A stretch of 64,000 nt of DNA from Scatophagus argus. Its lineage: Eukaryota > Chordata > Actinopteri > Scatophagidae. The position numbers and the translations under genes are program-made. Location of the stretch: contig NC_058497.1 in NCBI RefSeq assembly GCF_020382885.2, positions 17,476,330 through 17,540,329 on the forward strand. Direction: 5' to 3'. Each line of letters opens with the position of its first letter. The stretch's first letter is position 1. The notes beneath the pieces were generated by a model. The model worked only from the letters and a program-made list of their open reading frames with translations, was not told the origin of the DNA and made no database searches. Below are positions 1 through 64,000 of this stretch, one piece after another.

Positions 1-519
1 GCACCACATTTCTTTCACTGATCGATAGACTACATTTATGAACTGTTTCAGGGTTTGAATCCCATCTGTGGTTAGGTTTAGGCAACAGTGATACTTTGAT
101 TAAGGTCAGGAAAATATGTTTTTTAATTTAGAGGCTTGTCTTTGCTCAGAAAAGACAGAAATTTGAATTCAGAAGGTTTACAATAAACTAAAATGAAACA
201 ATAAAGAACATGTCATACTTTACAAACTTGCTACTTGCATACATTTCCCAGCCGAAATTATGGGGGTCTATTAGACTGTCACCTTGCTAGCTGGCTAGCT
301 AGTAGTTATTAATATGATATTCATTTTTGAATGTTTTAAACTAAAATTCCTGTCATTCCTGTCCTTTTGTACAGCATAACTATGCTTATGTTAAAACATA
401 TTCATTTAAAAAAATAAAAATAAACTAATACCCAATACCCTCCCTGATCTCATCTACTTTGAAGGTCCACAGAGATCAAACATCACTGTTCCATTTGTTT
501 TTGTGCTGCTGCAAAATGG
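1..519. other. 5' flank of gene 1, no gene seen
   Basis: AT-rich sequence upstream of the first receptor gene. I see no conserved exon, RNA gene or recognisable repeat. A TATA-like ATAAATA lies at 520-526, about 75 bases before the first receptor ATG. Confidence 0.5.
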
Positions 520-600
520 ATAAATACCTGCTCAAGTTTTTTGATTTACTTGAATGTACCTGTGATAGCACCTAGTGGTTTAGTTCTTTCAGACAGTACG

Positions 601-3600
601 ATGTCCACGCACAGGTGGCCAGAGCAGGGTTGGGCACTCTTACAACTGTTTTTGGTGGCATCTTTCTCTCAGGCTGAGCAGCCAGTGTGCAGAAGAAGAG
701 GGGATCCAGAATATCCGCAGCTATCTAAAGATGGGGACATTATGTTGGGGGGAATCTTCTCTTTCCACAGCAGCTGGAAAGACAGACAGGACACCTACAT
801 GCACAAACCACTGCCACTGCAATGCACCAGGTAAATTATACCAATTTAATACAGATCTTTTTGAATTTAAAATATCTAGTAGGAAGAGAATATGCACACA
901 AAACAGGGAAAAAGGTTTTCAAACTGATTACTGAAATAAGAAACATGCTATGTTGTGTATCAAATGCTTTCATTTGGAGTGCTATTGTTTCTATTTTAAA
1001 AAATATGGGTTGAAATTCCAACTTTTCATATCTGTCGACATGAAGTTTGAATTTCAGAGGGTTCCAGTACGCCCAGGCTATGCTCTTTGCAATAGAAGAG
1101 ATTAATAACAGCACACGTTTATTGCCTGGCATCTCTTTGGGCTATAAGATCTATGATGCCTGTGGCTCCATCGTCAGAGGTGTGAGGGTCACACTGTCCA
1201 TGGCTAATGGTAATGAAATGGTATATTCATCCTCTGAGAAAGCATGTACTAGAACTGTCCAAGTGCAGGCCATTATGGGAGAAACCTCTTCCTCTCCTTG
1301 CATGGCCATAGCTACTGTCATCGGACCCTTTCACATCCCACTGGTGAGTAAGAGTTTTAAGAATCAAATTAAATTTGTGAAAACATTTTATTCTGTAATT
1401 CTTCACGTGGTCATAGCAAAAGATGGTTAAAAAGAATTGCAGTGCGCTGTGCAAATGCTTATTTATTTATTTGTTTACTTTTATTCTTTTTCCTTGGCTA
1501 CCTATTATTTTTGTCATTTAGATCAGCCACTTGTGTACAAATATTATACATATATATATAATCTTGGGATATAATTGATTTTTTTTCTTTTAGATCAGCC
1601 ACTTTGCTACTTGTGCTTGTCTCAGTGATAAAACCAAGTACCCATCCTTCCTCAGAACAATACCCAGTGACTATTACCAGAGCAGAGCCCTGGCCCAGCT
1701 GGTCAAGCACTTTGGTTGGACTTGGGTTGGAGCCATTAGAACAAATGATGATTATGGCAATAAGGGCATGGCCACATTTACAGAAGCTGCCCAGCAGCTG
1801 GGCATCTGTCTGGAGTACTCTGTGTCTTTCTTTAGAACAGATCCACCAGACAAAATACAAAAGATAATTGACATTATCAAGGCTTCCACTTCCAAGGTGA
1901 TTGTCACTTTTCTCTCCTACATGGACATGGATGTGCTCATACATGAGTTGTCTCACCACAACCTGACTGGATACCAGTGGGTAGGCAGTGAAGGCTGGAT
2001 CTTTGATTCCCAAACTGCAGCCATGGACAAGCATCACATTCTGGATGGTGCCATAGGCCTGTCCATCCCCAAAGCACATGTCAGTGGCATGAGAGAGTTC
2101 ATGTTAGATGTGAAGCCACTCAATTCAACTAGTAATGAATTGTTTACAGAGTTTTGGGAAACAATGTTCAGTTGCAAGTTCAAGCAATCAGTGTCATCAG
2201 CAGGGAATCAGAGAGAATGTACTGGACATGAAGATGTGACTGGAATGCAAAACAGCTTCACTGATATGTCGCTCATGCCTATCTTTAACAATGTTTATAA
2301 GGGAGTGTATGCTGTGGCCCACGCACTTCATGGTATTCTCAAATGTAATAAAACATGTGACAAAAAGGAGAAGCTAGATCCATTTATGGTGAGTTGAACA
2401 CTAAACGGCTAAATTGTAGTTTCTACATTAAAGGTTGAGTTTGTTTGATTCAGGCGGATTCAGGGGCAGAAATACATAGTTACATGTCACATAGTTAAAT
2501 GTTTATAATTATGTTAGCACTGTCCCCTCACAGCAAGAAATTTTTTGTTTGGTGTTCAGCCTTTCTGTCTGGACTTTGTATGTTCTCCCCTGTATCTGCT
2601 TGGGTTCCCTTCAGGAGCTCTGGCTTCTTCCCACGGTCCAAAGGCATGCAGGTTAGGTTAATTGGTGACTTTAAATTGCCCATAAATGTGAATGTGAGCA
2701 TTAAGGGTTGTTTGTCTCTAGATATCAGCCTCGTGATTAGCTGGCATTCCCAGTGTACCCTACCTATTGCACACTGTCATCTGGGGCTCCAGCGCCCCCT
2801 GCAATCCTGCACGGGGCAAGCGATTATAGATAATGGATATGGATGTAGATATGGATGGATGTTCTTTGGTGTATTATTACCAGAACATAAGAATCATTAT
2901 ATTCATATTAGCTTAAAATGAACTTTACATGGGGACCAAACTCATGCTTCAGAGAGGGCCATTATTGTTTCTTCATGTTTTTAGCAAATACAATAGTGGA
3001 GTATGAGTTAGTTGCAATCTGTAACGACACAGCTGAAGGCCACTAAATCCTACACTGAAGCCCCTTTAATAAAGGACACTTTTTAAAAAAATAAATAAAT
3101 TGTTTGTCATGCTGTTGAGACAATAAAAGTGATTATAAGATCTACATTGATGGTACTTTATACCTTTGTAGATTTTACAGCACATAAGAAAGATTCGGTT
3201 CAAAACAAAGGAAGGAGATGAAGTTTATTTCAATGAGAATGGAGACCCAGCAGCAAAGTATGAAATTATAAACTGGCAGCCAACGAAAAGTGGCGTTGTG
3301 GACTTTGTTACAGTTGGTCTTCACGATTCATCGTTACCTGCAGACAAACAGCTGAATCTTCAAAATAAGTCTTTAATTTGGGCACAGAACTCAAAACAGG
3401 TAAGCCACAATGCAATCACTTTAATTGTCAATGTTGGTGTTTTTAATCATGATATTTTTTTGAGTTATTAGTTATTACAACAATGTTTGGTTTCCCCCAT
3501 CAAAATTAAACATAGACGCTTCCAAAGACAATACCTTTGTCATAGTTAACACCAGTATATTTTTCCATGCATGTCATGTTGTTCATGCAGGTGCCTTTGT

Positions 3601-6548
3601 CAGTCTGCAGTGAGAAATGTCCTCCAGGTACTCGCAAGGTTCTGCAGAAAGGAAAGCCTGTCTGCTGCTATGACTGTATAAGATGTGCAGAGGGAGAAAT
3701 AAGCAACATCTCAGGTGAACAAAACAAAACTAAATATTAAAAGTTGTCTCATTTACATGCCAGTTATAAAAAAAGGATCATTTTTCATTTAACTTCAAAA
3801 ATATGGATTGCATAGTAATTATTATATTATTATATTATGCCATCTTTAAGGACACAAAAAAAAAAATCCATGTAAATCAAGTGTGTTCAAAACTTATATA
3901 ACTTAATTATATAATAATTAGATCATCCCTTTGAATATCTGGGTAGTCTGTGCTTGTTCACTGTAGATACTGAGGCCAGCCACTGCTGTGACATCCGTGA
4001 TGGTTTTTATGGCATTAGAAGTATATCGGTGTACAGCTGTAGGTGAGATTGTGTCTTGTGGAATTTCAGTGTTCAGGGTGAGGAGGTGTGGCAAGTCTGA
4101 CCTGTTGATCAGAAAATATGGAATCCAGATGCAGAGGGATGTCCAAGGTCACAGAGTTTGGTGACAAGTTAGGAGAGGATAATTGTGTTAAATACTAAAG
4201 AGTAGTCACTGAGCAGCATTCTGACATAGGCTGACTATTGTCCAGATGGGAGAGGGCAGAGTAGAGTAATGTTTTGTTTTTTTTTGCACTGACACAATGA
4301 AGGCAGTTTTGAAACATTTGAGAACATCTGCATAGGGCGATGACAATTGAATGATGTTAATAAAGAAGTTAGTTGCTGAGCACAGGCTGAGAACACATCC
4401 AGGGATGCAGTCAGGGCCGGCCAGGTCATTAGCCCATCAGGGACTATGGTATGGACCTGTCAAGCACTTTGCATGATAAACCTGATTGCTGACTTCATTT
4501 GGTTCAAGGTTTCTACAAACAGGGCTTCTAGTGAATAACACAGAGAGGCAGCTGTGCTCAAAGCCTTGGCTGAGAAACTCCATGCCTTTGGGGGTCATGG
4601 ACTAGTTTCCAATCAGATTCCCAGTCTGATAGCATCCAATTTGCTAGCCTCTATCCTTCAGGCTTCCCAGGCTACTAATCTGCCCAGCGACATGGAGGTC
4701 CTGCTGCCCAGTGCCCCAGAACTTCAGCAGCCCAGTACTAATGGTCAGCCATCAGAGCATCCCAGTCCACCATAGGTGTAGGGGTCCAACCTCCGCTTAA
4801 GGTCTCGGATACCCTTGATCTCCAACCTCAAGGCCATTTGTCCAAGATCTTAGCCTCTTTTTGCATTGTGCTGTTCAACCAACAGTCCAAAAACTCACTT
4901 GTCCTTTATTATTGTACATGATAAAGAGGACTATAGAGGCTAAAAGACCAAGTACTTTTTGACAACTTAATATTTTTAAATACTTTTTAAATAAAGATCT
5001 TGTAAACTGTATAATAGGTAAGCAAGACTTCAATGAATGCAACTGAAACAAAGAGACAGACAGTTAAAAATTTGCAGAATCTGGAGGGATGTAGATTGCA
5101 CGATGCCTATGCCACCATCATCGTCTTTGTACTTAAATTAACATTGCAGTGATACTCCTATCCGTAAAAAGGTAAAAAAAAAAATGGTAAGTCCAGGATT
5201 ATTTAAAGGGTCCCTCTAATTACTAAAAGATTTTTTTTATTTCCTCATCACGATATTCGAGCATCCATATATTTTTGGTCTTATCTGCACAGATTTTGAC
5301 ATATGTCTCTGTGAAATTGCAACAAATGCATTCAGAGTGAATGAAACTGTGTGAACTGACATTTGAAAATGCAACCTTATCATGTCATTCAAGAAACACT
5401 AGATATAGTGTTTAATTATTAAGAAATAAAACAAATGAAGCAAAAATAATAATTTCTTTGCACTTCACAGACTTGCTATGTCTTCTACTTGACAGATCCA
5501 AAACATTTGTGATGATTCCATCCAATGAGATTATCCATGTATTATCTGGTAATCTTGCAGTGTCTGTATTGTACAAATAGAAAAGGCGCATGAACATGGA
5601 CTGATTCAGTACCTGAATTGATATTATTTTTCAGATTCTATCACCTGTGTGAAATGCAACCCTGACTTCTGGTCAAATGAGAGAAGAGATGCCTGTGTAA
5701 AAAAGGAAGCAGAGTTTCTATCATATGAAGAGGTCATGGGAGCACTGCTCACTTTTGCTTCTCTATTTGGAACATGTATGACTGCTGCTGTGGCATTCAT
5801 TTTCTTCAAATTCAGGCAGACTCCTATTGTGAGGGCCAACAACTCTGAGCTGAGCTTCCTGCTGCTCTTCTCCTTGACTCTGTGTTTCCTGTGTTCCCTG
5901 ACCTTCATCGGCCAGCCCTCTGAGTGGTCCTGCATGCTGCGACACACTGCTTTTGGCATCACCTTTGTCCTCTGTATCTCTTGTGTTCTGGGGAAAACAA
6001 TAGTGGTGTTGATGGCCTTCAGGGCCACACTTCCAGGTAGTAATGTGATGAAATGGTTTGGTCCTGCACAGCAGAAACTCAGTGTTCTGGGTTTCACTTT
6101 TGTACAAGTTGTCATATGTGTGCTCTGGTTAACAATTTCTCCTCCTTTTCCCTTTAAGAATCTTAAGGAATTCAAGGACAAAATCATCTTAGAGTGCGCT
6201 CTGGGCTCAGCTGTAGGCTTTTGGGCTGTACTTGGGTACATCGGACTTCTGGCCATGTTGTGTTTTATTCTTGCTTTTCTGGCTCGGAAACTGCCTGACA
6301 ATTTCAATGAAGCCAAATTTATCACCTTTAGCATGCTGATATTCTGTGCAGTATGGATCACTTTTATCCCAGCGTATGTCAGCTCTCCTGGGAAGTTCAG
6401 TGTTGCTGTGGAGATATTTGCAATTCTGGCTTCAAGTTTTGGACTGCTGATTTGTATTTTTATTCCAAAATGTTATATTATCTTACTGAAACCAGAGAAG
6501 AATACAAAAAAGAACATGATGGGCAAGGTCTCACCAAAATCACTTTGA
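601..6548 (+). CDS. V2R/OlfC-type class C odorant receptor, gene 1 (six exons, intact)
   Basis: Predicted exons are 601-830, 1046-1343, 1594-2388, 3172-3399, 3591-3714 and 5635-6548, giving 862 residues with phases 2,0,0,0,1 as in all neighbours. Exon 1 holds a signal peptide ([15 protein letters not shown]). Exons 2-4 encode the Venus-flytrap ligand-binding domain, including [11 protein letters not shown] and [14 protein letters not shown]. Exon 5 is the cysteine-rich linker (CCYDCIRC). The last exon carries seven helices with [18 protein letters not shown] and the C-terminal [16 protein letters not shown]. For exon 2 I chose the acceptor at 1046, which restores the family's LNFRGF start; an acceptor at 1058 is also in frame. 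The family detects amino acids in fish olfactory neurons; the ligand here is unknown. Intron 5 is long (1.9 kb) and contains LINE debris. No stop or frameshift is seen. Confidence 0.92.
2516..2860 (+). repeat. dispersed teleost repeat in intron 3 of gene 1
   Basis: This stretch has the wording of a very common fish interspersed repeat: TGTTCTCCCCTGT, then GGCATGCAGGTTAGGTTAAT, then a TGTGAATGTGAGC block, ending in a GATAATGGATATGGATG tail. I recognise the pattern but not the family name. It gives a false open frame at 2499-2921 that I do not annotate as a gene. Confidence 0.6.
3960..4440 (-). mobile_element. decayed LINE reverse-transcriptase fragment (L2/Rex-like)
   Basis: Read on the minus strand, bases near 4410-4220 translate to [11 protein letters not shown], then [16 protein letters not shown]. 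These match the GPDG-PGRVL and CFK-S-IVPVPKK blocks of jockey/L2-type LINE reverse transcriptases. Lower coordinates keep a broken trace of the next block (near FLINRS-VRL). The frame is disrupted by stops and shifts, so this is an old insertion. It sits inside intron 5 of gene 1, antisense to the gene, and partly explains that intron's length. Confidence 0.6.
4441..5634. other. remainder of gene 1 intron 5, unclassified
   Basis: No receptor exon is seen. The stretch 4540-4790 is less AT-rich than its surroundings and has a 73-codon open frame (4554-4775) rich in Ser, Pro and Gln. It may be part of an old dispersed element, but I recognise no motif. The rest is AT-rich intron. Confidence 0.4.
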
Positions 6549-7148
6549 GAACTTAAAATCATATGGTGGCATAGGTATTCTAGTGCCATCATAATTTTTA
6601 ACATTTTTGTCAATGAGAATATTGATTTATTTGAAGACTTGCACTCTATTACATTTTTCCCACTATATTATTTCATTTGGGACACAGTGTAAGGAGATGA
6701 CTGTGTTAAATACAATTGTATATACATTTTTAAATAGACAGATAAATAGAAAGATATACTTTCTTGATCCCAGGCTGGGAAATTACAGTCCAGTAGCAGC
6801 ATTACACACAGTGATGATACCGTGAAAGAAAAAGAATAAACTACACAAAAAGAATAACCCATGGTGTAAAAATATCAAATATACAAAGAAATATAAAAAT
6901 GCATATACAACAAATAAGCCATATTAAATGTAAACATTATACATAAATGCATAAGCCTAACACCGAATTCCTTATTGATTTCACAATTATTAATATGGTG
7001 TATTGAATTGTAATTAAAGAATAAAATCCACAGGTTTGCCGAAAAACAATCCAACAAAAAAAGCGCCTGTGGCTAAACTTGTTTGGTTTCCTCTGGTCTC
7101 CTGAGGCTTGAGATCAACCATGACAACTTCCCCCTGTTGTTGAATGCC
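6549..7148. other. gene 1-gene 2 intergenic, with a LINE tail
   Basis: AT-rich spacer. At about 6734-6805 is a reversed non-LTR retrotransposon 3' end: GATA-like repeats, then ACTTTCTTGATCCCAGGCTG and GGGAAATTAC. I see no receptor exon. Confidence 0.45.
6726..6825 (-). repeat. 3' tail of a fish non-LTR retrotransposon
   Basis: The signature is a short GATA-type tract (gacagataaatagaaagata) next to a CTTGATCCC-GGCTGGGAAATTAC block, the reversed 3' terminus of a widespread teleost LINE group. A related tail in the other orientation lies at 13499-13535. Clade assignment is not possible from this piece. Confidence 0.45.
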
Positions 7149-7155
7149 TATAAAG
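7149..7155 (+). promoter_or_regulatory. TATA box of gene 2
   Basis: TATAAAG lies 60 bases before the ATG at 7209. Genes D, D', B and the divergent locus at 14.1 kb have a TATA element at nearly the same distance (53-60 bases), which supports both promoter and start codon. Confidence 0.55.
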
Positions 7156-7208
7156 CACTGCATATACCCAAGACCTGGTTGGCTCAGCCTGAAGAGCAGA
7201 GCAGAGCT

Positions 7209-10200
7209 ATGCCATTGTTGAACTTGCTCCTCTTGGCTCTGCTAATGAGGAAGGGAAACTCAGTGTGCCGACTGCAAGACTCGGCACAACCAGCTGAATT
7301 GGCCCAAGATGGTGACCTTGTTATTGGAGGCATTTTTTCATTTCGCACAGGGCAGGATTACACAATTAACACGTTTGAGACTATTCCACAAGTACGAAAA
7401 TGCAAGAAGTACGTATTGCTATGTCTATATACTTTCAATAGTTTGTATGCATCTTATGATGTATTTGAGACATTAATATAAATATACACAATTCCATTCT
7501 ATCTTTCCTCACCCCAGCTTCAATTTTAGGGAATTCAAATTTGCTCAAACTGTGATATTTGCTATAAATGAGATCAACAAAAACCCTGATATACTTCCTA
7601 ATTCTCAACTTGGCTACAAGATCTATGATAACTGTGGAACTATGGACATACTGAAAGCTGCGTTGGCACTGGTGAGTGGACTGAAGAAAGAAGTCAGTAA
7701 TAACAACTGCACCAAAACTGAGACAGTACAAGCTATTTTGGGACATTCAGGATCAAGACCAACTATTGCATTTGCACAAGTTGTTGGAAGGTTTCAGATA
7801 CCTGTGGTAAGTGTGTGCTATTGGAAATATAGAATAGAACAGAATAGTCTTTATTGTCATTGTGCATGTAAAATGAAATTGAATGCAATCCTCATTTGTA
7901 CCAAGACTATAAAATATCAGCAGTATATTACAATTTTCTGCAACTTTCATAACTGTGGTACAGATCCAGTAATGAACGTGCAAGAATGTTAAATATTGGC
8001 ATTTTACAGCCACTAAAATGTTTGTATCTTGCACTGCAGATCAGCCATTTTGCCACCTGCGCCTGTCTGAGCAACAGGAAAGAGTATCCCACCTTTTTCA
8101 GAACTATTCCCAGTGACTACTACCAGAGCAGAGCATTAGCAAAGCTGGTCAGGCACTTTGGTTGGACCTGGATTGGGGCTATAGCTGTAGATAATGAATA
8201 TGGCCTCAATGGTATAGCTGCATTTAAGCAAGCAGCACAAGAATATGGAGTGTGCATTGAGTATTCTGAAGCCTTTTCATCATCAGATCCACCCAATAGG
8301 TTGCAGAGCATTATAGAGATCATTAAGTATTCCACTTCCAAGGTGATTATGGCTTTTATGTCTCACAGAGAAATTAAGTTGCTGGTTGAAGAGTTGTACA
8401 AACAGAACATTACAGGACTGCAGTGGGTTGGCAGCGATGCCTGGATCACAGATCACTCTCTGACTGACAGTGAGGGACACAGCATCCTGCTGGGTTCACT
8501 CGGTTTCACTGTGAGCAAAGCTAAAATCTCAGGGCTGGAGGAATACCTGAGGCAGCTTCACCCCAGACAGTTCCCTGAGAGTCAGTTTGTCAGAGATTTC
8601 TGGGAAAACACATTTGACTGCACTCTGAATGAAACTGCAAACGCACAAAGAAAGCCATGCAGCGGTTCTGAAAGTTTGCAGAATGTTCAGTCACAGTTCA
8701 CTGATGTGACTGAGCTGAGATTTACTAATAATGTATACAAGTCAGTTTACGCAGTGGCTCACGCTCTTGACAACCTTATTAAATGTGAGGAGGGTAAAGG
8801 GCTCTTTGCAAATGGGAGCTGTGCTGATACCAAACACTTTCAACCATGGCAGGTGAGGAGCCAATCAAGTCTGACAGAGTGTTACAGCAAGAGTCATTAT
8901 TATTTAATGTAACTGAATTAATGTGTAATTTCTTATCTAGGTCTTGCACTATCTCAACACTGTGAATTTTACCACTGAGGAAGGGGAAAGAGTTTATTTT
9001 GACAATAATGGAGACTCACCAGCAAGATATGAACTTGTTAATTTACAAGTGACAAACAAAGGAACCATGGAAGGAGAAACAATTGGCATATATGATGCTT
9101 CTCTTCCAGAAAGTCATCAGTTTATCATGAATAACCTCCCAGTTGTCTGGGGAAATGGGCTGACAGAGGTAAAGCAGAGACTGACGTTTGAACTTGTGGT
9201 TCTAAAAATCTTGATATGTGACGCTGAGCTTTACATCTTTTATTTTTATTTAACTGTGCATACTGAATGGGTCTCAGGTGCCCGTGTCAGCGTGCAGTGA
9301 CAACTGCCTCCCAGGAACTCGTAAAGTCCTCCAAAAAGGAAAGCCAGTCTGCTGCTATGATTGCGTACCTTGTCCAGCAGGCGAGATCAGCAATGTAACA
9401 AGTAAATAAACAATGTATTTCATGTATTTCAAGTATTTCACTTTTTGTTTAAAATGCAGTAAAATAATAACACATGATATATGACGTAAAACAAAACAGA
9501 TGATCAGAAAAGCAGCTTTACAAGTGTTTTCTTAAAACAAAACATTGATGTAACTCCACATTTTTCTGTACTGTTTTTCATTTTTGCAGATTCAATACAC
9601 TGTTTGAAATGCCTGCCAATGTACTGGTCCAACAAGGAGAGAGATGCCTGCATTCCCAAAGCAATAGAATTTTTATCATATGATGAAATCCTGGGAACGT
9701 TGTTAGTTTTATTTTCTCTGCTCGGAGTTTTTGTAACTATGATAACAACACTAGTCTTCTACTGCCACAAAGAAACCCCACTAGTACGAGCCAACAACTC
9801 TGAGCTGAGCTTCCTGCTGCTCTTCTCCTTGACTCTGTGTTTCCTGTGTTCTCTGACCTTCATCGGTCGGCCCTCTGAGTGGTCCTGCATGCTGCGACAC
9901 ACTGCATTTGGCATCACCTTTGTCCTCTGTATCTCTTGTGTTCTGGGGAAAACAATAGTGGTGTTGATGGCCTTCAGGGCCACACTTCCAGGTAGTAATG
10001 TGATGAAATGGTTTGGGCCTGCACAGCAGAGACTCAGTGTTCTGACTTTCACTCTCATACAAGTTTTAATTTGCACGCTATGGCTGACAATCAACCCTCC
10101 TTTTCCTTACAAGAATATGCTGCACTACAAGGACAAAATCATCTTAGAGTGCGCTCTGGGATCAGCTGTAGGCTTTTGGGCTGTGCTTGGGTACATAGGA

Positions 10201-10509
10201 CTTCTGGCCATGTTATGTTTTTTTCTCGCTTTTCTGGCTCGGAAACTACCTGATAATTTCAATGAAGCCAAATTTATTACCTTTAGCATGCTGATATTTT
10301 GTGCTGTATGGATCACTTTTGTCCCAGCATATGTCAGCTCTCCTGGGAAGTTCACAGTGGCTGTTGAGATATTTGCTATTCTAGCCTCCAGTTATGGACT
10401 ACTTTTCTGCATATTCCTACCAAAATGTTACATAATTTTGTTTAGACCGGAACAAAACACGAAGAAGCACATAATGGGAAAGACATCTACTAATGATATA
10501 CATATTTAA
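7209..10509 (+). CDS. V2R/OlfC-type class C odorant receptor, gene 2 (six exons, intact)
   Basis: Exons 7209-7408, 7518-7806, 8040-8852, 8941-9168, 9278-9401 and 9590-10509 join in frame to 857 residues. The signal peptide is [18 protein letters not shown]. The flytrap domain spans about residues 25-510 ([28 protein letters not shown]). The cysteine-rich linker is near 510-575 ([21 protein letters not shown]). Seven helices follow at about 580-830, with [18 protein letters not shown]. The start is the ATG 60 bases after a TATA box; an upstream in-frame ATG at 7083 lies before that box. A poly(A) signal AATAAA lies at 10627-10632. Gene 2 is closest in style to gene 1, and their helix 2-4 DNA is nearly identical. 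The receptor class is certain; the ligand is not. Confidence 0.93.
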
Positions 10510-10632
10510 TCACTGTTGAAATCACTTGTAACAAATTTTATTTATGTATTTATTGCTGCTGCATATTCTGTGCTTCTTATTTTGGATATGTTTGTATTCC
10601 TCAATGCATAAATATTTGCTTCAGTAAATAAA

Positions 10633-13103
10633 CCTTGTATTAAATTTATGTTTGTTTTGTATTGGTTTCTTCTTACAATTTTTTTTAGATATAACACCTC
10701 TTCACAACTAAAAAAATGAGCAATATCCATATATAGCTTCTGGCATGATTCCAAATAAGTAATGTAAAGAATATTTTCTTCATGAATAAGTCTCCAACAT
10801 TTGTAAGCTATTGGCACCAGTAGTGATATAATGAGTTTATACAGTGTCAGCAAATTAGTAAGGTGATACACTAAAAAACGTTCTGTGTTTCCATAAACTC
10901 TTTTATTCAATTAATAACTAACTGGTATGGAAGCAATCAGCACTATATGTCAGTACAAGATAAGACTTCTTTATGGCCCTTTAAGTATTGATAGATCCTT
11001 AAAAATGATAAAAATACTAACGATTGAACTGGCGCGTAAATACAAAGCCTCACCAAGAGGTTATATTCATTTGTTAATGTCCACGTCTTTTTGACAAACA
11101 CAATTAACTTAATGTCCAGTGGCCATAAACACAGGATATATGAGCTACATCCTTACCATATTTTAATCTTAATTGATATTTAAGCACAAGGTACGCAAGC
11201 TGTACCAACATCTCTTCACCTCCTTTTCAATAAAATTATAGTTGAAAGGTATGTGGAATGTAATTTAAAATATTTCTTGTTCTTCCTTTAATAAAATTCT
11301 TATTCCTCCTTTTGTAACTAAATGTAATCAGATTGAATGATAGATTCATATTTTTACAATTTCATTTTAATAGAAGACTCCCTCTGATCATTCCACCGGT
11401 CTGTACTGGCTCTTGGTGTGCATCGACTGTTTCAATCAAAAATTTAATTTTAAATTCGGATTTGGCATGCAGTACCTCTGTACATATAATCAAAATTATC
11501 AAAACGTTGCTGATGTCGGTATTGTGCCTTTTTTTCTGTCATCTGCATGGTGAACTGAACTCAAGCTGAACCCGTTCATGTTCAACAACCATAACGGCCT
11601 TTTTCTCCTGTGTTATTTATATTTTCTTAAACCAATATCTGAAATAAATCTTAAAAGTTAGAATACTGCAACAGTACTGGATAAACTGAATGTGAATGGT
11701 ATTAAACATATAGCATTTTTTAAGATACAGTTTAAAGCAGAAGAATAGGAGTGACTGCACTCCTGAGAGGAAATGTTTGATTTTTTCCAATTTTGCAGGC
11801 CAGGCTGGGGTTAGGATGAGATGAGGTATGGACAGATGAAAAGTTGTGCTCTGTGCAGAAAATGTAGCCTCAAGATTTGCAATCATTTGTTGATTTTATT
11901 TTTAATTAGATAAAACTTTGACGCAAAGGTGAGAAACTTCATGATGGCACTACTAGAGTATGATAAGGAATTCTGAAAAGGGTTCAGTACAGCCAGAGGC
12001 CTGAAACATGTTTCCCTAAGTACAAAAGAAAGAAAGAAAGAAATTGCACTGATGGTCAGAGTTCAAACGTACATGATGTACCCATGATGTAAATCAGGAG
12101 AATTAAAGGTTACAAATGTGCACACACACACACATACACACACACACACAAACAGCTGAAGAAAAGCAGTGTAAGATAAACAAGTTCCCATCTGTTGTGA
12201 GCATAACTTAATTACCTAGTAGCTTAAGTCTTGTGGGAAAGCTGCAGCAAGGTCCCAAGACGTAGACACAAGAGATTAGGAGATTGCTTCATCCTTTTAC
12301 ACAACAAGAAGTACAACAGGTGGCATATTGCTTCATGGGTCAATTTTAATTAACACCTTTGTCACAACATGTAAATATTGCATTTTACATCAATCAATTA
12401 CATCATCGTTTAGTTTGTTTTGATCTTTCTGTCTCTGCTATGTTTTTTTTTTTTTAGCTCTGGCATCATGTTTACTGTACCATGCCATGGGCCTATGAGT
12501 AATCCAACTTAAATGTTGTATTTTAAACATTAAAATAAAATTATGCATAGTTACTGATCATGTTTCAGACTCACTCTTTGATTAGAGAACCTGCACAGAC
12601 CATGAAATGAGTGTAACATCCGGGTAACTAGGGCTGAGACTCTCAAGTAATCTCAAGAAATGCATTGGATTATAGGTCCTGTTTATTTTAATTGTGTAGG
12701 TGCAGGGCCTGCATGGCACCAGGATGTTTGGCTACAAAGCAATGAACGTCTGGTGTTTGTTAGATTGTTTCATTTCAGTGTTTTTTGAATGCAGTGAAAA
12801 TATAATATGGTAATGATGTTAGACAAAAGTCAACATTGTCAGCAGAAAATGTAAAACACAGTAACATATTGCAACTCTAAATTGCATCTTTGACCACAAA
12901 AAATACAATGTTTTGTGTTCCCAAAAAACACACATGACCATAATGAAGACATACTACTATCTAGATAAAATGAACAGATAGAATACCCAGAAAAATGCGC
13001 TAAGTGCATTGTTTTAATTTTACAAAGTATTGGGCAAAAGCTTTATCTACATACTTGTACAACTCCATCACATATCTTAATGCACATTGACACACTCACC
13101 AGG
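10633..13103. other. intergenic, no gene seen
   Basis: About 2.5 kb of AT-rich DNA. It contains a short GAAA repeat near 12027 and a CA microsatellite at 12121-12151. Scattered open frames here have no receptor motif and are not annotated. Confidence 0.5.
12121..12151. repeat. CA microsatellite
   Basis: An almost uninterrupted run of CA dinucleotides with one TA interruption. Confidence 0.8.
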
Positions 13104-13193
13104 TGCCTGCGTCAATGTGCAATGTGCGTCAAGTTCTGCATAAAAGAAAAAATGTTTGCTTTTATGACTGTATATTGTGTAAAGAAGAATAAG
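13104..13193 (+). pseudogene. relic of a V2R exon 5 (cysteine-rich linker)
   Basis: After a preserved acceptor (CACTCACCAG) the sequence reads VPASMCN, then VRQVLHKRKNVCFYDCIL CKEE and a stop. Intact neighbours read VP-SVC[21 protein letters not shown]. The alignment therefore lacks about six codons around CPPGT, and the end of the exon is replaced by a stop. No other exon of this copy was found nearby, so it is the last visible trace of a lost receptor gene, or a displaced exon belonging to the divergent locus downstream. Confidence 0.65.
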
Positions 13194-13498
13194 TTTGTGG
13201 TATTTCAAAATACAGGCCCATTGGAGTGCTTCAGAGAGAAAGGTTATGGGAAATGCAACTTTTTTTTTTTTCTTCCACAAATCTGAAAAAAACACAAAAT
13301 AGAACTTTAGCCCAATGTGCTAACGGGGTATCCTCATGTTTGAAGAAATTTCTGATAGCAAAATTGCTGAATGGACCATTTGCCTTCACAGCAAGGGGGT
13401 CCACTAATGCAAACATTGAATGTAGCATAAGCAGAACATTGTGCATACCTGTGTGTCTGGTACTTTAAATGATTTAAGTGACTGACATTACTAACATT

Positions 13499-13535
13499 GA
13501 ATTTCCCTCGGTATCAATAAAGTCTATCTATCTGA
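13499..13535 (+). repeat. 3' tail of a non-LTR retrotransposon
   Basis: The string AATTTCCCTCGGTATCAATA followed by AAGTCTATCTATCT is the usual 3' terminus of a teleost LINE group ending in a TATC-type repeat. No coding part is seen next to it, so it is a heavily 5'-truncated copy. Confidence 0.45.
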
Positions 13536-14075
13536 CATTTTGAGTCATAGTAGCAAAGTTACTGGTGTAACTAATGACAGTAATGAATATTTACCCCTGT
13601 GCCTTTACTACTGTGAGACATCATGATGTTGTCCATGCAGAAGACCTGTAGTGTTTGTGCAATAACTATTAGATGATGTAGTTGTTCTTCAAAAATTAGT
13701 TATGTTGCCCTGGAATTTAGACAGCTAAGTGGAAATTATGCTCAGAATCTCCTAATAACCAATGAAACCAATTAACTTGAGATACAACAATCTCGTAAAT
13801 TATGACATAAGATGCTTGGCAGTTAATGTTTGGGGTTTTTTTTGTTTTGTTTTTTTAAACTACTTGACTTACATAATGAGTTACACAAATGCCTCACTAT
13901 TTAGTGCTTCAGTAAACACTCTAAATTTGTCAAATTGGTTGTTATTAGGAAACAGGGCCCATGTGTATTCCCTGTCAGATTTATTCTTCATGCCTGACAT
14001 CCTTCAGATCTTTCACAAATATTTGCATGTACCTCTGAGGTTGACCCACCTACACTTGAGTAGCAGAGAGGAAGC

Positions 14076-14083
14076 TATAAAAT
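14076..14083 (+). promoter_or_regulatory. TATA box of the divergent V2R-like locus
   Basis: TATAAAAT lies 53 bases before the ATG at 14129, close to the spacing in genes 2, D and D'. A preserved promoter element argues that this locus is, or was until recently, transcribed. Confidence 0.5.
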
Positions 14084-14128
14084 ACATCCTTCCAACGATC
14101 CTGACTGTGCCAAAGGCGAGGCTTTGAG

Positions 14129-16845
14129 ATGACAACAGTCGCATTTGTCTTTTTATCACTGTTTACTTGGATGGTGTCATCTGGCACATGGCTCAGACTG
14201 GACCAGTGTACTGAGCTCTGTCAGTATGGGCATGATGAAGAGACAAAGGGCTTCAGCTCAAATGCATTATATAAAAAGGCTGCTATTCATGAAAAAACAA
14301 AACTGACACTGACATGTCAGAGGTGAGTAAATTGGAGGTAAATTGTAATGTTCTCTGTCCATTTCCTTCACTTGGATCTTTTTCATTCAGTTGCTTTGTC
14401 TGTCAAGGGTCTGGATACCCCAGTGTGGTTTCCATCAGATTCATCAGTGTTGAACTTGTAATCTAACGATACCTCAGCAGGGAACCATTCTGAATTGAGG
14501 GAACCTAATGAGAGACCGCTTAAAAGACAATTAGACTATTCTCCAGATGAGGTTTTATGAGCCACTTACAACTTGAAGTCAATTTACTGTAATTATATAC
14601 AAAGTAACAGACTGAGTTATAATGCTTTCCACTGCACTGTTAGATTTGGAGATGTTATTTTACCAGTATTACCTTTTGCCTTTAAATACCAGTTTAGCTT
14701 ATTTCTAACTACAAATGGTGAACACTTGGGTATTCAAAAGAATGTGTCACAGAAGTTAAGGGTGATAAATATGTGATATGTGCTACATAATGTGATTATG
14801 AACTGATGCTTGCAACTTTTATTTTCTGTTTTCTGATCTGTTTAGATCTCTTGAAATGAATGTTGCCTTGGGGATAATTTTCGCACAAGGCTGGATCAAA
14901 AAAGACTGTACTCTCTTTCCTTGTTGGACTTTGAACTTTAATGGCTGTATGAACCTGTTGCAAAGACTGAAAGAGACTGTGAATGGAAAGAAGCAAAGCA
15001 GACATGTCTGCAAGTGTCAGTTTCGGAAGTTGTTGGTATATTTCCTGTCTAATACCAGTTGTATTCCACTTACAATGGAGGTGAGCACCAGAGGTTGATG
15101 TTAAGAGGAATCACACTCAGAACAGTTAACATGAAATGAAATCTGAGTTTAGAACAGCTTTCATTCATTACTTACTGTCACTGTTGTGCTGAAGTGTATT
15201 TTCATCTGTGTTTTTACTTTTCCTTCATGCAGACAGCAACAGATAATCACAACACACATTTGAATTACGGAGGTATATGTCCTTCATTTGTTCTCCTGAG
15301 ATCTGTGGCTCACTGCTACCATATCACTAACATTACTCATGTTGTAATGGATGACATGAAAAAAATGGATTGTATCTGCATGTATAAGGCATGCAACCTT
15401 GATATAAAAATACTGCAAGGCTCTTTGTGTAGAGGATTTGGATATGCCTGTCCAGAATACCTTATCTCCATCCTGTCTGGAAGCCAAGTGAGCCTGATGT
15501 CTTTAGCAGCATCAAAGAAGGCTTTTGTCGGGATCTGCTTTCTGCAGGTTTGTAGGTACTCCTACAGTATTTCTATGTAGTGCCTTTAATGTGAGCAATG
15601 GATGTTGTGACACAATAACAGTATTTTTTTCACTCGAGTTTGCACATAAGTGTGGTGATATATAAAAAAATATTTAGAACTATCACTGTATGCATAATTT
15701 TACATTATGACATTGATATATTTTGTAATAGAGGACAGTTTCTGGGTAGTGAAATGAGAAACCCTCTGCAGACAGAACAACCACATAGGAAAAACCACGG
15801 GATCAATTGCTTCTTTGAATAATTCAGTTAATTTATTGATGCATAATATTCTGTAAGTTCACTATGACCAGGAAACAGTTATCACAGTGCAAATGGTATA
15901 CATAAGTCTGACCAGTTGACAAATTTATAACTTCTCACAGTATATTGTATATGTTCATATTCCCCACCTGTATTTGCTCGATTGTCTGATGTGTCTGCAG
16001 TAAATTTTCACATTTTGTCAACAGGTGCCATCAAAGTTCTATCAAACACCTTGTCCAAAAGAAGCATTTCTACCACAAGCAGGTAATATTTAAAACAAAA
16101 ATATCACTAATTTCAAGACAAGTATGCATGAATTTCATTAAAAAGTGTTGGCAACAAATTTACTGTTTACACAGGCGAGGTGGAGAGCCTGTGGCCTACA
16201 AACATTAGGGGACGGGTTGCCAGATGCTTCTTGGCAGCTGTGTTACTGCTTGGAATCTACATCACAAGAGTAAAAGTAACTCCAAACACAGTCAATCCTG
16301 CTCATGGCAGTAACTCCACAATGGTGATGCTTTTTACCATGTCCTGGCACTATTTTTCACCATCACTTGCCACCCATCAAACTTCCGAGTGGTCACAGAC
16401 AGCTATCGGGATATCTCTTGTTATTTGCCTCTCTTCTGCACTGAGGAGAAGTGTACATGTGTTAATTGTCTGTAAGGCCACTCGTACTGTCATGAAAGTG
16501 TTTTGTGCCACACAGCAGCAGTTTAGGACTTTGCCAGTTACTGTATTGTTTGTCTGGTTAATTTGCAGCCCTCTTTTTCCAAATAATGTAAAACACTGTT
16601 TTGAACACATGCTTGTTGCTGATGCTGTGGGATCGACACCAAGATCCTGGGCTGTGTTAGGGCAGATAGAGCTGCTGACTACTTTGTGCTGTGTCTTTGT
16701 ATCACTTCCGAGTATACTACAATGTGTCCTGACCGAATTAAATTTTTTGAGCGTCCTTTTAAATGTGCAACTGGTAACCTGTCTTCAGAATTCAAGGGCA
16801 CCAACAAAGTATGTACTGGTTGTTAAGATCAATAGGTTAATTTAA
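14129..16845 (+). pseudogene. highly divergent, shortened V2R-like locus with all recognised exons open
   Basis: Predicted exons are 14129-14322, 14846-15080, 15233-15547, 16025-16082 and 16175-16845, all joining in frame to 490 residues. Phases 2,0,0,1 match exons 1, 2, 3, 5 and 6 of the intact genes; no exon 4 is seen. Exon 1 has a signal peptide (VAFVFLSLFTWMVSSGTW). The last exon aligns with the seven-helix exon: SEWS, TAIGISLVICLS against [22 protein letters not shown] against [19 protein letters not shown] against GKFTVAVEI. It lacks the two cysteines that normally link the loops before helix 3 and helix 5, and stops before helix 7. The flytrap exon 3 is 315 nt instead of about 810. Indels in the last exon look like multiples of three. 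It could be an eroding pseudogene or a rapidly changing gene with a new role. Homology is convincing; function is open. Confidence 0.6.
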
Positions 16846-18120
16846 GAATAAGTAAACAGACATAAGTAAACCTGCCATGCTGTAACAAAAGTTGAATAGG
16901 ATGTGAGAATTATGAAAAATGTAGATATGGAAATGTCACAATAATTTATAATCCCTTTATTCTCACCCTTTAAGCATGCAGCAGTGCATTCAACAGGAAT
17001 ATTTTAGTTTAATAGTATTTATTTTGGTAGTCTTTATCAAACAATTGTATGCCCTCCCAAGAAGAAAGAATAAGCAAAACTAAAACAAAAATGAAACGTA
17101 ATGGTGACCTATATGAGGGTTTGTTACATGTAAGAGACAGTTTCGTGTATTAACCCCCAGCAGCTGCAGTTTTATGAGTTCTGCTATCACTTTACACAAT
17201 ATCTGACTCTAAAGTACAGTTGTCCACATCTGTATATGAAAGATTTTCAGAAATGTCTTCTGTTTGTTCATTTATTTTAATGTCTTATTATGATATAGTA
17301 ATAACTCAAACTTGTGTGAATACAGTGAGTCTTTCTGTTATATCTCACAATACATTGTTTCTAGCTAATGTATTTATTAAATAATGACAATTGATCTCTG
17401 ACCTCTGTGATTACTTCACTTCAGGTCTATGATTATTTTGACATGCCCTGGAGCCAATGCATACTTATTAATTAATTAATTAACTGATGACAAACTAATG
17501 AAATAAATCAAATGGGAAATGTTTCTAATTCTTGAAAAGTTTGTCTGTAAAGTGGACATATTCATTAATGCATCAGAAGCAGATTGACCCATTATAATTA
17601 CGGCTGAATTTGCTTTACTTTAGTTGGTAACACAATGTATTGTCGAGAAATGTGTCCTGGGCCAGAATGAAGGACTGCCTCTGCAACATGAGAAGAAGAC
17701 TCAACAACAGGCAAAATGGATTCTTGTACACATGAAACATGATATCTGACTTGCATGCATTTATATTGGCCTAAACAATTATTCAATTTGGTGAGCTGTT
17801 AAGTAAAGGTAAACTGAAAAGAATGAGAAACACCTTTGTCAAATTATGAATTATGTGTGCTGTCCTGTAAATTCAGCATGACATACAGTATATTAGGTTT
17901 GTTATGGCAATGCTGTACTGTCCTGTCCACTACTCACAGCTGTTTGACTGTTTCAACTTTTCACTATTTACATTAACTTTAGGAAACGAGAGAACATTTT
18001 ATTGTTAGTAAACCTGTCAGATTTGTTGTCACAAAAAAACAAAAAAAACAAAAACAAAACAAACAAGCAAACAAAAAAAAAAAAAAACATTGTGCACATA
18101 TATCTCAGTGATGTATATGT
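16846..18120. other. intergenic, no gene seen
   Basis: AT-rich DNA with an ATTA repeat near 17467 and a long A/C-rich tract at about 18033-18089. I see no exon or RNA gene. Confidence 0.5.
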
Positions 18121-19050
18121 TCATTTTCCTGAACAACAGTCCAATCCCGGGTTGTTGAAGCTCGATGCTGGGACATGGAATGTCACCTCTCCGGTGGGGA
18201 AGGAGGCTTGTGTGTGAGATTGAGACATACCAGCTAGATATATGCTGGGTCTGCCTGAGTGGTGTTCAGTTATTGGACTTCTATGCTGGTCACAGTTCAT
18301 AACTAACACCATGTTTGAACATAAGGGTGGCCACAAGTACACTCTGTATCAGGACAACCTAGGTTGCAGTTCGCTGAATGACTTTGTAGGTGTATCAGTG
18401 GATCTATGGCCATATGTTCTGGACACTTGGGTGAAGATCAGGTGCTGCCATAGCCAACGCTACTGTTTGGTGCTGTTAGTCATTTTTCTCATTAATCACT
18501 CCACCACATGCAAATTTTTCCTGCCCATCCGGTGGGGGAATCGAACCGGTGACCCTATGATCACAAGCCACTTCCCCAACCTCTAGGCCACAGAGATATG
18601 AGATATGCCCTGTGTGAGGCATATCTTTGTATAGAGGGATCATACTCCTCAGCCTCCCTGTGAAGGTCTATGCCAGGGTGCTGGAAAGGAGAGTCCTTCA
18701 GTTAGTCAAATTTCAGATTCAAGAGGAGCAATGCAGTTCTTGCCCTGGTCGTGAAACACTGGACCAGCTGTATAACCTCATGACGGTGCTGGAAAGTTTT
18801 GTGGATTTGGAAACAGCTTATGAATGTGTCCCTTGGGGTATCCTGCAGGAAGATCTCCAGGAATGTGGGGCAGATGGCCTGTTGTTATGGGTCATTTGAT
18901 CTCTATATTGTTGGAGTGACAGCCTGGTTTGCATTGCCGGCAGTGAGTCAAATCCGTTCCCAGTTAATGCTACACCAATCAGACTACATTCAAACCCTCA
19001 AATATGGTCATGAGCTGTGGATAGTGACTAATAGAATGCCAAGATAGGGA
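18121..19050 (+). mobile_element. decayed LINE (endonuclease start plus reverse-transcriptase part)
   Basis: Near 18165 the sequence reads AGTWNVTSPVGKEACV, like the GTWNVTSL-GKE start of a LINE endonuclease. From 18660 to 18900 it reads KVYARVLERRVLQLVK, then IQEEQCSSCPGRETLDQLYN and FVDLETAYECVPWGIL, which is a reverse-transcriptase palm region. A degraded SNPFPVN-like block follows near 18950. Several stops and a large internal gap mark it as old. A tRNA-derived SINE lies between the two parts. The clade is not certain. Confidence 0.65.
18480..18592 (-). mobile_element. tRNA-derived SINE head
   Basis: On the minus strand the head shows box A-like TGGCCTAGAGG (18590-18580) and a perfect box B GGTTCGATTCC (18547-18537), followed by a non-tRNA body. 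The region cannot fold as a complete tRNA, and the flanks are LINE debris, so it is a SINE rather than a tRNA gene. Confidence 0.55.
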
Positions 19051-19087
19051 ATACAATTAAAATAAAGAGGTTCTGATTAGGATCTGG

Positions 19088-19400
19088 TTAGGATTCAATT
19101 CAATTCAATTCAATTCAGTTTATTTATATAGCGCCAATTCACTTTCCAATTTGAGCAGGTCTAGACCAAACTCTTCAATTAAATTGTAAAATAGAGAGAG
19201 CCCAACATTCCCCCTTGCGCAAGCACTTGGCGACAGTGGCGAGGAAAAACTGCCTTTTAGAAGGCAGAAACCTCGGAGCAGACCCCGGCTCAAAATGGGC
19301 GGCCATCTGCCTTGACCGGTTGGGTTGAGAGAGAGAGAGAGAGAGAGCAGGAGAGCGAGAGAGAGAGCAAGGGAGAGAGGCAGAGGGGGTTGGGTGTGAT
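19088..19400 (-). repeat. common teleost dispersed repeat with a CAATT-type tail
   Basis: It starts with several copies of ATTCA, then TTTATTTATATAGCGCCAAT and a conserved block GCACTTGGCGACAGTGG with AGGAAAAACTGCCTTTTAGA. This wording recurs widely in fish genomes. The simple-repeat end suggests the 3' tail of a reversed retroposon. A GA-rich microsatellite lies inside at about 19326-19380. Confidence 0.6.
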
Positions 19401-19902
19401 ACCTCTAGGACATTTCCCTGGGGAGGTGTTTCGGGTATGTCCATCCAGGAGGAGACCAAGAGACAGACCCTGGCCATGATGGAGACACTACATCTATTGT
19501 CTGGCCTGGGAATGCCTGGACCGAGATAAGCGGCTGACAACAAAACAAAATAACGTTGAAACTGAAATTGTGTTAAACATATCATTTAAGCTCAGTGCAA
19601 TTATTATCTTTTTAGTACAATTAAATGATTGATAATTTGATACCTGAATGTACAGTAGGGTGGCCAGGTCTCTTAAATAGAGATCTTAACTTAGGCCTTC
19701 TGTTTAAAAACACTACAATACAGAATATCCCCTAAATTTATTCAGTGCTTCACTATTTTAGAAGTACTGGAGTGTATTGTTAGAAAAATAAAAAAAAGTA
19801 ATCGGTATCCTAGAAGTGCAGGGACATGTAAAACCTAAATAATCTACAGGGAACTGAAATTATGCTCTCATGATGTCATGTTTTCTGTTATGGCAGAAAG
19901 AC

Positions 19903-19910
19903 TATAAAAG
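19903..19910 (+). promoter_or_regulatory. TATA box of gene D
   Basis: TATAAAAG lies 57 bases before the ATG at 19960. It argues against the in-frame upstream ATGs near 19870, which would precede transcription start. Confidence 0.6.
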
Positions 19911-19959
19911 TCAGTTCCAAAGTCAGATTTGCCTCAGTGAAAGAGAAAGGTGGCTCGTG

Positions 19960-22900
19960 ATGGACTGGATCACTATTATCTTATTCACTCTTCTGGTGAG
20001 GGCAAAGTCAGAGAATCAAACATGCAAACTAATTGGCCAAACAGGATTCATGGAATTTTCAAAAGAAGGTGATTTTATTATAGGAGGAGTTTTCACGATT
20101 ACTAGTACTCGCACCGTGGTAGATAATGGCTTTCAAGCACCTCCATATGTATACTGTGAAAAGTAAGTGACTGTGATTAAAAAATATGTATAAAAACTGT
20201 ATATTATGTGACAAATAAGGGTTTATATGTATGTTGTCATGTGTTGTAAAATGATGAGCCTATAACTTGTTTGTCGGTCATGTGTCAAAACTTAACCAAT
20301 GTGTTTTCAGGTGGAATGACAGAGAACTGAAGTTTGCCCGGACAGTGATTTTCACTGTGGAGGAGATCAACAGAAATACTAAGCTCCTCCCTGGAGTGAG
20401 TCTGGGCTACAGACTGTACAATGGTTGTGGGTATGAAAATGTGATGCGGGCAGCTGTAGAAGCTGTAAATGGAGAAGACTCAAAGAGCTGTAGTGGTCAG
20501 ATTCAGGCTCTTTTAGGTCATTCATCTTCTGGAGTGAGCGAAGACATAAACATGATACTAAGCCCATTATCCATTCCACAGGTGAGAAAAAAAATATGAA
20601 ATGGGAAATAATTGCATACTGTAAAATAATCATCATCAGAGTTGTTTATTTATATTTCCTTCTCTATTTAAAAGTTGTTTTTTTTTCTTTGAAGGTTAGT
20701 CATCTTTCAACCTGTGCTTGTTTGAGTAACAAACAACGATACCCCACGTTCTTCAGAACTGTACCAAGTGACCGCTTCCAAATCATCGGTCTGGTGCAGC
20801 TTATGAAATACTTTAACTGGCGCTGGGTGGGGATTATTTATTCTGATGGTTCATACTCAGAGGAAGGTACAGCTGAATTCACTGAGGAAGCAAAGAAAGA
20901 GGAGATATGTGTCGAATACAGGCTACTTTTCTCCAGGACATCTGAGATCATGTTTAAAGCTATTTTAGAGACATTAAGGGAATCCTCATCCAATGTGGTC
21001 CTGTTATTTATGTCTCTGTCTTTCACCAAATCGTTCCTTTCAAAAATGGAGAATTATAACATAACAGGAAAGCAGTGGGTTGGTAGTGAGTCTTGGATCA
21101 CACAAGCAGACCTTGCTTCGGCTGAAAGAAAAGGAATTTTACAAGGAGCGATGGGCTTTGCCATCCCTCAGGCATCCATACCAGGTCTTGGTGAATTCCT
21201 ACTCAGCTTAAAGCCATCTGATGAACCACAGAGTGCTATAATTAAAGCTGTGTGGGAGAATTTCTTTGACTGCAGCTTCTCTCCTTCAAATACATCCGCT
21301 ATCTGCACTGGCACAGAGGATCTCCGGACAGTTTCCAGTGACTACACAGATGTGACAGATTTCAGGGCTGAGAATAATGTTTACAAAGCTGTGTATGTGG
21401 TGGCATATGCAATTCATGCATTATTGCAATGTGAAAATGGATCAAATCCAACCACGGGAAAGCCCTGTGTGAACAAGACCGAAGTTAAGCCTAAGCTGGT
21501 AAGTTATAGTAAATTTAATCAGGCATTGTGGTGCATATTTGGTACGTAGTATTTCTAATTTTGCTGTTACACATACACACATGCACACACACATATACAC
21601 AGTGCAGGTTTTCATGCCCAGTGGGGACATTACAGAGACTGATGTTCATTTCCTGCAGACTTACTCAAACCAAAACCATAACTTGCCCAACCCTAACCCT
21701 AACCTTTACCTTTATTTTTAAATTATTTTTAATTCCTTCTTATTTATTTTTATTATTATCTTACTGCATGACTCATGGATTGTTTGATGTGTATATACAC
21801 TATGTGTATATATGTGTGTTCTTTTTATTGGGTGTGTTCAAATAAATTAATACAGCATGTATCTGACTTTTCTTGTGTGTATATATCAATACATAGCACT
21901 TTTTTTGATATGCTGCATGATTTGCTGTGATATAAACACACACACAAACACACACTCACACACATACACATACACACAAACACACATTCAAATGTTTAAG
22001 CATTAATTTAATTTTGGGTTCCATTCGAATAGAAGTGTCTTCGTGGTTTGACTTTTGCCTGCAAGTTGTATCTAATATACAACTACACTATGCCAATTGT
22101 CTCTCTGCAGGTGTTGGAACACCTAAAGTATGTGAACTTCACAACAGAGAGTGGGGCCAAAGTTTTCTTTGATGGAAATGGAGACTCAGTTGTCCAGTAT
22201 GACTTAGTGAACTGGCAGATGAAAGATGATGGCTCAGTTGAAATTGTAAATATCGGCCAGTATGATGACTCCTTTCCAGAGGGGGAAAAATTCAAACTAA
22301 AAGACAACACCAAAATAGTTTGGGGAGGAAACAGGAATGAGGTAAAGTGAATGGAAAGCTTTATATGTAACCCAGGTTCCCAGCACCATATACATTAGTG
22401 TGGCTACCACAATCAAGTGTGTTAAAGAGTATAAACATTAGCTTCCTCCCTTGGGGTTAAGATGGAGAGGTAGTCTTAACATTATAGAAAACATTATATG
22501 ATGGGATTTTAAAACAGAATGACACTTTCAACTTCATAATAACTTTGTAACTGTTGGCGTGTCAGTAACTTACTTAATACATTTTGTGAAATTAGTTTAA
22601 GTTTTTAAAACCCTGTTTTGCCTAAATAGGTGCTGAGGTCTGTCTGCAGAGAGCCGTGCCCACTAGGGACTCGTAAGGCCATAAATAAGCTTAAGCCTGT
22701 GTGCTGTTTTGACTGCTTTGAGTGCCCTGAGGGAACAATAAGTAACCAGACAAGTGAGTAAGGATTTTAACATTGAATTGTTTTTTTTTGTTGTTGTTGT
22801 TTTTTTTTGTGTGTGTATTGCATTAAGAATGAATTGGAATGCTAATGGAATAATAATAATAACAATAACAATAATAAAAACATGCATCATTCCTTTTACA

Positions 22901-23815
22901 GATTCCTTGGACTGTTTGATCTGTCCACCTGAATTTTGGCCAAATGAAAAGAAAGATCAGTGCCTTCCAAAACCTACTGAATACCTTTCCTATAAAGAGA
23001 TCATGGGGGCACTTTTAACTGGATTTGGCTGTGCTGGTGTATTTTTATCTCTTCTGACATCAGTCATTTTTCTGGTTCACAAAGAGACTCCCATTGTAAA
23101 AGCCAACAACTCTGAACTGAGCTTTCTGCTGCTTTTCTCATTAAAACTGTGTTTCCTGTGTTCTCTGACCTTCATCGGTCGGCCCTCTGAGTGGTCCTGC
23201 ATGCTGCGACACACAGCATTTGGCATCACCTTTGTCCTCTGTATCTCATGTGTCCTGGGGAAAACAATAGTGGTGTTGATGGCCTTCAGAGCCACACTTC
23301 CAGGCAGTAATGTGATGAAATGGTTTGGTCCTACACAACAGAGACTTAGTGTTCTGACTTTTACTCTCATTCAGGTTGTGATTTGTATACTTTGGCTAAC
23401 AATCAACCCTCCATTCCCGAGGATGAACATGAAGTACTATAAAGAGAAAATAATCTTAGAGTGCGCCCTGGGTTCAGCTGTTGGATTCTGGGCTGTGTTA
23501 AGTTATATTGGATTTCTTGCTCTCTTGTGCTTTGTACTTGCTTTTCTTGCCAGGAAGCTGCCAGATAGCTTTAATGAAGCCAAACTGATCACGTTCAGCA
23601 TGCTGATATTCTGTGCAGTCTGGATCACATTTATCCCAGCGTATGTGAGTTCTCCTGGAAAGTTCACTGTAGCTGTGGAGATTTTTGCCATTTTGGCCTC
23701 CAGTTTTGGTTTGCTGATATGCATTTTTTTACCAAAATGTTATATTATTATCTTCAGACCAGAACGAAACTCTAAAAAACATTTGATGGGTAAAATACCC
23801 ACAAGAACTCTTTAA
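19960..23815 (+). CDS. V2R/OlfC-type receptor, gene D (six exons, intact)
   Basis: Exons 19960-20162, 20311-20581, 20695-21498, 22111-22341, 22630-22753 and 22902-23815 join to 848 residues. The signal peptide is [17 protein letters not shown]. The flytrap domain includes [11 protein letters not shown] and [20 protein letters not shown]. The linker has [11 protein letters not shown] and [17 protein letters not shown]. The seven-helix exon ends [21 protein letters not shown] poly(A) signal is at 23944-23949. It is paired with D' 22.9 kb away: both predict 848 residues and I count five differences in the last-exon products. Within exon 3 the first third differs strongly from D' and the rest is almost identical, suggesting recent conversion. 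Confidence 0.93.
21569..21990. repeat. CA-rich microsatellite region in intron 3 of gene D
   Basis: Two CA-rich tracts (about 21569-21600 and 21935-21990) are separated by T-rich intron. D' has a single related tract at 44481-44514, so the microsatellite predates the duplication. Confidence 0.7.
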
Positions 23816-23949
23816 TTTGGTACTTAAATGTTAATAGCCTTAGAGTAACAAAAATACAACAATTTTGCTGCATTGTCTGGCAGTTATTGCAGAACCACCA
23901 GACGCTTTTGTAATTCATGACCTTTAGTTGTTGTAATGTGCTGAATAAA

Positions 23950-24957
23950 GTGAAAACAGTGACTCACATTTTTTTTCTTATTTGTATTTGATCATAGATT
24001 CCGTTGACTAAATATGATAGGCAACACACAATTTTCTCCAGTAGATTAAGCAGTAATTAATTAACTTTCTAGTGTAGCCACTAAGCAGCCCAAAGTAGAA
24101 GATGTTTACAGGGTGCAAACGCAAGAATTAAGGATTGTTCAGGGATATACAGTACTATTTCTACAGTGTACTGCACTTAAAATTTAAATACACTGAATAT
24201 TCCTTCACTCAGTTTTGACAATAGCACCTTGGTTACCTTCAACCTTGTCAAAAAAAACAAAGAAACAAAAAAAAAACTATTACTTACTTACTCCAAAAAA
24301 ATTTTAATCTCTTTAGCATCCCATTCTCAAGAAAAACAGACAGAATCACCAAATTTCAAAATGGCACCTTGTGGTTGTATTTACCTTTGTTCGCTACTTT
24401 TGCCACTTAACAAATTAACTCACTGCCACTGTAGGTACATTTAATCTGGTTTGGTTCTCAGCATCCAGTGTTACTTGTAAGGTTTATGCAAGTTAGTGTA
24501 TTTAAGAGTTTCCTACATTTCACAAAGTTTCTTAGCTCCTTTAGTCCAAAATCAATATAAATTCACAAGTGTCAAGAAAGGAAACATTCCTTCCCTTATG
24601 AAACAGAAAATACAACAGTATATCCTTTGAATTCAAGTTTCTTTTACTTAATTAAAACAAGCTTAACTGTATTGTCAACTTATTCCAAACATACTTCATT
24701 CAAACTCCACATGGACAAATATTTATTTATTTTGTTTCCACTGTTATATAACATAATTAATAGTATGTGCCAATGTGTTACTGTGTCATGGGAGTCTGAT
24801 TCTTATTATGTGTGTATGCATGCATGTGGTCCGTGTCCTGGATATGAATCTTATCCATCCAAGATAACTGTGCCCAAGGGAAAATAAATTAACCTTTTAT
24901 GAAGAGAACTCATCAACATGAATCTGACACAGTTGTTATAAGAGCTGTCATCATCCC
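23950..24957. other. D-E intergenic, no gene seen
   Basis: AT-rich spacer without receptor exons. Short open frames at 24229-24444 and 24627-24887 show no family motif and are ignored. Confidence 0.5.
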
Positions 24958-24978
24958 TTTAAAAAACACTGAGCAAAC

Positions 24979-27900
24979 ATGCATGAGCTGAAGAGAGCTG
25001 TGGTCTTATCTGTGTTTGTTCTCTACATGAACACAGTTTCTGGCTGTAAACTGCTTGGGAGGTTTAACATGCCAAGTTTGTTCGAGCAGGGAGACATAAT
25101 GATTGGAGGGATTTTCCCAGTTTTCAATAAAGAGATAATTAGCACTTTTACTTTCAGTAGCGAGCCACCTCGAGTGAAGTGTGCAGGGTAAGTTTTAAGC
25201 CATCTGACTTTTGCATATTCCATATGTGTTACTCTACTCTTGTCTTACAAACTTGCTATTGTATTAACATGTACAGCAGCAAGGCTGCAAACTTACAGCC
25301 TATTTCAATCATGGAAACCTTTTTAGATTTGACCTGCGTGCTTTTCGGTGGACTCAAGTGATGATATTTGCAATTGAAGAAATCAACAAAGATCCTGCTC
25401 TCCTGCCAAACATATCTCTTGGCTATAGAATCCTTAACTCTTGTGCATCTCCTACAAATACATTACGTGCTGCACTAATGCTGGCTAGTAGATCAGAAGA
25501 GGTAGACCTGACTTCCCCTTGTCCTCCTGCTATATCTGCCCTCATAGCAGAGTCAGGATCATCTCAGTCTCTAGCTGTGGCTGGAACTCTTGGGCCATTT
25601 CAAGTGCCAGTAGTAAGTGTTTAAATGTTTAAATGGTGTTTAATTGCATTAGTAATCTGTGATATCTGATGCTTTTGTCACGCTTGTTCTGTGACATTTT
25701 ATTTAGACTTTCTTTGGTGCTCTTTTTCTAGGTAAGTTACTTCTCAACATGTGCCTGCCTGAGTGATAGAACTAAATATCCTACATTTTTTCGAACAATC
25801 CCCAGCGATTATTTCCAGGCAAAAGCTTTGGCAGCTCTGGTCCAACGTTTTGGCTGGGAGTGGGTCGGGGCCATACAGTCAGACAATGACTACGGACGAA
25901 ACGGGATCACGGCTTTTACTCAAGAGGTTAAAAAGCTTGGAGTTTGTGTTGCATTTGTTGGGACAATTTTACGTACGTACAGTATGGATAAAATTCTGGC
26001 TGTTGTGGAAATGATCAAGCAGTCAACTGTCAAAGTCATTCTTGCTTTTGTTCCAGAGGGTGACTTTTACCCTTTGATGAAAGAGGTTGTGAAACAGAAC
26101 ATTACAGGAATTCAGTGGATTGGCAGTGAGGCCTGGATAACAGCAGCTCGACCCTCCACGCCTGAAATATACCAAGCTTTTGGGGGAGCCTTAGGGTTTG
26201 TGGTGCAGAAGATGGCTATTCCAAATCTAAAATCATTTCTTACAGGCATTAGCCCTTATTCCAATCCAAGTGCTGCCTTTGTGATGGATTTTTGGGAGAT
26301 TATGGTCGGCTGTAAACCAGTTTCACCTGGGGAGCACACAGATGCTCAAATATGCACAGGCAATGAGACATTAATGAATTCCCAGCATGTGTTCTTTAAT
26401 GTCACACAGCTCAGAGTGTCCTATAACGTGTATAAAGCAGTTTATGCCATTGCACATGCTCTTCATCAACTGATTTTCTGCCAGTCACCGGGAGAAAAAA
26501 CAGTGAGGCCTTGTTTGAATGTATCAGAAATTCAGCCCAAAGAGGTGAGAAATATTCAAAATAAAATATGTCCAATTATCTGCAAATAAATGAAACTAAA
26601 TGGATATATCCATGTAGATGTTTCTAAGCATTCAATGTGATGTCAATTCTATTTCTTTTCCTAGATCACTGATCATCTGCAGAGGGTGAATTTTAGGAAT
26701 CAGTTTGGGGATAATGTGTTCTTTGATGTCAATGGTGACCCTCCTGCTTCTTATGATATAATTAACTGGCAGCTGATTGATGGACAAGTGCAGCATGTCA
26801 CGCTGGGTCACTTTTCTTCTGCTGCTCATGGTGATCATATGCTGAGCATCCAAGAGGAAGAAATTGTGTGGAGGACAGGAAAAATGGTAATTGTGAAGGC
26901 TTTGTCTTTTATGCAGTAAGTTTGTAGAATGTGAGCCATAATATAAGATCAAGTGAATCTAGTTGTACTATTGTTCATTTTTTAATTTTTTGTCCCCCTC
27001 AGGTTCCGACATCAGTGTGCTCTAACGTTTGTCCAGTAGGAACCAGGAGAGCACAAATAAAGGGAAAACCCATCTGCTGTTTTGACTGTGTCACATGTGC
27101 TGATGGAACTATAGCTAATTCAACAGGTATCAAAAGAGTGTATGCCACAAGAACAAACATCAACAATCCAGTATCATAGAATTAAATCTGTTTTGTATTT
27201 TAACAGGTGCAGCCGACTGCACACCCTGTCCACAGGAATACTGGTCCAATGAGAGGAGGGATGAATGCATTCCTAAAGCTATTGAGTTCCTGTCATATCA
27301 TGAGCCAATGGGAATAGCTGTGACAGTAGTGTCCCTGTTAGGGGCCTCCCTGTCGCTGGTCACGATGATGGTCTTTATCCGCTTCAGAGAAACTCCTGTG
27401 ATAAAGGCCAGCAACTCTGAGCTGAGCTGTTTCCTGTTGTTTTCTCTTTTCTTGTGCTTTCTCTGTCCCCTTACTTTCATCGGCAGACCCACAGTCTGGA
27501 CATGCATGCTGCGCCACACAGCTTTTGGTGTAACATTTGCACTTTGTATTTCCTGCATCTTGGGGAAAACTATTGTTGTTGTTACAGCTTTCAAAGCCAC
27601 ATTTCCTGGCAACAAAGTTGCTGAAAAGTTTGGTCAGGCACAGCAAAGGATCATCGTTTGCTTCTGCACATTGATTCAAATAGTAATATGTGTGTTGTGG
27701 CTGAAGTTAAACCCACCTTTCCCAGACATGGTTTTCAAATACAGCAACAAGAAGATTGTTTTAGAATGCAACACAGGTTCTGAGGCTGCTTTCTATGTGG
27801 TGCTGGGGTACATAGGGATCCTTGCAGTAATATGCTTGGTCCTGGCATTTCTGGCAAGGAATTTGCCTGATAACTTTAATGAAGCCAAATTTATCACATT

Positions 27901-28126
27901 CAGCATGCTGATATTCTGTGCTGTGTGGATTACTTTTATCCCAGCATATGTCAGCTCTCCAGGAAAGTTCACCGTAGCTGTGGAAACATTTGCGATTTTG
28001 TCGTCGGCATTTGGCTTATTACTTAGCATTTTTGCACCAAAATGTTACATAATACTGATCAAGCCACATAAAAATACTAAGAAACATGTCATGGGAAATA
28101 ACTGGAATAAAAAGAATATTTCTTAA
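24979..28126 (+). CDS. V2R/OlfC-type receptor, gene E (six exons, intact)
   Basis: Exons 24979-25187, 25327-25612, 25732-26544, 26665-26886, 27003-27126 and 27207-28126 give 857 residues. The signal peptide is [18 protein letters not shown]. The flytrap domain includes [20 protein letters not shown], then [16 protein letters not shown] (probable ligand-contact loop by family position) and [11 protein letters not shown]. The linker has [11 protein letters not shown] and [17 protein letters not shown]. The seven-helix exon is typical but keeps [20 protein letters not shown] and [12 protein letters not shown], unlike genes 1, 2 and D. The tail is [10 protein letters not shown]. Poly(A) signals lie at 28518-28523 and 28647-28652. 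The sister gene E' is near-identical from exon 2 to just before the stop. Confidence 0.93.
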
Positions 28127-29076
28127 TTTGTGCTAATGTACTGCAGAACCAGTAGTATATGAATTTAACAAGATTTAAAAGATTTTAGATAGAAGATTTA
28201 TTAAGAATTAAACAAGTTATAATGCAAATAACTTTTATTTTGCTGTACAACCCAGTGTTGTGCAAGGACAAAAAAATACCTTAATCCTTAACAGAGTTTT
28301 AATCCTTAAGTCTAATTTACTTAATTGATGCCACAAAATATTACATTAAGGATACCCAAAAAGTCCTGTAGTTAAAATGCACAAAAAATATTGCATATTT
28401 GCTGTCCCCAAATACATAAATTACCAATTACCTGTTCTTTATTGAATATTTGTTGTATCATTGTAATTTTATTTCACAAAAACAACCGAAATGATGTGTT
28501 ATGTCTTCACTATTTTTAATAAATGATCTTCCCTGTGTGTAGTGATTGATGTTATAATTGTTTATTAATCTGTTTATGAATGACTTCTATTTAGGGAAAC
28601 ATTTTGATAAATTAGGTGTATGTATTCTTTGGTGGAAAATTAAGAAAATAAAGAGTTTGTGGAAAAAGAAGAAACCGTCCAAATGTATTTTATTTTAGCT
28701 CTTGCAAGAGGACTGAAACCAACAATGTGGCAATAAGCGCTCTGGAAGGAGACAGTCCTGAGAGTGACCTTGGCTGCATGTTCATATGAAACAGCTCACA
28801 GAAAAGGTGATAACACTTACAAAAAACAATTCATGGATGGTATTATACTGGCAGTCAAAAAAGCATACTATTTTATTTTAATGCAAACCATATGCCGTAT
28901 GATAACTTTTCCCCCTACATATTTAATGTCCATAAGTACAAATATTCAGACACTGTGTAAAACATATATGAAATAGATGTTAAGGTGTTGGAATTTTTCA
29001 AAATACATTTGTATATGCAGCATAGTATCATTGGTTGCATCATCAAAGAAAACTGTTCCAAAGCATTTAAGTTTGC
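28127..29076. other. convergent spacer between E and A
   Basis: 3' flanks of two genes facing each other. There are poly(A) signals for E at 28518 and 28647 and a minus-strand one for A (TTTATT) at about 29076-29081. No other feature is seen. Confidence 0.45.
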
Positions 29077-29184
29077 TTTATTATATTTTCAGCATTATGT
29101 TTACTAGTTCAAATGGCCACAGTTTGATTGAAATGACTTCCTCATGCATGGAAATTCAACAACATGTGTAATGTACTCTCATTT

Positions 29185-32100
29185 TTATCTTTGCATCATG
29201 TTTTTCTTGGTGTTTTTTTCTGGTTTCAGAATTATTATACAGCATTTTGGGAAAAAAATGCAAAAAAGGAGACCAAAAGCTGAAGCTAAGATAGCAAAAA
29301 TATGGACCGCCACTGTGTATTTCCCAGCTGTGCTCACATAAACTGGGATAAAAGTAATCCAGACTGCAAAGAATATCAGCATGCTGAATGTGATGAACTT
29401 TGCCTCGTTAAAATTATCTGGTAGCTTCCGAGCCAAAAATGCCATCAGGAAACACATGCAGGCCAGGATGCCAATGTATCCAAGAACACACCAGAAGCCA
29501 ACCTCTGAACCGGGAACACACTCGATGATGATGATAGCACTGTGGTAACCTGTGTTGTTATTGGCATGAGGTGGACTGGTGAGCAGCCAGATAAGACAGA
29601 TTATTACCTGAGTGGAGGGAAAAATAGGATGATCATTTTAAGGTGACAAAGTTGAATGAACATTTATCAACTTAACTTATGGCAAGTATTTCTACCTGAA
29701 CTGCTGTTCCTAAAAGTGCACTGGCCCTCTGTTGGTTGGGTCCAAACCATTTCATGACATTGCTCCCTGGCAGTGTGGATCTAAATGCCATTAGAACCAC
29801 TATAGTCTTGGCCAGTAAACATGAAATGCACAGAGCAAAACTGATCCCAAATGCTGGGTACCTGATACGGCAAAGCCAGTCTGAAGGCTCACCAATGAAC
29901 AACAGACCAACAAGGAAGCAGACAGCAAGAAACAGCAAGAGAAGGAAGCTCAGTTCCATATTGTTGGCCCGAACAAGTGGTGTGTCTTTGTATGTAAAGA
30001 ATATGGCCAGAATGGAGAGGGAAATACAAGCTCCAAGGACGGATACAGCACAAAGCACACCACCCATCAGCTCATGGAAAGACAGGAACTCAACCGTCTT
30101 TGGGATGCAGAGATTTCTTGCTTGATTGGGCCACGTGTCCTTTGAGCAGCGTGAGCACTCTAAAGAATCTATAGACACCAGAAGAGGACTTTTTAGTTTG
30201 GAGATGCTACATTTACATAGAAGCACAACAATTTATATATGGGTAACATAGAAGAAAAAATGACAGAAGACCACAAACCAGTCTTATTGCTAACTTCTCC
30301 TTCAGCACAGGGGACACAGTCAAAACAGCAGATGGGTTCCCCCTTTCTCCTGCCGATGCGAGAGCCTGGAGGGCAACTCTCACTGCATACAGAGCGGGAG
30401 GCCTGAGAGGCAAATTTCAGCCACTCAGAAAGACTCTGATTTCAACCAGTATCCACCACTGACACTGCTGTGTTATGCAATACTGGTCTTTGCAGACTAT
30501 TTCAGATACAGACTAAAATGTTATGGAAATCGAATTTAATGTGATTTATAAAAGCTACATTTTTGCAACTAAAACTGAATATAATTCTGTGACCGAGCAT
30601 GTAATGTAATAAATAATCAACACAATTGTGGTGTAAGAATACTGTGATACTTGTTACACAATGGATGAACTCTTTTAATCCCCACATAATGAAAAGAGAA
30701 CTGTTTATCAAGCCTGTGTCAGATGTAACTTATGTACTGTAATTATTCTAAAACTGTCAACAAAATGTTGGGTTAATAATGGGATTTATGAAGATGCACA
30801 GGTAATTGATGTAACTATCAGCTTGAGCAGTTAAATTTGAAGGTAACATTTTCTCAAAAATAAGTATATTGCACGCTAATAAAAACAAATTTGCTGATGT
30901 GTTTATCAACAGTACATACAACAGTCGAAGAGGTGAACACGGCCTCAAGCCCTTTTGCAGAGAACACACCTGTTTCCCAATAGGCCACTGTATCACTGTG
31001 TCATTTATGACCAGACTGCGTCCAGTAGGTGAGGAGGCATGATAGAAGCCTACTTTTACCAAGTGTAATGAGCCATCAGGCCTCTTTTGCCAGTTCATAA
31101 GATCATAATAAGCAATGGGGTCACCGTTTTGATCAAAGTTGACTTTCTCCCCCAGTGCAGAGAAATTAGCATGCTTCATGTAGTAGATAAGCTGAGGGAA
31201 TAAGGAAAACAAAAAACCATGATGGATATGACTTTCTCATCTCATCAAGTTTTTACTTAAATATAATATTTAATGCACAACTAGTCTCACCTGCCAAGGT
31301 TTAAAATCTTTGGGGTCTGCACAGGTACCATTAAGAAAAGGCCCCTGTCCAACTTTGCAGTTACTCATGTCTTGCAAAGCATGGGCCACCAGATACACAG
31401 CCTTGTAGACATTATAGGACACTCTTAGCTGTGTCACATCGGAATAAGGAGAGTAAACATTATTTAAATCCTCCTTCCCTTTACATGGCGATCTGTCAAG
31501 GTAACTGTCGACCCCGTGAGAGTGGCTGTTCACTGACCCGTTCAGTTGACAGTTAAACAGCTCTTCCCAAAACTCTGCCAGGAATGCTGATTCATGAATA
31601 TCGGATGGTCTGAGACTAGTGAGGTGTTGTTTCAGCCCTGGAATCACATCAGCTCTCCGGATGGCGAATCCAAGTGTTCCCTTTAGGAGGTCCCCAAACT
31701 TTTCCCAGAGTGATCTGGCAGTGGACCAAGCCTCACTGGCGATCCACTGCAAACCAGTTATATTTCGATGTCGAATCTCTCTCAGAATACCCTGCATCTC
31801 TGATTCACCAGAGAAGTTAATGATGACCTTTGAGGACGCTGTCTAAATTGTGAAAATGTACGTATATATAATTAATACAATTTAAACTGTTAAACAACTT
31901 TAATTAAAGGGTCAGCTCACCCTTAAATGAAACACATTTTTTCCTATTACCTAAGATGTTACTTGTCAATCTGTCTAGAATGTTTTGGTGTGAGTTGTCA
32001 AGTTTTGGAGATGCTTGCCAAAGAAATGCGTTCTTGCTAATATAATCCAACTTCATGGCACTCAGCTTTTGGTGCTCAAAGCAGCAAAATGATAAAATAA

Positions 32101-34681
32101 ATGAGTAAATTGAAGAAAAAAAAAAAGCAACTCAACAGCAATGTCTCTTTTCAGAAAGCATGACCTGTTTAATCAAGGTAAACTGCACACAGTCTTTGTG
32201 TGCAGTTTAACATGGGAACTAGCATTACAGCCCAGCCAAGACGGACGCCATTAATGTTACACAGGTTTCCACAGGTCCACTTCTTTCCGTGATATGGTGC
32301 AGTTTGGTTGAAAGAAAACAGTTCCTCCATGAACCAGCTGACAACAAGGTCTGTAGATTCCTTGGACTGACAAGGTCATGATCTTGTTTTTCAGATATAT
32401 TTTTTTCTAAGTGAACCATCTAGTTCCATTATGTTCAAGAGAAGACAGGCAGTTCTGCAGCCAGTATCTCCAAAACATGGTTGCTCACACCAAAGCACAT
32501 AAGATGGATAAACGGCATTATAGATAAGAGGAAAATATGTATTTTTCAGTTGGACCTATAGTTTCTAAGAAATATTATTCATATTCAACCACTTATAATT
32601 GCCTCATACAGATTGTAACACTTTTACTTGCTGCACCAATTAATATGTTTATGATTAGCCACATGTACAAGGGATGCAAAAACAAATTTATCAATAATAA
32701 GTCAAAAAAAGTCCAGTGTATCAGCAGGAAATGTTTAAATGTTGAGAAATTGTGTCAGAGAGGTACTGAATTACTTTTACGGCTATTCAACAGAACAAAA
32801 TTTGTCATTTTATCATACAGAAACATGACACCTGAACATCATTAAAAGTAAAGGAAGCAAAGGACAATGTTCCTGAGAATAAAATTTGCTTGTAGTGACT
32901 AAAATTATACCCTGGAATTCATTCACACCAACTATGATTTATCCCTCTGACAATGTAAATATCAAATGTTTTATATTACTAGCTTGATAAATGTAGTATT
33001 TATTGCAGGTGGGGATGACATTTTGTCTGCTGTGTATGTATGACACATTTTTAAATACCTGAATAACATCCAGGAGCTCATCTAGAGCCTGCTGACTCAG
33101 GACAACAGGGTAGAAATGAGTGTAGGCAGCACATACACCATACTGCATTGACTCTTGCAGGAACAGCTGGATGGCAAATCGGGCGTAATCAGATTCCACC
33201 CCAATCACTCCCACCCAGGTCCAGCCAAAATAGCTAACCAGCCGGGCCAGAGCTCTGACCTGGAAGGCATCACTAGGCATGGTGCGCATGAATGAGGGGA
33301 ATTCCCTTTGGTTACTCAGACAGCTGCAGGAGGCAAAGTAGCTCACCTGGTTTCATAGCAAACAATAGTTAAACTTCTGCACAATTTGGCTCACTGAAAA
33401 GGCTGTTCAACAAGCATCAGATTTCATCAAACAATACGACTGTCTTCACACGCATTCAGTGACTCGAAATTTTCCCTGTACTTTAAATGGAAAAGGAGAT
33501 GGATTCTTGTGACTTAATTACTACTGAGATGTAAAAATGGAAAATGATTCTGTACTGATTTTAAAATATGGACTTTGATACTTTTTCAAAGCATAATGGT
33601 GGTACATTTTCAAACAAAGCATTTTACATTTAAAAGTCCATTAGTAGTCCAACGGAAACATAAAATCTTTGTCCAGTGAAAAACTTATTCCAATTATTTT
33701 AATTCAATTATTTTACATTGAAAGATTTAGTGTTTCTCTGTTGGTTGAGAAAATCCTGCTAGTTAAATAAACCATTTTAACAACTCTTATCTGAAATGCC
33801 TTATCACAAAGCTGAAATAGGGCTCTTGTATCATTTTGCAATGGTGTGGTCCTACATTATTATCAAGAAATCACGAAAGCCTGATTCAACATTACAAAAC
33901 ACATATTATTAACATTATCACGACAAAAGAACTCAGGCAGGAAGTCTCACCAGAGGGATATGGAAAGACCCCAGACTTCTTAGCAGAGCCATGGACACCC
34001 CAGAGGCAGCATCTCCTATGATAACAGGGGACACAGTCTTTTGTATGGCAGCACAGCCTAAATTAGAGCCAGTGCTACTTTTTAGACTTTTCTCTGTTTT
34101 GTTCACATTGTCAGCTCTGGAGACTCTCTCCGGCTGGCCATTCACCAGCAGCAAAGATGCTCTCAGGGACACAGGTATGTCATCACAGCTGTCATGTATG
34201 TGGAAACCCAACTTGAGTTGTGGCAGGAGGTCACTGCGCTGGTTGATCTCTTTGATGGCAAAAGTCATGGTTTGCATCCATCGCAAGGCACGAGAGCTGA
34301 AACTGCCAAAGTGAAAAGCAATTCATCACACAGCACAAGCACATAAATGTATATTAAAGTACCAGAAACAAAATTTCAATAAAATCCAATAAAATGAACT
34401 TAAATCTACTGTGTACTACACAAGCCAGCTGCTATGAAAAACAGAGTAATCACTTACTACTTATACATATACGGTTTTGGTTTTGTTTTGTATGTTGGAA
34501 GAGATGACACAGGGCTGTAATGTAGAGGGAATAAGCCCCCTATTACCACATCTCCATCTTCATAAAGACTGTTTTTCTCCTCTGCCCCCATGAAAACACA
34601 GTTATCCAGAGAAGCAGCTAAACCAGTTCCTCCCCCATAAAGAGAAAGAAAAATAAGAAGCTTTGTCGCTGTCATTGCCAT
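29185..34681 (-). CDS. V2R/OlfC-type receptor, gene A (eight exons, intact)
   Basis: On the minus strand, exons in order are 34681-34458, 34302-33951, 33346-33059, 31842-31291, 31191-30970, 30402-30279, 30168-29696 and 29607-29185, giving 885 residues. The signal peptide is [20 protein letters not shown]. The flytrap domain includes [17 protein letters not shown] and [12 protein letters not shown]. The linker has [11 protein letters not shown] and [17 protein letters not shown]. The helices carry [20 protein letters not shown] and [18 protein letters not shown]. Two introns are extra: one splits exon 3 (after ELLDVIQ) and one splits the seven-helix exon inside helix 5 (after GTAVQ), both phase 0. 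Exon 2 is long because of a Ser/Asn/Lys-rich insertion. Paralogues B and C share the helix-5 intron. Confidence 0.92.
31904..32562. mobile_element. non-autonomous DNA transposon (MITE-like) in gene A intron 3
   Basis: The ends are imperfect inverted repeats: the left end TTAAAGGGTCAGCTCACCC with ACACATTTTTTCC, and the right end GGAAAATATGTATTTTTCAG with TTGGACC. The interior wording (ACAGTTCCTCCATGAACCAG, TCTAGTTCCATTATGTTCA) is a familiar teleost element. No transposase is encoded. A perfect 12-base inverted repeat lies inside at 32180-32208. It sits in the extra intron that splits exon 3. Confidence 0.6.
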
Positions 34682-35977
34682 CTTTGGCCCAGGTTTGAGG
34701 GAAAGCTCCAATTAAAGTTAAAGGTAAAGTCAAATGTTTAATGGCTAAATAAAAAATAGCTGCTGTTTCTTGTCATATACAAAAGCATTATGATATTTCA
34801 GGACACAGCTGATTTATATGCTGTGCTTAGCACTCACAAAGGTGAGAGGAGTGCCCAGATACACTAGTTGTGACATCACTAACATAACAGGAGGGTTAAG
34901 GAAAGAACATGTGTTCATATGGTAGGGCGAATACAGTACCCTCAATGAAAAACTACATTCATAGTCATCTCTTTAGTTTTCTTTGCGCTGAAGTTGTAGT
35001 CATACAACACAATTTAAGTTCTTGAGCCCTTTGAAGGATCTGTATACATTTGCACTGGATATTAAAGTGGGCTAAACAGTGTATAGTATAAAGAAATTGA
35101 CTTGACTTTGCTAGTGGATAGGGCTTCTGGGCCTTCGTTCATCTTGGTGAAATGTACATTATTTCAGCACTGCTAGTTTTCCTTTAGCAGTCTGGATTCA
35201 TTCTTAAAACGGAACGCATGTTCTCAGAATTGAAGGCCTGCTAGTTAGACTCTATTATGTCTCTGTATTGTTTCTTAGCATGTTAGCATGTCTGGGTTTC
35301 CTGTATTTGTCCACATTGCCAGAGTTGGGAGATTTGCAGAAGAGGGAACAAGATAAGGCCTTACACATGGTGTATACTATCTTTCTCAAGAAAAGCTCAC
35401 CTCACCTTTAATAAACAGTTTGTTGTTGTTGTTGCTGCTTTTCCGGTATGCCTGAATTCAGAAATTCGTATGTTAAGTAAAGCACATTAAATGCTGTGTA
35501 AGCTGCTACATTGATGTAGCACTTTAAGACATGCCTTTCATTCAGCCATTTATACACAGTGATGGATGCAAGATACCATGCACCTACCAGTGTTCAGGCC
35601 CTGGTCTGTGAGCAACATGAGTTTCAGTTTGTCTTTCCCAAGTACACTTTTACATGTAGACAGGAGGAACTGGAGATTAAACCACCAACCCTTTGATTAA
35701 TGGACCCACTTGTGCTGAATGGTACATTCATTCCTTGAAGCAGCTCAGTACAGTGCAAAATGCAACACAAATGCCATAATCAATGCCATTGCACCCCACG
35801 ACATCAGACATTTCTGTCATGGAAATGTGAAAGTTTTGAATATGTTCTCTTTTTGAATTTTATGAAACTTATTTTTTGTGATTCAATCTACTTGAACAAA
35901 TAGGGCGGTACTGCTGATATCCAACCCACTGTCAGTCAGTCATTCATAAGATGAAAGAATAATAACATCAGATACTG
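34682..35977. other. divergent spacer between A and G
   Basis: Contains the promoters of two head-to-head genes. No TATA box is clear for A. A dispersed repeat lies at 35550-35715. No exon or RNA gene is seen elsewhere. Confidence 0.45.
35550..35715. repeat. teleost dispersed repeat fragment
   Basis: The phrases TTTATACACAGTGATGGATG and GACAGGAGGAACTGGAGATT with AAACCACCAACC recur in a well-spread fish repeat, recognised by wording only. The family name is unknown to me. Confidence 0.4.
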
Positions 35978-35984
35978 TATATAA
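35978..35984 (+). promoter_or_regulatory. TATA-like element of gene G
   Basis: TATATAA lies 68 bases before the ATG at 36046. A CT then GT microsatellite (36001-36036) fills the space between, so it would be in the 5' leader. Confidence 0.45.
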
Positions 35985-36000
35985 CTTGCTTTAATTCCTT

Positions 36001-36001
36001 G

Positions 36002-36036
<35 letters not shown>
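36001..36036. repeat. CT/GT microsatellite in the leader of gene G
   Basis: A run of CT repeats followed by GT repeats, ending ten bases before the predicted ATG. Confidence 0.8.
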
Positions 36037-36037
<1 letters not shown>

Positions 36038-36045
36038 CTTTGGGG

Positions 36046-39000
36046 ATGTCTAACAATATGACTCTGCTTGTCTTATTCCCTTTGCTTTATTCTGTCTGTG
36101 TCCTTGTGATCACTGATAACCCAATTTCCAGTTTCACCTCTCCACCCTCACCTGCAGCTAGACAATGTATGCTTCAGAACAGCTTTCAGCCAAGCTTTGT
36201 GGACAATGGTGACTTTATTATTGGCGGGATCTTCCCCCTTCACTATAACCAGGAGATGCCAGACCTTAACAATACCTACAAACCACCACCAGTGAAGTGC
36301 AATGGGTAAGTTTAATACAAGTGGGTTGGAAATTATAGGGTGACTGATTTTGTACAACAAAGATGTTGTAGAACTCTTTTTTTAATGATTGGGTTATACA
36401 ACATTTATTTACATTCACCAGACTTGTTTGGGTAGAATATAGCATAATTTAGCCATATATGCCATATATCAGCAGGTAAAGATTACATGCTTGATGTATC
36501 TAATGTGTGTGTCGTGTGTGCATCTATGTTGGCTGGGCTGCAGCTTTGATCCCAGAGCTTTCCGCTGGGCTCAGACTATGAGGCTGGCAGTGGAAGAGAT
36601 AAACCAGAGTACAGAGCTATTGCCTAATTACACCCTTGGATACAAAATCTTTGATTCATGTGCATATCCATTGACTGGCCAGAGAGCTGCTCTGGCTGTG
36701 TTGAATGGGCTGAGAGAGCTTGACTCTCCCATGTGCAGTGGTGCCTCTCCGCTTCTTGCTGTGATTGGGGAATCTGGTTCTGCTCAGTCTATCGTAGTTT
36801 CAAGAATCCTACAGCCATTCAGAATTCCAATGGTAATGATCACTCTTTCCTCTTTAATCCAAAAAACATCAACTTGTTACCTATAATACATTTTACTGCA
36901 CTTTACACACAGATCAGCTACTTTTCTTCATGTGCTTGTTTCTCTGATCGAAGAAAATATCCCACCTTCTTCAGAGTAATCCCTAATGATGACTATCAGG
37001 TGAGTTTGGCTTCAGATTTAGAACGATTTGATAACCTTTCAGTGCTGTCACAGTAAAAAGACACCTTTTCAAAATTCTATATGTGTCATCCAGGGAAGAT
37101 CTTGTGTCTGCTGAGTTCAAGTTTAATTAACTTTTTAGGAATATCAGTGCTTTGTTTTCAGTCAAACTGTCGCTTGAGTTTATGGAGTATTTTTGAGAGT
37201 TATAAAATTATAAAATTGCTCAACCAGCAAAGCATATTACTTTGCAGTGCTATACAGAGTAGAGCAGAGAAACTATAAACAAACTAAAATGATGTCAGTC
37301 TTTTTTTTCTTGTCCAAATGTTGACACTCATTTCTGGTGAACCCAGGTGAAGGCCATAGCTCAGCTACTGGTACGCTTCAACTGGACTTGGGTGGGGCTG
37401 GTGCGAGGGGACCATCAGTATGGGCTCTTTGCTGTGCAAGGTCTACTGAGAGAATTACAGGGTACCAAAGTGTGTGTAGCATACCAAGAAATGATCCCTC
37501 TGCTCTACAATCGCCAGAGGGCACTGGAAATCATGGAGGTAGACACAAAGACACCCTGCATTGAGTTTTATAACGTTAGAGATTTTTTTTTTTCACGTCA
37601 CGGACAATTTTAAAATAGATTCCGATTATGTTTCAGTGACATTTATGAAAATTTGTGTGGAATATTGTGATATTTATACAAAAAAATTCGACAACCCCGG
37701 TGAAAACTATTTCAGTCTGCATGTTGCTCTCAGCATACACTATTTTCTGACAAAATGTCATATCACCACTAGGTAATATCAAATTTGGAATTTACCAAAT
37801 CTTACCAAAACCTTAGACCTTGTGACTTAGTTCTAACCTGCTTTCTTTTGCCTTCTCTTTTTATTATGAAACTCTCTTCTTACTCCATCATCTGCCTCTC
37901 TGTAAAGGTGATGCAGAGCTCTTTGGCTAAGGTGGTGGTGGTATTTTCAGCAGAGGGCGAGATGACACCATTCTTGAGAGATTACATGACACAGAACATC
38001 ACTGGAATCCAATGGGTGGCTAGTGAAGCCTGGGTGACAGCATCTGTCTTTACAGGGAGCGAGTATTACCCTTACCTTGGGGGCACCATTGGGTTTGGCA
38101 TCAGGAGAGGTCACATCTCCAGGCTCAGTGACTACCTACAAACAATAAACCCTCACATGTATCCCAATAATCTTCTAGTGAAGGAGCTGTGGGAGGCTCT
38201 GTATGGTTGCAGTCCTTCTCTCTCCTCTGCCTCCCACTTTCCTCCCTGTACAGGACAGGAGTCCTTGTTGGAGCAGCATTCAGCCTACATGAATACATCC
38301 AGCCCCAGAGTGGCCTATAATGTCTACAAGGCTGTATATGCCATTGCTCATTCCCTCCACAACCTACTTCTCTGTCAACCAGGCAGTGGGCCTTTCCAAA
38401 ACAACTCATGTGCTGAGCGCAACAATATACAGCCCTGGCAGGTATAATCCAGTATTCTTGCTGTTACCATATTACATCAAAAATGTTGTATTTTAGACTA
38501 ATTACTATTATCTATTGGTTTTCAAGCTTCAGTACTACCTCCAGGAAGTGACGTTTAACATTGCCGGAGAGGAGGTGAACTTTGACCTGAAGGGTGACTC
38601 CATACCCTATTATGATATCATCAACTGGCAGAGAGGCACAGGCGGAAACATTGAATTTGTCAACGTGGGGTTGTTTGATGGAACCAAGCCTGCTGGAGAG
38701 GAGCTGGTGATCCAGGAGGACAGGATAATATGGGCAGGGCATCTCAGTGAGGCAAGCTGCTCACACTGTGTTTTTACCTTCATCAGGTGCCAACTGTTGA
38801 CGTTCTATAGGTTGAGGTGGAGGTAAGTCAGGTGGGCAGGATGAGCTGGATCTGATATGAGTTCCGTTACATTCATACAGCTAACAGTAGACAGACTAGT
38901 GCAGAGTTAAGAGATACATAAAAATGAAACACTACATTTGCACACAAAACATACAAAGGCACAAAGGGCTCTTTGGGTTTTTCCCTTCAATAAAATTAAA

Positions 39001-40601
39001 AATGAATGAATTCTTTTTAAAACAATCACAGGTATTCAGATGCCTCCATTTTATATTCACATTTTTACATATTGAATAGAACTACACATTCCGAAACAGA
39101 GTCATTTAGAGAAATTTCTTAAATACCAGTTAATTAAAACTTAGATCATGATGATTTATGAAGATTTTTTTTTTAACTTAATCTGTTTATTTATAAAATG
39201 TCAGAAAATAAAAACACCTAGAGTGACAATTGCAAGTTTTCTGTCTGTTCAACAACAATGCTAAATGCATGGACATTCAGTTCACAGTAATGTTCAAAAA
39301 ACCAAAGCAGCACATCTTCACATTTAAGGAGCTACTTAATATTTTTTCTTAATAATTTTCAATTTTCAAAATAGTTTTTTTTTTTTTAGAACTTTGACTA
39401 ATCAAGTGATTGACAAATAATTTCAGCAAGGTCAATGCAAAGCTGAAAACCATTATCTGCTCCCTAGGTACCAGTGTCTGTGTGCAGTTCCAGCTGTCTT
39501 CCAGGGTCCCGGAAGGCTGTCCGTCGTGGGGAGCCTGTTTGCTGCTTTGACTGTGTTCCATGTGACAGCGGCAAAATTAGCAATCAGACAAGTGAGCCTC
39601 ATAGCAAACAATAGAGACAACAACAGTTCCAGTCTAAGATGTAATACAGTGAGATAAAATTTAAATTTTGGATATCTTGTTTGATCATCTTCCCTTTAGA
39701 TTCAGTAGAGTGCACATTTTGTCCTGAGGACTTCTGGTCAAACGAAGACAGAACGGCCTGCATCCCCAAAAAGGTGGAGTTCTTGGCCTATGATTCCTTG
39801 GGTATAGCCCTGACGGTGACTTCTGCGGTGGGCGCCTGCTTCACTTTAAGTGTCTTTGCAGTCTTTTTCTATCATAGAAACACAGCTGTCGTTCGGGTGA
39901 ACAACTCTGAACTCAGCTTCTTCATACTCTTCTCGCTGACGTTGTGTTTTCTGTGCTCCCTGGTATTCATTGGAGAGCCAACATCTTGGTCCTGCATGCT
40001 GCGCCACACTGCCTTTAGCATCACATTTTCACTATGCCTCTCCTGCATCCTGGGGAAGACTCTGGTGGTGTTGGCTGCTTTCACTGCCACCAGGCCAGGG
40101 GACAACATCATGAAGTGGTTGGGGCCCAAGCAGCAGAGGGTCATCATCTTCAGTTGTACCGTTGTTCAGGTGGTTATATGTGCTGCCTGGCTTATTGATG
40201 CTCCCCCTAGTCCATCACGAAATACACAATATGAACGCTCCAAGATCATACTGGAGTGTAACGTGGGCTCCAGCCTCGCATTCTGGTGCGTTCTGGGTTA
40301 TATTGGCCTACAGGCTTGTCTGTGCTTTATTCTAGCTTTTCTGGCTCGTAAGTTGCCAGGCAACTTTAACGAGGCCAAGTTCATCACTTTTAGCATGCTG
40401 ATCTTCTGTGCTGTGTGGCTGGCATTCATCCCTGCTTATATTAGTTCTCCTGGGAATTATGCAGATGCAGTGGAGTCATTTGCCATTCTGGCTTCCAGTT
40501 TTGGATTGTTGTTCTGCCTGTTTTCTCCTAAGTGTTACATTATTATATTGAAGCCAGAAAAGAATACAAAACAACACCTACTGGGAAAAGAAAAGAAGTA
40601 A
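36046..40601 (+). CDS. V2R/OlfC-type receptor, gene G (eight exons, intact, GC donor)
   Basis: Exons 36046-36305, 36544-36832, 36913-36999, 37347-37538, 37908-38441, 38527-38751, 39468-39591 and 39700-40601 join to 870 residues. A second ATG at 36058 is an alternative start. The signal peptide is [18 protein letters not shown]. Three exons (87, 192, 534 nt) replace the single exon 3 and sum to 813 nt, the exact size of that exon in genes 2, E and E'. Exon 38527-38751 ends GAG followed by GCAAGC, a GC-type donor; no usable GT is nearby in frame. The linker has [11 protein letters not shown] and [17 protein letters not shown]. The seven-helix exon is unsplit, with [21 protein letters not shown] has no duplicate in the window. 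Confidence 0.9.
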
Positions 40602-41640
40602 CTTCCCATGAGTTAACCTTTCAAAAATATCTCATGAACATTAAACAAGCAATTATTTATCTACCTGTCTCAAAATACCCTGATGTTTGTACTATGAGCT
40701 AATGTGTCACGTAAAATTGAATTTTATTGTTTCTTCTCATTTGATATTTACTTCATTAAAATAAGTCAGTTCACAGTCTTTGTAACCAAAGCATGACACC
40801 TGCTATGCACTGCTAAACACAATGAAAACAATGAAACTTGAAAACAAATAGCAGGCCCATTAAAACAAGACAAACAAAGCAGAAATGTGCAGCAAGATTT
40901 CTCAGTCATACTTTTACGATTCTCTTGTTGGCCAAAACAGATAGAGAAAATTAACACATGATAACAATGTCAGTACGCAGATTAGTATGTGATGCATCTC
41001 AGGACTTTTAGCTATTTTCAGAGCTAGCGCTACCTACTTTCTTTGAAAAAGAGCTCTCGAATTTCCTAACCGCTGCAAATGCAGATGCAAGTGGGTGGTT
41101 CACTCCATTCATTCAGCAGTTAGTTTGCTTACAAGACACTTCCGCTTTGTATCCTTGTATCCTCCAAATTTTTATACACAATGCATTATAAGCCATTCCG
41201 TATTTAGAAATACATGTTATAACTGACAAACTTGTCAAATGAAACAATACAGTGAGTTGAGTTGAGTAGGGTAGTTGAGTAGGGTACTGCAATAAAATTA
41301 TGAAAAAACATTCAACATACAATGCAAATCTTTTACAGTAAATGTGGAACAGTGAAATTTCAGATGTGCTGCTAGATTCCTCTTGTAACATAAGATACAT
41401 TTGTTCATTAGAACCACCCTGGGCATTTGAAACAGTTTAAGTTGCCTTTTTTAACTTTACTTTTCAATGACTTTGAGATACCTGTACACCTGAAATTGCT
41501 TGTTTAACATTAAAATAATGAGTAAAATGAAACAAAACATTAATATGGTATTTATAAGTGTAAGAACTAGGTCACTACTTTGTTTGAAAGGACACAAATA
41601 AATGTACAAAACAGAAGCAATGCTTACGTCATGATTTCCT
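40602..41640. other. G 3' flank, no gene seen
   Basis: AT-rich DNA. A short minisatellite of TTGAGTAGGG-like units lies at about 41250-41287. No exon or RNA gene is seen. Confidence 0.45.
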
Positions 41641-41840
41641 CCCTGGAGCCAGACCTGTGAGGGAAGCTCACCCAGGAGTGTCTGGTGGATCTTGTCTTGA
41701 CCCATGGGACCCTTATCGGTCACAGCCTGAAAAAACTACATGCAGACGCCACCTTGTGGACCCACCACTTGCGAGGGTAGGGGTCAGGTGCAGTGTCAGC
41801 TGGGAAACAGGTAAAGGAGGGGTCCTAAATGTGCTGACAG
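41641..41840 (+). mobile_element. 5' fragment of a LINE
   Basis: The phrases GGAGCCAGACCTG, GACCCATGGGACCC and GTGGACCCACCACTTGCGAG belong to the region just before the endonuclease in the same LINE type as at 18.1 kb. No reverse-transcriptase part follows, and the reading frame is broken. Confidence 0.45.
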
Positions 41841-42780
41841 CTGGCATCACAGGAGGGTACGGGGAGGAATGGCCTGCCCAATTTATACCTGTGCTTTTTT
41901 CTTGTTCGGCAGCTATATAACTTTTTAGCAAAGGGCAATTCATAAGTGTATTCAAGTCAAAGATCAACTTTGTGGTTGTTTTACCAGATCTGCAGCTGTA
42001 CCTTTGGAAACCAGAGAGATATGAGCTAAGAGCTGTGAACTGAACCACTTGGTACTGAGTTAGATCAGACAGCAGGAGAGCCTGCCAGATACACTTGGTA
42101 AACCCAAATGTGGGAACTGACCTGAAACAACCCTGCCTAAGAACATATATGCGCAAATAAGTTGATTGTATCACATACTGGGAATGAAAAAGACAATCGT
42201 GACAATCATCATTTAATGCGATATACACTTGATATACCAGAGCATGACAGATAATGAGATGGGGTTCTTTTGCCCTACATATGGGCAAAGGAAGCATCAT
42301 TTGTTAATGAAGTATCCAAAACACATGAAAATTCAGAGCTGTGACAACTAGTTGCCATTGTTTCTACACCCATTAGTGTGCACAAAGGAGCAAGAGCCCA
42401 TTCAACACTTTGATTTCCTTTTAATGCACTCCCTCTTAGGTCGACCTTTTCTAACTGGAGATCGTTTTAAAGTGACATATTTTGTCATTGGAGGGAACTC
42501 ACTCCAACGAAATTTGTTTTCACCTTCATTGCACTACTTGATCTACAGGTAAACAGTTCTAAGAGCAAAGTAAGGTGGCCAGGTCTCGGAAACATGCAAA
42601 AATTCATATATCATTTTCAAAAATTGCATTGTACAAAATATTTTACTGTGAAGTATGTTCAGTAGTTCACTACCTTAGGTTAACCAGAGCATCTTTCTTC
42701 AACACATAAATTGGACACATCAATCTCTTAGAAGGGCAGTGAGGCATAAAAAAATGATCTTTGCAGAATTGAGATTGTGC
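41841..42780. other. intergenic before D'
   Basis: No exon is seen. From about 42571 the sequence (GGTGGCCAGGTCTC) matches the flank of gene D at about 19655. This marks the left limit of the block shared by the two duplicates. Confidence 0.45.
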
Positions 42781-42820
42781 TCTCATTGGCTGATGATGTT
42801 TCTCTTAAGGCAGAAAAAGC

Positions 42821-42827
42821 TATAAAT
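42821..42827 (+). promoter_or_regulatory. TATA box of gene D'
   Basis: TATAAAT lies 56 bases before the ATG at 42877, matching the gene D promoter. An inverted CCAAT (ATTGG) lies at about 42785. Confidence 0.6.
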
Positions 42828-42876
42828 GTCAGCTCCAGGGTCAGAATTGCTTTAGTGAAGGGGAGGGTGACTCGTG

Positions 42877-45800
42877 ATGGGTTGGATTGCTATTATCTTG
42901 TGCACCCTGCTGGTGAGTGCAAAGTCAGAGAACCAAACATGTAAATTAATTGGGCAGACAGGATTCATGGAATTTTCAAAAGAAGGTGATTTTATTATAG
43001 GAGGAATTTTCTCTATTACTAGTACTCGCACCCTGGTAGATAATAACTATCAGGCACCTCCATATGCGTACTGCAAGAAGTAAGTGACTATGCCTTAAAT
43101 GTGACATTAAGAAAATACATGCATGCATTTTGTCATATTTTGCAAAATGATCAGCTTATAATAACATGTTTGTATGGTGTCAACACTTAACTGTGTTTTC
43201 AGGTGGAATGACAGGGAACTGAAGTTTGCCCGGACAGTGATTTTCACTGTGGAGGAGATCAACAGAGATACTAAGCTACTTCCTGGAGTGAGTCTGGGCT
43301 ACAGGCTGTACAATGGCTGTGGGAGTGAAAATTTGATACGGGCAGCTGTAGAAGCTGTAAATGGAGAGGACTCAAAGAGCTGTAGTGGTCAGATTCAGGC
43401 TCTTTTAGGTCATTCATCTTCTGGAGTGAGTGAAGACATAAACATGATACTAAGCCCATTATCCATTCCACAGGTGAGAAAAAAATATAAAATTGGGGAA
43501 TTTGGGAAATAAGCACACTGTGCAATGTTCATTATTATAGTAATTTATTCATATTTGCTTTTTATATATATTTATATGTTTTTATTTCCTATTTCTTTGA
43601 AGGTTAGTCATCTTTCAACCTGTGCTTGTTTGAGTGACAAACGACTATATCCCACATTCTTCAGAACAGTGCCAAGTGACCGCTTCCAAATCATCGGTCT
43701 GGTGCAGCTTATGAAATACTTTAACTGGCGCTGGGTGGGGATTATTTATTCTGATGGTTTGTACTCAGAGGAAGGTACAGCTGAATTCATTGATGAAGCA
43801 AAGAAACAGGAGATATGTGTTGAATACATACTACCTTTCTCTAAGAAATCTGAAATCAAATTCAAAGCTATTTTAGAGACATTAAGGGAATCCTCATCCA
43901 ATGTGGTCCTGTTATTTATGTCTCTGTCTTTCACCAAATCGTTCCTTTCAAAAATGGAGAATTATAACATAACAGGAAAGCAGTGGGTTGGTAGTGAGTC
44001 TTGGATCACACAAGCAGACCTTGCTTCGGCTGAAAGAAAAGGAATTTTACAAGGAGCGATGGGCTTTGCCATCCCTCAGGCATCCATACCAGGTCTTGGT
44101 GAATTCCTACTCAGCTTAAAGCCATCTGATGAACCACAGAGTGCTATAATTAAAGCTGTGTGGGAGAATTTCTTTGACTGCAGCTTCTCTCCTTCAAATA
44201 CATCCGCTATCTGCACTGGCACAGAGGATCTCCGGACAGTTTCCAGTGACTACACAGATGTGACAGATTTCAGGGCTGAGAATAATGTGTACAAAGCTGT
44301 GTATGTGGTGGCATATGCAATTCATGCATTATTGCAATGTGAAAATGGATCAAATCCAACCACGGGAAAGCCCTGTGTGAACAAGACCGAAGTTAAGCCT
44401 AAGCTAGTAAGTTATAGAAAATGTATCCAGGCACAGTAATGTATATTTGGCATGTAATGTTTTGATTTTGTTGTGGTTACCACATACACACGAACACACA
44501 CACACACACACACTCAAATGTTTAGGTATTCATTCCATTTTGGGTTCCATTTGAATAGCAAGTGTCTTGACTTTTGCTTGCAAAGTGTATCTATTCTACA
44601 ACTACACTATGCCAATTGTCTCTCTGTAGGTGTTGGAACACTTGAAGTATGTGAACTTCACAACAGAGAGTGGGGCTAAAGTTTTTTTTGATGAAAATGG
44701 AGACTCAGTTGCCCAGTATGACTTAGTGAACTGGCAGATGAAAGAGGATGGCTCTGCAGAGATTGTAAATATCGGACTATATGATATCTCTTTTCCAGAG
44801 GGGAAAAAATTCAAATTAAAGGCCAACACCAAAATAATTTGGGGAGGAAACAGTAATGAGGTAAAGTGAATGGAAAACTGTGTAACCCAGATTTTCAGCA
44901 CCTTATACATTAGTGTAGTCACCACAAGTAGCAAGTATCTTAAAGAGTATAAACATCAGCTTCCTCTCTTGGGGTTAAGATGGAGAGGTAGTCTTTACAT
45001 TGAGTCCTTTCAGAGTTAAGAGTGGCACTCTTTTTTTCATAAACATGTTTTAAATATTTCATTGTCAGTGAATTCCAAAACATTATATTTTGCATTATTT
45101 AGTTTTCACCTGCTGTGTTTTACCTAACCAGGTGCTGAGGTCTGTCTGCAGAGAACCGTGCCCACCAGGGACTCGTAAGGCCATAAACAAGCTTAAGCCT
45201 GTGTGCTGTTTTGACTGCTTTGAGTGCCCTGAGGGAACAATAAGTAATCAGACAAGTGAGTAAGGATTTCAAAATCCAATTAGTTTTTTTGTGTATTGTA
45301 TTAAGAATGAATTGCAATATTAATAGAATAATTTAAAAAAAACACTCATCTTTTACAGATTCCTTGGACTGTTTGATCTGTCCACCTGAATTTTGGCCAA
45401 ATGAAAAGAAAGATCAGTGCCTTCCAAAACCTTCTGAATACCTTTCCTATAAAGAGATCATGGGGGCACTTTTAACTGGATTTGGCTGTGTTGGCATATT
45501 TCTGTCTCTTCTGACATCAGTCATTTTTCTAGTTCATAAAGAGACTCCCATTGTAAAAGCCAACAACTCTGAACTGAGCTTTCTGCTGCTCTTCTCATTA
45601 AAACTGTGTTTCCTGTGTTCTCTGACCTTCATCGGTCGGCCCTCTGAGTGGTCCTGCATGCTGCGACACACAGCATTTGGCATCACCTTTGTCCTCTGTA
45701 TCTCATGTGTCCTGGGGAAAACAATAGTGGTGTTGATGGCCTTCAGAGCCACACTTCCAGGCAGTAATGTGATGAAATGGTTTGGTCCTACACAACAGAG

Positions 45801-46272
45801 ACTTAGTGTTCTGACTTTTACTCTCATTCAGGTTGTGATTTGTATACTTTGGCTAACAATCAACCCTCCATTCCCGAGGATGAACATGAAGTACTATAAA
45901 GAGAAAATAATCTTAGAGTGCGCCCTGGGTTCAGCTGTTGGATTCTGGGCTGTGTTGAGTTATATTGGATTTCTTGCTCTCTTGTGCTTTGTACTTGCTT
46001 TTCTTGCCAGGAAGCTGCCAGATAGCTTTAATGAAGCCAAACTGATCACGTTCAGCATGCTGATATTCTGTGCAGTCTGGATCACATTTATCCCAGCGTA
46101 TGTGAGTTCTCCTGGAAAGTTCACTGTAGCTGTGGAGATTTTTGCCATTTTGGCCTCCAGTTTCGGTTTGCTGATATGCATTTTTTTACCAAAATGTTAT
46201 ATTATTATCTTCAGACCAGAACAAAACTCTAAAAAACATTTGATGGGCAAAATACCCCCAAGAACTCTCTAA
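42877..46272 (+). CDS. V2R/OlfC-type receptor, gene D' (six exons, intact)
   Basis: Exons 42877-43079, 43203-43473, 43603-44406, 44630-44860, 45132-45255 and 45359-46272 join to 848 residues, the same length and phases as gene D. The signal peptide is [17 protein letters not shown]. In the exon 3 product I count about twelve differences from D, all in the first 90 residues (for example [20 protein letters not shown] against [20 protein letters not shown]); the remaining roughly 180 are identical. The seven-helix product differs at five places. A poly(A) signal is at 46403-46408. D and D' probably sense related ligands, with the variable lobe segment as the likely source of any difference. Confidence 0.93.
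44481..44514. repeat. CA microsatellite in intron 3 of gene D'
   Basis: A short CA run at the same intron position as the larger CA tracts of gene D. Confidence 0.75.
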
Positions 46273-46408
46273 TCTGTAATTCAAATGTTTCCTCAATACG
46301 AATAGCCTTAGTATGACAGCAAATTAAAATTCACTGCCTCGTCTCACAGCTAATTTGGAACCCTGTTGTAATTCGGAATCTTTTACTTGCTGTAATGTGC
46401 TGAATAAA

Positions 46409-47659
46409 TTGAATACACTGACTTGGGCCTTCTTTTCGGTTTTTATTTTAACATCATTACTGTATATTACACAGCTTGTAACTGCATTATACTTTGTCAC
46501 TTTATAATTTCATTATGCTCATGTTGGATGCAAAATTTTACAACATTTAACCAAATTGCAAAGCATAAACATACATGCAGTGTAGTACAGACTAACGCTA
46601 ACACCTTTAATTTAGTGGGACTTACACAATTGTCAAAAAAACCCCAAAAAAACAGTGCAGTTTTGTTGATATTTAATATTAAACCATAAATAATAATGTT
46701 GCTTGGAAACATTAAGAAAACATGTATGAGCTCATCATACTTGCTCAACCAAACCAAGATGTCTTTGCATGTTTTTCAACTTGTACATACTGACACTGTC
46801 ATTGAATGTTATTATATTTTTATATTATTGATGAACACAAAGATGACAGGGCTGACATGATTTACATTTTGAATTGTTGTTTCACAAGGTGTCTGTTTAA
46901 ATCCTTTCATCACTGTGGAATCAAGTCATGTCCAGCAGATGTCACCGTAGTCAGTAACTGTATGTAAAGATGTCAGAATGATAATCCTAATAGAAAACAT
47001 CTCTACTTTGTTCTTTAAGAATAAACTGTAATGTGATTAACTACTGGACATTAAAAAAAATTCATGATATTTTTCCCCAGTAGTATGACTCGTCTGTCTG
47101 TCAAAATATGAAGCGTAAATCCCTGTCATTAATTGATGTGGGCAGATTAAAGTGATATGTACAGCTTGATTCCTAAACCAACAGTGAGTTAACCACAATA
47201 GCCAATGTTGACAATATATATCAACATTGGCTGGGTTAACATGTCATTTAACATTATTTCACTATCTTTGCTTGTGAGTCAAACACATAAGCCTTGACAA
47301 TTAAGGTTATAACTTGTCCAAGTGAGTGAAACATATGGGGAGAAACAGACCTGTTAGCTAATGTGTCTAAATACGCATGGCAAGTTTATTTATTTATATA
47401 TTTTGACAAGCAACTTATTATTATGCTTATCCTTTTTCCTTCCCTGTCCTTACCAGAAAGAGCTTAATTGCAAGTGTTCAACTTGGCATACGTTGTAATT
47501 GTGATCCAGTTGTTGTTGTTTGTTGTTGTTTCTAAGATTACGCAGCAGTTTATTTGGAAAATACTTGTTTATCTTCAAATACAGGTGGACATAATAATTG
47601 ACTTACTGTTTCGGCAGAGGTATGAGTTTAATTGTGATATATGCAAGTAAATTCATCTG
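46409..47659. other. D'-E' intergenic, no gene seen
   Basis: AT-rich spacer. It holds an imperfect palindrome at 47188-47240 and a TTG repeat near 47508-47531. No receptor exon is seen. Confidence 0.45.
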
Positions 47660-48120
47660 ATCTGGTCTTACTTTCTCAAGTTCAATAGCAATAAAACTGA
47701 GCTCATGACTGTGACCACCAAGGCCTTCCTCCAGAAGGTTGGAGACCTTCTTGACAAAGATGGCTCCTCCACCTGCCCTTTCCCTAAAGTCTGCAACCTG
47801 ATTGTCATACTGGACTCCACTCCAGTCCACTTTCCAGTCAAACATCAAGCCTCTTGAGACTTGGCCCATCACTCCTTGACCTCATGGCTGAGACATGATG
47901 AGACAAGACATGATCATGTCTTCAGCACTGCCTGTCTGCAATGGTGTCCTGCCTGGGGTACCCAGCAAAGTATTGCAAGGTCCTCAGTACGTGCAACCCT
48001 CAGCTGCCAGGCCAGAACATCACTCGCACATTTATCAACCTTCACTGGCTTCCAGTCAAGTAGTATATTTCATACAAAAATCTTCCTCCTCATCCATAAA
48101 TGCAAACTATTATTATTCTT
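47660..48120 (+). mobile_element. L2-type LINE fragment (C-terminal reverse transcriptase)
   Basis: Across shifting frames the sequence reads FLKFNSNKTELM, TKAFLQKVGDLL, CNGVLPGVPSKVLQGPQYVQ, then TFINLHWLPVK and KIFLLIHKC. This is the typical end of fish L2 reverse transcriptases (DYCNGVLSGVPSKVLDRLQ, LINLHWLPVKYRI). Several frameshifts show it is dead. It lies upstream of E' and has no counterpart before E. Confidence 0.7.
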
Positions 48121-48360
48121 ATTACAAACTATTTATTATCATTATTATTAGTCTTTCAAAAGCCAGTTATTGATGAAAAGGAATGAAAAAAGGTCACGTC
48201 ACATAACACACCCCTTACCTATGTATTCACAATGACTCTGTCCTGTGGGAAACAAATCTACCTTTTATGAAGAGATGTCGACATTTACCTAACACAGTTG
48301 TTATGAGAGCTGTCTCCTGTCTCTTTGAAAAAAAATAAGAAAAAGAAAAGCCTGGCAAAC

Positions 48361-51300
48361 ATGCGAGGGTTGCAAGGAGCTATTGTCTTGTCTGTATTTG
48401 TACTCTACATAAACACAGTTTCTGGATGTAAACTTTTTGGTAGGTTTGACATGCCAAGTTCGTTCAAGCAGGGAGACATAATGATCGGAGGGATTTTCCC
48501 CATTTTCAACAAAGACATAAGTAGCACTTCTACTACGTTTGAGAGCAACCCACCCAGAGTGAAGTGTGCACTGTAAGTTTAAATGTATTTTATTTACCCA
48601 TACTTAAAATTGTTATTCTGCTGTTGTCTTACAAATGTGCCATTGTATTAACATGTACAGCAGCAAGTCTGTAAACCTACAGCCTATTTCAATCATGGAA
48701 ACCTTTTTAGATTTGACCTGCGTGCTTTTCGGTGGACTCAAGTGATGATATTTGCAATTGAAGAAATCAACAAAGATCCTGCTCTCCTGCCAAACATATC
48801 TCTTGGCTATAGGATTCTCAACTCTTGTTCATCTCCTACAAATACATTACGTGCTGCACTAACGCTGGCTAGTAACCCACAGGAGGTAGAACTGACTTCC
48901 CCTTGCCCTCCTGCTATATCTGCCCTCATAGCAGAGGCTGGATCATCACAGTCTCTAGCTGTGGCTGGAACTCTTGGGCCATTTCAAGTGCCAGTAGTAA
49001 GTGTTTAAATGTTTAAATGGTGTTTAATTGCATTAGTATTCTGTGATATCTGATGCTTTTGTCACACTTGTTCTGTGAGATTTTACTTAGACTTTCTTTG
49101 GTGCTCTTTTTCTAGGTAAGTTACTTCTCAACATGTGCCTGCCTGAGTGATAGAACTAAATATCCTACATTTTTTCGAACAATCCCCAGCGATTATTTCC
49201 AGGCAAAAGCTTTGGCAGCTCTGGTCAAACGTTTTGGCTGGGAGTGGGTCGGGGCCATACAGTCAGACAATGACTACGGACGAAACGGGATCACGGCTTT
49301 TACTCGAGAGGTTAAAAAGCTTGGAGTTTGTGTTGCATTTGTCGGGACAATTTTACGTACGTACAGTATGGATAAAATTCTGGCTGTTGTGGAAATGATC
49401 AAGCAGTCAACTGTCAAAGTCATTCTTGCTTTTGTTCCAGAGGGTGACTTTTACCCTTTGATGAAAGAGGTTGTTAAACAGAACATTACAGGAATTCAGT
49501 GGATTGGCAGTGAGGCCTGGATAACAGCAGCTCGACCCTCCACCCCTGAAATATACCAAGCTTTTGGGGGAGCCTTAGGGTTTGTGGTGCAGAAGATGGC
49601 TATTCCAAATCTAAAACCATTTCTTACAAGCATTAGCCCTTATTCCAATCCAAGTGCTGCCTTTGTGATGGATTTTTGGGAGATTATGGTCGGCTGTAAA
49701 CCAGTTTCACCTGGGGAGCACACAGATGCTCAAATATGCACAGGCAATGAGACATTAATGAATTCAAAGCATGCGTTCTTTAATGTCACACAGCTCAGAG
49801 TGTCCTATAACGTGTATAAAGCAGTTTATGCCATTGCACATGCTCTTCATCAACTGATTTTCTGCCAGTCACCGGGAGAAAAAACAGTGAGGCCTTGTTT
49901 GAATGTATCAGAAATTCAACCCAAAGAGGTGAGAAATAATCAAAATAAAGTATGTCCAATTATCTGCAAATAAATGAAACTAAATGGATGGATCTATGTA
50001 GATGTTATTACTTCAAAGTGAACAAAAAATTTGTTTGTTTTCCTAGGTCACTGATCATCTGCAGAGGGTGAATTTTAGGAATCAGTTTGGGGATAATGTG
50101 TTCTTTGATGTCAATGGTGACCCTCCTGCTTCTTATGATATAATTAACTGGCAGCTGATTGATGGACAAGTGCAGCATGTCACTCTGGGTCACTTTTCTT
50201 CTGCTGCTCATGGTGATCATATGCTGAGCATCCAAGAGGAAGAAATTGTGTGGAGGACAGGAAAAATGGTAATTGTGAAGGCTTTGTCTTTCTAAGTTTG
50301 TAGAGTGTGAGCCATAATATAAGATCAAGTGAATCTAGTTGTACTATTGTTCATTTTTTAATTTTTTGTCCCCCTCAGGTTCCGACATCAGTGTGCTCTA
50401 ACGTTTGTCCAGTAGGAACCAGGAGAGCACAAATAAAGGGAAAACCCATCTGCTGTTTTGACTGTGTCACATGTGCTGATGGAACTATAGCTAATTCAAC
50501 AGGTATCAAAAGAGTGTATGCCACAAGAACAAACATCAACAATCCAGTATCATAGAATGAAATCTGTTTTGTATTTTAACAGGTGCAGCCGACTGCACAC
50601 CCTGTCCACAGGAATACTGGTCCAATGAGAGGAGGGATGAATGCATTCCTAAAGCTATTGAGTTCCTGTCATATCATGAGCCAATGGGAATAGCTGTGAC
50701 AGTAGTGTCCCTGTTAGGGGCCTCCCTGTCGCTGGTCACAATGATGGTCTTTATCCGCTTCAGAGAAACTCCTGTGATAAAGGCCAGCAACTCTGAGCTG
50801 AGCTGTTTCCTGTTGTTTTCTCTTTTCTTGTGCTTTCTCTGTCCCCTTACTTTCATCGGCAGACCCACAGTCTGGACATGCATGCTGCGCCACACAGCTT
50901 TTGGTGTAACATTTGCACTTTGTATTTCCTGCATCTTGGGGAAAACTATTGTTGTTGTTACAGCGTTCAAAGCCAGATTTCCTGGCAACAACATTGCTGG
51001 AAAGTTTGGTCAGGCACAGCAAAGGATCATCGTTTGCTTCTGCACATTGATTCAAATAGTAATATGTGTGTTGTGGCTAAAGTTAAACCCACCTTTCCCA
51101 GACATGGTTTTCAAATACAGCAACAAGAAGATTGTTTTAGAATGTAACACAGGCTCTGAGGCTGCTTTCTATGTGGTGCTGGGGTACATAGGGATCCTTG
51201 CAGTAATATGCTTGGTCCTGGCATTTCTGGCAAGGAATTTGCCTGATAACTTTAATGAAGCCAAATTTATCACATTCAGCATGCTGATATTCTGTGCTGT

Positions 51301-51481
51301 GTGGATTACTTTTATCCCAGCATATGTCAGCTCTCCAGGAAAGTTCACCGTAGCTGTGGAAACATTTGCGATTTTGTCTTCAGCATTTGGCTTATTACTT
51401 AGCATTTTTGTACCTAAATGTTACATAATACTGATCAAACCAGATAAAAATACCAAGAAACATGTCATGGGAAAACTGTGA
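48361..51481 (+). CDS. V2R/OlfC-type receptor, gene E' (six exons, intact)
   Basis: Exons 48361-48572, 48711-48996, 49116-49928, 50047-50268, 50379-50502 and 50583-51481 give 851 residues. The signal peptide is [17 protein letters not shown]. From exon 2 to the last few codons the DNA, introns included, is nearly the same as gene E; exon 1 and both outer flanks differ much more. The tail ends MGKL, shorter than E's [10 protein letters not shown], because the sequences part company just after the shared KHVMG. The TM2 region keeps the E-type [18 protein letters not shown] poly(A) signal is at 51859-51864. Confidence 0.93.
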
Positions 51482-52268
51482 ACAAAAAAGGTTAAAAGGT
51501 TCTCACTTTTATATAAAGTAACTATGCAAGAGTATATGGGTGGAGCAAGATATTATAGTATTTTTTATGTAATTCAGATGATAAAGATTCACAGGTTTTG
51601 TATTTATTTACTAAAAGTCTTCTGTATAGATGAAAGCACAAGTGCACAAGATGCACAAGAAATACGCTATTTTAGGAGAAAACTTTGATATAATTGATAT
51701 ATCAATATAATTACTTCAAATCTATAATTACTTTATAATTACTTTACTTTATATCTATTAAATATCAGAGATTGTTCACTTTAACAAATTATTCTCACTG
51801 TATCTATGCAAGTGCTGTGAAAATCTATGTTCTTACAGTTTTAGACCTTTTTTTTTTTAATAAAAGTGATAAAAAATATAAAGTTTAAAGTTTATAAAGT
51901 TTCTTGTTTTTGTGGTCTTCAATAAAGTCTAAGTCCAAATCCAAGTTTAAGTCAAGGAATCAAATGTACATAAAGTATGAGCAAATAATTGAATACCTAC
52001 CTAAATTCTGTGGGAAGTATAAGTAAATCATGATTATATTGTCCAAAGAACAAAAAAAAATCAAATGTCTGTGGCTGAAAATGTCACCATTAAGGCATCA
52101 TTACACCATTCACTTGAACAGTTTCTTTAACATGGATCAAACTGTATTCTCTATCATCCTAAACAATTTATTAATCAAACAATCTGCTGTACTGCAATAT
52201 TGCTGTTTGTTTATGTATGTTTCATCATAAAAAAAAACTCTTTTTCAACATGAATAAGATGAGTTTCA
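51482..52268. other. convergent spacer between E' and B
   Basis: 3' flanks of two facing genes. It aligns poorly by eye with the E-A spacer although the genes on both sides are close duplicates. Nothing else is seen. Confidence 0.45.
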
Positions 52269-52545
52269 CTTTATTTAATATTATGTAAGTTTGTCGTACA
52301 CTGATCATACACTAAAGGAAGTTGTCAACAACGTAAATTTAAAAAAAGAAATCTAATCATATTTGTATTATAACATGCTATCAATAGTTGCATCGACAGA
52401 GAAAACTTTTTGCAATGTGAGAAAAAATTTGTTCTGGACAACAAAGCATTGTACTTGAATAAAACAACACAACACAAATATCGCATTAAAAAGACTTTCT
52501 CACACATGTAAATTCTTACTCAACACATGTATTTTACTTCCATCT

Positions 52546-55500
52546 TCATCTTTGCATCATGTTTTTCTTGGAGTTTCTTTCTGGTTTCAGAATGATAATG
52601 TAGCACTTGGGAACAAAAATGCAAAAAAGGAGACCAAAAGCTGAAGCTAAGATAGCAAAAATATGGACAGCCACTGTGTATTTCCCAGCTGTGCTCACAT
52701 AAACTGGGATGAAAGTAATCCAGACTGCAAAGAATATCAGCATGCTGAATGTGATGAACTTTGCCTCGTTAAAATTATCTGGTAGCTTCCGAGCCAAAAA
52801 TGCCATCAGGAAACACATGCAGGCCAGGATGCCAATGTATCCAAGAACACACCAGAAGCCAACCTCTGAACCAGGAACACACTCGATGATGATGATAGCA
52901 CTGTGGTAACCTGTGTTGTTATTGGCATAAGGTGGACTGGTGAGCAGCCAAGTCAGAGAGACTATTACCTGAGGTGGAAAAAAAACAAGATGTTCTTATT
53001 GAAAACACAAGCTAACCTCAATGCAAATGCTTACACCAATATTCAATGATTTGCATTGTAGGGACATGTTTTTCCCCATAAGTGTCCCCACGATGTGTGT
53101 AAACAACACACTGTGTAAACAGATTTTTGATGCCACAACTAAAGGAATACCCATCCACACACACACAGACACACACAAATAATAAAGACATTTATCAATT
53201 TGATTTATGGAAAGTGATCCTACCTGGACTGCTGTTCCTAAAAGTGCACTGGCTCTCTGCTGGTTGGGTCCAAACCATTTCATGACATTGCTTCCTGGTA
53301 GTGTGGATCTAAATGCCATTAGAACCACTGCAGTCTTGGCCAGTAAACATGAAATGCACAGAGCAAAACTGATCCCAAATGCTGGGTACCTGATACGGCA
53401 AAGCCAGTCTGAAGGCTCACCAATGAACAACAGACCAACAAGGAAGCAGACAGCAAGAAACAGCAAGAGAAGGAAGCTCAGTTCCATATTGTTGGCCCGA
53501 ACAAGTGGTGTGTCTTTGTATGTAAAGAATATGGCCAGGATGGAGAGGGAAATACAAGCTCCAAGGACGGATACAGCACAAAGCACACCACCCATCAGCT
53601 CATGGAAAGACAGGAACTCAACCGTCTTTGGGATGCAGAGATTTCTTGCTTGATTGGGCCACGTGTCCTTTGAGCAGCGTGAGCACTCCAAAGAATCTAC
53701 AGATGCCAGAGGAGGACTTTTTAGTTCAGAGAAGCCACATTTACACACACACATAAAAGCAAGTGAGTTCAAATTTAGATAGCATAAAGGAAAGGATGAC
53801 AAAAGACAGAAGACAAACCAGTCATGTTGCTAACTTCCCCCTCAGCACAGGGGACACAGTCAAAACAGCAGATGGGTTCCCCTTTTCTCCTGGCGATGCG
53901 GGAGCCTGGAGGGCAACTCTCACTGCATACAGAGCGGGAGGCCTAAGAGGCAAATTTCAGTCACTCAGAAAGATGCTGATTTCAGACAGTATCCATCGAC
54001 TTTTCCATGTTTGTTCTGTTTCTGGACACCACAGACTATGTGCAGTGCACTTTCCACGGGACTGATTTTGTTAATTTCCATTCATAATTCTGTTAATTAT
54101 TTTACAGAAAGTCTGTTTATCCTTACAAACCTAAGTACTGCACTTTTTGACTTGTAAGCTAGGTTTTTACTATTTTATTTTGCTTGTTTAACAGTTAAGT
54201 ATATTGCACATTTGTTATAAGTTAATACGTTCATTTACAGTACATACAACAGTCGAAGAGGTGAACACGGCCTCAAGCCCTTTTGCAGAGAACACACCTG
54301 TTTCCCAGTAGGCCACTGTATCACTGTGTCATTTATGACCAGACTGCGTCCAGAAGGCGAGGAAGCGTCATAGAAGCCTACTTTTACCAAATGTAATGAG
54401 CCATCAGGCCTCTTTTGCCAGTTCAAGAGATCATAATAAGCAATGGGGTCACCGTTTTGATCAAAGTTGACTTTCTCCCCCAGTGCAGAAAAATTGGCAT
54501 GCTTCATGTAGTAGATGAGCTGAGGGAGGAAGGGAAACAGGTTATCCCAAAAAAAAAAAAAAAGATTTTCTCATCTCATCAAGTTTTTACTTAAAAATAA
54601 TATTTTATGCACAACTAGTCTCACCTGCCAAGGTTTAAAATCTTTTGGGTCTGCACAGGTACCATTAAGAAAAGGCCCCTGTCCAACTTTGCAGTTACTC
54701 ATGTCTTGCAAAGCATGGGCCACCAGATACACAGCCTTGTAGACATTATAGGACACTCTTAGCTGTGTCACATCGGAATAAGGAGAGTAAACATTATTTA
54801 AATCCTCTGTCCCTTTACATGGCGATCTGTCAAGGTAACTGTCGACCCCGTGAGAGTGGCTGTTCACTGACCCGTTCAGTTGACAGTTAAACAGCTCTTC
54901 CCAAAACTCTGCCAGGAATGCTGATTCATGAATATCGGATGGTCTGAGACTAGTGAGGTGTTGTTTCAGCCCTGGAATCACATCAGCTCTCTGGATGGCA
55001 AATCCAAGTGTTCCCTTTAGGAGGTCCCCAAACTTTTCCCAGAGTGATCTGGCAGTGGACCAAGCCTCACTGGCGATCCACTGCAGACCGGTTATGTTCT
55101 GCCGCCGAATCTCTCTCAGAATACTGTTCATCTCTGACTCACTGCAAAAGTTAATGATGACCTTTGTGGATGCTGCCTAAACAATGAAAACGGAGGTATA
55201 GTTAATATCTAATGAAGTTTATACTGTTTTAAGTGCTGTAAATGATGGTGTGTTGGACCTCCTCTACTTTATATGAAATTTGGTGCACGTTCAATCAGCC
55301 ACAATATTAAAGCCGCTGAAAGGTTAGGTGAATAAGACAAATCATAAATACAATGTTCTGCTCGCCCCCAGGCTGCATCAATGCCTTGATGGGTCAGAGC
55401 CAGGTTCAGTTCTCCGGATTGTGGTGTCTGATGGATAATTTTGGTCCTGTGGGCTGCAAGGTGGGGCCTCCATGAATTAGACTTGTTCCAGCACATCCCA

Positions 55501-57923
55501 CCAGTGCTCATTTGGATTGGGATCTAGGGACTTTGGAGAGCAGATCTATGCCTTGAACTCTTTGTCAAATTCCTTGGGCAATTCCTAAGCAGTTTTTGTG
55601 GTGCAGTGGGAATATTTTCCCACTGTGGGAGGCCTTTGCCTTTGAGGAACGTTTGGATTCGGACAGATGGTGCATGTCAAAGTGACACCATAGTAGAATA
55701 TTGTTACAAGATAATGAATGATATTCACATCATGTCAGTGGTTTAAATGTTGTGGCGGATCAGTGTACATTATAACACTCTGAAGAACTGCACTAATGAA
55801 TATGTATAAAAATAAGCCACATATACAGGCGCTGCAAAACAAGTTATTTATTTGCTGATTGAATAAATATGCCTTATTTATTTAATCAGTAAATGACAAG
55901 AAGATATAAAAATGTAGTGTAGTGTATAATCCTGAAAATGCTTTTTCATACAATATGCTTTGTGAGCCAAAACCTCTTAAAAGTTTTTAATTTTATTACT
56001 CTGATGACAAAACACTACAACTGATCATCAGTCAAAGCAGCAAAGGACAGTGTTATTGAAACAAAAAAATATATTTTTCTTGACTGAAACTATACTTGAG
56101 TCTGAAAGTATTTCATGCTTTGTTTATTTAAACTTAATGTAATTAGATTTTTGTCAAGATAAATATTAGATATTCTGAACTTTTGGTCACATTTTTACTT
56201 CTTTTGCTTCTTTTGACTTGCAGACCCAAACAAAGTCAAACAACAACCTCAAATAACCACCGTCTAACCCCTGCATTTCTATTTATTTGTAGATACCTGA
56301 ATAACCATCAGAAGCTCATCTAGAGCCTGCTGACTCAGGACAACAGGGTAGAAATGAGTGTAGGCAGCACATACACCATACTGCACTGACTCCTGCAGGA
56401 ACAGCTGGATGGCAAATCGGGCGTAATCAGATTCCACCCCAATCACTCCCACCCAGGTCCAGCCAAAATAGATTATCAACCGGGCCAGAGCTCTGACCTG
56501 GAAGGCATCACTAGGCATGGTGCGCATGAATGAGGGGAATTCCCTTTGGTTACTCAGACAGCTGCAGGATGCAAAGTAGCTCACCTGGTTTCATAGCAAA
56601 CAATAGTTAAACTTCTGCACAATTTGACTCCCTGAAAAAGATATTTCATTTCATTTCATGAAAAAAGAAGATTGCAGTCTGACGATGTAGCTACACAGTT
56701 GTAAAACTGACAGATAAATTAATACTGATTTAAAAATATTAAAATTTGAAATGGTCTAAGTAAAATGCCTAGAAAATATAATGTCAGATTAAAATTTTTT
56801 ACACTACAGACATAATACTGGTGAATTTACAAACAAAGAAATGTCCAATGAACAGCTGTATTTTATTCACTTTATCTGTCGCGACAAACCTGACTGATTT
56901 TGAATTTAAAAAAAAAAAAAAAAAAAAACCTGAAGAAATCTGTTCATGGACTAAAAACATTCCAATCTCTAAAGCTTAATAAGCCATTTTCAGTGGTCTG
57001 AAAATATATTTTACATAAAGCTGAAAAGTGACTTTTGATACTGTGGAGATGTTACGCAGTTTTAACAAGGCAGAAATGATTTGCAACTGTAAGTCGCCTC
57101 AGTAATATCAATAAAACGTAAACAACTTATTTAAAATGGCAATAGACATATATTATTCACGTTAACATAACAAAAGTGCTTAGACAACCAGGAAATCTCA
57201 CCAGGGGGATATGGAAAGAACCCAGGCTTCTCAGCAGAGCCACAGACACTCCGGAGGCAGCACCTCCTATGATTACTGGGGACACAGTCCTTTGAACGGC
57301 AGCACAGCCTGAGTTAGAACTAATGTTACTTTTTGGATCTTTGCTTTTCATCACGCTCTCAGCTCTGGAGACTCTCTCTGGCTGGCCGTTCACCAGCAGT
57401 AAAGATGCTCTCAGGGACACAGGTATGTCATCAGAGCTGTCACGAATGTGGAAACCCAACTTGAGTTGTGGCAGGAGGTCACTGCGCTGGTTGATCTCTT
57501 TGATAGCAAAAGTCATGGTTTGCATCCATCGCAAGGCACGAGAATTGAAACTGTAGAAGTGAAAAGCAGTTCATCACACAACACAAATATATACACACTA
57601 GTATATTACAATCTTCTAAACAAAACACAAACAATATAGTTACATCAATTGTTTTCCACACAAGCTACTTACTATCATCTATATTAAACAGTCACTTACT
57701 ATTTATACATATATGGTTTGGGTTTTGTTTTGTATGTTGGAAGAGATGACACAGGGCTGTAATGTAGAGGGAATAAGCCCCCTATTACCACATCTCCATC
57801 TTCGTAAAGACTGTTTTTCTCCTCTTCCCCGAAGAAAACACAGTTATCCAGAGCAGCAGCTAAACCAGGTTTCCGCCCATAAAGAGAAAGAAAAATAAGA
57901 AGCTTTGCAGCTGTCATTGCCAT
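52546..57923 (-). CDS. V2R/OlfC-type receptor, gene B (eight exons, intact)
   Basis: Minus-strand exons in order are 57923-57700, 57550-57202, 56584-56297, 55176-54625, 54519-54298, 53942-53819, 53696-53224 and 52968-52546, giving 884 residues. The layout copies gene A, including the extra introns in exon 3 and in helix 5. The signal peptide is [20 protein letters not shown]. Products of A and B differ little except in a 19-20 residue loop of exon 2 ([19 protein letters not shown] in B). A TATA element at 57981-57987 and a minus-strand poly(A) signal at about 52269-52274 frame the gene. The intron between the two halves of exon 3 holds a Tc1-like element absent from A. Confidence 0.92.
53152..53180. 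repeat. CA microsatellite in the helix-5 intron of gene B
   Basis: A short CACACA run with one GA interruption, inside the intron that splits the seven-helix exon. It is not seen in A or C. Confidence 0.65.
55284..55767. mobile_element. Tc1/mariner-type DNA transposon remnant in gene B intron 3
   Basis: The ends are inverted repeats: left ATCAGCCACAATATTAAAGC and right GGTTTAAATGTTGTGGCGGA followed by TCAGTGTA. Inside is CCCAGGCTGCATCAATGCCT, known from a fish mariner-like element. At under 500 bases it cannot encode a transposase, so it is an internally deleted copy. It lies in the extra intron of exon 3. Confidence 0.65.
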
Positions 57924-57980
57924 TATTGGCCCAGGTTTGAGAAATCTAGCTCAATAATGTTAAATAGTTTAATGGCTAAA

Positions 57981-57987
57981 TATATAA
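57981..57987 (-). promoter_or_regulatory. TATA-like element of gene B
   Basis: TATATAT on the minus strand, 58 bases before the ATG at 57923. Confidence 0.45.
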
Positions 57988-57989
57988 GA

Positions 57990-58678
57990 GAAGCAGCCCC
58001 CTTTCTGGTCACATGCAAGGGATTATGATAGTTCACACGCAGTACATTGTTGATTTATAAACTATACTATACTGAAGGACCGCCCAGATACAGTTGTTAC
58101 ATGATGAAAGGTGACACCTTGTGTTCCTATATGATGAATATCCAGTTCCCTAAATAAATAAATAAACAACAGATTTAACATAGGTTGTGGTCACACATGT
58201 TTTGATGGTGCTCAAAGTCAAAAACACAAGTAGTGAGTACTTCCTCAAGGAAGTAAATCTGCTCTTGCATAGATAGCTGTTATAGTGCAGTTGTTGTGTC
58301 AAACATATGCATTGTATGAGACATGCATGCCAAAAACACATCCAGTGTTGACAATGCATATGTGATCTTTCACAGTTTTTTTTTTCTTCCATTTTTCTGT
58401 TATTTGGATGTTTTTGTTTGCTGCTTTGTTGCTGACCATTTGATCTTACTTGCAAGCCATATTCATTAAGAATCTGTTAATGTTATGTTAAGCTAAGCAC
58501 ATCTAAATACTAACACTAAATACTGGGTAAATAGATACATTTAAATGGCATTAATATTCAGTTTGTAGGATTGAGCAAGTACTTGGTTGAAATGAGTATT
58601 CAGTATGAGTATCCAAGAAAAATGTATCCATATCTATATACATTTTGTAGCTGCCTCACATTTATGCATTCAAAGTTA

Positions 58679-58720
<42 letters not shown>

Positions 58721-59115
58721 TAAGAATTTCTGTAAATTAGTTCTATTGACTGTTAATTAGGCCATATGCAGAAATCAAAATGTAATGTGTGATAACCACA
58801 CGAGTTGTTTGTAGGGAGGGACTGTACATTCAGGACCATGGCTATTCATTCTATTATCTTTGTGATCCCTTTTTGGGCTCCCAACAAGGGGGCCCTGGAT
58901 GCTGAAAAATGTTCAGTATTTTTAGTTTTGTAAAACTTTAATTAATATCATCTTTCACAATTTAATAACAAACAATTATCTGTATTACAGTGTTGTTTTT
59001 TTGTTGATTACTTTTATCATCATTAATATAATACTTATTATTATTTACTTTATTATTATTTACTTTAAATAAATAATGTATAAAAAAATAACTCTTATAA
59101 CTCTGTAAGAGGTGT
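57990..59115. other. spacer between B promoter and C 3' end
   Basis: AT-rich. It includes a TAAA repeat near 58150 and a TA microsatellite at about 58676-58722. No exon is seen. Confidence 0.45.
58676..58722. repeat. TA microsatellite
   Basis: An almost pure TA run with single G and C interruptions near its ends. Confidence 0.8.
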
Positions 59116-59428
59116 TCCATTTTATTTAGACTGCAGCGTACTGATGATACACTGAAGAAAGCTCTAGATTAGAAGGTTATATATAATTTAAATCAAGAAG
59201 AGAATAGTATTTAGGTAGTTGTAACTAATTTAAATACACAGAGTGTTTCTAATGAGAAAAAAGCTGTTTTAGGTTGCATTAGGACAACATCATTTAAAAA
59301 CGATTTTCTATATATCGCAGTTTTATTTCCATCACGAATCCTTATTGAAAAAACACACAAATATCGCATTAAAAAGACTTTCTCACACATGTAAATTCTT
59401 ACTCAACACATGTATTTTACTTCCATCT

Positions 59429-60686
59429 TCATCTTTGCATCATGTTTTTCTTGGAGTTTCTTTCTGGTTTCAGAATGATAATGTAGCACTTGGGAACAAA
59501 AATGCAAAAAATGAGACCAAAAGCTGAAGCTAAGATAGCAAAAATATGGACAGCCACTGTGTATTTCCCAGCTGTGCTCACATAAACTGGGATAAAAGTA
59601 ATCCAGACTGCAAAGAATATCAGCATGCTGAATGTGATGAACTTTGCCTCATTAAAATTATCTGGTAGCTTCCGAGCCAAAAATGCCATCAGGAAACACA
59701 CGCAGGCCAGGAAGCCAATGTATCCAAGAACACACCAGAAGCAAACCTCTGAACCAGGAACACACTCGATGATGATGATAGCACTGTGGTAACCTGTGTT
59801 GTTATTGGCATGAGGTGGACTGGTGAGCAGCCAGATAAGACAGATTATTACCTGAGTGGAGGGAAAAATATGTAGGATGATCATTTTAAATCGACATAAG
59901 TGAAAAACAAAAAAGCAAAAAGAAAAAAAACCAAATGCATTTATTAAGCTGACTTGTGGAAAGTGATCCTACCTGGACTGCTGTTCCTAAAAGTGCACTG
60001 GCTCTCTGCTGGTTGGGTCCAAACCATTTCATGACATTGCTTCCTGGCAGCGTGGATCTAAATGCCATTAGAACCACTATAGTCTTGGCCAGTAAACATG
60101 AAATGCACAGAGCAAAACTGATCCCAAATGCTGGGTACCTGATACGGCAAAGCCAGTCTGAAGGCTCACCAATGAACAACAGACCAACAAGGAAGCAGAC
60201 AGCAAGAAACAGCAAGAGAAGGAAGCTCAGTTCCATATTGTTGGCCCGAACAAGTGGTGTGTCTTTGTATGTAAAGAATATGGCCAGGATGGAGAGGGAA
60301 ATACAAGCTCCAAGGACGGATACAGCACAAAGCACACCACCCATCAGCTCATGGAAAGACAGGAACTCAACCGTCTTTGGGATGCAGAGATTTCTTGCTT
60401 GATTGGGCCACGTGTCCTTTGAGCAGCGTGAGCACTCTAAAGAATCTATAGATGCCAGAAGAGGATTTTTTAGTTTGGAGATGCTACATTTACATATAAG
60501 CACATCAGTTTATATATGGGCAACATAGAAGAAAGAATGACAAAAGACAGAAGACAACAAACCAGTCTTATTGCTAACTTCCCCTTCAGCACAGGGGACA
60601 CAGTCAAAACAGCAGATGGGTTCCCCCTTTCTCCTGGCAATGCGGGAGCCTGGAGGGCAACTCTCACTGCATACAGAGCGGGAGGC
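59429..60686 (-). CDS. V2R/OlfC-type receptor, gene C (3' part: last three exons)
   Basis: Minus-strand exons 60686-60563 (cysteine-rich linker), 60445-59973 and 59851-59429 (seven helices, split in helix 5) are open and correctly phased. They encode the same series as A and B, ending [13 protein letters not shown]. Exons 1-4 are not seen in the 500 bases before the LINE at 61191; they may lie beyond the right edge, or be lost. The part seen is a patchwork: its 3' flank and last exon resemble B, while the introns around the linker exon resemble A. A minus-strand TTTATT at about 59119-59125 is the likely poly(A) signal. Whether C is a working gene cannot be decided here. Confidence 0.85.
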
Positions 60687-61190
60687 CTAAGAGGCAAATT
60701 TCAGCCACTCAGAAAGACTCTGATTCCAACCAGTATCCACCACTGTCACTGCTGTGTTATGCAATACTATTTGCAGACTATTTCAGATACAGACTAAAAT
60801 GTTAAAGTATAGAAACTGAATTTAATATGATTTATAAAAGCTACAACTCAAAGTATATACAGTTATGTGATCTACCAATTGCTGTAATAGGTAATCAATA
60901 GGATTAAAAAGAAATAATGTTTTAATAATCTTATACTACAAATGATGGTCCTGTTTGTATGCTCTTTAATTTATTAACATTATCCAATCTCCAAAAATTT
61001 GATATCAATAAACATTTTTTTTCTTGTAAAGATAATTACTGCAATTTTGAATTATCCTAACATTTTTTGAATAAAGTTTTCTCAGAGTATTACACAAATG
61101 CAAAGGGATTTACATTGATATAATCATGAATTATGTTTGTAAAACATACTTACACTCTGTAATCACATCGGCTATGACAATTTCCCAAAT
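60687..61190. other. intron 4 of gene C, up to the LINE
   Basis: The first 200 or so bases match intron 4 of gene A (for example GCAGACTATTTCAGATACAG). After about 60900 the match fades. The exon 4 expected about 570 bases upstream of exon 5, as in gene A, is not there. Confidence 0.5.
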
Positions 61191-64000
61191 TTCAGAATCA
61201 GAATCAGAATCAGCTTTATTTGCCAAGTATGTGTGACCATACAAGGAATTTGACTCCGGATTTTTCTCTGTCCTGTGCACCATACAAAATACAAAAAAGC
61301 AATAATAATAATAAAAAGAAGAATAAAATATTTACAAGAAGAAAAAATATATATATATATATATATATACATGTAGTGCAACCAGTGGAATGAGGTAGTG
61401 CAAACAGTGTGATGGTTCACACAATGGCAGGTGGTTTATGGGGAGATCAGGGAGACAGCCTGGGGGAAGAAACTGTTTTTGTGTCTGGTGGTCTTGGCAT
61501 ACAGAGCTCTGTAACGCCTACCAGAGGGAAGCAGATCAAACAGTTTGTGTGCAGGGTGTGAGGGGTCTGCAGTGATGCTTCCTGCCCGTTTTTTGACCCT
61601 GGACTGGTATAAGTCCTGGATGGAGGGCAGGTCGGCCCCGATGATTTTTTCTGCAGACCTGATTGTCCGTTGCAGTCTGTTTCTGTCCTGTTTGGTGGCC
61701 GATCCAAACCAGACAGTGATGGAAGTGCAGAGAACAGACTGGACGATGGAGGTGTAGAAGATGGTCAGCAGCTCCTGAGGCAGGTTGAACTTTTTCAGCT
61801 GTCGCAGAAAATACAACCTCTGCTGGGCCTTTTTTCTGATTAGGTCTACGTGGGACTTCCACTTGAGATCCCGGGCGATTGTAGTTCCCAGGAACTTAAA
61901 GGAGTCCACAGTAGACACTGTGTTGTTGAGAATGGTAAGAGGAGGTACGGTGGGTGGGTTCTTCCTAAAGTCCACTGTCATCTCCACAGTCTTGAGCGGG
62001 TTAAGCTCCAGGTTGTTCTGACCACACCAGAGGACCAGCTGGTCTACTTCACGTCTGTAGGCAGCCTCATCACCATCCTTGATGAGGCCAACTACAGTTG
62101 TGTCGTCCGCAAACTTAAGTAGTTTTACGGACGGGTCCCCTGAGGAGCAGTCGTTAGTGTATAGGGAGAAGAGCAGCGGGGAAAGAACACACCCCTGGGG
62201 GGCGCCAGTACTGATGGTTCTGGTGCTGGAGGTGATGCTCCCCAGCCTCACCTGCTGCCTCCTGTCAGTGAGGAAGTTGTAGATCCACTGAGAGGTGGAG
62301 GTCGGCACTGTGAGCTGTGAGAGCTTCTGGCGGAGGATTTCTGGGATGATGGTGTTGAATGCAGAGCTGAAGTCCACAAACAGGATCCTGGCATATGTCC
62401 CTGGGGTGTCGAGGTGATGGAGGATGAAGTGCAGTCCCATGTTGACTGCGTCATCCACCGACCGGTTTGCCCGGTAGGCAAACTGCAGGGGGTCAAGCCG
62501 GGGGCCTGTGATGAACTTCAGGTGGTTCAGCACCAGCCTCTCAAAGGATTTCATGACCACAGACGTCAGGGCGACGGGTCTGTAGTCATTCAACCCCGTG
62601 ATGGTGGGTTTTTTGGGGACTGGGATGATGGTGGAACGTTTGAAGCAGGAGGGTACTTCACACAGCTCCAGAGATCTGTTGAAGATCTGGGTGAAGATGG
62701 GTGCCAGCTGGTCAGCGCAGATTCTCAGGCAGGAGGGGGACACACCGTCAGGTCCTGGAGCCTTCCTGGTCTTCTGCCTCTTGAAGAGCCGATGCACCTC
62801 CTCCACATTGACCTTCAGTGCTGGTAGGAGGTCTGAGTTGAGGGGGGAGGGTGAGGTGTCAGGTATGGCACAGAGGTTGAGTGTTGTGGATGGGGTGGGA
62901 GAAGGGTGTGAAAAGCGGCAGTAGAAGCTGTTCAGCTCCTCTGCCAGTCCTTTGTTACCCACAGGGTGGGGGGATGGGCTCCTGTAGTTGGTGATGTCTC
63001 TCAGGCCTTTCCACACTGAAGTAGGGTCGTTGGCTGAAAACCTGTCTTTCAGCTTCTCAGAGTAGCACCTCTTTGCAGCTCTGATCTCCCTCGTCAGTGT
63101 GTTCCTGGCCTTTTTGTACAGGGCCCTGTCCCCACTTCTGTGGGCCTCCTCCTTAGCCTGGCGCAGCTTCCTGAGTTTATTGGTGAACCATGGTTTGTTG
63201 TTGTTGTATGTGCAGAAGGTTTTGGTCTGCACACATGAGTCCTCACAAAAACTGATGTAGGATGTCACAGTGTCGGTCAGTTCATCCAGGTCTGTGGCTG
63301 CAGCCTCGAAGACACTCCAGTCAGTGCAGTCAAAGCAGGCCTGTAACTCCAGCTTTGACTCAGCTGTCCATCTCTTAATTGTCCTCACTACAGGCTTTGC
63401 TGATTTTACCTTCTGCCTGTAGGTTGGGATGAGATGGACCATGCAGTGGTCAGAGAGTCCCAAAGCAGCACGGGAAACAGAGCGATAGGAGTCCTTTAGA
63501 ACAGTATAACAGTGGTCCAGCGTGTTAGCATCCCTGGTGGGACACTTTATCTGTTGTCTGTATTTTGGGAGTTCTTGGCTGAGGTTTGCTCTGTTAAAAT
63601 CCCCAAGAATGATGAGCAGGGAGTCTGGATGTTTAGCCTCCATGTCTGATACCTGGTCAGCTAGGTGTTGTAACGCCTCCGTTACACATGCCTGAGGTGG
63701 AATGTAAACACTGACCAGGATGAACGAGGAGAACTCCCGCGGTGAATAAAATGGTTTACAGTTTATGAATAACGACTCAAGATGAGGACTGCATGATTTC
63801 CTTAACACTGTGACATCTTCACACCAACCTTCGTTGACAAAAAAGCACGTTCCGCCTCCCCTCTTCTTTCCAGAGAGCTCCGAGTTGCGGTCCGCACGGA
63901 AGAGCCGGAAGCCGGGCAGCTGGAGAGAAGCGTCCGGGATGTGTTCGCTGAGCCAGGTTTCAGTGAAACACAGAGCGGCGGAGTTCCTAAAGTCGGAGTT
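61191..64000 (-). mobile_element. LINE (L2/Rex1-like), near-complete 3' part, runs off the window
   Basis: A non-LTR retrotransposon on the minus strand. Its 3' end is a GATTCT repeat (61213-61193) preceded by AAATAAAGCT, the usual tail of a common fish LINE. Upstream come a short 3' region with a TA microsatellite (about 61344-61370) and one long reading frame. The tail is clean and the frame unbroken, so the insertion looks young. The 5' end and any target-site duplication lie outside the window. It lies where gene C's exon 4 would be expected. Confidence 0.85.
61436..64000 (-). CDS. LINE ORF: AP endonuclease plus reverse transcriptase (5' partial)
   Basis: The frame is open from the right edge (64000) to the stop at 61436, 855 codons counting the stop. 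The first codons read [17 protein letters not shown], the ETWL block of AP-type endonucleases, followed by ILGDFN and LSDH. The reverse transcriptase has [65 protein letters not shown] and the catalytic FADD (about 62113-62102). The C-terminus reads [20 protein letters not shown]. The enzyme would nick target DNA and copy its own RNA there. All key motifs I looked for are present. A GTG near 63808 is not a start; translation begins beyond the window. Confidence 0.9.

Follow-up and report, generated by a model that had tools for sequence, protein, structure and literature searches.

A shortened, strongly diverged V2R-like locus with an open spliced reading frame in an odorant-receptor array of Scatophagus argus

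We confirmed that a locus of Scatophagus argus contains a five-exon, 490-codon model whose existence lies far above chance expectation. The frame, splice sites, intron phases, and TATA box of this candidate persist despite a TM-exon branch longer than that of CaSR, and the dN/dS estimated for this branch is less than 1. By its sequence, the candidate is a member of the V2R/OlfC gene family by descent. With what remains of the receptor, it is not a working V2R. We give an even chance to its being a retained protein-coding gene that is still selected today. Our fuller reading, which we put forward tentatively and at rather less than even confidence, is that a V2R gene may have become a single-copy, non-receptor membrane protein under weak purifying selection. 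It would have lost the flytrap, helix 7, and the cysteine-rich linker without breaking the frame, while keeping its promoter and splicing, and it possibly regulates V2Rs in the cluster.

A five-exon model within a V2R array

The candidate occupies positions 14129..16845 on the plus strand of the window, by which we mean the whole 64,000-nt stretch of DNA that was analyzed (contig C5:17476330-17540329). The window sits within a tandem array of fish V2R (OlfC) odorant receptors. One intact neighbor, G2 (7209-10509), has about 857 codons in six exons with intron phases 2,0,0,0,1. Its TM exon matches Pfam 7tm_3 at 4.9e-86, and its exon 3 matches ANF_receptor at 2.4e-47. The features of the candidate are as follows.

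14076..14081, plus strand: TATAAA, a likely core promoter element 53 bases 5' of the ATG, a spacing like that in neighbors G2, G3, and G7
14129..14322, plus strand: exon 1, with the ATG and a signal-peptide-like start (judged by eye and hydropathy); without detectable similarity to V2R exon 1
14846..15080, plus strand: exon 2, weakly similar to V2R exon 2 (first flytrap lobe), in the same frame as the model
15233..15547, plus strand: exon 3 as first described, 315 bases (813 in G2); similarity not above shuffles
16025..16082, plus strand: short exon where intact genes have the cysteine-rich linker exon (their exon 5), by order and phase only
16175..16845, plus strand: TM exon, in-frame homologue of V2R TM exons at about 32% identity, with no stop; ends before helix 7

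A preliminary description of this DNA had joined these exons in frame, with phases 2,0,0,1, into 490 codons plus a stop (1470 coding bases), and we reproduced that model. The phases had been likened to those of the intact genes. They match those of G2 save for the missing exon 4, which is phase 0/0. Exons 1, 3, and 5 of the candidate are assigned by order and phase only. The splice sites had all been called good, which holds for six of them (2.4 to 7.8 bits) but not for the exon-3 donor (0.9 bits) or the TM-exon acceptor (1.6 bits), which are weak by the approximate tables we used. The TATA box had been placed at a spacing typical of the family. Its position at -53 does resemble those in G2 (-60), G3 (-57), and G7 (-56), but six of the nine neighbors scanned, some of which have uncertain ATGs, have no TATA at a like spacing.

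The chance expectation for the model was obtained from dinucleotide shuffles of positions 13629-16174. To qualify, a model had to have an ATG, open exons of plausible length in phases 2,0,0,1, and splice scores above zero. None of 198,286 shuffles contained any qualifying spliced open model. When the threshold was loosened to -3 bits, one of 1500 shuffles did, with a score of 4.6, which shows that the test is able to succeed. By comparison, the model as first described scores 33.8, and the best real model scores 37.2. The latter ends exon 3 after 15487, at an alternative donor that is in frame, scores better, and gives an exon of 255 instead of 315 bases.

The better exon-3 donor, together with the finding that frames are open in 740 of the 26,880 splice combinations near the sites of the model, is what would be expected of a normal or near-normal gene with a wrong exon model, in which other exons or splice sites would give a fuller receptor. 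We regard this explanation as very unlikely, because conserved cysteines and motifs have been lost inside the TM exon itself. It is also opposed by searches for what a fuller receptor would need: four references revealed no exon 4 relic in the interval from exon 3 to exon 5, and three references revealed no helix 7 downstream of the TM exon.

Other parts of the window had features of their own. In three minus-strand V2Rs (29185-30232, 52472-53829, and 59429-60509), an extra intron interrupts the TM exon after GTAVQ; exon 3 is split as well in at least one of them (56584-56282 and 55185-54625). Both arrangements depart from the six-exon zebrafish plan given in PMC1764893. A segmental duplication links about 20-34.7 kb with 43-57.9 kb, where paired stretches that contain V2Rs on both strands lie about 22.5 to 23.4 kb apart and are 78-100% identical. 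Within the TM exons of G1, G2, and G3, one stretch (5820-6119, 9775-10074, and 23087-23386) is 89-93% identical in DNA among the three genes, above the flanking part, a pattern that gene conversion would leave. At the end of the window (62001-64000), G+C rises to 53%, and a 168-codon open reading frame (62321-62827) is not V2R-like by eye; this region may be repetitive or may belong to the margin of another gene.

Descent from V2Rs and loss of receptor features

The candidate TM exon aligned in frame and free of stops with the seven unsplit V2R TM exons of the window, at 24-32% identity. At an alignment penalty of -15, these comparisons gave a single frameshift call, against G1 and near the alignment edge. 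When we searched the 570.7-Mb genome with the same exon, there were at least 60 matches, at C5 17.38-17.83 Mb. Among the matches listed, none had an internal stop, the candidate locus itself was 100% identical and 59 others were 27 to 36% identical. An alignment against G1 made from DNA only kept one frame across its best stretch, with gaps of 12, 9, 15 (7 + 5 + 3), and 3 bases, and the frame shifted via small gaps on either side of that stretch. When an ML tree was built from 32 sequences (30 V2R TM exons, CaSR, and the candidate), the candidate fell, with low supports, within a clade of G1, G2, G3, and L009, and its branch had a length of 4.6 changes per site. In a tree of ten V2Rs with CaSR and the candidate, its branch was 2.3, compared with 0.77 for CaSR.

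Upstream of the TM exon, resemblance to V2Rs was confined to exon 2. Against G2, this exon scored 44, a value equalled by none of 300 shuffles and none of 72 intergenic windows. It beat 12 shuffles with two of four references (G2 and G4, but not G1 and G6), and hhalign gave it an E value of 0.01 and a probability of 4%. Similarity was not above shuffled controls for exon 1 against six references or for exons 3 and 5 against V2R references. Part of the ancestral exon start may survive, out of frame, in the DNA 5' of the TM acceptor; the best of ten queries for it gave a nonsignificant p of 0.08. The label of V2R-like locus that the candidate had been given therefore applies to part of it: going by similarity, V2R sequence can be recognized in the TM exon and, weakly, in exon 2, but nowhere else.

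More general searches returned little. Neither the TM exon nor exon 3 matched Pfam 7tm_3 or ANF_receptor at E values up to 1, the TM exon had no match in PDB by phmmer at E values up to 1, and an alignment query found no relatives in viral contigs. A second copy would permit a direct estimate of dN/dS, but a DNA search of the 48-contig genome, which passes over simple repeats and very common words, returned only the candidate locus.

The receptor features that had been reported as missing were missing in our analysis too. The candidate is without exon 4, most of the flytrap, and everything from helix 7 onward, its stop preceding that helix. Ten V2Rs and CaSR share 94 invariant positions, of which the candidate keeps 22, has substitutions at 50, and lacks 22, six of those it lacks falling upstream of the start of its TM exon. 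Two cysteines of G2, which we take to be those of the loop disulfide, are also gone, C100 by deletion and C188 by replacement. The remaining ectodomain has 18 cysteines in 270 codons, which is not a significant enrichment (P = 0.08). The AlphaFold model of the candidate TM exon was unusable (pLDDT 43, pTM 0.34). The intact G2, given the same eight rows, was modeled poorly too (54 and 0.52), so this result tells nothing about the candidate. The structure alignments used seven of the ten V2R TM exons in the window and left out the three with an extra intron.

Stops, frameshifts, and constraint

It had been argued that a pseudogene as diverged as the candidate should carry stops, and neutral simulations bore this out. 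At 0.4 substitutions per site, the TM exon was stop-free in 0.10 to 0.24% of runs. At t of 0.6-0.8, where identity matches that of the candidate, none of 120 runs was stop-free; the minimum was 2 stops and the mean about 8-10 (8.5 to 9.6). This result disfavors an ordinary old pseudogene.

For comparison with real decay, we hand-picked four V2R TM loci, chosen for their fragmentary matches, out of the 44 TM loci in 258 kb. Another two loci, on the minus strand (C5:17562984 and 17568876), have 5-6 stops if read through but are probably intron-bearing and were therefore excluded from the count. The relics are as follows.

L029, C5:17377.9k: decayed V2R TM fragment with frameshifts or stops
L036, C5:17444.8k: decayed V2R TM fragment with frameshifts or stops
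L044, C5:17588.2k: decayed V2R TM fragment with frameshifts or stops
L045, C5:17590.6k: decayed V2R TM fragment with frameshifts or stops

At a penalty of -15, the relics carried 5, 2, 1, and 3 frameshifts or stops at identities of 47 to 89%, whereas the candidate had 0 or 1 frameshift and no stop across six references. At a lax penalty of -10, the relics had 6, 2, 1, and 4 lesions, and the candidate had 3 or 4 frameshift calls, again with no stop across six references. At this setting, single-base losses were called near 16762, 16770, and 16775, and the three sum to three. The lax penalty weakens the relic control, since the frameshift calls of the candidate become like those of the relics, but the stop count is unaffected. 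We made the same calls on neutral simulations that were frame-true (t = 0.65). At least three frameshifts were called at -10 in 9 of 24 runs and any at -15 in 3 of 24, while every one of the 24 had stops in the aligned part (1 to 9). Because these simulations also give spurious frameshift calls, such calls say little at the distance of the candidate, and it is the absence of stops that carries the comparison. A first impression by eye of a frameshifted TM tail was rejected, given that nothing was called there at -15 and that similar calls occur in frame-true simulations.

We estimated dN/dS on the one long candidate branch against paralogues, with six or eight of the 30 V2R TM exons as references. 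The estimate was 0.34 for the best-aligned 110 core codons (2dlnL = 5.2 against 1), 0.33 for 222 codons (2dlnL = 11.0 against 1), and 0.24 with eight references (2dlnL = 23.5; background 0.135). These values of 0.24-0.34 compare with 0.10-0.14 for the family. In a neutral calibration, for which simulated sequences were put through an identical alignment and fit, dN/dS of 0.33 or below was reached in none of 48 runs at t of 0.45 and 0.65, in 2 of 42 at t of 0.8, and in 20 of 42 at t of 1.1. With eight references, 5 of 120 neutral runs overall were at or below 0.24, one of them with a 2dlnL of 24.5; none of 36 was as low at matched identity, a null made up of runs at identity 0.30-0.34 that were chosen after the fact. 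The test is thus valid at the observed identity, and its power falls if the true divergence is larger.

Other measures suggested less constraint. In hydropathy, in its count of hydrophobic segments, and in composition by codon position, the TM exon was no better than after neutral drift of 0.3-0.4 per site. At core nucleotides on which six references agree, the candidate differed at 0.32, 0.27, and 0.33 of codon positions 1, 2, and 3, with only 9 third positions contributing; where three references agree, the values were 0.34, 0.26, and 0.54. The differences across codon positions point to weak constraint.

Could an old pseudogene have stayed open by luck and been noticed because open ones catch attention? 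Its amino-acid identity, hydropathy, and composition would then simply be what neutral drift leaves, and the three to four frameshift calls of the lax alignments would fit as well. Even so, we consider it quite improbable. The TM exon alone was never stop-free in the matched neutral runs, the upstream exon chain never arose in the shuffles, and dN/dS on the candidate branch is below 1. There were also few tries, because only 44 TM loci occur in the 258 kb, and four of these are clear relics. The stop simulations, the shuffles, and dN/dS likewise led us to reject an ordinary old pseudogene.

Taken together, the absence of stops at matched divergence and a dN/dS below 1 suggest that the candidate stayed coding while it diverged beyond its neighbors. 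The preliminary description had left a choice between late decay after relaxed selection and a small membrane protein kept for another role. Our results go part of the way with it: ordinary old decay is disfavored, and late decay would have to be very late. At 0.05 substitutions per site, 490 codons would escape any stop with a probability of 0.039, so the stop count limits unconstrained drift to about 5% of sites. An aberrant V2R derivative that was selected through most of its divergence, and that lost its function too recently for a lesion of the frame, would be expected to show no stop up to that amount of change. Decayed hydropathy, two weak splice sites, and the absence of helix 7 and of conserved motifs would be in keeping with such a recent death. 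It requires a narrow time window, however, and the losses are not recent, given that the remaining ectodomain is mostly unrecognizable. We hold this explanation to be a serious possibility, if a somewhat doubtful one.

Possible role and comparison with known receptors

If the candidate is instead a retained gene, it would be a single-copy offshoot of fish V2R/OlfC genes that lost its receptor constraints long ago and retained its coding capacity and some selection. Its product would carry a signal peptide, span the membrane with about five or six helices, and have an ectodomain of about 250 residues from which the amino-acid flytrap role has presumably gone. Such a protein would probably be incapable of signaling by itself. 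It might pair with intact V2Rs via its membrane part and restrain or modulate them, which is the likeliest mode of action in our view, though one that we suggest at low confidence and by analogy with truncated GPCR isoforms. If the frame was kept through such divergence, then some truncated chemoreceptor loci would be genes with another role, and receptor arrays may supply new membrane proteins.

Among known systems, the closest are the teleost V2R/OlfC receptors, which are class C GPCRs. The candidate resembles them in its place in the array, in sharing the direction of most neighbors, in exon order and phases, in the in-frame homology of the TM exon and the weak homology of exon 2, and in the TATA spacing of G2, G3, and G7. 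It is unlike them in being shorter than G2 by hundreds of codons (490 versus about 857), in lacking exon 4, in its short exon 3 and linker exon, in keeping only 22 of 94 invariant TM residues, and in the loss of helix 7 and the loop cysteines. In zebrafish, V2R intron phases are strictly conserved on a six-exon plan, according to PMC1764893. The candidate lacks both helix 7 and six exons, which that study uses as criteria, and by them it is not an intact OlfC gene.

Incomplete V2Rs have been described before. The pufferfish and medaka V2R cluster lies between neprilysin and PLC-eta2, as reported in PMC1601972, which could assign its fish V2R pseudogenes at >80% identity to a functional gene and puts its short V2Rs down to incomplete data. 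The candidate is likewise incomplete, but it is stop-free at about 32% identity, whereas the four relics in the cluster carry lesions. A large vertebrate survey set its limit for a complete V2R at 2100 bases (PMC10869828). Having no loss-of-function mutation and 1470 coding bases, the candidate would, we infer, be classed as truncated by the rules of that survey. The truncated and partial classes of such surveys are mostly fragments or assembly gaps of otherwise normal receptors, an explanation that PMC1601972 gives for its own short sequences, whereas the candidate is strongly diverged and has a complete reading frame between its ATG and its stop. In a title-level search of the V2R literature, which is no proof of absence, we found no title about a V2R that had taken on a different role.

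Truncated GPCR isoforms offer a functional parallel. In vitro, they act predominantly by retaining the full-length receptor in the ER, as stated in the abstract of PMC3477067. Like them, the candidate has fewer than seven helices and could act on full-length partners. Those isoforms, however, are splice variants of working genes, whereas the candidate is a separate and strongly diverged locus.
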